DNA of 64,000 bases from Branchiostoma floridae (lineage: Eukaryota > Chordata > Leptocardii > Amphioxiformes > Branchiostomatidae), in NCBI RefSeq assembly GCF_000003815.2, contig NC_049986.1, positions 13,944,465 through 14,008,464 of the forward strand. Reading direction: 5' to 3'. Numbering within the stretch: position 1 is the stretch's first letter; each line of letters opens with the position of its first letter. Below the pieces are notes generated by a model. That model ran no database searches. It saw only the letters and a program-made list of their open reading frames with translations, and was not told the DNA's origin. A program made the translations under genes and the position numbers. Shown here piece by piece: positions 1 to 64,000 of the stretch.

Positions 1-238
1 TCTGATTGATTGTTCACCAGCTTGTCTTGTTGGTCGTTCCCTTATTTTCAATTTATGTTGAACTATATCCTTCCCCAATGTAATTGATTTATACTTGCAT
101 TCATGTTTTGTAGAAAGAGTTTCTTATGAGCATTTTGTTTTTTGCTCCCTCCTTTTAAATAAATGAATGTGAATAGAAAAACAAATAAAATTTTCCCAGC
201 CGATAACTGTCATCCATCTCCTCTGCATGCTAATATAT
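1..238. other. Noncoding left edge
   Basis: AT-rich DNA with no ORF, splice-flanked exon or repeat that I can support. Confidence 0.4.
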
Positions 239-435
239 GCCTAGGTCACATTTCCAAACAGGGGCCCGCCTGGGCTGTTTTAGGAAACGGAAAATAAAAA
301 TGAATACGTATACGCAAATCATGCCCAGGACTCTCCTTTTTACGTTTTGTGTGTTTTTAATTCTAGTGTCTTTCATATCATATTTTCGTTGCCAAAAGCT
401 ACCCGGCGGGGCACCGGTTTGGAAATATGGCCTAA
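239..435. mobile_element. MITE copy 1 (GGGCCCGGCCGGG family)
   Basis: A ~196-bp nonautonomous element. The left end (TAGGTCACATTTCCAAAC followed by a GGGGCCCG-type GC core) is repeated in inverted orientation at the right end (CCGGTTTGGAAATATGGCCTA). The AT-rich interior has no coding capacity. Three relatives lie at 3263-3458, 21536-21704 and 21719-21910. A small plus-strand ORF crosses it but is only the element read through. No target-site duplication is clear. Confidence 0.75.
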
Positions 436-1470
436 CATGGCGGCAGGGTAGCCGAGGAGACTAACGTGTATGCTGTCCGTTGAACTAGATGTTTACGGAT
501 GTTCGCACGCAGAGATGAGTGATCTGTGTGCCCTACACACGGGTCTGTGGGTGAGAACACGGGTCATATGCACAAGCATTTTGAATGTCATTCCGTCCCC
601 GATAGAGACGTCCCGTGGATGGAGTGTGGTGTGGTTAGAAAACCTATGTCACTCTCACGGGTACTTGAGCTGACAAGTCAAATACAGTGAGTGACAGAAA
701 CGTTTCGTTCACCGCTAACCAGTCTTAGTTATGTTCTGTGAGTCATTCATCTATCCGCTGTTCACGCTTATTCTATCAGCTGTGCAATTCGTTTCGTAAT
801 GAACTGATTCATTTCGCGACACACTTTATTTTAAACAGATTTTCGTTCGTAACTGATTTCCACGCAAAACGTCAAGCAAGTGTCCATTGCTGAGGTGAAT
901 TCGATGTATGCAATCTTGCTTAAAATTACGAAACAGATTTAGATTCAAAATTTTACTTCCATTGTCGTTTTGAGAGGAAATGATTTGTAGATATAATCAA
1001 CAAATGTTGATATGGCTGCCTCCGATTCCGTGCGCGCGGACATCATCAAACGAATTCACATCAGCTTGCATTTACACTTGGAGAAGGTAAGTGTGTATGG
1101 GGTCATTAGAAACACTTCACTTTGAATTTACACTTAACTTTGCTGAAATTGAATTCCCCTAATGGTGTACAGAAACGGAAACTGTAGCTGATTGACATTC
1201 CCCTCTCGCTGTTCCGTGTTTTTCTCCGGCCCTTCGCAGCGTCTTAAGGAGCACTTCAGGCTAAAAATAAAGTGAGAAGTGCGGTTTGGAAATGGTTTCT
1301 AAATTAGGAAGATGGGCCGCCGAAATAGAACAATCACGACACTCGTATCCAACGGCACAATTTTGTAATAAAAGCAAGATTGGGTGAATCATGAAGAGGT
1401 TGGTATTGGCACCAGAGCGCTGTAGAGGAATGTTGACAGCACGTCCTGTGTTCCGAGAATCCACCGGCTA
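436..1470. other. Noncoding intergenic DNA
   Basis: No convincing exon, RNA gene or repeat. Small ORFs here are random-length and lack protein-like composition. Confidence 0.4.
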
Positions 1471-1478
1471 AGAATAGT

Positions 1479-1630
1479 TTGACAGCGCTGACATTAACAT
1501 GTGAGGTGATATCGTCCCGGCAAATGGGCTATGTCGGCACTGTCGTATGCGTGATGGCTGAGAATCGCGCAGGCGAAGCCGGAGTAACACTATTAATGTT
1601 ACAGGTTACGCCAGACTGGACGGGAATACT
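1479..1630 (+). pseudogene. Possible immunoglobulin-like domain fragment
   Basis: The plus frame encodes LTLTCEV, then a short stretch, then CVMAENRAGEAGVTLLMLQV. These resemble the B-strand (LTLTCEV) and the F/G strands (YxCVAENRAGEA followed by a V.L.V end) of I-set Ig domains, as found in LRR-Ig proteins. The roughly 40 residues normally between the two parts, including the core Trp, are missing. There is no neighbouring exon and no matched splice pair. A decayed or internally deleted Ig exon fits; chance similarity is possible. Confidence 0.3.
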
Positions 1631-1709
1631 GATAACACACCGTGTGCGTGGACCACGCCTCTGGCTGGAAAGTTACCGGAAGGGGGAGGGGGATAAACTG
1701 ACGCGCTGA

Positions 1710-3045
1710 ATCATCAGATGAGTCAGTGAATCATGATTGCCCTGTGTTCACGGAGCTTGTTCACCTGGTCATGCATGTAACTCGTACAATTTCAGGTATA
1801 ATTGGAACAGAAAATGCACTTTTATTTATCTATTAATCTGATATGTTAGGGTAGTCCTTCCAGTTACAATAACTTATTTCCAAGGGAGCCTTTTATAAGA
1901 TCATAACATATCAGAATACAAAGAAAAAAAATACTGAAATACAAGACTGACAAATCTCAAACATTCACAATAATACTACACCATCGAATATAGTAGAAGT
2001 AATAAATGATAGAAACTAGTTGCCTGTTAGTTAAAGAAAACATCAGGACTACCCTGACGGAGTCGACGTCCATGCGCGCAGTGTTCTATTGGAACGAGGA
2101 ATGGCGAAGTTACCATCGCAACGGTTTCCTCGTTACATTATTCTGCGCGTCGTGAAAAGGTTACCAAGAAATCTTTTGTGTCTCGGCAAACTTCTTGGCA
2201 GACCTTTTAGGTGCGTCCCCGGCGTTTTTGTGCGCGTGTTCAACATGGTCCAAGTTCTCCGTGCCGTACGCCCCTTTCTGGGTTGGCGTGCCGAACCGAT
2301 TCAGTTTGCCCCCAGAAAATCGCTTCAGCGCTCAGAAAACAGTGCAAACCAGCAAAAATACACCGCCAGCCATCTGCGCATCTGAGATTAGGCTCGTTGC
2401 AAGAAAAACGCCAGCACAAATATCGCCAAGCATAGCACCATCACAAAATAATATCAATGTGACATTTGAACAAAACTTGAGTCAACCTACCTTATGATTC
2501 AATCTTTGCTGTCTCGAACGTTCACGACAATGTTTCACACAACACGCTAGTTTAGTTTTGTACGTGCGTTTTGGTCGATACTTTATCGAATGTCACGAAC
2601 GACAACATGCATAAACCCATAGTGTCAAAGATGATATAATTACGAGAAAACACTGCCTTTTTTTCAAATTCCTTCTCGGCTTAACAGGTGGGTTTGTATC
2701 TAATAAAGCAATATAACTTTTTACACATCTAGAAATATATTACAGAACGAAATATATCGTCAAATCTTACACATGCCAGTCGGCCAGGGCGTTAGGCCCC
2801 ATTTCCACCAGTCGGCGATCTTTGAGCGACCAAATTTGAATCTGTGTAACGCTTAACGCTTGATTTTATAATTGGACTATGGTGCAAGATGATGATTATG
2901 ATTCAAAAGACCCCAAAAAATCCCAAATGTTAAAACATTAGTTCTTTATCTATAAAATTCGTTGAACGATTAGTCAAATTTTTGGCAGCTCAACATTCGC
3001 AGCTTCTGGTAGAAAGAGGGTGTGAGGAAAATGTCGTCTGCTTAC
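1710..3045. other. Noncoding stretch, probable intergenic or downstream DNA
   Basis: No exon supported. A moderately GC-rich patch near 2080-2430 is open in several frames but resembles no family and has no clear splice sites. Confidence 0.35.
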
Positions 3046-6000
3046 CTAGATTCCCATAGTGCACTGCGCTCGGCTTGGTACCGGAAGACTGGACCACGCC
3101 CCCTCCGGAGACCAGGATGGGGGACTGGTACGAGCCCGTCCTCTCTATGTGCGTCACCACTGCAGGGGGGAACGGCTAGCTTACAGTCACACATTCAATG
3201 TAGTATGGAAAAGATATCTTAAAGCAGGTTTAGTAAACTCTATTTGGATAAACATTGCAAGAGGGTTGCATTTCCAAAAGGGCGCCCGGTCGGACAGTTT
3301 GCGGTATTAAACGAAAAGTATGATATGAAAGACAATAAAACACCCAAAAGGTCAAAGAAAATAGCCATGAGCAAAAATTGTGCATATTTCATGATAAACA
3401 CTTATTTTTGATTCCCGCAAACAGCTCTGCCGGGCCCTGGTTTGGAAATGTGTCCCTAGCATTACAGGAAATAAACGACTTAATATGGAAAAGTCATTTT
3501 TTTATTGTTAACTTTAGCAAAGTCAAACAAACACCGTGATTGAACACTAAGGAAATTGATCAATGTACATAACAGCCACCAATGTCATATCATTATGTAA
3601 AATTTGTTTTCGATAATGATAATGCTTCTTGCACAGGAAATAAGCACGCAAAACGTCCATTCTGACACAAGGTGACGTCTTGATATTACATCATTGTAAA
3701 TAAGGTCCGTCTATTTCCGTCAGCATTTCCTGTTCCTTTATCTGTAATGCAGTCCTCGCCAAGCCATGCATTTCCTCACTTCTTCTTGTGATTACAGACG
3801 GAACTGTATAGAGATGGTGGGATGGTAATTTCCGGTACTTTACAGATGTAGCGAAGAACATGCAGGCTGTTTCATATATGATTACAGGGAATGGATTATT
3901 TCTAGGTAATGCTCCGCAAAAAGTTTCCTGACTAGAAGGGAAGTGTCTTATTTATTTGGAAACCGCACGGCCATCTCTGCAGTTTTCAGGTCCAGTCGCT
4001 TTTCTTGCTTGTTTTATGTCAAAGCTACAATTTGTAGCGTTAATAACCCATGAGAATTTAGGGCCTGTTACCCCGCCTTCTTGACAAATGGATGGTGCTA
4101 ATACGACATGAATGCCCTGCAGCGGCCAATAGACACAATGCTGAGATTTTAACACGATTGAGCACGATAAAACTTTTTTTTTTAATTTTATTTGATATGT
4201 TCTTGTTTTCTCTCATAGTGATACTGGTAGACGTCAAGGCAGCCGACCACACCCTATTTCACATGTTTATAGTTAACGTTAGACTTATCTTTACTCATTT
4301 GTCATATTCTGATCTCCGTTTTCTTGCAGAGTTAGTGCGTTAGTTTGAATTTGTCACGTTGTTCAAAACTTCCGATCATCCGGTCGTTCACCCCTCGGTA
4401 AATGACCTCGGATGAACTTCCGACAAGTAAATCCCGAGTCTTTAAAACTCTGTCAAAGCATGATGCAGGACTCAGGTCTCGTTCCCAGCTTGAATCCGGG
4501 CACAAATCTCGTGCCGACTGGAGGTGGTTAGCCGCTCCAGCGCGCGGCGCTGATGGACAGATGATGGCTGCTCGATCAGCGGAAATTGCTTGGTGAATTA
4601 TTCAGCACCATTTTTATGTTCTCCTGACAAAGTGGGAAATGTAGCCACAATGTCAATGAATTTGAAAGGACTTTATAAAGTTCATCTCGAAGTTAAACAA
4701 ATGGACACAAGATATTTAGGAATAGTACCCATTTTTTTAGGCGTTATCGCATTACTTTGTGATTCAGAACTGATTGAGAGTGTGAATGAAACCTAATGGA
4801 AACGAGAAATACTATACCAAACATTAAGCAATGGTTTAGTTGTGGGCAAGGGAAGTGAATACAATAGTACTAACAAGATCATAATTTTCTGAAATGATTG
4901 AGATTAACTTGAGCATTTTTTACGGAATTGTAAAACTTTGAACTTAGTAAGTTTCTACCTATGTTATGGAGTGTTCTTGATGCCATTGGGTTCACGTACA
5001 CTTGTGGCGGTAAAGCAAAGTTATTGTTCTAAAAAAGCAGACATTCGTCAAAACAAAGTATGCCACCATCGAAAATATGAAATTCCGGTATAGCCTATGA
5101 CTTAACCACCCTAATCCGTCGGTTATCATTATTGCATGAAAGGGATTTTTCTTCTCAATCATATGCACCTGATTATAGATTACTCTAATCTTTAATTGCA
5201 AGGGTAAGAAAATCAAAATGGAACAGGCCGACGGATATCCTACTAGTTAGTCATTCTGTTTGAGATAACAAAACGCATCGGATGACATCTAAGTCATTTT
5301 CAGATACTTGTGTTAGTTTCCAAATCTCTCTGTAAAACGAATGTTGGAAGAAAAGTACCATTGTTTCTCCGATGTCCAGAGTTATACTGACATTGTGATA
5401 AACTAATAGTCCAACCGCTACGCAAATTACATCGTAGGAAACATCCACCCTTTTACCTGCGCATAACATTTCAGTGAAGAATTGGCCACAGATACTTGTG
5501 AATCGATCGCAGGATCGTTTGGCTGTAATCCAGGGTTTACTCTGCCACCTGCGCCTACTGGGCGATGATGTCATTCATTTCAAAATGTCCCGGATGTGCC
5601 TTGTAGTTCCCCGGATGTTGTCATTGAGAACTGCAAGTTTACTGACTGGCGACGCCATTTGTAAACATCTGCGTACTGTAAAATATATTTTCAGTAGAAG
5701 AGAGAGTAAGTTGCAAAATGATAAAGTGAGTTTGAGGATTTTTTTATCCTAGCGTTTGATAATGGATTTTTTTACGACCATGTTTATCTCTTAATCGCTT
5801 ATCCATCACTGTCGCGGTTGGGACCATGTCTCACTTGATCGAAACGTTTTCTGAAAATGCTGCTCATCATTCCTTGTCAAATGTGACCCTTTCTCTTACT
5901 TCTTTAATTTTTTCTTCCAACATTAGATGATTTGATACAGTTTGATGTTCGCTCACCTGCAAGTATGACATTTATTACACTACAACTTCATTAAAGGTGA

Positions 6001-9000
6001 ATTCTACATAATGTTATAATGTTTTAAAAGTGTTTTTCCCATTTATGCGCGAGAGCTGACATTTTGAAAAATTCAATCACGTGTATAGAACGTTACTTAT
6101 CAAATGACGCAAAGAGGCATCACGGGTGGTTTTGAGATCGTATCTATTAGATGACAATTCATCACTTCGCGTTTAATGTTGCATAATAGTTCAGCTCCAT
6201 TTTCCTAGCTTCAATTCCAAACTTTTGCGTGGTCCAGTCTTCCAAGTTCATACCGTAATTAACAAGCGAACAAAAGATCGAAAGAGGAAGTTCGAAAACC
6301 AGTCCACCGCGAGCTCTCCGGTGTGCCATTTGTGGCGCGCGCTGAGCGGTGCCGGTGTAGCCTTCGGTTAGATTAGTAGAGCATGAAATTCATACACTCA
6401 AATTAAGTGTGCTTAACGATGTTTGGGGGAAACATGAATAATGTAGGGTCACCGCATGCTAATGGCGTTCTGCGAAACGCTGCGGATCAGGGAGGATTTG
6501 GCTGAAGTGAGCGGTTGGTGTGCACCTCACGATGTTCTGGTCTAGCCAGATTTGTGAGGATGTAACTACGGAACAAGCATCGCCTACAAAATAAGCCGGG
6601 CAAAATCCCAATTTTGCTAATATATAACATTGGCGTTGAAGGAAGAAGACGTGTTTTCCGTTAAACCAAGACGAGAAATACACCAAAATACATGTAGCAG
6701 GTTTCAAAGATGATGGAATGCTGTCCTTAATTAAGAAGCTTTTTGTAAGGTACTTTTCCTCCTGTCTTCGGGTTAACTCGTTAGAAAGAGAAAGTGATCA
6801 ACTTACAACCCATGAAAGTGGAATAAAGTTGATTAAGAGTCCGATGATTTAGTCAATAACATTATCATATGGACGAATGATCCCAACCTGCATGTCAATT
6901 CTTTTGCGGTGCAGCACACGGTGCAGTGTCACTCTAAATTTTGCCACGAAGTGTAACACACCAAGTTAGTGCCCCGGTTAAATTGTCCCTCTTTCCGGGA
7001 CTGGCGCATCCACGATTCAAAAGTGATTATAACGTACAAACATGCACAACTAATGTGGTTAAGTCAATATTGTGTTGCATTGTAAATATCAGAATTCTTC
7101 TCAGAGCAATAGAGTTTTTGATGATGAAAGTGAATCATAAACCAGCTACATTCCAGAGATATTACACTTAAATATTCCAGAGATATTACACAGAGGTACA
7201 AACAGCACTTCACATGGTAGCGGAAAAACTCCCATTTGCTTGACGGTGTTTTCCATGGGTACGTGTTTAACGTCACTATACTTTCAAGGCTTTCCATGAC
7301 GCAAATGTACCTCAAACGCTACTGCGTCTTTACAGTGAAATTTTGACTCAAATGGCTAATAGTTCCACTGGACCACTAGTTTCTTGCGTAACAAAAAAAG
7401 TTCTCGGACTCTTACGTCATTTCCACGTAACCTTCTTTAACAGATTACCCCACAAACCTGACCGAAACAAGGTTTGAATCCCACGCCTTAGTTGAATATT
7501 ACTCTTCCAGCCAACTTGAGCCCTTAGGTTTCAGAAAGTGTCGCCTACACAATGTTATTACTTGTCATTTGTCAGGCCCCCCGAGGGAGTCTTTTGTGAA
7601 GGTATTTCGCCTACTTTAGCGGAGGTGTGAAAGTATTATGAAACACAGGATTGCACAAAAGGGCTATCAAACATGAGAAATATCCCCTAACTCTGGGTAA
7701 GCTGAAATTCTAACCCCCGCCTACACAATGGTCTGACGCCACTGCAAATTTGTCTGCAATTCGATCAAGATTCAAGTCGAACCCATCCCTTCAGAACGCA
7801 TGTACGTCAACCGCTTTGTCAAGATAATAGGGCGTGTATGATTAACAATTTGAATTGTCGGTCATCAACGGTTCCCGTACGTCAATCGACGTCAAGGTGC
7901 GACGTTGATATCGACAGGTGGAAATGGGTTGTGACGTCCGGCGTGGGCTGGACGTGTTCTTGCGTCCTCCAAAGGGCAGGGGAAAATAGAGCCGACGTCA
8001 CTCACTAGATGTGCGGGTCAGATTCCAAGACTGAAGTATCGGGTGGAAGCAGATATGCCATTGTGTGGTACGATAGGGTGAAGGATGAAAGCGTCTTAGA
8101 ATGATAAGACGTAATGGGTTTTCAAGAAGCATTGAAAGTCGCTTAAGGACACCAACAGATTGAGAAGATATAAAGTTTCGAAGTGAAAGTGGCTTCTTAA
8201 GAATAATCCAGGTAGTCACAATAGGCTTTCATGAATCCGAAGGATTTTAAAGCATTAGATAGTGTAAGTCTGACTGATCCTTGAGTATCAGAGTCTTGGC
8301 CTCACCACCTCGTTGGTCTGTCTGAAGATAACGTTGGAACTCGTGAATTCAAATATCTGAGGTGTGCATTGAATGGCAACAATCCATCCGTCCTTCCCAT
8401 GCTGCCCCAGGAGGACCACGCCCATTTCTGCAGGTCCCTTATCTCGTGTTGCAGCCGGTGTACATCAGCTCCCAGCCGTACATGGGGTCAGCAGCACCGG
8501 CTACAGGGCTGAGCCGTGTTCTGCAGCATCACGGGGCCTACTCAGGGTGTATATAGCCCCTGCAGTTATGTTAGGGAATTTATCATGTACACAATACAAC
8601 ATGTCCTCTTATTAGGGTATGAACGAAGTCCTGGAATTTAATGTAACGGCCCAAAGGAAAATTGCCAAATCCTGCCTTCTTATTGGCCCGCACTGAACGC
8701 CGCGACATTAGTAGCAAGCCGGTCACTTGTTAGGGTATGACGAAATGGCTACTTCTGTAAATACTACATGTACCACACTTCTTATGTCCAATGTTTCTTT
8801 TCTGTCTGAGATTTAGTTCCCACTTAAGGAGATTGTAATACATGTGTAATAAAATGTCGCTAGGGTGAAATGTGCAATATTTTCTTTCGTATGTAACAGA
8901 AATTTTTAACAATATTTAGTAACTGAAAAGGTGGTAAGGGAGACCAAACCTCAGCCACAGAGCATGGAGAAAGCTGTTAGCATCTCAGCCGGCACATTGA

Positions 9001-12000
9001 ACTGTCGTTAACACAAATCCCTAGCTCTTACCATTCACACTTTTTCAATCATCAATATTCTCAGAAACCAGTTCATTCGTTGATTTGGGATGTCTATCAA
9101 GTTGCTTGCGTTCAGGTTTCCATCCTTTGAAATGATTTTCGGACAATATGAACTTGATTCGTGCGAAAAATTCAAACACTACTTCCTCAGGCAAAGAACT
9201 ACATGTATCCAACGTTGTTACGCTTCAGTCGTCACTTCCCTGCCTTTACCACTAGCTAAGTGGGCTAATTTCAGAGCGCATCTTCTCAATCGAATTTGTT
9301 ACTACTCAGATTTAATGTACAAATGTTTTAAGGTATAATTAAGACAGGCTAGTCGCTGACTACGCATCTCCAGTTAGACAAAGCTTAAGTACGTCGTTTG
9401 ATTTCCTATCAGTGTAAGACAATTGTAGGGTTTTCTTTCAACAATGTACATGTACCTTCTCTGGGCAGCGTGCCACACCCAAACCGCTCTACTCCCTTCA
9501 CATAAACATACGTAGTCTTACAAAGAATATTGTTTATTTTGCTAAATATTACATTGGAGAATATATACAATGGAGCTGTAAGAATTTTCCTTTACACTAT
9601 CCCTTCTCTAGGCATCCCGCCCCACCCAAACCGAACGACTCCCCTCACATTATCATACGTATTCATTGTTTAGCTTGCTATATTGAGAGTATGAGAGTTG
9701 TAAGATTTTTCCATCACGCTGTCCCTTCCTCAGGCATCCCACCGCACCCAAACCACCCGACTCCCTCACATTACCATACGTATTCATGTTTAGCTTGCTA
9801 TATTGAGAGTATGAGAGTTGTAAGATTTTTCCACCACACTGTCCCTTCACTAGGCAGCCCACCACACTCAAACCCCCCGCCTCCCCTCAAATTAACATAC
9901 GTATTCATTGGTTTACTATATCGAGAGTATGAGTGTTGTCAAATTTTCACACTGTCCCTTCCTCAGGTTGCGTGCCACACCCAAAACCGCTCGAATCCCT
10001 CCATATCAACATATGTAGCCATAACGTTACAGCGTATATTGTTTAGCTTCATCCTTTATTGTTTAGTTTGCTATGTTACACAGTTGTAAGTATTAAAGAG
10101 AGTTGCAAGAGTTTTCCATCACACTGCCCTTCCTCAGGCATCCCGCCACACCCAAACCGCCCGCCTCCCCTCACATTAACATACGGGGTCAGCGGTGTAA
10201 GCGGCCGCTATGATTATTGATGTACTGTAATCAGTACGGAACACCTGCAGCGGCTGACAATGCCTCCGCTCAACCTGCATACGCGCCGCGTTCTGCAGAG
10301 ATCATCGCGATTTCGCGCCAAAGAGCGGGAAGGAACGGCTGACACGGAGAGTTTCGGGCGGCAGCTGGGCAGGTGGATTTTATGAAAACTGACAGAAAAA
10401 AAATCATATTTCAAAGGTGGGATCCGACGATAGGAACTGGATGTCTGAATCTATCACTTCATGAAATTATGGATGGAAATAAAGCCCATGATGTAGTCTA
10501 GATCGAACAAGTTGGTTGTTGTTCGTATGACTTATAGTTCACAATACCTTTAAGTAGGCTTCTGTTTTAATCACACTTGGCTTATAATTTTTCTGGGAAA
10601 GTCAAAATCACTATATATGACATGCAAGGACAATTGTCATTTGCTAACTATTCGTCGTGAAAATTGTAACTATACTCGCGTTTTTGTACCTCTCTACTTG
10701 GCACAAGTACCTCAAAATATCAACGCTTTGAGTCAGAAAAAAAAAAACCAAAAAAAAACCAAAATCAAAACCAAAAAAAACCAAAATCAAAACCAAACCT
10801 CAATCATTAACTCCGTACATCATCATAAGAACTTTGTAGGTATAATTTTGATTACTACAAGCCCAGACAATATCTGCATCCATTTTATTTTACTTTTCTA
10901 CCATAAGATATATTACGATGACACTTACTTAAATGTTTTTGCTTTCATTTCATGCAGTTTAGAGAGAAGCCAATAATCTAGAAAAAGGATAGTTAGATAA
11001 GTTATCCAAGTCAACCCTAATCCATTTATTTTTTTATTTTTCAGTAACTGCCACCATAATTCTTTGTCCCAAATGTTTCTAAGAATTGCCAGGTGTAAAT
11101 TTGATTCTTCCATTAAGATTGGAAAAACAAATGTAAAGTTAGAATTCCATGCGGATCCTTATTTCAGAATATATTTAAGGCAACTAATATTCCAGATTTA
11201 CATGGACTTACAAGATGTTGGTTTTATCTAAGCTTAGCTTTTGAGAAAATGTGACCACGAGCTTTTCATAATGATATCGCAATGATACGTATAACGTAAT
11301 GTATTCTCGGCATGTGTTTATCTTTTTCCCATCTACAATAACGTCTGTATTAACGTCACTTCTAATATAGAAACATGGCGTCGGGTTGTTATCGATATCC
11401 ATGGCTTCATTTTGCGGTCAATTATGAAACATTGTCTGGCTTCATTCTCCAGATGGCTGGAACAGACAGGTCATTTCCATCTTCATATGCGGCTAATGGA
11501 ATATCCAAAATCAACCAGTTATTAAATGCACAAGCGTTCGTAGCATTCAGTCTCGGTGTAGAAAAATTTTTTTTTTTCACAATTAGAAACAAAGTTGCCA
11601 GTATACATCCATTTCTACATGTTATTCGTAAAACGGACTACATCTATTCTTAATCTTACTATTGTTTGTATATGACGTAGAATATATTACAAAAAGTACA
11701 ATGTATCGTCAGAATATATTTTAACAGAGGTTTTCTGCAGTATACGTCTTCTGGATGCTTCTACATGTTATCTTTTTTTTTAAGCCACTATCCATAGCTA
11801 GCTATTTTTCATCTTGTTTTGTTTGTTTATGAGTTAGGGTATAGCACAAAAAGTACAATGTATTGTCCGAATATGTTCTCACATAGGTTCTCTACGGTAC
11901 AAGTCTTCTGGAGGCTTCCGGCATGTGTCTATGATTTACAGAGCCGATTTTTTGGAGTTTTGGAGACGATCTATACCGATAACATGTACGATAAGTGAAT

Positions 12001-15000
12001 TCTGCGGTCAATAACTCCCCGGAGTATTCCGGAATCACTTACCATGGAAAATAGCTGTATGGGGGAAGATACCAGTGGGAATACTACTGTTATCTGTAAA
12101 CAAGCGTACAGCGCTGTAGATGGGCTTAACTTCGCCATTTGAATATTGGATTTATAGCCGCAGTAATGTGATGTAGTCGGAGTTTTATTCATGCCCAGCC
12201 AACCTTGGATTTGCGGTGTAAAAAGAGCCTTCTCTGATGGACAGGCTCCCATTACGTTTTTGTATTTCGTTCCCTTTCTGCGGGGCTGGCGCACAAAAGC
12301 GCGAGGCCACGGCGCGGGACCCCGATCCTTTTCTGCCGGCTCGGGTGGCGCCGGTCCCGCGAGCCTCTCGTAGAAATCATATTCCTAATCATACTTTTAT
12401 GATCGCATCTCGTCCATCTGGGTAATTTGCCCGTTTAGTGGCGGGCCCTGTGGAAGCGCCGCGATGGGAAAATGGTGATGTGGCCAATTTTTGGTGCGGC
12501 AGCGGCCGCCGTGATGATAGAGCGGCGGCCCGCTACTGTCTGCGTACTTGACTGTCAGAAAATAGCGCGCAATGACAGGGCACGGCGCACAGCACGCCGC
12601 ACCACTGTAGTTAGGGACTCGCCGTGATTACATACAATCTATTCTGCACAAGAAACCACTTACATCTTTTCAAGCTGGAATTTCACGTCCTTGGTGAAGG
12701 AAGGAATTTTATCCTCACAATTTCCTTATCAAGACAGCCTTGCTTATCTTCTTATCTACTGTATAGCTATTTCTAAATCACACAATGCACACAAATTTAG
12801 ATGGTTGATTTCGACTTAAACTTCCTTTTAAGCTGTACTCCATATATTAGTGTCAGAATTTCTGGTATATTCGGAAGCGATGGCGCACCACAGATGATAG
12901 CTATTTAACATTAATAATTGGCTTTAGATTGTGTACTGAATTATGTACAAACTGCGGTAGAAGGATTATTATAACGACCCTTAATTATCCTGGTTCTGAG
13001 GTAATTATTTCGGGAAATGAGTTTGGTAAAATTTCTAGAATGTATCGATTTGAAAAATATTCATGACGTTTTCATTGAATTTCTGGCCATAAATTCTGAC
13101 AAAGATGCTTTCCAAGATATATTTTATGACAACTTCATGTTACCCATTCATTATACAAAAACGTTGAGGCACGGGCGTATGGTAGTGAAGAATCAGAGTT
13201 GTTTTTTTTTAAATTATAGAACGATATGTTTTCCTTGTATATTTTCTATTGTGTTGTGAGCTTTATGTGGTTTTTGAACAAAGCATCCATAATTCATGGT
13301 ACAAGTAAATATATAACTCCCTGATTTTCCAACAAGTTTGTAATAAACTTGTACCTGTGAGCGTGGCTATTCTTTTAGGCTAAAGTGATTGAACAAGACA
13401 AACGGTTACTGTCAATGGCTTGAATGGTAATTAGTATAATGACCAGTTATATATTGCTCAAATGTTGATGTCATATGCAGATAAATTATCGACGTTTAAC
13501 TAAACACTGTGTTCTGTATATTCATGGTAGATTCAAGCGCGACATTTAACTAGACATTGTGCTCTGTATATTCATGGTAGATTCAGTCCCAACCGTACGA
13601 CCCTTCCATCGATGTTGAATGTGCCATAATTGTGCTCCCGAACCCTTCCACACAAGAAGTCCTCTTCAAGTCCATCAAATCCCGCGCTCCGTCCCATCCC
13701 GGCGCACTTACCAGTCCTGATGCATATTACATGTCAGCTGGATTACGGGGTATCTCCTAACCCGTCCGCTCATGAAAATTCCCGTTCCGTGGAGGTGAAA
13801 AGAGGTATCCTACCCGCTCATTACCTTCTGTAGGATGTAGTAAAAGTGAGGGGGTAATTATGAGATAATGACTACCCGTGGAAGAAAACGTTCGTTGTTT
13901 GGATTCCCCTTTAATCAGGCGTTCAGGCGGGGAGAAAGCGGCCTGGTCGATACCCAGCGTCATTTGTGTCGGAATGGACCTTTTTGCGTGCGTTCGTACC
14001 ATATGGGGCCTGGCGATAAAAGTGGCTTATTAATGGGCAATTAATATAAATTTGCTTAAGCGACGCGACACTGAGCGCCGTAGGGGGTTCTCATACCTAT
14101 GAAGGCGGTGGGAGCCACGGAGAGAACGATGCAGACCACCGCCAGCACCAAGAACGGCAATTTGTAGGAGCCCTTCTCGTCAAACATCCCTTCCTCTTCG
14201 TCTGCCGGCTTCCCTCTGCTGATGGGTGGGGGCTCAGGGGACGGGTCTGTAATAGATTTAAACGACCCCCTCTAGTGAGCAATGTCCCGAGGAGGGGTAC
14301 GGGGAAACGTGCGAAGGTGAGATAAGTTGTACCTCTCTCCTCAGGCAGGCTAAACGGGAGAAAAATTAATAACAGTTGACACACACTCACTACATGAGAT
14401 ACCGCAGGCGTCGCACCTTTCCCATTGTTAGCCTGTCAAAGTGTTCCTAGGAAAGAAATGCAGCAATTTACGTACAAGCCTATCGTGGAGAAACAGGCTT
14501 GTTCCCCATGCATAAATACACTTATCTGCCGCTCTAGTCTGTTATTACACCGACCAGAGATTTTCCGCAAAAATGCGCCGCGCATACAAAATCGGCGGGA
14601 GAATTTCTGCGGGAAAACTCGAGCTGAGCCAAAAAAAGGGCTCGACTCGAGTCATCCGTAAGATCTAAAAGGTCAAGACAACAAGCATGCAAATAAGGAT
14701 GACGTTTGTCAAAGGTTAGACTCGGACGTAATTTGTATTCATTCCTCGCCACACAAAAATGACTAAAGTAGCGGGTAGAAGGAGAAGAAGAACCCTACCC
14801 GACTGTCGGGAGCCGAACTGTTCAGAGAAATGACGGGGAACAACTCCGGCGGTTTTGGCTCCCCGAGCGCGGCGGGTCGCTCCCAGCCGCTATAATGATG
14901 AACTCGAACTGGGTTTGTTAATTTCATGCTCCATCGAAGTACATCTCTGCGAATGGGAGAAGGCGCATATGGCCCACCAAAGTGGCGTAATGGCACTTTT

Positions 15001-16277
15001 TTTCAATATCCCACCGCGCGCTTAACGAAAAAGAATTGAGCTTCTGCGTGCGATCGAACTAAATCGTAGGGTACCCACGAGTTTGTTGGGACGAGAGTTG
15101 TCCGGACTAAGTTCCGAAGAGGGCAGGCGAAAGGTCCGCCCGCCACGTTCCGGGCGCGCAGGGAATACATAATGGTATGTGTGAGCAAAATGCGGAATTA
15201 GACGAGCAATTTATCCCTGATCGTCCCGGGCCGCGTCGCGATTTACCGCAGTGCGGGGAAGCGCGCGAATTCGGGACAGGAGAAAAAGCAGCACAACAAA
15301 ACACAATTAACTACAGTTATCAATTAACCACAGTCAGGAAATTCAGCACCAAGGACAGATACGAGTCAGAACGCGACAGAGCAGAATACAAGTACATATG
15401 AATAACAAATTCAACAATACCTCACCGAATTCTCAGACAATCATTCGACTAAAGTAGCGACAAAGAAGGCTAGCCATTCGGTGCCGGGTAACATGACATT
15501 CAAGGCATGCAAATCGGGAGCAAGGTGGCTGAAAAGTGCTGGAAAAAGAGACCATGAGAATGAAAAAGGACACAGTCTCACCAGAACTCTCACTCTCTCG
15601 CTGAAGGTCCACACATTGCCGGGGCCTAATTGGCGAAATCCGGTGCCCGCGAGGGTACTCTCTGTTCAAGTTCATGAATTTACCGAGAGTTAGCTCGTTT
15701 CTCCGCTCCTCCTCGAAATATGACATGGTAATGACAATGTGGGGTGATATAAAGCGAGATAAGGTAGGGCAGGCGCGAGCGCGGTGGAGCCAGCCGCGCC
15801 CGTTTGGAAAATCCTTACCTTAGAAATGACGACCGCAAAGGACGACAGGCAAGCCAGGGTGGAGCTGACGCAAAATAATTCTAATTCAGCACAAACAAAC
15901 GAAAAGTGGCATGGCAGGAAACAGTGGCACGCTCTAAAGGGGCAAGTTAACAAGATAACCACTCCTCTCTTTACTAATCACAGTCGTCCAGGGTAGATAA
16001 CTTGTTTGTCTGTCGGTCAAAAATGATGAAGAATCATAGAACCACTGCCATTGGAGTGACACATGGAATTTTAATGAACCCCCTACATAGCTAGCCTTGA
16101 ACGGTTACCTCTGCGCCTGGGCTCGGGCCTTCGTCCCCGCGTGTCTCGGCTGGTAGGGCGTGGTGAGCCGATGTCCACAGTTTGGTAAGGGTCGCTGGTA
16201 CGTGCACGGGTGTCGCGGGAGCGGTGTCCGTTATGGCCTCTTCGGGGGCCCCGGTCCGAGTAGTCCATTCCGTCCAT
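3046..16277 (-). CDS. Putative single-pass membrane protein, 5' exons (partial)
   Basis: Minus-strand gene assembled from splice signals: exon 1 16109-16277 (donor gtaacc, phase 1), exon 2 14097-14246 (acceptor ctattacag, donor gtatga, phase 1) and probably exon 3 3046-3159 (acceptor ccctgcag, donor gtaagc, phase 1 in and out). Start chosen at 16277 because of its GCCATGG context; in-frame ATGs also lie at 16283, 16268 and 16343. Exon 1 gives an Arg-rich, Ser/Thr/Pro-containing, probably cytoplasmic N-terminus (56 codons). Exon 2 gives an acidic patch ADEEEGMFDEKGSYK and a hydrophobic segment LPFLVLAVVCIVLSVAPTAF. Joining exon 3 continues it as IVVTHIERTGSYQSPIL. The basic N-terminus and single hydrophobic segment suggest a type II membrane protein. 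I do not recognise the family. Exon 3 lies 11 kb away, so other exons may lie between, and the gene probably runs off the left edge. Confidence 0.45.
3263..3458. mobile_element. MITE copy 2 (GGGCCCGGCCGGG family)
   Basis: Same family as 239-435. The left end reads GCATTTCCAAAAGGGCGCCCGG and the right end GCCGGGCCCTGGTTTGGAAATG, in inverted orientation. The ~196-bp length matches copy 1. The interior includes ACAATAAAACACCCAAAA, resembling the interiors of copies 3 and 4. Confidence 0.7.
3459..9455. other. Long noncoding stretch (intron or intergenic)
   Basis: About 6 kb with no gene I can support. If exon 3 at 3046-3159 belongs to the minus-strand gene at 16 kb, this lies in its intron. Minor items: an 18-bp direct repeat (ATTCCAGAGATATTACAC at 7150 and 7174), a minus-strand ORF at 5251-5574 with one donor-like site (gtaaaa), and a plus-strand open segment near 8400-8556 after a ctgccccag acceptor. 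None is strong enough to call. Confidence 0.35.
9457..10190. repeat. Minisatellite, about six ~120-bp units
   Basis: The motif CCACACCCAAACCGC followed by a C-rich stretch and CACATTAACATACGTATTCA recurs with anchors near 9473, 9621, 9741, 9861, 9975 and 10145. The two middle spacings are exactly 120 bp; outer spacings vary (148, 114, 170). Units also share TTTAGCTTGCTATATTGAGAGTATGAG and TTTTCCATCACACTGTCCCTTCCTCAGGCA-type segments (written here as separate parts). The array breaks ORFs in all frames and is noncoding. Confidence 0.85.
10191..13490. other. Noncoding DNA with A-rich and GC-rich patches
   Basis: No exon called. 10735-10800 is a low-complexity A/C tract (AAAACC and AAAATC units). 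12290-12620 is a GC-rich block with CGGCGGCC-type runs but no splice-flanked reading frame. The rest is AT-rich and featureless. Confidence 0.4.
13491..13590. repeat. 50-bp tandem duplication (two units)
   Basis: GACGTTTAACTAAACACTGT... at 13491-13540 is repeated as GACATTTAACTAGACATTGT... at 13541-13590. Both share the 19-base core TGTATATTCATGGTAGATT. Only a few substitutions separate the copies. Confidence 0.85.
14247..16108. other. Intron 1 of the putative membrane-protein gene
   Basis: Lies between exon 1 (16109-16277) and exon 2 (14097-14246) of the minus-strand model. GC-rich around 14770-15270 and 15600-15800. No other exon recognised. Confidence 0.35.
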
Positions 16278-17600
16278 GGCCATCCGGGCTACGCACGGTC
16301 CAAAAGCTTCCGATTGTTCCGCGCGCTTCCTCTGGGCGGTCACGTGACACGTCCAACCGGGGGGTGCGACTTAGCCACGCAGGTGAAAAGATTAAGGGCA
16401 GGCGCGCACTTCCCGGGAGTCCTCGGGACAGGGCCGACTCTCTCCCGGCAGCAGAACCCTCAGCCGTGCGTTGTCTCCAGGTTCTGCGCCCTCCTCAGCC
16501 TGCTCGCCTGTATTAGTACTCGGACAAAACCATCGTGCGCGGAGGACGACTCAAGCTCAAATCCGCGCAGCTCTTTTAGATTCACCAGCACAGGAGAAAA
16601 TGCGCTGCAACTCTGCCTAATTTCGGGATGAATCGCTGCCCAACTCCAAAGCCTCTCCACAAAGCCTGCCTGTGTAGAAGTCAGTACGAACTATCAAAGT
16701 CACGCGTTTCGCACACGAACAGCCCTTCCCCACACCAGCCTCCCGGGATGATAGATTCCCCCCAGCGCCAGCCGCATTTGCATGCCGTCGGAATCTTTCC
16801 GCCTTCAGCGACAATAATTAGTTTTTCATGCTTTCGTTGACATTCCCACTTTATTATCATTAGAGGTGTTAACAGGCAGAGACACGCTGACAAAAAGGCG
16901 GGCTTTCCTGGGGAAAACGGTACTTCTGTAATTATGCTAATGAGCCAGACGCGGGTGGAGGGGGGTCTCAGAGCAACCAGCTTGCCACAGTCGGGGCGGT
17001 TCAGCGTGGGCCAATAAGAAGGAAGGATTTAGGAATTTTCCTTTGGGTCGTTTCGTCTCAAGCCTCGCTCCAGTAACGTCCGGGTCGTTGACTTTACACC
17101 GTGGGAAGACTGAGAGACAAACCAACCGACCCACTCTGCCATGAAATAGTTTTTCTTCCAACCCACAACCCCTCACCCCCACCAACACCTCGCGCATGCG
17201 CTCCCAACTCAACAACAAATAGTAAAAAAAAAGCCTCAGCCAACGACCTGCGCACAGGACCGCCGCGCATAAAATATACAGTCCCATCTGGTGATCACAA
17301 AGCATTCAGCACATAATTAAAAGCGGTCAGGAGAACGGCGGGAATCAATATGATCCCCCCGATGGCTCTCCAATATCTATTAAACGTTGATAGCTCACAG
17401 CACTCCCAACAAATCACAGCAGCGCACTGACTGCGCGGATTTCGCGCGCGCCGGGCCAAAGCTCGCGGGAAAATTGACGACGTTATCGGGCTAATCCAGC
17501 CGCCGCCCATTCCCCGCACAATGGAGAGAAAATAGCGGTGCGTTACTTTAGTCCTTTTTTCCCGTTATACAGCCGCCGCGCGGCAGGATGGAATCATGGG
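16278..17600 (-). promoter_or_regulatory. CpG-rich promoter region of the putative membrane-protein gene
   Basis: GC- and CpG-rich DNA directly upstream (minus sense) of exon 1. Short ORFs occur on both strands, as expected in GC-rich DNA, with none protein-like. CpG richness plus position suggests a promoter and 5' UTR. No TATA box or defined start site could be fixed by eye. Confidence 0.35.
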
Positions 17601-17601
17601 C

Positions 17602-17992
17602 GGGAATTTTGAGAGTAGAAGTGGCTGGAATTTTGAGGACAGAAGTGGCTGGAATTTGGGAATAAAAGTTGCCGGTGGAATTTGGAAACTCCGTCGCATT
17701 CGTCGTGGCACCAAGACTAACTGTTTTGCGTCCACCAAGACTAACTATTTTGCGTCCATCTTTTTCTAAAACTCACTGAACTATACTTCCATAGATAGAA
17801 AATATATGTTCTATAATTATAAAGTGCTATACATATAGAGAATTTTGAAAACAGAAGTTGCCGGGGAATTTGTAGCCACGTCGTATTGTGCGGCATCAAT
17901 TTTAACAGGATGGCGTCCAACTTTTACTAAAACTATAACATTACTTCCAGATTAAAAAAAACGTATGATTACAATGTGTCATACATATAGAG
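17602..17992. repeat. Imperfect tandem duplication with nested 24-bp repeats
   Basis: The segment beginning GGAATTTTGAGAGTAGAAGTGGC and ending GCTATACATATAGAG (17602-17823) is followed by a diverged second copy (GAATTTTGAAAACAGAAG to GTCATACATATAGAG, 17824-17992). The first copy has internal repeats of AGAAGTGGCTGGAATTTTG and of CACCAAGACTAACTNTTTTGCGTCC (two parts). Noncoding, just past the 3' end of the first sulfotransferase gene. Confidence 0.7.
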
Positions 17993-18157
17993 TACATCCG
18001 TGATTTGTGGTAAGACTCATGTAATTAAAGACGTACTATTGCCTCGACAAAAGGTATCTTTGATAGCCATATGTATATTCAAACGTAAAGACAAATACGA
18101 GTAACTGTTTCAGTCTTCAATCTTTTTTCTCAGGAACGCCTTTATCCAGTGACACCA

Positions 18158-19993
18158 TTATCTGCCGAATCTATTGAATATAGAACGTGTGTAGTCTCTT
18201 CGTAATACTGGGTCCCAGCGTTGTCGTTCCGTCTTCATTTGGTCACAGAGTCGTTTATCAACACGGAAAAGTGGACCTTTGCTTGACCTCACTGTATAAT
18301 TTGGATTCCTTACCCTAGAATGGCAAATTCTACTCACAACAGTATTCGTCTTTTTGTAGTTTTGCAACTCCTTCTGAAATCCACTCCCCTCTTTTGTTAT
18401 TTGTCTTATTATTACTTCATTGAAGTGATTGTATAACAAATAATCAGCATAATTATTTTCTATGAAATTTTGTCGCATCTTGTCAGTGATGTTGTATTGG
18501 GTCTTGCCGTAATTCGACTTCTTGGACGGTTTGATGTTGTCGTAAATAATGTCCTCCACCGACCAGCACATGCGCCGTCGAAGAAGGACCATTGATTGGT
18601 CAAAGTGTTCCAGGATCATGACCAATGAGAAGTCTTTCTCGATGTCCCGGATGAAATTTTCAACGGCGGTCTTGTTTTCGTAATCCTTTTTCTGTAGACC
18701 AAGGTCCCTTGACATACAGTTCCGGTTACAAATGTGATCAACAAAATCCTGTCGTGTAGAAGGGCGATAGAGCTTGTCCCATTTCTTTGGATCTTCCAGG
18801 TATGTCAGCACCGGTGGTTTTGAGCGAGTCGCTTCCCTCAAGCCTAGGAAATACCTCTCCATCCTGAAGTATTTGAATGAAGAGCGAAGTCTTGCCAATG
18901 GTTCTCTTAAAATGGCCACATACTTGGTGTTCTTGGGCATCAGATTGTGAAAGCCCGTCCTATTGTAGATGGCGTGGTGAGCGAAGATGTTGGGGTACCC
19001 TCTCGGTAGGAACAGGTAGTCGCGCTCAGTGATGACACCAGCAGTCCCGATGGAAGGGCGGTCCCGTTCCCGGGGCAGCGCGACCGTCAGGAGATGTTTG
19101 TGTCCGTACCTGAGGAAGACTTTCTGCACAGTGGTGGACCCGCACTTGTGCACTTTCATAAATGCCACGTTGGTTTGGGGTTGGCAGGGCGTCGGCGTCC
19201 GCTCTTCTACATGTTTGGAGCTAGAAAACAACAAAATAAGTAACTTTATTGCGCAACAGTTTTACAAGGTACAAAGCATGGCATCTACTGATACATAACT
19301 ACAGTTCTATAAGGCTAATCTATTTAATACAAGGGTGTATAGCATACTGCATGGGGTGAAAATGGTCTTTTATATTTCCTATTTTCCTATGTACATGTAT
19401 ACCAAAATAAAGGACAGCGGTCAGTTTAGTAGGCTCATACGACAGCAAAACGAACGTTATCTAGATGTTTTGTGAGTTATTGTATTGAACTGGAGGCGGA
19501 TGTGTGGGGCACCTTTGTGATATTCCGATAAGGACAGAACGTTTTTGACCTCGTCGTCTTCAAATGCAAAGTTATGGAAGCTTTTAGACAGTGTTCTGAA
19601 CATTTGAATATTTGACGTTTGCAATTCTGTGGTATTACCGATGTTGTATATCACCTAAATACGTTGTACCTTGTTTCAAATGAATAAATATAGGTACACG
19701 AACGAATAAAGGTGTAGGTGTAGGGCTATCGACCAATTGAATACGTGTTACAAAGTCGATCAATGTCTAATTAAAATGATGATACAACATGTAGCTTCAC
19801 TAAAAAATGTAGAATTATTGCATTACCTGTTGGTTGCTTGTGGCGGTAGCCACCCTTTTAGCCTTGGACGAGTTTCACGGGAAGTTGACAGTTTCTCCTG
19901 CTGGCATAATAACACCAGCAAACCGACGACAAGCAGAGAGGTCATGAACAGGTAAAATCTCAAAAGGCTCTGTCGTGTCCACAGACATGTCAT
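18158..19993 (-). CDS. Galactose-3-O-sulfotransferase family protein (paralog 1)
   Basis: Two exons: 19827-19993 (start at 19993, donor gtaatg) and 18158-19220 (acceptor ttttctag), phase 2, joining to 409 aa. A type II Golgi enzyme is expected: residues 13-30 are a signal-anchor (FYLFMTSLLVVGLLVLL), then a short stem. The 5'-phosphosulfate loop KVHKCGSTT starts at residue 78 (compare LKTHKTASST in vertebrate GAL3ST). FAHHAIYNRT lies near 135, and the 3'-phosphate-binding segment ILREPLARLRSSF begins near 159. The family transfers sulfate from PAPS to the 3-OH of terminal galactose on glycolipids or glycoproteins; the acceptor here cannot be read from sequence. Length is close to vertebrate GAL3ST1-4. 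A second paralog with the same intron position and phase lies just upstream. Upstream in-frame ATG at 20077 is less likely as the start. Confidence 0.85.
19221..19826 (-). other. Intron of sulfotransferase paralog 1
   Basis: 606-bp phase-2 intron between the signal-anchor exon and the catalytic exon. AT-rich, with no repeat recognised. Confidence 0.75.
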
Positions 19994-21535
19994 AATGGAT
20001 GGTTGTTCCTTGATATTTTTCCCCTGATGCTGTTGCCTACACGTAGATTCAAAAGAAAGATCTGTGACGAAGTGCACATTGAGGATCGCTGTACAGTACT
20101 TTGCATGTCAATATCTGCTGTTTACACACACAGACACACAGACACCCGGATACGATCTCGCTAAGACCCCGGAGCTACCAATAGTAACAGATCGCTTAAC
20201 GTTGATAAATACAGAACAATCGTTTTGCGGTTTGTGCTTTTTGTCTTCTAAATGATATTTTTATATCGTAAACTATGAAATCAATGATTACACAGATCTC
20301 CTTGCACAGATATGATTTCGGTCTTCACGCGATCACTGAAGAGCGGAAGAGCCCTTAACTGTTAGATTGGTAGTTGCTGTGTACTTTCTGTACTAGTCAT
20401 GAAGCACCCTCTAGCGGAAAGGCAGGCGATTTCAAATTGCATGTATCATGAAAAAAGATTCAAACGCGGTCTATATGCATGCGGTTTTTCTGAGTGATGC
20501 AAACAGCTGCTTTTGCTTTTTGTTCTTTTTTTGAAATTGTACCGTCAGGACAACAGAGGCTGTCTCCCAGTGTGCGTTTCACTTGGCATCGATTTTTGGC
20601 AAACTTGATCATCATTTTTCTGAGAAAACCACGAAAAGCCACGTTATCACATAAAACTGTGCGACTCCACGTATTGCTGTTGCTGGGTAACAGTCAACAG
20701 CATGTGTTGCTATTGAGGAGATGGGGGGGGGGGGGGGGTATCGACTGATGACATTGCTAGACCAAAACCACACCAGCCTGATAGGCAAAGGACTTACGAA
20801 CATAACCACTGATGTTAGCTAAACGTAAGACACAACATGTCTACTAGGCATGACATGTCACATGGCATGTGGAACGAAATCAAGACGTTTTACTCGTACC
20901 TTTCTCCACTGGTTGCGGGCCGCGCCATGCCGGCATGTGATGTGTGGAGGAGACATATATAGCTGCAGAGGTCGCGCTCTACTGACCGAACTCTCTTTCA
21001 TTTTGACTTGTCATATCGAAAGACCTGATGCGAACGAATTGCTTACATAATACAGAATATAAATCTCAAGATTCAATGCAAAAAAATGCTATTCAGTACC
21101 CCTGTGCTTTTGTACTAGCACATGCATTGTACGAGTCAAAATTGGCCGAAATATGGAAAAGACGTCAGTACACATGTGAAACACAAATGGCCTGAGTGAT
21201 ACTGATAGGGGTTGGTGCTGTGACCGTTTCAGACCAGCGAAACACGATGCGGTAAGAATGTGAGATGTTCATGTCATACGCATCTGTCATAACGGCATTT
21301 AGTACCATATACAAACATGGGGAGGGGGCGCTTCCTAAAATGTGACGAGTTTGATATGAGAGAGTAAAGGGCAGTTTTGTCGGTTTTTAAGAATCACTTC
21401 TGTAAGACAGTTTGGGCCCGTCCTTCCGGTTACTCTCTTATTTTACGACACCCCCTAATTCAAACGCTAACCCTCATCCTAGCATAGGACAGTCGGAACA
21501 TAGAACTGTCCCCTTTGACCCCTACTAATGCTACG
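19994..21535. other. Upstream region of sulfotransferase paralog 1
   Basis: Presumed 5' UTR and promoter of paralog 1, then intergenic DNA. Contains a pure run of 16 G at 20723-20738. No further gene seen. Confidence 0.4.
20723..20738. repeat. G16 homopolymer
   Basis: Sixteen consecutive G on the plus strand. Prone to slippage and capable of G-quadruplex formation; the true length may differ from the assembled one. Confidence 0.9.
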
Positions 21536-21704
21536 ATCATATATTGAAACCGGGGCCCGGCCGGACAGCTTCCGGGAACGATGATATAAAGGGCAACAAA
21601 ATACACAAAACGTGAAAAAATGTTCATGTGCATACTTTGTGTACATCAATTGATAAGCTCTTTTATTCTTCGTTTCCGCAAACGGTTTCGAAATGTGACT
21701 GTAG
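21536..21704. mobile_element. MITE copy 3, damaged right end
   Basis: The left side retains AACCGGGGCCCGGCCGGACA. The interior shows AACAAAATACACAAAACGTG and TTTGTGTACAT, as in copy 4. The right end (AAACGGTTTCGAAATGTGAC) has lost most of the GC core. Lies head-to-tail against copy 4. Confidence 0.65.
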
Positions 21705-21718
21705 GATAAAGTTGGTTA

Positions 21719-21910
21719 TGCTTAGGTCACATTTCCACATCGGGGCCCGGCCGGGCCGGGAGGAAAAAGAATTATATAAAACACATCAATATACACAAAG
21801 TGCCCAAATAAGATTCATTGGCATGATTTGTGTATATTTCCAGGTATACATTTTAATTTTCCGTTTCTTAAAACATCCCGGCCGGGCCCCGGTTTGGAAA
21901 TGTGACTTAA
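21719..21910. mobile_element. MITE copy 4, best preserved
   Basis: Left TIR CTTAGGTCACATTTCC plus CGGGGCCCGGCCGGGC; right TIR CCCGGCCGGGCCCCGG plus TTTGGAAATGTGACTTAAG, inverted. About 190 bp with an AT-rich interior. The ~36-bp arms are the clearest consensus of the family in this window. Confidence 0.8.
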
Positions 21911-22192
21911 GCCTTATCAAAATTCATGCCACGGTAACCTTTCCTCATGCTTGCTTGTATATTACTTATGATTGGGATAATCTGTGTGTGTGAATAAAGG
22001 TAGAAATGTAAAGGCAATGGTTATAGGTAAATAGATGTGTTAAATGAAGTCATCAAGACTAATGACATGATAAAAACATGTATTTACACAAACAAATTAG
22101 CCATAATCGTTAAACGTCTACCGTATCATGTACAACATCTGGTATATTACATAGCATTTACATCAAAGTTACATGTAATTAAAAACCTTCCG

Positions 22193-23824
22193 TTAATGTA
22201 TGGTTTTCTTCATAGCTTTGTATCTTTTGCGAAACATCTTATCCCAAAATTCCCGTTCTTGACGTATCAAGGTGCAGAAATGGTTGTAGATGCGGATTCG
22301 TTGGTTCCACTGACTCGGTCCCAATATAAAACTCTTCGGTCTTGTTACTGTGTGACAGTTTCTACCAATGACGGCGTTTATTCTCTTGAAATGTTGCAGT
22401 TCCGGATCAAAATCTTTTCCTTCTTTCTTAATTATGTCCAAAAGAACCGTTTTGAAATGCTTGTACAGTAAATAATCCGCATAATTTTCCTCAATGAAAT
22501 TTTGTCGTCTGTCTTCTGTGATGACGTCACGTTTTCGGTACCGCGCCTTTCTTGACCAATACAAATTGTCGTAAATGATATCCTCGAAAAGCCAGCACAT
22601 CCGACGCCGTAACAGGATCAATGATTGGTCTAAATGCTCCAGGATCATGACCAATGAGAAGTCTCGTTCAATACCACGGATGAATTTGTCTATGGCGGTT
22701 CTGTTATCAAAATCTTCCTCGGGAAGGCCAAGATCTCTTGACATACAATTCCTAATGCAAATGTGATCTGCAAAATCTCTATCCTTGGGTGGGACATAGA
22801 CACTGTTCCACTTTTTCACATCATCCAGATAAGTGACAACTGGAGAACCTTGTCCTGTTTCATTCATAAGTCCCGGAAAGTATCTTTCCATCCGAAAGTA
22901 GTGGAATGCTGACAACAACCTACTGACAGGCTCTCTGAGCACTGTTATAAACTTAGTGTCTTTCTTCATCAGTTGCAGTAGCTGAGTTCGGTTGTAGGTG
23001 CCGTGGTGGGCGAACAGGTCCCACCGAGCTCCCCCTGGGGACGGTTCGTAGTCGTCACGGGTGATGAGTCCGTCGTGCCCGATGGTGGGGCTGTCACGTC
23101 CCCGGGGGAGCGCGACGTTCAGACGATGGGTGAACCCAAAACGGAGGAAGCTCCTCTGCAGGGTGGTGGAGCCACACTTGTGTACCTTGATGAACGCAAT
23201 GCTTGTGTGGGTGACGCAGTTCGAAGCGCCCGTGGGCCGGACGGTCTGTACAATAGTTCTGTGGGAATGAGTGGTGCTGCCAGATTCTACAGTCGTCCAC
23301 GATCGCGATGTGTTGTCGATGGCGTCATATTTCCCTCTTTGGGTGGTCTGAAGAACTCTGATGAGGGGATCAACAAAAGCAATCTAATTACAGAAATCCC
23401 TGGTACATAATTTTCACAGAAGGAATTTCAATTAGCTAAATGTCTCTCAAAATATCATCATTGATGCATGTTAAGAAATCTAACTTAAAGCGGTACTTTT
23501 CGTCTACGATATGCGAGTGATGGCATCTTCGTGGACTTTATATCTGCATGCAAGGGCAAATACAATACCTGTTTTCTTGCAACCATCGTGTTACCGTCTG
23601 TCTAAATGTGCAAAAACATTGCCATCTTTTATCTATGTAGAACTTCCTTGTGCAAAAACATTGCCATCTTTTATCTATGTAGAGCTTTCTTACTTGCTCG
23701 TGGAAGTTTCCTTGCCGGCCCGCCTTGGTTGGCGCCATGTCACGGACCTCCACTGCAGCTGTACGGAGAAGACGGTGTACGCCAGCAGCAGCACTAGCAC
23801 CACGGGCAGGGAATACTTCCACAT
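22193..23824 (-). CDS. Galactose-3-O-sulfotransferase family protein (paralog 2)
   Basis: Two exons: 23694-23824 (start at 23824, donor gtaaga) and 22193-23357 (acceptor cccctcatcag), phase 2, joining to 431 aa. An acceptor at an upstream ttag is possible but breaks the frame. A signal-anchor (YSLPVVLVLLLAYTVFSV) starts near residue 4 and is followed by a longer Ser/Thr-rich stem (about residues 56-90). PSB loop KVHKCGSTT starts at residue 101, FAHHGTYNRT follows, and the 3'-phosphate-binding segment VLREPVSRLLSAF starts near 183. Expected to be a type II Golgi PAPS-dependent sulfotransferase acting on galactose 3-OH; acceptor unknown. Long blocks match paralog 1 nearly exactly (CMSRDLGL, FSLVMILEH, LLRRRMCW, EDIIYDN), so the two are tandem duplicates. 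The catalytic exon has no ATG near its 5' end, which supports the upstream anchor exon. Confidence 0.85.
23358..23693 (-). other. Intron of sulfotransferase paralog 2
   Basis: 336-bp phase-2 intron at the same place relative to the anchor as in paralog 1. Contains a 42-bp tandem duplication next to the donor. Confidence 0.7.
23607..23690. repeat. 42-bp tandem duplication beside a splice donor
   Basis: TGTGCAAAAACATTGCCATC begins both 23607-23648 and 23649-23690; only two positions near the end differ (GAACTTCCT versus GAGCTTTCT). The second copy runs into the donor of paralog 2 exon 1. Confidence 0.9.
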
Positions 23825-25946
23825 TCGGGACGGTCCCGTCAGACATCTGCACACAGCACCTCTGTGTTGTACTATCGGTGCACTCCTATACCTGTAGTGT
23901 GGATTGAACGTTACAAATGTACGTGTTAGTTTTGAAAGTTTATTCAATGTCGACCTGGACCAGAAAGAACATAACCTATGATTACGATTTTGATTTGAAT
24001 ATTTGACTTTTTCTATTCTTTTTCATTCATCCGAATGTGCTACTCGTGCTTTACAACACTCTCTGCAGCATGTATAACTTATGTATAACAACCTGCTATA
24101 GAGTCAGTCCAATCTGCTGCTGTCCGAAATTACATGAATATATGAATGAAATTTCAGAGTATGGATCAAGCAATGTATATGTATGACCCATCGTGCCTCT
24201 TCTGAAGTTCTGTGTTTATCAATTTCTCACAGAACTGATAAAATCAACAAACAAATCCATCTGGAGTACGAAGTGAACAACTGTATCTTGAACAACTTTA
24301 CTAACCTTTCTTTGTCGCGCTATTTTATTAACCAAACTGACAACCATGTATCACTAGCGTCATCTATCGAAAAACGTCAAAATAACAGTTGACAGATGCG
24401 AGCCTGTCATTGACGAGAAGGCGCCATGTGTGGGCGAGTCAATAGGCCACCATCCATGGAGTCACAGAAGGCAATGATCGTACTTAATAACTGACAAGTT
24501 GGTTAGTACTTTAAAGGATCAAATACCAGGGGTATATTCTATCTGCAAGCCTTATACATAAATTTGTATGGTCTAACTGAAAAATTAAAATTCTGTCCAT
24601 ATTCATTTGTGCGAACAAAGACAATCGAAAGTGACCGTCAAAACAATCAAATATCTTATCAAAAATGTATTATTTGTGTACGCTCGAGCATGAAAACATT
24701 TAGGAGACTCTTCTGGACACACAATTTCCCAAAATATTTGAGCTGTTCTTAAGAAGACCAAACATTTAACGTAAGTGCGAGACAGAATCCAGTGGCCTTG
24801 GCAGCAATATAAAACTGTGTCACATTTGGCGCTGAACCAAGTCTGCCTGTGTAGCTTAGGGACATCCTACACCAGAAATAGCGACATATACGTGTCGGCC
24901 TAGCATTTTCCTGCAATTGTGGATACTTTCATATCTGTATACACAACATTACGTACACATTTACGTACCTGCTGGTTGATTTATCGTAGACCCACCGCAT
25001 CTTACCGAGAACGTCTCTGTTTTTGTTTCTAGACTCTCTGGCACAGCAAGCTAGCTACTGCGTCAGGCAAGGTCCTTTGGAGCGGGTGTGGGGTCGGTAT
25101 TTGGACCGGCGCCTGTTCGGGGCGTACAAAACCGACAAGGGGAATGTGCGAAGCTGACATCAGAGGGCTTCAAGTCAGCACTACTAGTGCACTGCGTATT
25201 TGGCCACTGTGAAAATATCGCTACGCATCGACCACGTGTTTATCTAGGTCCGTGTAAACATGTTGTGTGTTATTTTTTTCAGTCCCGGTTGTCGGATGGG
25301 TTCCCCCAGTGTATGGTGGGTGTCGTCGTGGGTCTATGAACTTGTACCCTATGCCCTGCTTCAATACACTGGTGTACAGGCTCTAATAGCCATACCGTGC
25401 GCACTTGTGCGACTTCATTCCTAAGATTTTCAATCTGACTCATCTAAACGCTGTGTACTGTGAATGCATTTAAGTTCAACACGCCTGAGAAGTTGCGCTT
25501 TTTCATCACATGCCTTGCTTCGCCAGCAGCATAAAACGAAGAATGGGCGAAGAAAGAGGGCGCAACCATACATTCACTGATACCCATCTCTCGTGAAGTA
25601 CTTGCAGTGTTGTTTTCGAAAAGGTGACTCTCTTGTTTAGAAAGAAGGTTCATGTTGTCTTATCTCACGGTGGGTGAGAATAGCGTGGAGCTTCAGCACG
25701 TTCTTAAGCGACAGCAGTCATAACGTGCAGTGTTACAACAGAACCGCAAGGTGGACGGTATTTGCAGCTTGTAGGCTGTTGTATCTTTTTCTGAGGACAA
25801 TCATTTATTGTGGTCCATTTCTTTAAAAAATAGGAAAGCATAACTACTTTATCCATCACCTTGTTCTAAAGATACCCTTGTATCTACAGCAACCTGTTTC
25901 CAAACTGAAATATCTAACTGATCGACCGCCTGACAAGTAACTTAAC
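23825..25946. other. Intergenic DNA upstream of sulfotransferase paralog 2
   Basis: Presumed promoter and 5' UTR of paralog 2, then AT-rich DNA without recognisable exons. A G/C-richer patch near 25060-25140 has no splice-supported frame. Confidence 0.4.
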
Positions 25947-26046
25947 AGTCAAACCTGCCCAAGAAATGTTAGGGGGGAAATCATCAAATGGACATCCAAA
26001 ACCAGGTGGTCCTTTTGTAGAGGTGGTCACTTGTACAGGTTTGACT
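25947..26046. mobile_element. Short foldback element with AGTCAAACCTG ends
   Basis: A 100-bp element: AGTCAAACCTG at the left, CAGGTTTGACT at the right. The interior (GGGGAAATCATCAAATGGACA, then AGGTGGTC motifs) resembles a second copy inside a NELF-B intron at about 29290-29462. Confidence 0.6.
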
Positions 26047-26112
26047 CTTCCACAAAGATAGTAGATTTGTCAAACAGATCTTCTTTGATATTTGTAAATT
26101 ATGCTATCTGTA

Positions 26113-26200
26113 CACCAAAAAGCAGTTAATCAAGCAACTGGATATGATTTTGTCCGTTTCCAAAATCATATCCAGATCCTTGAGTAACTACTTTTTGGCT
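26113..26200. repeat. Near-perfect hairpin
   Basis: The arm CTGGATATGATTTTG is followed after ~9 bases by CAAAATCATATCCAG. Pairing extends outward, with some mismatches, to CCAAAAAGCAGTTA and TAACTACTTTTTGG. About 38-bp arms with a very short loop. Confidence 0.8.
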
Positions 26201-26404
26201 TATCTTACTACCTGGATGTCTAACCTTCAACATACTACATGTATCAGTATATCAATATTTCTACAACTCACTAACTGCACTATGAGGACCATCCTACTTT
26301 CTGTGGTCACATTGCTAGACAAAATTTTCCCTGCCTAGGTGAAACATCAAGAAATTGGGAATTATATGAACACCGACTCTACATAAATGAAGAAAAGCAG
26401 AGCC

Positions 26405-26410
26405 TTTATT
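26405..26410 (-). terminator. Candidate polyadenylation signal for NELF-B
   Basis: TTTATT on the plus strand (AATAAA in gene sense), about 900 bp past the NELF-B stop. If used, the 3' UTR would contain the 26847-27299 element. Other signals may be used. Confidence 0.25.
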
Positions 26411-26846
26411 CTTTTTTACCAGTTGAGCACAAGACTCTTCCATCTTTAAGAGATCTACCAGAAGAAGTGCTGAAGTACATACTGTTGCACTTTTTACCAT
26501 GTCAACATCTACACTTCTTTTTCTCTTTCTCCTTTTTAAGGCAATTTTCAAATGCACATTTTGCACTGTCCTTCTCACAAGAACATCACTACTACCGCTT
26601 TTACATATTCTGTGTACATAATCTCATATGTAAGCTGTAACTTACCATTCCTACACAGCTACTAGTATTACATATTTGGCCCCTACACCATCCGACAGGA
26701 TTCAAGGTTTCACCTTTCTTTGCACAAAATTGGTCAACAGCACAAAGACCAAGAAAACAGCAAGTTAACAGAACTTTGCCAGAAATATTACACTTAAGGA
26801 ACATTACAGAAGCGCTTGCAGCAACTGTGTGTAGATGTATGTGTGG

Positions 26847-27299
26847 CAGGGGTGGATACCGGTATAGAAAATTCAGGTACAGGTACAAGTAAGGTCCAGG
26901 TCCAGAAGATCAGGTGCAGGTCTGAACCTGGACCTAATTGTTTGTGAATGGCCGATACTCTGAACAATGGTCCATTTCGCTACAAAGGTGTTTGGTGGAG
27001 TATCATAACTTTACGTAAACAACGCTAACTGCCTCTGTTAAGTTAGACCAAGTTAGACTGTAGAAACTTGGTGAAAATGACTATCAACTCTCCTCTACAT
27101 GTACATGCTCTTGCTCTTTTCTTGGACCAATGAGCTTCGAAACAAGCGAATGCCTGCCGCCGTATTGTTGGTATAGTCTATCCATTTCTAATCAGTCCAA
27201 CATCCGGTCCACTGAATTTTTAGGTCCGTTTTTGCAGGACCGGTCGAACAAGAAAAAAACGGTTTTGCACTCGTTCATTATACCGGTACCCACCCCTAG
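26847..27299. mobile_element. 453-bp TIR element at the NELF-B 3' end
   Basis: The left terminus CAGGGGTGGATACCGGTAT is mirrored by ATACCGGTACCCACCCCTAG at the right. The interior has AGGTCCAGGTCC-type repeats at the left and an opposed ACCGGTC/AGGTCC stretch at the right. No transposase ORF, so nonautonomous. Ends 15 bp from the NELF-B stop codon (gene sense downstream). Confidence 0.75.
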
Positions 27300-27313
27300 T
27301 GGTAAATGCAATA

Positions 27314-30300
27314 CTATAGGGGAGCCGGGGTTGGCACACTCATTAGAGGGGACTCCAGGGCAGGGGAGTCATGGGCAGGGCTGGGGGTGTAGGAGTTGAT
27401 TTTGTCAGCCAAGGCACTGAACTGCTTGTGCACTGCCTCCGAGTGCTGAAAAACAAACAACAGAAACAGGGTCAGGAAATAGTCATGAACTGGGAGTACT
27501 GGTGACATTCATGTAACTACATGTACAAAATCCACATCTTTTACTTGCTAGAATATTTTACAGTTGAAAATCATATGGTGCACAACAAAACAAAACAAAG
27601 TAAAGCTTGAATTGTGTAGTTCCACAACTACAGAGGAAAAGACACAGGAATACAGAGGACATAACTTTGACTGTTGACTTGTTTATCATGATACTACTAG
27701 TATACGTTTATACTTCGCCGCAATGGGAAATTTGTAAATGTTACATGAAGTAATACATAAATTTAGATTTAATACTTCCACATTTGTACATCTTATTGGA
27801 CTGTCTTTGCTAACAATATAATGAAATAAAATGAAATGATACCAAAATGAAGTACAGAACATCGAAGTCACCTCTTTTGTAGGTTCGAGTTGTGTCTGAA
27901 GTTTGGCCAGTCTGGAGGTGGGCAGCTTGGGATGGAGGAACCACAGCAATCTCAGCAGATGTCTGCGTACACCTTCTCTCGACGCAACCACCAGGAAAAA
28001 GTTATCAAAAACTGCACTACAGAAATCTTCTGACGAGAACTCCTCCGCCATACTGATCAGTAGGGACACCAGCAGGTGGACAAACGGGTCTTCTAGGGAC
28101 AAGTCATTGTGTGTGTCAGTCATCTTTGGTATGATATGCATGATGGCGTCCTTGTTACGGTGCTTGGTGACGTTGTACAGGTAATAGAGCGTGAGGATGG
28201 CCGCGATGCCGTGCTGGCGGATGGACTTGGCAAAGGTTTTTGGAATCGTGCTGTTTTTGTGGTTCTCTGAGAGTTTTTTGGCCACGAGTCGGACTTGGTC
28301 CTCCACCATGAGTCCCATCAAGGCAGGCAGGAACTTGGTGATGACTTCATTGTCCTGGGGAAACAAAACACAAACAAATGAATCTACATCGGCTACATAT
28401 AGCGGCAAGAAGCAGAACTCCAGTCAGAAGCTCTGAGGAAGTTGTCTGATAGACACTGAAACGTAAGCAAAGTGAGTACATTCTGGTTGTGTAAAAGAAT
28501 TCTTCTATATCCTATATTCTAAAAACGTAACGAAATTATTTGTGGAATCTACTTAACATTTGATTCAAATCCAGAACTTGATACAGAACATCAACAGGTG
28601 TAATAAAACTAATATGGCAGTAAAGGGTTTTAGACTATATGATAGATGGTTGTATTTTTAGCAGTTTCCCTCCAAAGAAACATAACGGCTCCACTTACAG
28701 GCTTGGGTTCCTTGAAGACCTGACTGTCGATCATTTCCCAGGCCCCCAGACCCAGGGACAACATACGCAGCAGCAGGGACAACTCGGGGCTATCCTGTAG
28801 GGTGATGAAAGCACACATCAATAAAGATTGCCATTGCTATTAAAAAAATTACATTTCCTCTGACCAGCTAAATCTCTTCTTCTTCTTCTTCCCGGTAATG
28901 TCCAACTGCCAATGAGTCGGCAATGATCTAAACTGTCTAATGACCAGGGTAGCTTTTAGTAACAGCACACAACAAATCTTCCAAAATAGATACAGACAGT
29001 ATATAGGAACAACTACCAGTATTCAGTTTTGGGTACATGACACAACTACATCCTTACCCTAGGCAGTGACTCCTGTGCCACCAGGTGTTGTAGCACCTTT
29101 AGACTGCTGGAGGCTACAGTGTTCACAGCATACGGGTCACACAGGATCATGGACAGGTCACTGGGGAAAGAGGGGGAGGGTTTAAGGTTAGTGTGTGTAA
29201 TACTTGGTGCTTTGGATGATAATTTGAAGAACTAGTGCCTTGTGAGTATGGTTGATCATGTATTCATTGTGTGGGCTTTCTTTGTTACAGTCAAAATGGA
29301 CAACTCAGGGACCCACAAATCTGGTTTATGTGGATAGGTGGTCATTACAGACAAGATTTGTAATGCTTGTGTCAATGGGGAAAATCATGAAAGGGACAAC
29401 CCAAAATAGTCACATTGGCCAGGTTGTCCTCCTGTAAGATGGTCATTTGTAAAGATTTACTGTACACGTATATCGTTTACCATTCAACAAGGCCTGCATA
29501 CTGTGTTAAATACCCCCTCTAAGTACAGATGGAATCTTTTATCTTACCCCAGCACCTGCTCCTGACCTCGCTTGACCCCATCCAGAAATCCTTGTAGCTC
29601 TCGCGCCCGCTTTGCGTCGATGAAGCGTTCTCGGATACAAGCGTCCAAACACCAGGTGAACTTGTGGCAGGGGTCAACTGAACATATCTCATGGACCTAC
29701 AACAAAATGGAAACATCCACAGGTTGATTACAAATTACAACATGCATAATTACAAATACAACAATTCTATCCTTAGAAGACAAGCTGAAAGTAAGCAATG
29801 GTCAGTATTCTCTGCTATCATATCTATTTTCCTTTGAAGTTTCAAAATAACCTCTATAACCAGTGCATCCATGTTTAAGCAATCCTTGGTTCAATTAAGT
29901 ATAGTAATCCAGTCTTTCACCTATAAACCTTGACCTATGAACTTGTCCGTACCTCTGTATCGTGTAGTGCCATGAGAAGCTCAGCCCTCAGCGTACAGTA
30001 GTGCACGTTCCTAGTACGTAAGAACAGCGTCCGCAGGAACTGTAGCACCATGTCGTACAGCTTCACATCCCTGCCTATCATGTGCATCAGCTTCTGAACT
30101 ACCTGTTAAAAGTAACATCATGAAATTAAATAATAATTCATATGTACATTTTTCCTTTAGATAAGTTTGAAGTTTTAACTGGCACAGCTGTGCCATGCAC
30201 CTAATGTGTTAAGCCACTTAGACAAAGGAGGCTGATGAAACCTCCTTGGTTAAACTCAGTTTTGTGTAATAAACATTTAACATTTAACCAAACTGGAGGT

Positions 30301-31477
30301 AATTGATGGTTTATACATGCACAAGATGTTTGAGCATGAAAGCTTAGTGTTCTCATTCTAACAATTCTTGTAGCATGAGCAATATCATAATGTATTCCAT
30401 GGCAGGCCAAAGCCTAAGAAGCCCAAGTGCTTACCTCTCCCTGTCTACGAGACTTTGGTGCTGGTGTGAAGAAGTTGTTTGAGTTGGCAGGTTCCAGACT
30501 GAACAGCAGTGTGTCCTTCTCCTTAATGTACTGACTCAACAGTGGGGATACCTCGTCACCAAATAAGGACTGAAAAACATGGTACAAACCAGCAATGTTA
30601 TAGTCACCCTTCACATACACCATCTAGTTTAGCATTTGTAAATATAGAATATATATAACAGTTATAAAGTTTAACATCTATCAGTATCATTCTTCTCCAC
30701 CATCACTAGAATGATTTGTGAGACTGAGAGATCCCATTCATTCTAGTGATGCTGAAGATGAGTGATGGAAGTCATTCTTATTCTTAACATTCAGAATTAA
30801 TCTCTGCACCTTATCTTGTAGAAGACTGATTTGCCTTTGAATATTGTTTCCCTGGATGTTTTAACTTCGGGAATGTAACAATCCAAAGGAATGTACGTAT
30901 AAATAGTTTCTTAACACTATATTCCAATTCGACCCATCTTAAGACAACAGGTGATCTCATAGCTTACCTGGTTATTTCTCCAGATCTGTCTCTTGACCTC
31001 CGTGGCGCTCTCCTTGTATAGGTTTGGGTCCTCTAGTAACTTCTTCAGGTAGTCCTCCGGGATGTTGTTGATGTGCTTCATCACGTGCATCACCACCGGG
31101 CGCAGTGTCGGGTTCTTGATCGTCAGGAAACACTTCTCCAGCATGGCCTCCAGCTTGGCTTTACTCTCGGCGTCCGTGTCTCTCTCCGACACCAGACTGG
31201 AGACCTGCTGCATGAGGCGATCCTTCAGCCTCTCCACCATGGACCCGTGGAAGTCAAACCGGTTCACGCTGTGGAGATCCAGTAATGGCAGGGCCGGCTT
31301 CAGGGATGGCAGGAGGATGCTGTTCTCATCCTGGAATTCTTGGATCGCTCGGATCGGATCCGTGCACGTGGAGAGAGCCTCTCGCAACTGTTCGCCACCA
31401 GGGATCCCGAGGTCGGTCAGTCCGGTAGTGGTACTTGCCGCTTGAATCACAGTCTCGGTAGACTTCTTCTCAGCCAT
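27314..31477 (-). CDS. NELFB: Negative elongation factor B (NELF-B / COBRA1)
   Basis: Eight coding exons: 31477-30968, 30569-30435, 30102-29953, 29696-29548, 29160-29058, 28794-28699, 28354-27872, 27445-27314. All junctions keep frame (phase 2 only between exons 4 and 5) and total 585 aa, against about 580 in vertebrates. Recognised by family blocks along the whole length: LPLLDLHSVNRFDFH, EVKRQIWRNNQ/SLFGDEVSPLL, KSRRQGE/VVQKLM, LRTLFLRTRNVHYCTLRAELL, DPCHKFTWCLDACIRERF, LGAWEMIDSQVFKEPK, SSEDFCSAVFDNFFL, and the Pro-rich C-terminus ending SVPTPAPL. NELF-B is a nuclear helical-repeat subunit of the four-part NELF complex, which with DSIF holds RNA polymerase II in promoter-proximal pause. 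Donor of exon 7 (gtgact) is weak but the joined protein is continuous. Divergent to DIXDC1. Confidence 0.95.
29290..29462. mobile_element. Relic related to the 25947-26046 element, in NELF-B intron 4
   Basis: GGGGAAAATCATGAAAGGGACA and TGGTCATTTGTAAAGATTTAC (in parts) match the interior and right side of the 25947-26046 element. It begins AGTCAAAATGG, a diverged form of its terminus. Clear termini are lost. Confidence 0.4.
30690..30762. repeat. Hairpin in NELF-B intron 1
   Basis: ATCACTAGAATGA at 30702 pairs with TCATTCTAGTGAT at 30738 across a ~23-base loop, with weaker extension outward (CTTCTCCACC and GCTGAAGATG). Confidence 0.7.
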
Positions 31478-32530
31478 GGTGTTTGTTTACAATAATTACA
31501 CTTACAGGTGTGTTGTAGTTTAGTGGGATGACAAATGATCAATAGTGGCTTGATACTAAGATGTTTTTCATTGCAGTTTACAGTCTTGACATGTTGCCCC
31601 CTACATCAGCACTACCTCGAACGAGATACAGAGTGCAGGGAATGTAAAAAGAATCAAGTAGTCTTTTAAGACACGCTCTGACAAGAATTACATGTAGAAA
31701 CACTTCCTATGAATGGCAGACTGCAGTACCCCCAAGAGAAGCATGGCGGCTTTCCATATGACAAAGATTCTGGGCTGGAGCCGCAGCAAAATAAAGTGTG
31801 TTTCACAAAGAAAACATGCAGTAATAAGACTGAAACTTGCCCTGATCAACCACGAATACTTCTGCAACAATTAGATCTGTGAGAGATTCACGAACGTTTT
31901 CTCCTGAAGGGGAAAATTGTCCAAAACCTCGGCAGCAGTCGTAGGGGCAACTGCTCCCTCTTCAAGATGGCCGCCATGGGCAAACGAGCGAAGTGCGCAT
32001 GCCTATAAAGTTGGTCTCAAGAAACATAGCGCACGATTTGCTTATATCCCTCATCTAGGTTTCTTGAACATTAGTAACCTTTAAAAAAAATCAAAAATAT
32101 ACCTCAAATATTTTAAAATACTTAAGTTAATATAAATTCTTATTATTGTGTATATTTGTATTTTTACGATTTCTAATTGTTACCGAAATGTGACACGAAT
32201 GCGTAGCTACATATTTGCACCAACACCAAAATTCAAAAGGAAGGAGTGACTGCCATGAAGTGTCAGTTGTTTTGATGTTTGCTCTTTCTCCAGCTGGATA
32301 AATTGCCATCTTAAGGACTCTTATCACCTCTAATTAACTGCCGGACACGCAAGAAGAAACCCGGGTCTACAAAGGTTTGGCGAGGACCCCGAAAAATGTC
32401 GCTGTTTTTGGTCAAGGCAAGCGTGTCAAGTTGTCAAGAGCAACGGGCCTTACGTCCGACATGTTCTCGGCAAATTCCTGATTTGCAACCCTGAGGCTTC
32501 TCGTGGTTTCAAGTTTGTTTTTAAGGTGAG
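31478..32530. promoter_or_regulatory. Probable divergent NELF-B / DIXDC1 promoter region
   Basis: Lies between the NELF-B start (minus) and the plus-strand gene. Contains CAAGATGGCCGCC at 31963-31975 and AAGCATGGCGGC near 31739, both fitting the YY1 consensus (AAnATGGCnGCC). A strong plus-strand donor TTTTTAAG|gtgagt at about 32525 suggests a noncoding first exon on the plus strand ending there, perhaps the 5' UTR of DIXDC1. The transcript link is inference. Confidence 0.45.
31963..31975 (+). promoter_or_regulatory. YY1-type motif
   Basis: CAAGATGGCCGCC is a full match to the YY1 core. In animals this motif is often near the start site of housekeeping promoters. Confidence 0.6.
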
Positions 32531-35204
32531 TTAGAGTTGTTGTTTTGTGGCAGCGCTGCTGACTGACACGTTGTAAATCATGGCTGGGGTTGATCCAAGC
32601 GACGTGGACGTTAGGGCGGTGCTTTCAAGCATGGCCGTTTGCTAAAAATTATGTTTCTGTGCGTGTAACGTTCAACGCGACTATTAAACCCGAAACTCCA
32701 AAAAGCGATAACCCGTGTACAGAGCTACTGAAAGCTTTTTTCACTCAATGGCATTCGTTCCGTACATTACAGTAAGTTAGCAGTTTTGAGTGTGTAAAGC
32801 ACAACAAGTGCCATGTTGACATGGCTTCTACACTTGATGGCCATTAGTGAAGGATAATAATTCTGGTGCCATGACTGTGGTTGATAACAGGGTAACAACA
32901 TGAATATGTAACATTCACACATACTTGAACTCTGTGTGTGGCCTCACAGATTCTGTTAACATTCATAATTTATGTCTTAATAGTGATGGCATGTCTATTA
33001 AACATAAGGTGGGAGTTTTCACAGAATTTGTTATCATTGACATTATTTCTGATATCAGAATATCATCATAATCATCAAATCAGTTTTACTACATGTTTGA
33101 GTATGATGACTTTCTTGCCTTCCTTCTTTGTTAGTCTCTGCAACACAAACTCTGTTGTCTGGGGGCTGTACTCGGCGGCTGTTGGGTATGCTGCTATAAC
33201 TTACATATAAAAGTTATAAGCGAGATTTTTAAATCAGGCTACTTCTTTGTGATTTAACATAGAAATGACATGTACCTTGTTTTAAGATATTTTACAGTTT
33301 GCTGATGTGGCAAATATGTCAGTACTTTATGATAACATCACTACTATGTAACAAAGAAAATGTTGATAAGCATCACACCACTGGCATTAAATGCTGATTT
33401 GATTTTTTGTAGTAGCACGTGCAGCTGTCACTATGGTAGTGCTGACCTCATTCCTAGTAGCAGATTAATTTTGGCCTTTTCAGTGTGTGAAGACTTTCCA
33501 AAACAAGTATTAAAGTGAGTAGAGGGACTTATGTATTATTCCCTTTAGGAGTAACTTTTCCCCCAACTTGCAGAAACTGTACAAGATCCCGAATCCTAGA
33601 CTGAGTCACAGGAAAGTTACTGCAGCAGGAAGAACTTCTTGTGACGGGGTCACCAACGTCCTTTTCGGGACACACCAGCTGCTTTGTTGCACTACCAATT
33701 TGTATTCATGGCATGGATCAAGGGAGATTTTGCAGACGATTATTACCAATGCAAATTATGCCCCACTCCTTTCATACTTGGTCAAAGTGTATTATTAGAT
33801 TTGGGCATTTGGGTTGATGTAGGGAATATTTCCCATGAAATTTTTCATGGTGCACAGTTTCTATACAGAAAGACAAAGAAAATAGTAGTTGGTCCCAATG
33901 ATCATTACCAATGGAAATTACACCCCATTCCTTATATATATATACTATATATGTCAGCGGACACACATATATATGTGCACTTTTTATGGTGCACAGGGGA
34001 CACTGTATAGAATTTTATTAGAAAGACAAAGAAAATAGTAGTTGGTCCAAAAATATGAAATTTTCCTTTCCGCTCTCCTGATAGCCATTGAAATCTATGT
34101 TGGAATCACACAACCTGCATAGTGGTTTTGTGTAGCAGCTCTGCTCTGGCTATTAATTATTAACAAAAAAAAGAACCAATGTCATGTCTAATTTCATCCA
34201 ATTTTCGTTAATAGTAGAACATGTACCACCAGACATGCACAATATTTCTCAGTTGTACGGAAGCAGTTGTAATAATACATAATAGTATTGATACATACAA
34301 ATGTAGTATGAAAGCATATCTTGGGTAACATTCATTAGTTGCCAATGTCCTTGACTCTGTGACTGTGGGAAGTGTTACGTCAGTACAGTTTTCTTTGTCT
34401 GAGTCTCGGAGGGATCCTTTGTTCCAGTCTGGGTAACGTACTGCATGTTACTGTAGTTGTGCAGTAATGTGTGTAGCCATTCTGTCTGTTTTTCCAATTA
34501 CACTAAGTGTTTCAGCAGCTTTGCATATGAGCTATGCATTAGTCAGAATGGATCCAAAGAAAACAAGAGTAGAGAATAGGTATCCACATATTTCAGGTAT
34601 TTTCAGAAACTATGATTGATTCCAAGTCTTTAATGCCAGAAACTTATTTCAATCACAGACTAGGATTTGCTGGATTCAATTTTTCTGAACTTAAGTCTCC
34701 AATTTTACAGTATTCTACACTGAGGTAATTGGTATAAAATTAAAAGAACCACCATTGTGCGATGTCTGAAAATTGTATTTATGACAAATCTCTCTTAGAT
34801 TGGAGCTTACTTTCTATTATTCATGGCAGAATGTGAATAAAAGACGGTTAGAATTGCCCACTGAGTGGTTGACACGTGACATCAAGGTTAGCATTTACCA
34901 CACCTTTTGCAGCCTAAGGCTAGACTGTAATATATTGTTCAGTCTGACACGGCGAGGTCACATCAATTGCTTAGTCCTCTCCTGGTAACACCCTGCATAC
35001 ACGTGGACATCCAACATTTTTTTGTCACTGCTGAATTCAATGGATGAATACAGCTAGTCTGGCAAGAAGCCAAAAGAACATGACCAGAGCTCTAGATGAA
35101 GGGCCATCCTGTTGGAGAACCGATCTTTGCTTTCCCCTTGTGTGTCTTCAGTTTTTGCTGGTCTGTGACAATGGCAAATGAGAGTTCTGTGTCGTCTTTT
35201 ACAG
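32531..35204. other. Probable 5' intron of DIXDC1
   Basis: AT-rich, no coding exon supported. Contains a duplicated 28-base segment (AGAAAGACAAAGAAAATAGT plus AGTTGGTCC) near 33867 and 34020, and a small TATATATA/ATATATATGT palindrome near 33937-33978. A segment after an ACTTGCAG acceptor at about 33573 is open but unlike known proteins. Confidence 0.4.
33866..34050. repeat. Direct repeat pair, ~153-bp spacing
   Basis: AGAAAGACAAAGAAAATAGT followed by AGTTGGTCC occurs near 33867 and again near 34020. A related GATTATTACCAATGCAAATTA-type segment recurs at ~33739 and ~33900. Suggests an old local duplication or element. Confidence 0.6.
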
Positions 35205-35317
35205 ACTGCAGGCAGAGGACACCCAATGTCTGCTGCTTCTGTCACATCCCAGGAGCCCAGCATGTACTGGTGAGAGAAGTGTCAAGGAGTGAACCACAGC
35301 CTCAGTCAGCATTCATC

Positions 35318-38300
35318 ATGGCAGAAGGACCTCCGCGTGGACAGGCCGAGTCGCAGTCCTGGGCAGAGTGGACAGAACAGCTCCAGGCATACGTGGCCTG
35401 GGTCAACTCCCAGCTGAAGAAGCGCGCCGGATGTCGTATCGTGTCGGACCTGCGGAGGGACATGCAGGACGGGGTGGCATTCGCACAGCTGGTGGAGATT
35501 CTGTCAGGTGAGTTCTGCTGTTGTTGATTGCTTGTATTATTGTGTTGTGATGATGTCAAAGTCTACAGACAGATCAGAAGTAATTATTGGGATGACAACT
35601 ACAGCTTTGTCACACAGACCATGTCTCCAAACTGTTATTTGAGTACTGGTAATAGTATATGCTAAAGTGCTTTTACAACTTACAGAATATATAATCAGTG
35701 TTCCATCCTCCTTTATTACATAAGATAATCAGTGTGTAAATTGGAAGGTTCAAAGATCAACAATTAGTAAGGTATGTGAGATAACAGCCCTATCTTTTGT
35801 TTGATTACTCACCGCTATTACTGTAGTAGAAAGGCTCTTTGAAATTGTTGGCTAATTGAATGTAATACAGGCAGTACAGGGGTAATTATTTACAATAAGC
35901 AGAGTATGTCATTATGCCCAAAGAAGCCGGCAAAGAAGCCATGAAATGTTATGTATGTAAATGATTTCTCACAGCGTTCAGTATAATTCTGGGCTTTATC
36001 TACTTATGGTTCCAGTGAGTCACTGAGTACATATCACTATTTGATTTTTAATGATGTGTGCATGTACATGTAGTTTTGTATCTACATGTATATATTCATT
36101 CAAACTGCAAAACAGCATTTGAAAGAAGGTATTCTTTTTTTGGGTACATGTATATGAAAACGTCAACATTTACAGTCAGTAAAGGTTATTTGTCAAGGGA
36201 AATGATTCAGTCTTAATGCTCTACATTATGTAAGTCTGGTTCTTGATAAATGTTGCCTTTTCTCAAGTAAAGTATCTAGCCTGCGACTATGCAGCCCTCC
36301 TGACTGTTGCCTAGTAGCCCTTTCATCTTGCTATGATGACCCAGAATTACTTTAGTGTGCCACCCGCGTTGCTTGGTGTTTTGCAGTCTCTTCCTTCAGA
36401 AAGGAAACAAAGCTAAATGCTCAGACATGTCTTCATTATTTACAGTTCCTTGTGTAATGGTAAAAAGCAGGAGAACAGTTTATAAAGCTAGGACGTTAAC
36501 AGCTATTCATCTCTCAGTTACAATTATTCCTATAGGGGTCTTTGAGAAACTGACAGGTCCCACCCCCTAGGTTGCTATTGTTGGCGGCTTGCTTGTATCA
36601 AAATGTCAGGCATATCAAATGAAACTGCTATCAATGGTCACGTCATGGCTGACAACTCTGCAAGGCGCAGGGAAAGGACGGCATTATGTTCCTGAATGTC
36701 AGGGCTTAGCCTGCTGAATGCTGAATGGGAGGCTACGAATGTGATACCCTTTGTTTGTGGGATAGGTGTGTGTCTGCTTATACTTGTAGGTATTTGTGAG
36801 GGAACACCTTGTGGGGGAGTGGCTGTGAATGTGATACCTGTTGTCTATGGGATACTGGTATGTGTAGGACTGCATGATATGTAAGGTATACTATTAGGTA
36901 TAACAACTGCAACAGTGAGAAGTGCAGTGATTGTGGCAGCCATTGTCAACTGTCGCTTTCATTGTCTGCAACAAGTATGTAAGGAAATATGTGCTGTTAT
37001 GAAAAGGCAGGGTCAAGGACGTGAAGTTTTTGACTTCCAAACTGTTTTGATAGCAAACACAAAGTAAAGATGCATTTTAAAATAAGAATAAGAATGATGC
37101 ATAGCTAAACTAGCTAGCTGAATGTTTGACTCATTTGAATGGTTGGCTAATAACATTTAATATGGTCAGTAAGTCTAAATGATTATTTACAATTGGTGGA
37201 GTGTGTCATTATGCCCAAGGGCAAGAGGTCAAGTGAAGTTCTGCATGTAATGATTTCCGAGAGTTTATAAATTTAGCCTCTTGCAACTTTTATTTCAGGT
37301 TAGTACTCATCTCTACTAGTTGATATTAGATCTAAACATCATTAAATGATCTAATGATGTTTGCATTTGGAACACATTGTATAGTATCATGACAAATAAG
37401 ATAATTGTTGATGTGAAAATTTGCAGGGTTCATGAAAATTTATGGTGAACAGGGTTCTAGTCAGGATTTCATTTTAGCGTAGTGGGAATGGTAGGGAAGG
37501 GAGGTCTTGGCCCTTCCACGGTGAGATTTTGAAAATGTAGAGTTAAAAGTTGGCACTCTGTTAAAGTCACATGTAATTTGAAGGATTTTCTGGTCAGTTT
37601 TAAGGGTCATATCATCATTTTTCATTGTTCAGACATTGATTAGACATTGTTGAACAAGCAAATGATAGCAAAACACCACTACACTAGTTGAAAATTAGCG
37701 TAGTGGCCCTTATTTTAGCGTAGTGGTCACAAATTTTAGCGTAGTGGCCCACTACGCTAAAATGCACTAGCTAGAACCCTGGTGAAGTATCCGGGCTCAA
37801 ATTACATTATTTGGTAAAGATACATACTGGGTAGGTGCAGATGGGAAAAAAGTACTTTATCTGCTTAGTCAAATCTTAAGAGGCAAATGATAAAACTTTT
37901 TTTATAAGGCACTTCAAACTAGGGGGCCCAGACCTATGTACACCACTTCTCTACAAGTCCAAGACTTCAAATTTAAGGAAAAATTATCAGCAATGATAAA
38001 ATGTGCCAAAAAAAAAATGAATCTCAATACACTAAGATCATACACAGACAAACTGGGCGGACCATTTACCATGCAAAAGGCTGCAGAAATAATTCATGTG
38101 TCCTGTTTCCTTGCAGGTGAAACCCTCCCCCATGTGGACTACTCCCCCAAGAGCCTGGGCACCATGAAGCAGAACGTGGAGATCGTCCTACAATTCATGC
38201 AGACCCACCGCATCCGCATGCACCAGACTTCAGCCAAGGATATTGTGGAGGGAAACCTGAAGGCCGTGATGAGACTCATCCTGGCGCTGGCCGCGTACTT

Positions 38301-40098
38301 CAAACCCAGCAGCGTGAAGTCATCAGCCCAGCAGCACTCGCGATCGCAGCAGAGGAACACGTCGGTCGCGGCTGCTGCAGGTGCCGCGGCTGCATTGGCG
38401 GATGCCCGTAAGGACGCGGCAAGTGCCGGGCGGCAGTACCACAGTAGGAGGGAACCACGGTCCCACGGTGATGCCGGACACCACAGGTCTCCTGCCTCCA
38501 CTCCTGACAGACAGCCTCCTAGGTTTGTTCAATTGTTGTTTCTGAATTGGATAGATTCTGGTGTATTGATGCATACATGCTTTGCAAGGTTGTCAACTGG
38601 TAAGAAATTGGTGTATATAAGAAAACAAAAATAAATCATTCTAATACCAGTAATAATGATACATGTATGAAATCCGAAGATAAGTCAGTGTGCAAGGAGG
38701 TTGTCTGACTTGTTTTCATGACAAGAAAGGTTTTCCATTGATTTTTATCCACCTTTAGATTTTGATCTGCCTTTAGCAGATCACCTGACTAATGCACTGT
38801 TCTTTCAACAGATAAAGTACTTTGAATGCTTTTTTTTATTTGACTCTCCTTTGTTCCCCAGGTATGAAGATTTGGTCAGATCCCCTCCTGCTAGCATGTC
38901 CTCTCAGTCAAGGCCCCCTACCCAGGAGCCTGATGTGCTTCCCCGTCGTGACTCCGACAGCACGCAAGGGCTGAGCTCTGGTGATGAGGGTAGCAGAGCC
39001 TCCTGGCAGGAGTTACTGGAACAGCACCTTGACCTTGAGAGTCAGATGGAGGAGGCAAAGGAGACTGTTGTGAAACTGCAGCACTTACTCCTGCAGGGGG
39101 AGGAAGAGGGGGAGGGGGTGAGACAACTGCTGGAGGGGGTGAACCCTGAGGAACAAGTGGTGCTCCTGCAGAGCAGGTTAGATCAGCGAGAGGTGGAATG
39201 TGATCACCTGAGGAAGGACCTCTCCCGTGCCAAACAGGAGAACATGAACCTGCACGGGACGAAGGTGGGGCTTCAGTCACGGCTGACAGAACAGGACACT
39301 TCCCTGCTGGAGATGAAGAACGAGCTGTTGAGGCTCGGTTTCGTCATGGAGCAGTTTGAGGCCGACAAGGCAGAGTTGCAGCGGAAGGTTGACGACAAGA
39401 ACAAGATGTTAACCGACCTGCGCAGACAGCTAACAGAAAAGGACAGACAGTTGGACGAACAGCAAGCCAAGTTGGAGGAGGCAGAACGTAAACTTTCCCA
39501 GGCAAACTCCAGTAAAACGAAGGATACCGTCTCCAGTCCTGTGTACAACGGTGTGCCAGCAGCGCTTCCTCCTGGGGAGGAACTACAGGTGGTACGGGAG
39601 GCGTTACGAGGTTTGCGTTCCTGTTTCCAGGTCAATAACCCACAACATCACACCATAGACACGCTGGAGCAGAGCATAGCAACTCTCATGGAGAGGCTAC
39701 GATTCCTGGAGTCACAGAGACTCATAGCAAGCCAGAAGGAGAGCCTGGCCAACAGGGTGAAACCTGCATCACCCAAATCACAGGACAGTGTGCTGTCGCC
39801 AACGTCACGACAGCGCAGCAATGGTGTGGAAAGTAATGGTTCCACACAAGGGACCAAGATTCTGTACTTCACCGAAAAGACGGTAACTCCCTTCATGACT
39901 TCAATAAGTAAAAAGCTAGGAGACATTACATTAAGAGACTTCAAGGAAGTCTTTGACAGACAAGGGAGCTTTAGATTCCACTTCAAGGCGCTGGACCCAG
40001 AGTTTGGAACAGTGAAGGAGGAGGTGTGCCAGGATGAGGACATCATCCCTGGCTGGGAGGGCAAAATTGTAGCCTGGATAGAGGAGGTCAGGCCATGA
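35318..40098 (+). CDS. DIXDC1: DIXDC1 (Ccd1-like): CH, coiled coil, DIX domain protein
   Basis: Three coding exons: 35318-35507 (phase 1), 38117-38522 (phase 2), 38862-40098; total 610 aa. The first exon probably starts at 35205 after a gtcttttacag acceptor; MAEGPP is then the first in-frame ATG, so the longer upstream frame is not used. A calponin-homology domain spans about residues 19-130 (LQAYVAWVNSQLKKR through RMHQTSAKDIVEGNLK and LILALAAYFKP). An Ala-rich linker AAAAGAAAALADARKDAA follows. A long coiled coil runs from about 247 to 415. The C-terminal DIX domain (about 530-610) has ILYFTEKTVTPFM, HFKALDPEFGTVKEEV and IPGWEGKIVAWIEE. The family co-polymerises with Dishevelled and Axin through DIX and activates Wnt/beta-catenin signalling, with CH/actin contacts in the long form. 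The order matches the vertebrate long isoform. All sequence after residue 199 is one exon. Confidence 0.95.
35508..38116 (+). other. DIXDC1 coding intron 1
   Basis: 2.6-kb phase-1 intron splitting the CH domain. Contains the TTTTAGCGTAGTGG element (37449-37783). An ORF at 37936 reads into exon 2 but its first part is intronic; the acceptor ccttgcag at 38116 and continuity of CH sequence decide this. Confidence 0.8.
37449..37783. mobile_element. Foldback element with TTTTAGCGTAGTGG repeats
   Basis: Ends are CAGGGTTCTAG at the left and CTAGAACCCTGGTG at the right. The 14-base unit TTTTAGCGTAGTGG occurs at 37472, 37713 and 37734, a partial copy near 37695, and an inverted copy (CCACTACGCTAAAA) at 37749. 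About 335 bp, no coding capacity, inside a DIXDC1 intron. Confidence 0.75.
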
Positions 40099-41690
40099 TA
40101 CAGAGGGGGTAGGTGCATTGAATGGAACAGCTTCTCCTCCTGACAAAGTGAAAAATAATTCCTCTACATTTTGTAATAATTACTCGAACACATAAGTTTC
40201 CAGAAGTTTGTATCCAAGAAATTGATGTCAGTTGCTGTAACGTCTTTCAGGTTTTTATATTTGTAAAGTTGAAGACACGTTTTTGCTATGTATATTTAGT
40301 ATGATTTGTGATGTACATATTATTTCATAATCAATGATTAGATAAATATAATGACCTTAACATGTTTGAGTCTTTCATGTAATAATGTCTGGCTATGGTG
40401 CTGCCTATTATGAGAATAACTCTTCTTAATCAGAGTTGTTCAGGATCATAATGCAATTCAGTCCATCCAAAAGTTCTATTTGAAATTCGTTATATGTACA
40501 AATGTATATGCTAGCTCTGAAAGGCAAGTTGTATGCCACAATTTGGGTGCCAAATTGTTTGTTTCTTTTAGGAATATTTTTCATGGTTGCAAGATATGAT
40601 CCATCCCTTTTTTTTGTAAAAGGCTGCCAACTTTTGAAGTGAACAAGAGTCTCTTGGATGTACAGTGGTTGGTTGAATAACATACAGTTATACTGTATAT
40701 CGTTCAGTAGAAGAGCCCCCTATCAGGTCTGATCAAAACTGCAGTGGACTTAAGGTGTGAGCCCGTAAAGACAATGACATCATGATCACATGTTTCTCAT
40801 GTATTTTAGCATTTTGGAGCATGCAGTATTTTAGAAGAGCAGAGAAATGAACTCCATGTATTGTAGCTATGTTATGTTCACATTGTACCCCAGTACATTT
40901 TTTTACTACAGATCTGTTATGAACCATGTGCACCATGTGCTACATTGTATATGTGCAGTAGGAAGCTACAAGCAACTGTTACAAGTTCTGGCAACATGTT
41001 AATTTTCTTACCTTAAAATGTGTATCCGCATCATACAGATTTTATAGATTTTCAGACCTGAAAAGTTATATCATTTATCTTAGACAAGATTTTCAACTTG
41101 CTAAGTACTAGTACTTGTTGTCAAATCAACATGCAGTTGTCAATGATAATTCTACAGGATTGTACAGCATGTTGATGTTGAGCTTGAAGACTACAAATAC
41201 CCAGCGTTGTCAAATTTTTTCTAGTCTCTACTGACCTAAAGGCCAGGATACGTTACTTTGTACTAGAGTAGACTCGTCTCTTCTATACATAAACAATTGA
41301 ATACATTTGACAATTATTTTCCATATATGCTCTAGCTTTGATAAAGAGGAGTGGGGAGGACGATATGTTGCAGTCAAAGCACTACTGTACAATCCACATT
41401 GCCTTGTGGATTTACATTGAAACTTGCATGTAGTCATTGTAAATTTTACCTGTAATGTACATGTATGCAGATAAGTGGCCAACAAACTTTTTGTATATTT
41501 TGTGAGATCACAAGTCAAGATTATTTTTGTAAAGAAAAGATAGTGTAGTTCCAGCAGCTTATTACATTTAGCATTACTACATTTAGTTGCAGCCCTCCAA
41601 TTCAGTACAGCTGGAATAGTTCAGGTTCAGGACTACCTGTGTACACTGTGCACGTTTGTCACAGAAATAAATACATCTCTCTGATGACTA
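40099..41690 (+). other. DIXDC1 3' UTR (probable)
   Basis: AT-rich, no coding frame. It runs to the first clear AATAAA near 41666. The end is a guess from that signal. Confidence 0.45.
41666..41671 (+). terminator. Candidate polyadenylation signal for DIXDC1
   Basis: AATAAA within CACAGAAATAAATACATC, about 1.57 kb after the DIXDC1 stop codon. No close alternative seen between stop and here. Confidence 0.45.
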
Positions 41691-41795
41691 CTTCACACAA
41701 CATTTCTTGCTTTCTGATTGCTCTGAAAAAAATTTAGAATATTTGAAATGTTGCAGGACGGATTTCAAAACATCTGTCGGAAAGTAAGAGGAGAA

Positions 41796-41963
41796 TTAAA
41801 GTTACTCTCCAAGCAAAGGTTGATGGGGAAAATCTCAACCTTTTTCTTATATGCCGTCTTTTTCTGTCAGCTAACCCACCAACTGATAGAAAAAGATGGC
41901 ATATATTGATTAAAAAAAGTTAAAGATTTTCCCATCAACCTCTGCTTGGAGAGTAATAAAAGT
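41796..41963. mobile_element. Long hairpin MITE (CTCTCCAAGCAnAGG ends)
   Basis: Two ~75-bp arms in inverted orientation separated by ~11 bases. The left arm has TTACTCTCCAAGCAAAGG, TTGATGGGGAAAATCT and ATGCCGTCTTTTTCTGTCAG; the right arm gives the complement of the same with a few changes. RNA across it would form a long near-perfect hairpin. Just downstream of the DIXDC1 polyA signal. Confidence 0.85.
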
Positions 41964-44580
41964 GGCTAACAGAACATTTGACAGGCACATCAAAACAGAA
42001 ATTGTAGAAACCTGACTATACTATAGCATTCACCAACATTGTGTACTCCCATGTTTATCATAGTTCGTCTTCTTATTGACTCTTTACGTTTTCAATTTTT
42101 CCATTCCTGTATGCATTTGGTGAAAACTAATGTGTGTAGAGAATTTCTGGTGTCCTTTGTCTCAGCGCAAATCGTGAGACCACAAATTAATTGGCGTTGA
42201 CATAACCAGGTCCTGTATTAGACGCGCCTTCTCAGAAGACAAAAGTTTGTCCATAGGGAACAACAGTGCCTTGTAGTCACGTACCTGACTGTTCCCCACC
42301 ACTACGATCCGACAGGTGAGTCCACCGAAGTGTACCGAACCGTGCCAACGGCAGACCCGATCTTACACGACGACTGTCGAGAATTACCGAGCCGTGAACA
42401 GGGTTCGGCCGAGCGCGAAGAAACACGACCTGGTGTGGAGCCCCGCCCATGGTCCAGGTGTTTCCCGCATCATTACGCGCCACTTACGATCTGACAAGTT
42501 GTTTGACGTGAACGTCTGGGCTTTTACACTTTCACTTGATGTAACCGTGACCCTTAACCTCCCTGAGGAGTATGACTTTGTTATTTTCAGAATGACTTAT
42601 TCCATGTGTTGAGCATATGGGTAAATGTATGCAGCCATTGAGAGTATCGGGTATGAAAATCAATAATACATTGTAGATTGACACAAACCAGACAGGGCCA
42701 TTTTTTCTACACGGTAATTTGACTAATGGCGATTCTCAGTCTAATTGTTTATTTCTGTAGCATATTTACTTTACCTGCTATTTACACACACAACCTGTCC
42801 TTGGCTGTTCTTGAAGGAACAACAGACATGATACCCTATTAAGAGATCAAAGAAAACACCTGACTACATACGGTGAAAATGTAATAAGTAATGTCAACAC
42901 TATTAAGACAGGCTTTGTAATATGTATTTGATATCTAATGCGGATGTACTTGTGACAAGTTTGCGTAATGTCGTCATGCAGTCTACGGCTAGCGGGAACC
43001 TACTCTTCAATCCGCACACCGTAACCTCCAGTCCAGAACAGCCTCCTCGGTGAGAGGATTGATATTCAGGGTTGTTTGATGAAGATATAGTCCTCTGATT
43101 GTTGCCGCGACTACTCTAGCGTTTTACAAAACTTAACTCAATAGAACAGAATAGCAAGCAGAAAACAGTTGGGAGTCATGGAGTTGAAGAAACGGCAGTT
43201 TTAAACCCTCTACATCGAAGCGGCTACGGAGGCCAGGGCCTCATTTCCGACGACCTGCCAGCCGTCAAACGTGCCTGCAGCTGTCTTCTGTGTCCGCGCG
43301 AACATGGCACTTAGTACACACGCCGTGTCCAAACAACACGTCCTAACAACCTCACTTCTACCACCCACGTGCACGGGGCCAGACAGGTGCTTCTTTAGGA
43401 GTTCACACACAGAGCTCTACCAGAATCCCGCCTGGACGAATAGTAATAGGGAAATCTGGCCAAGTCAGGAATAAAAGTCTAGTTAATTGGCCTAGGAGTG
43501 AACTGACCGGCGGCCGCTAGCTGAATAGACTGCAAAAGACCCCGTAGTAACTTACACGTCTACCTGGAGACTGCTCAGAGCTGTTCGTTTTATTTTGTCA
43601 GCTTAAATCCCATTACTGAGAATGTCGTCACTCCTTTTATAAGTTTATTTCTAGTTTGCAGGATCTGCCAAGTTTCCAACATTCTTTCTCAACCTTTCCA
43701 ATTTCAAAGCTCGTTTGTGTACAGCCTACTTACAAACATCTTCTGGCTGTTATATCTTGTTATTAAAGTACAGACTTGCAGCATTTGTTGTTCCCCGATA
43801 TTGTTTACACGTCCCGACATTTTCTTAGGTCTTCGTTTATCTTTTAGAAAGCATGAACGTTTGTTTATGTACAATCGCCGCTGTTGTTCAAGAGGCTATC
43901 ACATGTAAGCAGGCACTCTACATTAAATCGTCTGCATGTAAGCAAAGAGAATTCGCGCGTAATCCTGCCTTGTAAACAACCACATGGTGGCTGACTTCTG
44001 TAGTGTGTTTCTCTGCACCTGTTCGTGCTACTACTGGGAGCAGACTTTGGACTTTACCATCTACAGGGTGCGCCGTTAGCTGTGAGCTTTGTACTACTTG
44101 AAGTGCCGTCTACGTTAAGTATTAGCACACAAATCAATTGAATATGGACCTTGTAACAACACTTCAAGTTGTCATTGTGATATTTTTGTCTCTGTTGTCT
44201 TTCTCTGAGACACTAGCCTGTACAATCTTTGACTAGATCAAAAAACTGCTTTGGGAAAAAAACTCTTTAGTGCGGCATGTTTTCTCGTGATCGTGTTCAT
44301 AAGGATAAAATCAATACTATATAATGGCCTTATTGTTAATCTAACATAGACATTCGAATAATCCTTCTCTTGTGTTGAAAATGGGGGCTGAGGCGTATCA
44401 AGAAATCGATATCGTTACAGGACATCGTTTCAAATCGTCCTTGCAGCGATCTGAAAACATCCGTTCCGGTAGCAAACCCCACGGTATGGCAAAATATTGC
44501 GTTGGGGCAATGTGCACCGGTGCACCATGCAGCTGGCTCTGGGTTCGGCTAGTAGAGCCCTGTTGATACCATTCCAAACG
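41964..44580. other. Intergenic DNA with a CpG-rich patch
   Basis: No gene called. 42200-42520 is GC/CpG-rich and carries a plus donor (CCGACAG|gtgagt, ~42312) and a minus donor (GTCAG|gtacgt, ~42293), so unassigned first exons could exist on either strand. A minus ORF at 43210-43410 is somewhat protein-like but resembles nothing I know. Confidence 0.35.
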
Positions 44581-44724
44581 GACTAATATAGCCTGGTATC
44601 TAGCCATGTTATATCGATTCATAGCTCAAGAGTCTCTTCTTTCCTCTACTTTGTGCAAATACGTTTTTGCAGAGAGGACAGAAGAGACTCGTCAACTATG
44701 ATACACCTGGATACCAGGCTAGTC
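44581..44724. mobile_element. Foldback element with TAGCCTGGTATC ends
   Basis: The left terminus GACTAATATAGCCTGGTATC is inverted at the right as GGATACCAGGCTAGTC. An inner pair AAGAGTCTCTTCT and AGAAGAGACTC gives a second stem. 144 bp, noncoding. Confidence 0.8.
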
Positions 44725-45962
44725 CTCTCAATAGCAAGAAAGAACGGTCAGTGGAAAACAATATGATCTTCCTTCCCAATATCAGCTTGCAGATAACATA
44801 CTGCCCCACTACGGATGACCTCACAATGTATTGCCAACACCGCGGGTTTACTCTACCCGATAACACAAACTGCACACCAGACAAACCGATGACGTGATCT
44901 GATATCGGACACTTCCCCATGACACATATTACAAGCTGCAAAATCCACATAGGTCAATCTCCAAGCAGATGAAAGGATCACATCATCTCCCTAGCCACTG
45001 TCCCGTCTTTTCTGAGTACCCTGAGCACCATCGTATAAATGTAAAGGAAAGATGGACAATCGGAAAAAAGTAACGACCAATATCGTATTGACTGCTACGT
45101 CTGATTGGAGAATGATATCATTTTTGGTCAGTGACATGACATGGCATGAACAATACGACTGTTAATGACTGCTAACATCTGCTTAGAAAATAGATGTTCT
45201 AACAATTTTGCAGTTACACTCCACTAGCCTTCAGACCCCCTCCCACTTCACAAACAGGCTCGAAGATAAATACACACTAATGGAGTAATGCTGCACACAA
45301 AGGTGGTAGGTGGGCAAATGGCGTTTAATACAGTCCGCTTGAGTAATCGACAGTTGCCGTGAGGATTGGCACATGGGCGACAATTAAGAGGAATAAATCT
45401 CCAGTCGACACCTGGTAACCGATCGAGAGGACCGGGTAAAGCACGGTCGATTTTTATTATTAGATGAAGGACAACATAAGCTATGACTGAACACATATGG
45501 CTCGTACAAAGACCACAATGCAAATAAATAGCTCCATTGTTTTTCTCATTGTTTGCATTTTACAAATGTCACGTACAGCTTGGGAGCCGGGCGGGGCCAC
45601 ATGACCTGTCCTGTAGCACCCTGGGTCTGCCCTGGTGAAAGCCAACCCCTGTGTCTCCAGCACGTTTGAAAAGGTAGTTTTTTTTGTGCGGCGATTCTGA
45701 GTCGACCAAGCATAACATCGGGCTTTGCGACGAAACGCCAGCCGGCCGTCTGTTCAAGCCAACATAACGCGCTCCTCTTTACAGCACTTCACCAGACTGT
45801 AGGTTCATGTCAGGACAGGGTATACCGCGAATAAAACGGACAAGTGGCAACAAGAAATCCCCATCTGGAGTTTAAACATACGCCCCGCGTACACAGTCGG
45901 CATTGCCAATTTCCACGCACCGTAACTAGTCTCTGGAGGATTTACCGTAAAGGTTCTTAGGT
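44725..45962. other. Noncoding DNA downstream of the coiled-coil gene
   Basis: Nothing supported. A lone TCTCCAAGCAGAT terminus-like motif sits at 44958-44970. Part is presumably 3' UTR of the minus-strand gene ending at 45963. Confidence 0.4.
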
Positions 45963-46845
45963 TCAGCATGCTTCCATGAACCGCACACGCTGGGCTTTCT
46001 TCTCGGGCTGCGGGTGGCTTCTACTCCGTAAGCGCCCTTTCAGCGACCCCCTGGCCTTTGGCATGTTCTCCTCTGTTAGTCTTGGCCCCGCCAACAGGGC
46101 GCGTTCTTGAAATTTGTGGTTACTATTAAGAGATTTACTGTTTGAAGTGCGTTGGCGGGGTTCCACGCTGGGGCCGCCATTTTCCAGCCCTCCCCCTCTT
46201 GCTAGCTTGAGCTGTGACAATCCACTTACAAGTCTATCATTAGCAGCCTTCAATGCTTCCACTGTCTTCTGTTGCTGTTCTATTATTCTGTCCTTCTCTT
46301 CTATCAGTCTGTCTTTATGCTTGAGTTTTCCTACGATCACCTTCTGCTCCTTCTGAAACTGTCCCTCCAAGAACATCAAGTTAGCCGCAATATCTCTGAG
46401 CTGCTTGTCATTCTCTAGTTTCTGTCTGTGCAGTTTATCCTCCCCTTCCTGCAGTCGTAGCTTCCAGGCCGCGATCAGCTGTTTGGTGTGTTTCTTCTGC
46501 AGGTCCATCTGATGGCGAACCGTCACTTCGCTCTCCTCAGCCGCCTGGAGTTTTTCCTTGAGCGAGGAGACCTCGTCTCTGAGCGCCGTGACTTCCTCCT
46601 GTAACTGCACAGGTAGAGTTGGGGTTAGATCAGCGCTACCTTCCCCCATCTTGTTGGGCAATGGAGGTAAAAGAAATGCCTAGCACGCAAACACGTACGA
46701 ACGTAAACCTTACGGCCTCACGTTACCCCGCCTAACAAAAGGATCAGTCGGCAAAAGGCGTGTACGAGACAAACAGGGCGGTAAAGATTAATCCAGTACA
46801 AAATGTCTGTACACTTACCTGTTCCAGTGATTGAGCGGAAGCCAT
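45963..46845 (-). CDS. Short coiled-coil protein, unknown function
   Basis: Two exons: 46819-46845 (MASAQSLEQ, donor gtaagt) and 45963-46604 (acceptor ctgtgcag), phase 0, joining to 222 aa. The open frame also runs back to an ATG at 46661, but strong splice signals and continuation of the heptad pattern as SLEQLQEEVTALRDEVSSL favour the spliced form. Residues about 5-145 are almost continuous coiled coil, with a Glu/Lys-rich run HKDRLIEEKDRIIEQQQKT and ANDRLVSGLSQLK at its end. The C-terminal ~70 residues are Ser/Arg/Lys-rich and disordered, ending KAQRVRFMEAC. No signal peptide or membrane segment. I do not recognise the family; a scaffolding role is only inference. Confidence 0.75.
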
Positions 46846-47340
46846 GTTGACGGCCCGGTATGCTGTTCAGAACTCCACTTAAAACAGAACTCCTGGGTAA
46901 TCCATGTAGATATGCTGGTTCCCAACCTGCACGCGATCAACCGTGAAATCGCAGAAATCGTGGTGAGTTCTGCTTGTTAGGAACAGGTTTTCCGGGCGAA
47001 TGAGCGCAGCTACCGTGCGGGACCGCTACCGCGGCTGTCACACGTCAACCTCTGCCGCCTGCGTACTGCTGCTCCGCCCGGTTACGGTCCAATGACGTCA
47101 ATCTGCCTGGGAAATTAAATTCCCCACCTCCACAATCGGCCCCCTCGAACTCTCCACAGAGACCTGAGAGAAGAAACGGAGGCAGGAATATTTCATTGCC
47201 ATGCATGTGTGACCTACCCTTGTGCGCCACAGAATGGACACCGAACCCGGACACCTGAAATGTTAGCCCACCAAACAATACGTCCTGTAAACCCAGGTCG
47301 GAGGTCACACAGTGGGACTTTGGCCCAAGTTGAGTCATTC
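46846..47340 (-). promoter_or_regulatory. Presumed promoter/5' UTR of the coiled-coil gene
   Basis: Moderately GC-rich with several CpGs (for example CTACCGCGGCTG near 47025), directly upstream of the 46845 start in gene sense. No defined element. Confidence 0.3.
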
Positions 47341-50300
47341 ATTCCCCCGTGTCACGGTACGGTTGCGACACTTCTAAAAGCAACAGATATATTTCAGACT
47401 TCACGTTGTATCGTCTTACGATGTTTCCCTCGCTCTGTTCTAACCCGTGTACAGGTGTTTGTTTTACAGGTAGATAAACTCCGCTGGTATAACTCCGGAG
47501 CTAAGCCCGTGCCGTTAGTTTTGCGTGTCGACCCGGTTTTGTTTTGCCTGTCACGATAAGGGTTTGCAAAACACCAACACACAGCGGCCAGCGGCGCCAA
47601 CTATGTACCCCTCCACAGGGACACAACATTTACCTTTACAGAAACGAGACGGAATGTTTTGAATCGCATGGAAAAACAAGAGAGGGATAAACCACAAAGA
47701 CCCTCTGTGTACTTAATAACAATTGCGTTCGTTAAACAAGCTAGATCGCACGGTCATGAAAAACAACATTACAGCGGAACAGACATAGGAGCGCCCTTGT
47801 TTCACCAACGGCGTAAAAACATTACAAGTAAAAGAGAAGCAGAATAAAGGCGGGCGAATATAAGGCGCATGCCTACCGTTAGCAGTTCTGCTTAGGTGAC
47901 TGTATTAACGACAGAGAGACCGCGCTAAGGGGGCAATTTTCACCGTTTGGTAATTCTCTCACGAGTGGAGTCAACGTACGGACGGACTGCAGTCTAGTGC
48001 ACACAGGTGGCGATATTCACACACACATGCCGACGTGCCCGATCGCCAGGTAAGACCTCCGTTCTTCAATCCCCCCGAGTTGACTCAAAAGGCAAATAGA
48101 GTCCGAGGAAGTCCATATACATGTTAACAACTCAGCACAATGGCATGTGTGCAAACCCTGCCATTAACTCGTTCCCAGAAGGGAACAGGTACGTACAGGT
48201 GGATTTCCGGCGCCAGGTGATGTATCGGTGTTACCTGATAAGATGACAAATCGCCCGACGGGAAACTGCAAAAGATGCCGTGCGATTCGCCGATACGTTT
48301 TCCACGCTGGCTTGGTCCTTTTCATTTGACGTCGTCCTAACCTGACGTCAATATCCTCCCGCACAGGATATACTAATCCCAAGACGATAGGCTCTAACTC
48401 CTTCGAGCCAGGAAGTTAGAATACTGGCTCAAGACACGGCGAACACCTACATAAGGTACGGACCAAATCTGACACTATCATATTTTTGTTGACGTAAAGC
48501 TATTCATCAGTATTGTGTTGTTGCGCTGGTTCGTGGCAGGGATTTCGGGCAGGTTACAGATGTAGGGAGTGATAAGCTGGGAATGACACTACACAGCAGT
48601 TATAGTCGTTGATCATATCTGCTATAATGAATGGTTTCGTTTTACCTTCCTCTTTGATTAACTGTTGTTAAAAAAGGGAAGATCTGAATTCAAAACTTTG
48701 TCTCACGAGGGGACATTACGGCTATAGGAGTGGGGAAGCTCTCAAAAGTCTCTCGTCGTTGTTACTGTGGGTGTTCTTAGACGCGTTTACACCAGGGCAC
48801 GAAGTTTGTAAATGCGTCTGATTCACTGTCTTCCATCCGCCTCTGCCCCTTGTATTTATGAAGAAGGCGGTTTGCATGTGGCTTACGTCACATATGGTGT
48901 GTCTATGGGACTCTATGCTATCCCAACCCCACCCCCACCCACTCAGCAATATCCGCAACTCAATTTCAATGTTTGACTCAGGGTTTGCCCTTGGCCTTGC
49001 GCCTAATCCTAGATAAATAGTGCTCTATGCCATTTTCGGACCCGGGAGGCAAAGGTTCTTTCTAAAGCACTTGACTCTAATCTCCAAGAAGACGTGTACG
49101 TGTGAACAAGTGCCATTACGCAGAACTACGACAGTTCCATTATCGTACAGAGTGTCCGGATTGTACAACAAAAGATTTCCACGTGCCGGGATTGAATCGC
49201 CACCGACGTACATGTCAAACTTGCCGTACATGATTGATGGCTCCTGCCCTCCCTACAGAAATATGACACCTCCATAAGATATTGCATCGACAGGTGTATA
49301 AAATACGCCCCGTATTAGACAGTACGTCATGGATGCACGAGAGATGGAAGGTGCACGCTCTGCACCACAAAATGGCGTGCCAATTTTCAAACTCTGTTGT
49401 CGTCAGGGGAGAATTACAACTGATTTGTTGACAAGGGACTAATGACTATGACTATGACTATGCCCAGAACACAACTCTCTGAATAACTGATGTGAGTTAG
49501 GAGCCGCGTCTCCTCTGTAGGCTTCTCTTTTCTGTACCCCATGCCCCACTCCGAACAAACCCAGCTAGAGAAAAGGCCAAGTTTCCTCACAGTGTCTTAT
49601 CAATCGGAAATAACTGATCTCCCAGCTGATACTGGGAGAGACTGTTGTATATAACGTTCTCTACCGTAACTGCCCTGTGTCGCACTATGTCGGAAGTAAT
49701 GTCTGTCTCCAAGCAGATGCTGGGATAGAAGATTGCAACTTTTTTTCACATGCAAAGAGAGAACGACAAGATCTTACCTTCAAGTATCAGCAAGGACATC
49801 AAAGGCACGAGCGACGGTTACCCAATGCCTTCTATATCTGCCTAATGATTAATTGTAGGTGCTGTCACTACCTTAATACCCCCCATACAACTGATGACCC
49901 GTCAGTACAGTAAGTGCCCCTCCTCCCAAACAAACCAGGTCCATGTTACCTTACAAACCGGGTCAATAAATACCAAACCCCAACAACAGAACAAAGGAAG
50001 GCTCAACACGGCACGATAAGACTGAAAGATAAGGTACAATGTGTTCTTTTAGGGTCTCGCGTGCCCCTTTGAGTTGTGACAACTGGCGCAGGGGAGTTGG
50101 TCAGTGTTCGTTTACTATAGAACTTCAGATATGTTACTTTTGCTCGGAATTCGCATAGTGTGCCCATCAAGGCGTACTGACCGTGATCTGTTGAAAACTT
50201 TGCGATGTCGGCGTCTATGAAATTGTCTATAGCCACCATCGGACATATTAGTCCTTGTCGATACCATTAAACACATATGACATATACTTTCGTCATGTAC

Positions 50301-52700
50301 CAACCTTTGACTCTTGTTGCTATATTACATCAGGCTTGAACTGAATTCATACAATAGAATTGTTCTCGCGAATCTTCAAACGCAATGCAATTATGAGGGT
50401 CGGCTGCTACAGAGGAAGTCGTTGTTTAATATGATTATGTTTTTATTGTTGCAATGATTAGTATTGGGTAATGTTATTACTGCGTATCCATCCCGATAAT
50501 TGCCTGTGAGTGATAGGGACAGGGTAAGGGAAGCTGTATCTGTTAGAAAGTTCGGAAAGCACGATAGAAGATAGGAAAACCGAAAGAAATTGATAAATAA
50601 AGATGGAGAAAGAAACAGAAAGTCAGGAAGAGAATAATAAATGCTTAGTTATTTTGGACGTTTGAAAAGGCCTTGGACAACTAGAAGAACAGATTCCGCT
50701 TTCTAGAAAAGTCCGATCATATTTGACAACATATATTTGGGCATTTGTAGACCACAAAAAGGCTACATTACAAAAGGCGTTTGACAAGAGAAATTGATGT
50801 GTAGTACTACATGCGACCATAATGCTACAGCTTAATGCATTGCCTGGGGTTAAAAGGAATCTTCTTATCAATGAGAGCGGTTTCCGGGGGAATATAGATG
50901 GCACTCGGTGATGCTGCATTCCTACTTCAGTGTCTGGAGACGAGCGCTTTGGGGCTGATTACGGGATGATGGTTAGTCTGGCTGTGAGCAGTGCCGATCA
51001 GGTTACAGGTGTTCAGGTGCGTACGCACTAAGCTGTGCTGTCAGCACTAAAATCGAGGAAAGCGATACGTCCCAAACGTATCTGGTACTGGTTTAGGACT
51101 AGTAATTTTTCAGTGTATCTGTCATGTACTTGTACTCTTTTCCACAATTGACTGATGGCTTGATACAGCGTTTCGATCTTCTTTCTTTATGACATTGAAA
51201 TGTCACGCAATCACGACGTTGTACAGTAGCCACACAGACCATGGTGTACAAACAAACAAACAAACAAACAAACAAACAAAAAGACAGAACCTGTTTATGT
51301 CGACTATAACGCTATCTATCTTTCTTACCTGGCACTAGTTTTGCATGCTGGACAAATGCATCATGATCATAGAGAAAGACTAAACTAGTACATCTTTACC
51401 AGGACCATGAAAAATGGAGGTATTGTTAGGGATGTGCCTGAAGATAAATGTCGATTTTTGGGACCATCTGGTGGTTTTCCATAAAAGGGCTTTAATGTAT
51501 GTTACATGTGTAATTAAAGGCAGGTGGACCATCAACAGATACCAATTATGCAAATAAGGGCCCGATTTGCATGGTTAATGCGCAAATGCAATAATTCTTA
51601 GTGGTAATTGATGGGAATTTCATACTTGTTAGTGGCTGGATTGGCTAGAATTTATGGTCTCAGTTCTAAGTTGTCGTTAGAGCAAGGCACACAGGAATCT
51701 GGGGCAGGCTCGGTAATTTGGACTCTAACGATCTTACACTGAACAGACCCTGTCGTGATGGACGTGGTTTATTCTGAGAATTTCTGACTAATGTCAGCAT
51801 GTCTGTTTAACGCCAACAACCCCGGTCAGCAGTAGTATGAGAAGATTTGTTTAGTTCGGTCATATATAAGGCATCACTTTCATAGTCACACCTCATGTAT
51901 GTTCCCAACAACTCGGAAACACTTAGCGCATCAAGAAATACAGGCTGTATTGTTTCCTGGACTTCTATCAGCGAGATAATTGAAACAATGGCTGATGCAT
52001 ACGTATTATCTCACAAGGAACATCCGCCAGTGTTAGAAACAGAGAAGATACCTGCATGTGTTCCCGTCTCACAGCAACAGGAACATGCTTACGTATACGG
52101 CAATACCATACGGGTCATCAGCATGTCATGCAGAGGTTCCTGATAACACGGAACGACATTTACTACACACCATTGGACACGAAAAATGAAGACACCTTAA
52201 GAGTACTTAAGGGACACTGAAGCGATACCTTAAGGCGCCAGGCGGGCTAATCTATGCTGAGCTATGCGTAGGGATTGTGAGGAATTCCCATTCCATACAT
52301 CAGGTGCATGACCTTGGATAAGACAAAGATGTTGCAGACGTCGGCGTGAAGTTTATCGAACGCAACGGTTTGAGCGAGACAAGCTGCTGCACTCGACTGC
52401 AAACTGACTAAACATACCCTTGGGAATATATTGATTGTTTACACATGAGTTGTCATACCTTTATAACCATCGGCAACTTTTGTATCTGTATGTGTATCTG
52501 TATCTATATAACCGGTATAATCGCCCTTCGGCGTAACACACCAGCTTCACGAGCACGCAGCGCGGCTGCAACTTGCAAAAATACTAAGGTTCTAAAATGA
52601 ATGTATGAATGAATGAATAAAATCATATAGAGAAAGCTTCGATTTGAATAATTTGTACCTGATAATGATTTTACTTACGTCAATCCGAAATCTAATCAGA
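47341..52700. other. Long intergenic stretch
   Basis: No gene supported over ~5.4 kb. Seen: a lone TCTCCAAGCAGAT motif at 49706-49718, a small hairpin near 49615 (ATCTCCCAGCTGATACTGGGAGA), an (AAAC)n microsatellite at 51251-51281, and short GAAT repeats near 52597. Confidence 0.4.
51251..51281. repeat. (AAAC)n microsatellite
   Basis: About eight consecutive CAAA units. Confidence 0.9.
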
Positions 52701-52745
52701 AGATTTGGTGAAAAGGTGAAAGCGGAACTTCCGTGCACAACATTG
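52701..52745 (+). other. Upstream echo of the RTK coding sequence
   Basis: GAAAGCGGAACTTCCGTG occurs here and again inside the RTK ORF near 53267. Read in the same sense it gives VKAELPC against EKAELPC in the gene. The frame then hits a stop within a few codons. A decayed partial duplicate is possible. Confidence 0.4.
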
Positions 52746-53123
52746 CCCTGAGGGTTTTGGTTCGAAAGGGTCGCTATCTTGTCATCAAAGTAAGAGGCTC
52801 ATCATTTGAATTGAAATACAGATCTAGACTTTGTCAGTCTCATGAAGTCGTAAGGAATATTTAGCAAATGTATAGGCGTTGCTCTTTTAACCTATACATC
52901 GTGGCTTATTTAGTACAACCTTGTTCAAAATGTTATCAAAATAATTAGACTTTCCCAGGGTACAGAACACCTTTACGCATGAGCGACCACAAATGATACA
53001 TGTACTAGTAATTCAATAATTATACCCCAGATAAACCTGTTTTTGCAACGTCGTCATTAGACATGTAAGAGGTCTTGCTGGAATACACGTTTCATATACT
53101 TTGATAATAACCGCGGCTACAGT

Positions 53124-56018
53124 ATGTCAGTTAACTACTTGCGCCGACTCCTGCTTCTGCTCGGGGTTTACAGTCTACCGTGTCCGGCCAGTGAAGACCG
53201 CCGCAGCGTTTCTGTGCCTGAAAATGCCAAGCCTGGGACAGAAGTCCTCAGTTTGCTGGGGATAGAGAAAGCGGAACTTCCGTGTGTGATCGTGGAGGGA
53301 GATCCGTACCGTCGGTTCTACCTGAGTACGAACTGTACAATTGTGGTCGGCAGGGCGCTAGACTGGTCAGTACAATCAGAGTATCTTCTCAAGATTCGTG
53401 TTGGACAGTTTAAATATCCAAGTCACCGTGTCGTCAGCATTCACGTACACGTGAAAAACGTTCCAGGCTACCCTCCTGTGTATAACGACATGTGTGAAAT
53501 ACCGACCAGAGCTTTGGGGGACTCAGATGAATTTCTGTTAAGTTTAAGCATAAGTGCCCAGGTTGAGACGACTGTCGGGGATGTTCTTTTCGCTGAAAGG
53601 ACCTTTTCAAGACCTCTAGATCATTGGAACATGGATAATCCTACTTTTGTAATCAACATGGACAACAACTGCCAGCTTCACATAGCACTGGAAGTCCGTG
53701 GTCTAACCGACACCGCAGTCGCAGCAGAATTGTCACTGGCGAAACATCACGATCAGGATACATTTAAAGTTTCATGCTATGCTGAGTCTAACCATACATC
53801 TGAGCTCTTCATTGAGCTCTATCATGATGACGACGATGACAAAGATAAACTGCATCACCTAAAACAATACGTTCCGCAGGTTATGGCGAAGCTTAAGAAA
53901 GCACGTTTGATCTACTTAGTCTCCTTTGCATTTCCAACCAAAACCGCGACGAGATATAAATGTGACTTCCCGTCGTTGCGAAATCCAGTCAGATTCCGTA
54001 AACACCGTGACTCGATCGGTGCGATCAAAAATGTTGAGGCGGCAGCTGTGGTTTTGGCTCCAATCGGCTGCCCTCCGAGTAGATACGGGTTTCTTTGCGA
54101 CAAGAGCTGCATCTGTGAGAACGGAGCCCGTTGTCATGGTTTCAATGGTGCCTGTAAATGTACACACGGATGGCAAGGTGTGGCTTGTGACATCCCTAAA
54201 GCTGGTGTTTCGGCAACAACGACACCTAGCGACCCTGCTGATATCTACATCTCCACAAATGTCACCATTCACTGCAAGACCCATCACCTAAATGTCACAA
54301 CGTTAACACTTCGACTTCCAAACGGATCTGAGATTGTAAGCAACGTTACTACTCAACTAGACCAAACTGTCTCTAACATAGAATCTGAAGACAAAGGTCC
54401 CTATATCTGCCAGGTGCTAGACACCCATGGAAACGTTTTCAATGTGACAATTGTACTTGACATTGCCAAGTGCCCACCAAATCGAAAAGGCGACCTCTGT
54501 GATGAAACGTGTGATTGTCTCCATGGTGCGCCCTGTGACTGGCAGGCCGGCTGCGTCTGTCCGCCGGGGTGGACAGGAACCAGGTGTCAGACGACATGTC
54601 CGGACGGCACGCATGGCGAACGGTGCACGAAGAAGTGCTGCTGCCAAAACGGCGCTAGCTGTACCCCCAGCGATGGTATGTGTACATGCAAAGCTGGCTG
54701 GTACGGATCGGACTGTACCGTACCATGTCCGAGATACAGGTATGGCTTGAAATGTCAGGAGACCTGTACCTGTAAAAACAACGCCACCTGTGACAACGTC
54801 GACGGCAGCTGCACCTGTGCAGTGCCTTGGAAAGGGACGGACTGTGGCGAACTCCACGCATCTTCCCAACAGGGTGCAGTTCAACAGGCAAATGGATGGA
54901 AACTTCTTGTCGAAATCCTTGTTCCATTAGCCTCCGTGATTGTCCTGGTTGTTTGTGTAGCGACCATACTTTACAAAAAGCGCCTCCTGTGTGGCGTTGC
55001 CGCCGGTGCAGATGGGGAGACTGAAGCTCTGCTGGAGTTACAACAAGTGGAGGCTGGCCTGACACAGACCGTCCAACCGGGCTGGCTCAGCCGTTGGGAG
55101 ACGACGAGTCGTCATCTGTCTCTTGGTCACCTGGTAGGAATGGGAATGTTCGGACACGTCATACAGGCCAAGCTCAAGACACCTGCCGGTGAAATCACTG
55201 TAGCTGCCAAGGCGGTTCGTAGAAAAGACACACAGTGCTACCGAAACTTCTACAGGGAAGCGGCCATCTTGGTAGCTATACATGAGGACCAAAATCACGA
55301 GAACCTTCGCTCCAATATCATTCAATTGTTGGGGTTGGTGAACGAAACGTCGCAGAAATATATCCTCATGGAATACGCTTCTAAAGGAAATCTCTTACTT
55401 CTGTTGCGACAAGCGCGAAGGCAAAACGGCACCATATTCTTGCCATACAATCTCCGCTATGCTGTACACATATCCCGAGCTTTGCAGGAGCTCCAACGCC
55501 TGGCTCTCACTCACTGTGACGTGGCCGCTCGGAACGTCCTCATCACGGCTGACGATGTGGCCAAGTTGGCCGACTTTGGGCTTGCGCGAGATGTGTACGC
55601 CACTGTGCAGTATGTCACTGGCCACAAGAGAGAGCGTGCTAAGCGAGAAAACCTAGATGATGAAGTTTTCCCGTTAAACTGGATGTCTTTGGAGTCTTTA
55701 GAGACAGGCGAGTACACCTGTCAGAGTGACGTCTGGTCCTTTGGTGTGCTGCTGTGGGAGATCGCCACGCTGGGACGTGAACCGCGTTACGATGGCAACA
55801 ACAACCCGAGCTGCCTCCAGCTGGCACGGACACTCCGGAGGGGAGTCCGGCTGAGACGGCCTCCGGAATGTTCCGGAGAGATGTATGACGTCATGAGCTC
55901 GTGTTGGCAGGAACAGCCATCAGAAAGACCGGATCCGGATGTATTGGAGAAAAGACTACTGCAAGTGCGAAATACGATGATTCCTTGCTTATCTATTGAG
56001 AGGGAAACAACAGTGTAG
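53124..56018 (+). CDS. Receptor tyrosine kinase with cadherin-like, EGF and Ig ectodomain
   Basis: One uninterrupted 964-aa ORF. Signal peptide ~1-22 (LRRLLLLLGVYSLPCPA). Residues ~28-125 look cadherin-like (VSVPENAKPGTEVLSLLG, LDWSVQSEYLLKIRV, VSIHVHVKNVPGYPPVYND). A poorly defined region follows, with an acidic run HDDDDDKDK. An EGF-like module starts at C316; an Ig-like domain has C384/C429 and EDKGPYICQV; an EGF/laminin-like Cys cluster spans C450-C574. TM ~594-616 (EILVPLASVIVLVVCVATIL), then YKKR. Kinase: GMGMFG loop at 672, VAAK lysine 696, HCDVAARN with Asp 799 and Asn 804, DFG Asp 817, then WMSLESLETGEYT and SDVWSFGVLLWEI. Tyr-kinase hallmarks (AARN, activation-loop YVTG) are clear, and key catalytic residues are present, so activity is likely. 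HRD is HCD. The subdomain VIII text is closest to RET/FGFR/Tie types by eye. Ligand unknown. A 5' noncoding exon is possible (ctacag just before ATG). Confidence 0.9.
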   Translation: MSVNYLRRLLLLLGVYSLPCPASEDRRSVSVPENAKPGTEVLSLLGIEKAELPCVIVEGDPYRRFYLSTNCTIVVGRALDWSVQSEYLLKIRVGQFKYPSHRVVSIHVHVKNVPGYPPVYNDMCEIPTRALGDSDEFLLSLSISAQVETTVGDVLFAERTFSRPLDHWNMDNPTFVINMDNNCQLHIALEVRGLTDTAVAAELSLAKHHDQDTFKVSCYAESNHTSELFIELYHDDDDDKDKLHHLKQYVPQVMAKLKKARLIYLVSFAFPTKTATRYKCDFPSLRNPVRFRKHRDSIGAIKNVEAAAVVLAPIGCPPSRYGFLCDKSCICENGARCHGFNGACKCTHGWQGVACDIPKAGVSATTTPSDPADIYISTNVTIHCKTHHLNVTTLTLRLPNGSEIVSNVTTQLDQTVSNIESEDKGPYICQVLDTHGNVFNVTIVLDIAKCPPNRKGDLCDETCDCLHGAPCDWQAGCVCPPGWTGTRCQTTCPDGTHGERCTKKCCCQNGASCTPSDGMCTCKAGWYGSDCTVPCPRYRYGLKCQETCTCKNNATCDNVDGSCTCAVPWKGTDCGELHASSQQGAVQQANGWKLLVEILVPLASVIVLVVCVATILYKKRLLCGVAAGADGETEALLELQQVEAGLTQTVQPGWLSRWETTSRHLSLGHLVGMGMFGHVIQAKLKTPAGEITVAAKAVRRKDTQCYRNFYREAAILVAIHEDQNHENLRSNIIQLLGLVNETSQKYILMEYASKGNLLLLLRQARRQNGTIFLPYNLRYAVHISRALQELQRLALTHCDVAARNVLITADDVAKLADFGLARDVYATVQYVTGHKRERAKRENLDDEVFPLNWMSLESLETGEYTCQSDVWSFGVLLWEIATLGREPRYDGNNNPSCLQLARTLRRGVRLRRPPECSGEMYDVMSSCWQEQPSERPDPDVLEKRLLQVRNTMIPCLSIERETTV

Positions 56019-56238
56019 ACCGCGGCACCCCTGAGGTGTCGCCAAAAGATACAAACCGAATACCATCCCAGTAACGCAGACTGCAACATTGGATGTAGGA
56101 AGTAAAATACGTAAGAAACGATATGTAAATGTTGATATCATTTCCGTCTCCATTTATTATGTTCATGTACACCCAAAATAACGCAGCTTGTTGAAGTTTT
56201 TCGTTGGGTAAGCCTCAAAGCAATGCATAGTCACTCAC

Positions 56239-56273
56239 GCACACACAAACACACGCACACACAAACACACACA

Positions 56274-56322
<49 letters not shown>

Positions 56323-56357
56323 GCACACACATTCACATACATTCACATACACACACT
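56239..56357. repeat. (CA)n microsatellite
   Basis: Mostly CA repeats with AAAC and GCAC interruptions; the central ~45 bp are pure CA. Confidence 0.95.
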
Positions 56358-56800
56358 TTGATACACAAACACATGCGATGACCACCTCTCATCTTCAAAC
56401 ACTGGTACTCAATGTGCTCAAAGAAAGCATAGAGGACTTCGCACCCTCGAGACAGTTTCGAGCACATAACCGTATTATCAATCATACTTGACTTGACCCA
56501 AGAAGGACAAACCTTTGTGCCTTACCTTGAGGAAAGTCCTTCTCCTCCCCAGCCACTCGTACGTGAAGTTTGTCTTGAAAGGTAACCGTGATGGACTACT
56601 GTTTCCCTAGGAGTAACGGCTGCAGTTCAGTTTCAACTTATGTTTGTCCGCACAGTTCAAAGTAAACACATGACATGTAAAGCTATAAAACGGTTAACAC
56701 AATGGTAGAACGTCGGGGGGTTAGTTACACAGCTAGTAACAAAACTATACGTCTAACGTGAGCTTGATTTATGTCGGTGCGCATGCAGACATGAAATGAA

Positions 56801-56806
56801 AATAAA
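56801..56806 (+). terminator. Candidate polyadenylation signal for the RTK gene
   Basis: AATAAA about 780 bp after the RTK stop codon. Confidence 0.45.
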
Positions 56807-56830
56807 AAGTGAACCTCATGCCTTTGTCTA

Positions 56831-57848
56831 AATGATTTATTGTTGGCGCAATTTGATGTAAGAAGACACCATTATCAAGAGATACAAAACATTACGTATT
56901 TCGTAAAAATAGACAATGATTGCCCTTAGCTTTAGTAATATCGTAGGCCTGTTGTTGGAACAGTTTGCTAAGTATAAATTCATATTGCCTTCAGAATGAT
57001 ACAGAGGACGTAAAGACTTACGATAGGTCAAGCACGGCATGATAGTCCTAATATAAGCCTGGTCTCAGTGGTGCTCTGATGTTTTGTGTGGTGAAACAAA
57101 TTATACATCTCAGATGACGCGCGTGTATACCTAGATTTCCTCCGTAAATCTACGTAGATGTTCAGTGTAAGCATCCCTTAATCCTCAGCAAAAACCCCGC
57201 TCTATTATCATTGTTTCGCCATGCTGCTGTGTAACGTGTTATACGTAGGTGTTCCGTAATCACAGCCCGTTCCGCGGCTTGGCTCTGTTGACGGATATGT
57301 CCGTACGTATCAAGCCTGACCGCCGTCTGTAATCACTGCGTGGGTAGGAGGTGGGCGAATCGTGCGACTTGCTGACTACACGAATGTCCCAACTGCGCAC
57401 TTTGTTCGTGTATTGCGTGTTGATTTGAGCGACCCAGTGTGGGATTTGAGGTTTCGTTCGAAGGGGAACACGTCAATTTCTGCGTCAGGGAACGCCCACT
57501 GCGAGTCGTCTTCGCACGCGAGGTACTTCTGATGTTTTCTTTGTGGGCTGCATCTAGGTAACGTTACAGATTGTGGGATGAAATTGAAGCTACGCTAAAC
57601 TACAGAAGATAGGATTCTTTAGACATTACTTATTCCATGCATCACACGTTTCTTTTCTCTATTCAATTATTCTTGGTTATACGCCGCTGCCACTGATAAC
57701 ACAATTACAGGGTTGCCCGTGAGGACCTTCGTGTTCGTGAATCTTTTCTAAAGGCTAGCCTTGCAAGATGTACCTTGAATTCATGATATCGAACAGACTA
57801 TTCCCTCAATGTCAACATGGTTAGCCTCAAACACCAGACTTGTATCTA
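56831..57848. other. Noncoding intergenic DNA
   Basis: No exon, RNA gene or repeat supported. Confidence 0.4.
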
Positions 57849-57849
57849 G

Positions 57850-57983
57850 TCTCCAAGCAGATCCACGGTGGCGTAATATAGTATAAAAACCCACGCCCGT
57901 TTGACTCCCTTTGGCCGCCGGCTACACTCCTTGGCCAGCTTTGATACTATCTTATGGCACCGGAGGATCTGCTTGGAGATTAA
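57850..57983. mobile_element. Palindromic MITE (TCTCCAAGCAGATCC ends)
   Basis: TCTCCAAGCAGATCC at the left is exactly inverted as GGATCTGCTTGGAGA at the right, and complementarity runs inward for ~35 bp (GGTGGCGTAATA.AGTAT against ATACTATCTTATGGCACC). The similar flanks ACTTGTATC on both sides may be a target-site duplication. Confidence 0.85.
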
Positions 57984-59232
57984 CTTGTATCGGGCTGTAG
58001 GGGTCATAACACTGTCTACAATGACAATAAGCGAACATCCAGCCAAGCACCTGCCATAACTGTACTGGAGTTGGAGACTACTTGTAAGCTCTTGTGTAGA
58101 CTGACGCCCACTTAGATGCCGTTTGACAGTTTGCAGCCGTGCTGAGTTGAGGCCGAGTTGTTGACGGATCCTGTAGGTCGTGTTTACGCATGTCCATCAA
58201 ACTTTGGACCCCCAGGGTGGAGGGCTACGGGGTTCGCCAAGCGCCTCTTCAATCAAGGACATGCGCAAACACCGTGGATAAGCTAGCTGCAGATATCACA
58301 ACGTGGATGACGCGGGAAGCTTTTTGTGAAAAGAATTTTATTTTAGTCTCTTACAAATACGGGCTTCAAGAAATAGACGAGTAGCTTTGAGTATCAAAAG
58401 ATCATTATTGCTGCCCCCTTTTATTACTTCTGTACCCGTCGAAAGCTTACCCTTCCATGTTCAAAATCTTTAATTAAGGTGCCAGATCATAACAGCAGTA
58501 AGACCTGGCTGCAGTTTGTTATTAGTTACAAGTGCCCTTTAGCCTTCCTCTGTCAATAAATCTAGCAAGCAACGCGAATCTTTTACGTAATACCTGACGG
58601 TTGACGTGTCAGGTAAACCCTAGAAAAAGCTACGGAACTGAAACAATCCTCTGATAATGTTGTTTTTTTCACATTCCTTCCATTCATTTCTATTCTGATC
58701 ACGAATTGGGAATTTTATTTCGCAAGGCGTCAGTATTAAGTCACAACTGAGCGTGAGACGAACAAAATGACATGTGTTCTGTTACTGCAGTACTACTAGT
58801 AAACACTGTGTGTCGCTTTCACCACAGGACATTTCATTTCGTCATCAAAATTGTGTATTTATCATGCCGCGTCTTGAAGATTTAGAAAGATCATACTAAA
58901 TCTAAAACATAAAATTTGTTGCATAGAAAAATATCTCTCTCTTATCTGATAAATTGTAGAGTAACACCTTATTTTGTCGGAGTTCAATGTTACAAAGCAC
59001 CCCTACTGGGCCCAGTGGCACGGTCCATGTTGACTCAGAGCGAGGCTATGGGAATTACATTTCAGGCCCGCATTGATTGCCCATTTTCCTTGCGTGTCTC
59101 CGTCGGCTCCTCAAGTTTTACCCGCTAGATTTGATTTCCAGCGATGCCCTTTCTCTCCAGGTTACGGCGATGGATCGACAAGCGGACTAGGCAGCTGTTC
59201 TGATCCTACTGTGGGCGATCGGCGGCTCGGAC
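57984..59232. other. Noncoding DNA, probable promoter at its right end
   Basis: Nothing supported until the GC-richer part after 59080, which leads into the candidate first exon. Confidence 0.35.
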
Positions 59233-59275
59233 ATGGCTGGAGCGGCGGCGATGGACGGCTGGCTGCTAGTTTCTG
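59233..59275 (+). CDS. Candidate first coding exon of a gene running right (partial)
   Basis: ATG in context GGACATGGC opens 14 codons, MAGAAAMDGWLLVS, followed by a strong donor CTG|gtgagag in phase 1. It sits in a locally GC-rich, CpG-containing patch. No matching downstream exon could be recognised in the remaining ~4.7 kb, so the gene would have a long first intron leaving the window. A chance ATG-donor pair is possible. Confidence 0.3.
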
Positions 59276-62200
59276 GTGAGAGTTTGGGTTTTTTGTGTCC
59301 GAGTTGTCAGTTCGGATTTTGCAGCTGCAGGTCTGTCGAGATGGCTGGCTGATATGTTCTCCATTTAAGGCGGCCCCCAACCGCCTGCTTTCATGTTGGA
59401 AGCCCCGGCACGTTGAAGTGATTTAGTTCTACGTTAACTGGACCATTAGAGCTCAAATCTACCAGGATTTCTGGCGAGTCTGGCAGCTTTGTGGAAAAGT
59501 GATCCTCCCGACGTGTTGAAACAGGTTCTTCCTTTTCAACGCACTTGAACCAAAGTAGAGACGTATCATTTGGCTTAACGTTTGTGCTTCACACAAAGGC
59601 CGTCTGGATATGCATTTCTGCTGTTTGTTTAACACGACACTGTAACGTTACAGTGCAGCAGTCCACAGAAAAGTAGAATATCTCTCTGTTTACATTGTGA
59701 TTGAAACTGATTGAGACTGGGAGGGGGATTTGCCCTTCATTTTCTCGATTCACGCTCCCTGGGGAGATCACCTCACCACAATATTCATCAGGGAAAAACG
59801 CCCTTCCTACTTCCAAATGAATCATAACCCATGTACTAATTAACCTCAGGTTCTCTCCACCCGTACACGAAACCCTGCGGAAGCCAATCCGAGTTTTCCT
59901 TACTTTAAAAACCGAGCCTTTGGCCCATTTTGTCACCGGTTTTGTTCATTTTCACGGTGCTCCATTTTGCATTCATTTGTCCCCATTATGTTGCCCGCCA
60001 GGCCAGTGCCAGTCTTTGTGTTGTCCAGGACAATAGCACACATAATTCATGATTTTGCCCTCCACCATTTTTGCTGTGGGACACCTCCTAGCAGTAATCT
60101 TTCTGAAAACACACCCTTATCCAAGTATAACCTTACTCTAGATCCAAAATATTGCTTTTTCCTGTGTTGGAAAAGTATGTTTCCTGTCGCTAGCACCTCT
60201 TTAGAGTACAAGGTTTCCTGTTTCTGGTGCCTATCAGTGCATTTAGGAGTGGAGCTGTGCAGTTTGAAGGGGACAGATGGAGGGTCAGGTGGAACAGTTG
60301 ACCCCGCGACCTTTTAATGTTTACAAATGACCCAGATAATAACACAGTATACCCAGGAATGGACTGTAAATTTTGTGACCGCACAAAAGCTTCGCAAACA
60401 GCAGATTTTGTAACTTTGGCATGTTTTGAGATAGCAGCAAGGCATATAATGCCACTGGCTTGACATTCGTCAAACGGCACCGGGAGGTTTTGAGTGGTGG
60501 CGCATTGTGTTGAGCTAAACAATGTGAAGTGGAGCTAGCAATCAAATTCTAGCATGGTCTCTGGTAGACTTTGCAGAACACTCAAGAAGCCATGTTTTTG
60601 ATACTGTACACTGTGGATATCATATACCAATATTTGTCCAGAGAGATTTTCAACATTGTTCATTTCAACCTCCTTGTTAGGTACATCTGTGCATCTGTGC
60701 ACTTCAGCATGAAAAAAGAAGAGAAGGAAACTGTATAAGAGGAATCAAAAGTTTAAACAGACTCTGAAAGAGAAACAATGTTCTTGATAAAGCCATTCTG
60801 TACTTGACAAGGGCCATATTGTCAGGAAAACTCTGCTAATGTGATTTTCCTTCTCGGCAACAGAATAAAAATAGGATTGTTGCTGTGGCACTCACAAGTG
60901 CAAACAGATCAATCTTCATTTACAGCCAGTGGCTTTCTGGCGAATGAAATTTTGAACGATATTACAGGAAGTTCAAATATTGACCGTCGCCAATATTTTG
61001 AGATGTTTATAATCCATTGCTTTCTATGGCGGTTTGTACAATATTACCAACACTGGGAGTCAGCATTAATTTTCTATACTGACAGAACCTTTTGTCTCTA
61101 TGGCTTGAGCAGGATTAAAACTGAAGTACCCTTGAGTTAAGAATGGTCCAGGATCATAAATCACTGAAAAAGTGGGTGGTTGACCGAAAACAAGAGGGTT
61201 AAAATGTAGCCTTTCCAACTATGCCTTGCCTGAAGACAGTCAATACTTGTCATAGCATGAGCACCACAGTCCATTCTTTTACTAATGGTTCACCAAAGTC
61301 CTGAAGTATTTCTGTAAATGGATAGGCTGGACATGCACAGACTTATGGCTGTCAAACATAACACTATAGCTTTGTTTCCCACTTAGAAAGAATTCAAGCC
61401 CTGAGGAATTCTGTGTTGAAAGAAGGGTGACCTGATACACTACATCTTTAGGGAATGTGACTTTTCCCCTTGTGGAGTGTGGTCAGATATTTGATGTATT
61501 TCTGAGGGAATTGCTGTAATTTTTGCTCTCAATCACACTATTTATTCTGGCTCCATACATAAGTGCCTAGTGTCCAATCTGGTTAACTCACAGACCAAAT
61601 TTGCAGGCATTGTTGCCATGTTCAGTCTTAGATCATCTGACGGACAAAACTTTCACCCTGTCTGTGCATAAAATTTGACTCCATGACACGAAGTTGATGA
61701 AAATGTAATAGTTGTAATCTTAAAGTGACAGATTTAACAATGCAAATGAGCAACATGGGATCCCAACCAACAATGGGCAGGACAGAAAAACAAACAAATC
61801 TGGAGTCAGCCCAGTTACTGAGTTAGTGTATGTACTATGTATGACACTTCTTACTGCCAACAAGTCAGCTGTTAAATTTGTCGGTAAAATGTCTTCTTTC
61901 GAATGACTAACTTCTTACAAAAGGTTCAGATAGGTGAACCACACAGGTAATCCACACTCGTAAATTGGGCGTGGCAACAAATTATAACAAACCTACACAT
62001 GTCTAATGAGTCTGGACTCTTCCAATCTGTCTCATTCTCAAAGACAAATTTGTTCTTTCGGTTTAGGTTTGTGTCTCTTCGAAAAGTAGGAAGATAAGTT
62101 GATTGTCCTGGCACCACCTTTACCATTATGATCATTATTGAAGTCAATTGCTATTGTCAAAATTCCTACCCTGTGATGTCAGTTTTTCCAAACAAATGCA

Positions 62201-64000
62201 GCCAATTACATTAGACTTTATTACACAATAACAGCTGTAACATGAGGGATTCATGTTTGGCCAATGTTCTGAATGGGTATGCTTATAACATACAACTTAT
62301 AAGGTCAAAGAGTAGCCTCAAACCAGATGTGTACTGGGGTATTATAATGACCACAAATGATTGTGTGACACACCTGGTCCCAAAAGCAGTTTAGAACCAT
62401 AATTGAGAGTGAAATAGACAGAAGTATTTTAGATCTACTGTGAGAGATTTTAATAGCTTAGCAACCCAAGGATTCATAGTTTGACAGTTACCTCTCAATT
62501 TCATGAATGTTGTGATATAACAGATATTTCAAAATAGTTTGTATGGGGAGCTTGTCTGATGCTTTAGCCCTTTACCAACTGGGCCCATGGCTACTCAGAC
62601 GAACATCTTGGTCAACTCTGCCCAACACCCTAACCCTAACCCTGGTGCTTGGCTGAGTTGGTAAAGGTGATCTCAGATTGGTTTGCATGACAACATCCAT
62701 GATGACACTTGTCTGTACATGATGTACAACTTTGAAAGGTCTTGTCAGAGTCTGAGACATACAAAAACACATTACGCACAGACGCCTCCGGCTAGTAACC
62801 AAATTTTAGCTGTAATTCAATATAGAATATTGATTATTACATGATAAGATCTTTATTTGTTTACATTTAGACAGAGATTTATTCTCTGGTTTTATAATCT
62901 GATTTAGGTCAGCGTTTTGTCTGTTACAGCCGGAACAAGATAAAGTGTTTCTAAAACAACTGCTGGCAATATCGTGTCTGGGGATCACAAGTTATAGTAG
63001 AAATTTCATTTGTATCAGTGAGATACAATATAGACAGTGCTCAGGGTGGTGTCAGATGGACTAAAGCCAAACTACTATAAGCTGGATCTTACAGTTCAGT
63101 GGGTTCCAGAAATGGACTTTATGATTATGAATGGCAAGTGTTATTCAATGTACCTTCCCCAGCCATTGCCATCCAAAATCTTTCTATCACTCATCGTTAC
63201 AGGTAGATTTGAGAAGAAATATCACTTGTCATGATTAGTTCCTGGATCACTCATCACAGGCTGAAATCTAGTCAGGTGTGACCAGTAAACAGTTGAAATT
63301 TCAAACCCTACAACAACTCTTAAAAAACTTCCCCATCCTTTCATGAAAGATACATGTAGTAGTGGGAGCTTTGACCGTCAGCCTGCTCAAATATCATCCT
63401 GCCTGACTTTTATCAGTCACCGATAGTAATTAAATCAGACAAGAGAGTTGACAAAATAGTGAGTCACTTTCCTCCATGTTGGACGTTGTAACTACGCCCT
63501 GCACGCTGCGCCAGTTGTGTCCCCCTCTAATTGAGTTACTACACAGGCCATCTGGCTCGGATTATCTGTTTCTGCTGGCACACTAGACCTTGGCAGGCTG
63601 GAAGCCTGTTTATTAGTTCCCTCCGGGTGTGCGTTCTTCTGTTATGGAGACGTGAGGTAGCAACGTTCAGGACAGCCATCTGATAAATGTTGGACAGATT
63701 TTCTATTATGGATCATATCTTACCGCTTATTCAGCTGTTGGACATACATTTGTGTTATTAACTGTACCAGCAGTCAGAAATTCCTCATTACCAACTGCGG
63801 GGTTAAGCCATGTTCTGTGTACGGAAGTAGGGTGGACATACAGTCTACACCTGCCATGATAAAGTTGGGAACACACGTTTCAGAGTTGTTGACTTGACAG
63901 TTGGTATTTGGACAACATGATTCAATGCCTGAGTAGGAAGGATTGGAGGGATGGGTAATTAACCTTCCCTTGCTCTGGTAACTCAATGCATCAGCTTTGA
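59276..64000. other. Noncoding right part (possible long intron)
   Basis: No exon supported. Minor items: TTTACCAACT/AGTTGGTAAA inverted pair around 62571-62667 enclosing a short CCCTAACCCTAACCC run at 62628-62643. Plus frames at 59967-60317, 60841-61140 and 63037-63234 lack protein-like composition or splice pairs. Confidence 0.4.

Follow-up and report, generated by a model that had tools for sequence, protein, structure and literature searches.

Receptor tyrosine kinases (RTKs) of animals mostly belong to small, conserved families. A gene of the lancelet Branchiostoma floridae that appears to join a cadherin-like domain, EGF modules and an immunoglobulin (Ig) domain to a tyrosine kinase therefore raises the questions of whether such a receptor is real, how large a family it belongs to and what this family might recognise. 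The gene, referred to here as P0001, is located in a stretch of 64,000 nucleotides of contig NC_049986.1 (the window). We favour, with moderate confidence, the view that P0001 encodes a functional single-pass RTK of a lineage-expanded and diversified recognition family, the members of which share one architecture, with a putative ligand and role.

Domain anatomy of P0001

P0001 is a single uninterrupted frame of 964 amino acids (53124–56018) on the forward strand, which carries all features described below, and its frame, Pfam matches and paralogue matches identify it as a single-exon receptor tyrosine kinase gene. Measured from stop to stop it spans 985 codons, as compared to a longest open frame of 213 codons in 20 base-shuffled windows, and no second copy of it is present in the whole window. 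Among the adjoining frames, Gal-3-O-sulfotransferase is matched twice and COBRA1 by two frames, and further matches are to a CH domain, to a DIX domain and to the C-terminal domain of DAB2IP. Gene-prediction artefacts are described as a recognised trouble for domain novelties in lancelets (PMC4967905, PMC6071037), but such an artefact is ruled out as the source of the P0001 architecture because the frame is unbroken.

The protein starts with a signal-peptide-like N-terminus (residues 1–23, 53124–53192), recognised by eye from its basic start and LLLLLGVYSL core, and continues with a cadherin-like domain (residues 27–125, 53202–53498) in which the Glu of PEN is present and the DxNDN calcium motif is missing. 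This is followed by a block of about 190 amino acids (residues 126–314, 53499–54065), which stands out as unmatched in Pfam and PDB searches and as variable in the paralogue comparison. The first EGF module (residues 315–359, 54066–54200) has a CHG-NGAC core that is highly conserved across the family, and it precedes an Ig domain detected by Pfam and by profiles (residues ~366–448, 54219–54467; Pfam stretch 373–437) and a cluster of three EGF/laminin-type repeats assigned from the sequence and from profiles (residues 450–575, 54471–54848). A predicted transmembrane helix, visible by eye as a hydrophobic run followed by KKR (residues 594–617, 54903–54974), leads to the tyrosine kinase domain (residues 657–942, 55092–55949), which is supported by Pfam, a PDB profile and trees, and the protein terminates in ETTV (56004–56015), a motif that resembles a class I PDZ ligand. 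Pfam matches the kinase over residues 666–942 (E 3.8e-59), while the Ig domain of P0001 scores barely over the cut-off and its EGF modules, taken alone, below it; the EGF model is nevertheless matched by 25 of 25 family segments (E<=0.01).

An RTK with a cadherin-like, EGF, Ig and EGF-cluster ectodomain had been proposed by an earlier sequence-only reading, and this observation is confirmed by the frame, by Pfam and by the paralogue profiles. The order of modules given there holds, including cadherin before EGF, but these two do not succeed each other directly, as the ~190-residue block stands between them, and this block had been missed, as had the non-RD state of the catalytic loop and the PDZ-like end of the protein.

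The cadherin-like domain

With P0001 alone, PF00028 is the sole Pfam match of residues 27–125 (E 0.0017); it scores 19.2 bits, below the curated cut-off of 28.8, and covers profile positions 2–92 of 93, and a PDB search with the same segment, up to E 10, returned six matches, all of them protocadherins (best E 0.0011). Alignment A1, which combines P0001 with 28 paralogues and excludes L042 (truncated start) and L046 (region missing), gave a PF00028 match for every one of its 29 segments at E<=0.1 (best 1.1e-14), in agreement with the cadherin-like N-terminal block that had been suggested earlier. Furthermore, the family profile of this segment matched 181 PDB sequences, and among the 60 listed, 58 are cadherin-type by name and two carry the uninformative name MCG133388. 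Judged by profile similarity, the cadherin assignment is thus weak from P0001 alone and firm across the paralogues.

The calcium-binding residues are a different matter. All 29 segments have the Glu of xE[ND] and none has DxNDN, therefore the domain is, by profile, cadherin-like and without the classical calcium-binding linker, rather than a classical calcium-binding repeat; LDxE-like and DxD motifs occur in seven and three segments, respectively. Where the calcium linker would be, a stretch reading YPPxYNxxCETP is conserved across the family, with CEIP at its end in P0001. Structure prediction without an alignment yielded a pLDDT of 31.2 for residues 24–317 and 38.5 for residues 24–131, too low to provide a fold, and the profile matches take the place of a model of this domain.

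Size and genomic arrangement of the family

A kinase-domain search of the genome (513,431,437 bases) detected at least 141 matches (134 of 1264 candidates scored). P0001 as a query found 53, the longest of which run from cadherin to kinase at 42–65% identity, and the module order of P0001 is kept over nearly the full length of the paralogues. The motif HRD[VI]AARN occurs at 88 places in the genome and H[CG]DVAARN at 36, with zero control matches. The 127 strongest of the 141 kinase matches contain 75 RD and 35 non-RD motif places, 110 together, and one further non-RD motif place in the C7 array brings the family to at least 111 loci on 18 contigs. This count leaves out the 14 weakest kinase matches (mostly exon pieces), 13 places with the RD motif that no kinase match covers, and the long-frame matches at C12:921262, C1:2279023 and C1:3322976, which lack the exact motif. 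The lineage-specific RTK expansion that had been raised as a possibility from the sequence is therefore substantiated by at least 111 motif-bearing loci.

Many loci form tandem arrays, and 80 of the 111 lie in groups closer than 100 kb, the largest comprising 11, 11 and 10 members, and P0001 is a singleton in its own region. Among the 117 of 127 retained kinase matches with a tabulated frame length, 77 bear the motif and have open frames of at least 800 amino acids, two of these containing a stop within the match. Among the 52 family loci that were read, P0001 included, 41 have frames of at least 800 amino acids, a set that omits shorter frames as well as L052, the longest frame of which is not the kinase frame; within it, L042, L046, L061, L039 and L054 lack part of their start or of their kinase. 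Tyrosine kinase activity is reported among the functions enriched in the dispensable genes of two lancelets (PMC12373286), an enrichment that fits rapid gain and loss and is given there without naming the P0001 family.

The variable block between the cadherin-like and EGF modules

Within residues 126–314, Pfam finds three families at E<=0.1, each in only one of 30 members, and the PDB yields one match (E 0.47). A second cadherin copy hidden in the block was considered and rejected, as hhalign against the cadherin alignment gave a probability of 0.2%. The blocks of the paralogues are 8–23% identical to that of P0001, and one of their cysteines is invariant and two more are nearly so; alignment A2 leaves out L022, the block of which is identical to that of L021.

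Close paralogues are hypervariable in this block and remain alike on either side of it. Pooled over 17 disjoint close pairs, identity is 58% in the block, 78% in the cadherin-like domain (15 pairs), 83% in the EGF-Ig-EGF part and 92% in the kinase, and the block is less identical than the rest in 15 of the 17 pairs, the exceptions being L021/L022 (identical block) and L061/L062 (block slightly more alike than the rest). Its edges are sharp, as windows of 25 columns in the pair L055/L056 show 96, 96 and 64% identity, then 20–52%, then 68, 96 and 96%, and several close pairs display a weaker dip in the Ig region.

Block dN/dS is below 1 in all 16 estimable of 18 pairs, and the sole ratio above 1 comes from the cadherin region of L018/L027 (1.18); since no block value exceeds 1, dN/dS gives no sign of positive selection in the block. 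Silent divergence is raised as well: 16 of 18 pairs have a greater dS in the block than in the kinase, and fourfold sites differ at 213/716 in the block versus 124/650, 302/1434 and 358/2124 elsewhere (the block exceeds the rest in 15 of 17 pairs), a contrast that a strict neighbour filter shrinks to 97/430 versus 84/524, 231/1250 and 329/2032. Part of the contrast may consequently come from flanks homogenised by gene conversion, or from errors in alignment. Shuffling of blocks between subfamilies was also rejected, because the nearest neighbour by block mostly belongs to the same subfamily as the nearest neighbour by kinase, a pattern that is better accounted for by rapid divergence or local conversion.

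A fast-changing outer block suggests that the members of the family recognise different targets. Alternatively, P0001 might belong to a growth-factor receptor family of the ordinary kind, acting in development or in tissues, that was enlarged by tandem duplication and carries a relaxed, spacer-like block with no recognition role. The block dN/dS below 1, the strong conservation of the kinase residues and the position of the kinase within the FGFR/RET/VEGFR/KIT/TIE group are all in line with this explanation, which we nonetheless regard as rather unlikely in view of the size of the family, which exceeds 100 copies, of the sharp edges of its variability and of the block cysteines, the conservation of which argues for a folded domain.

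The non-RD catalytic loop and the C-terminal tail

The catalytic loop of P0001 reads HCD (THCDVAARN), with Cys798 (55515–55517) replacing the HRD Arg according to the sequence and a motif scan and with the catalytic Asp present, which makes it a non-RD kinase; the "complete tyrosine kinase" described earlier is complete, but it lacks this Arg. The Arg is lost at 36 loci, 34 with Gly and two with Cys (P0001 and C13:12713798), a count based on the exact pattern H[CG]DVAARN that variants escape, with the loops known mostly by pattern match. Non-RD members are accordingly a minority (36/111). HGD was found in L049, L057, L058, L063, L064, L065 and L066, and as the P0001 group and the L057/L058/L064 group meet in an unresolved tree fork, the Arg may have been lost once or more than once.

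The Cys at this position, along with several family loci that have short or stop-bearing frames, could indicate that P0001 is a pseudokinase or a decaying copy, in which the change from HRD to HCD abolishes signalling. This is improbable given that P0001 has retained 964 stop-free codons while sharing no more than 63% identity with the nearest of the relatives read, that kinase dN/dS against L063 is about 0.20, that the Arg loss is common to 35 other loci, and that P0001 has retained the catalytic Lys and Glu, the HxD Asp and DFG, none of which varies over the 23 rows of A4. L034, which lies outside A4, has Asn in place of the catalytic Lys. In both plants and animals, non-RD kinases are described as tied to innate immunity (PMC8463890), a likeness that we would take as a parallel and not as evidence of function.

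E[ST]x[VIL] forms the C-terminus in 15 of 41 loci and [ST]x[VILF] in 18 of 41. The motif is spread over several subclades and, among these 41 C-termini, is lacking in the L016-type clade and in L057. Because it is conserved while the residues preceding it differ, the pattern fits selection for a putative PDZ ligand.

Introns and single-exon copies

Many copies of the family are intron-free, and close relatives of P0001 offer a direct comparison. L065 and L066 possess a phase-0 GT...AG intron at the position that corresponds to Q641|V642 of P0001 (55046–55047 by locus comparison), whereas P0001 and L063, the latter adjoining L065 in one array, are without an intron exactly at this site; in two further relatives the matches to P0001 are split there. 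On the clade tree (P0001,(L066,(L063,L065))), the middle fork of which has a support of 90/80, this pattern implies that within the P0001 clade the intron was precisely lost one or more times, or else gained repeatedly. Retrocopy marks were not seen by eye in the P0001 flanks, and where these flanks resemble other loci, they do so over stretches shorter than 100 bases. Having intron-bearing beside precisely intronless copies, the clade provides a system for studying the origin of single-exon copies.

Placement of the kinase and of the EGF-Ig-EGF part

The best PDB matches of the kinase profile are a chain labelled EGFR (9p9u), followed by FGFR3 and RET. The kinase tree combined 14 family members with 11 reference kinases, two of which, RET and TIE2, had their sequences confirmed against the PDB; the first such tree omits L039, L049 and L054 (match shorter than 200 positions) and L001–L008 (repeats of L009–L016), and alignments A3 and A4 consist of 25 and 23 chosen rows. 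The family forms one kinase clade (100/100) that joins FGFR1, RET, VEGFR2, KIT and TIE2 at 96/94. The AU test rejects its union with FGFR1 (p 0.00278) and with VEGFR2 and KIT (p 0.00275), while it does not reject union with TIE2 (p 0.461), a value from one TIE sequence with both partners on long branches and hence a possible false join. The kinase belongs to the FGFR/RET/VEGFR/KIT/TIE group, but not inside FGFR or VEGFR/KIT. In the ectodomain, the EGF-Ig-EGF profile has the TIE2 ectodomain as its best PDB match (5e-28) and, as far as profiles indicate, looks most like TIE2; one Ig domain was found, and the searches with P0001 and the family profiles returned no FN3 match.

That the family is a divergent RET or Cad96Ca orthologue is very improbable, since the cadherin-like N-terminus, the presence of RET among the best kinase matches and an AU test that does not reject union with RET (p 0.107) are set against a best tree in which RET sides with FGFR/VEGFR/KIT (86/89) and not with the family, and against one cadherin-like domain without DxNDN followed by an EGF-Ig-EGF part closest to TIE2.

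A possible role in recognition

If P0001 is a functional receptor of a diversified recognition family, the variable block and part of the Ig domain would constitute the putative ligand-recognising surface, and the cadherin and EGF modules, which vary less, would serve as a scaffold. Ligand-driven clustering could then start signalling through a non-RD kinase whose activity may be low or independent of loop phosphorylation, possibly with a partner kinase, and a PDZ protein might bind the ETTV tail and thereby anchor the receptor. The family would most likely recognise many variable targets, whether microbial, self/non-self or chemical, instead of one conserved growth factor. More specifically, a germline repertoire of more than 100 RTKs, with a hypervariable recognition domain in a constant cadherin/EGF/kinase frame and a non-RD signalling branch, may point to innate immune or self/non-self recognition, a proposal that we put forward only tentatively; were it true, chordate RTKs would do what TLRs, NLRs and allorecognition receptors do elsewhere.

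Comparison with known receptor families

The TIE family has an Ig-Ig-EGF3-Ig-FN3 ectodomain. P0001 resembles TIE2 in that an Ig domain precedes an EGF/laminin-type cluster, however, TIE2 has no known cadherin domain and possesses additional Ig and fibronectin III domains, whereas P0001 has a cadherin-like start, one Ig domain and no FN3 match. With RET it shares the cadherin-like N-terminal part and a kinase that has RET among its best matches. The cadherin-like domains of RET number four and are accompanied by a cysteine-rich domain, with no known Ig domain or EGF array, while P0001 has a single cadherin-like domain and the block that follows is without cadherin similarity. Cad96Ca (Stitcher) has no known EGF-Ig-EGF part, and it is set apart from the P0001 family by description, not by kinase sequence. 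The Ret family has been stated to comprise the only RTKs containing cadherin domains (PMC8662651), and insect Cad96Ca/Stitcher is presented as an RTK named after its cadherin domain (PMC11908783).

A further likeness, which would be convergent, connects P0001 to the non-RD immune kinases. Plant non-RD receptors have Cys or Gly at the position of the HRD Arg, and EFR, XA21 and the IRAK types represent a kinase lineage other than RTKs. Loss of this Arg is nevertheless common to P0001 and these non-RD immune receptor kinases, as they are described (PMC8463890). In addition, lancelets are reported to gain domain combinations fast (PMC4284660), in a paper whose main text does not mention the term 'tyrosine kinase'. 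The literature that surfaced, mostly as titles and beginnings of abstracts, does not describe the P0001 family; the 2008 amphioxus survey, outside this scope, may note it.

To conclude, at least 111 loci share one receptor-kinase architecture, in which a variable block has sharp boundaries. If this block binds ligands, a chordate would possess a large receptor-kinase recognition repertoire, and its non-RD members would be an animal tyrosine-kinase parallel to the immune receptor kinases of plants.

Intron-bearing paralogues of P0001 and a possible further array

In a motif search of the genome, the kinase motif HRDIAARN was found at eight places on contig C8 (23483805-23774147), all of which lie outside the matches of the kinase-domain search. 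The one locus of the eight that was read, L067 (C8:23685600-23687200), is a short exon, and its best matches among those listed all belong to the receptor-kinase family of P0001, so that this region may be an intron-bearing array of family relatives and a candidate for the parent type.

Two close paralogues of P0001, L065 and L066, carry a phase-0 intron exactly at the position (Q641|V642, window 55046-55047) where P0001 and its paralogue L063, the tandem neighbour of L065, have none.

Sequence surrounding P0001

Upstream of P0001, an 18-base exact copy of a stretch of its cadherin region (the stretch at 53267-53284) is present at 52718-52735 (E 0.013 in the search against the window), and a CA-rich microsatellite (56232-56356) lies about 200 bases past the stop codon. 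Elsewhere in the window, frames with a partial CH domain and a DIX domain are located at 37936-40098 (+) and 45963-46661 (-), with a DAB2IP C-terminal match farther along, and two stop-free open frames of galactose-3-O-sulfotransferase type occupy 18158-19234 (358 aa) and 22193-22969 (258 aa), both on the minus strand.
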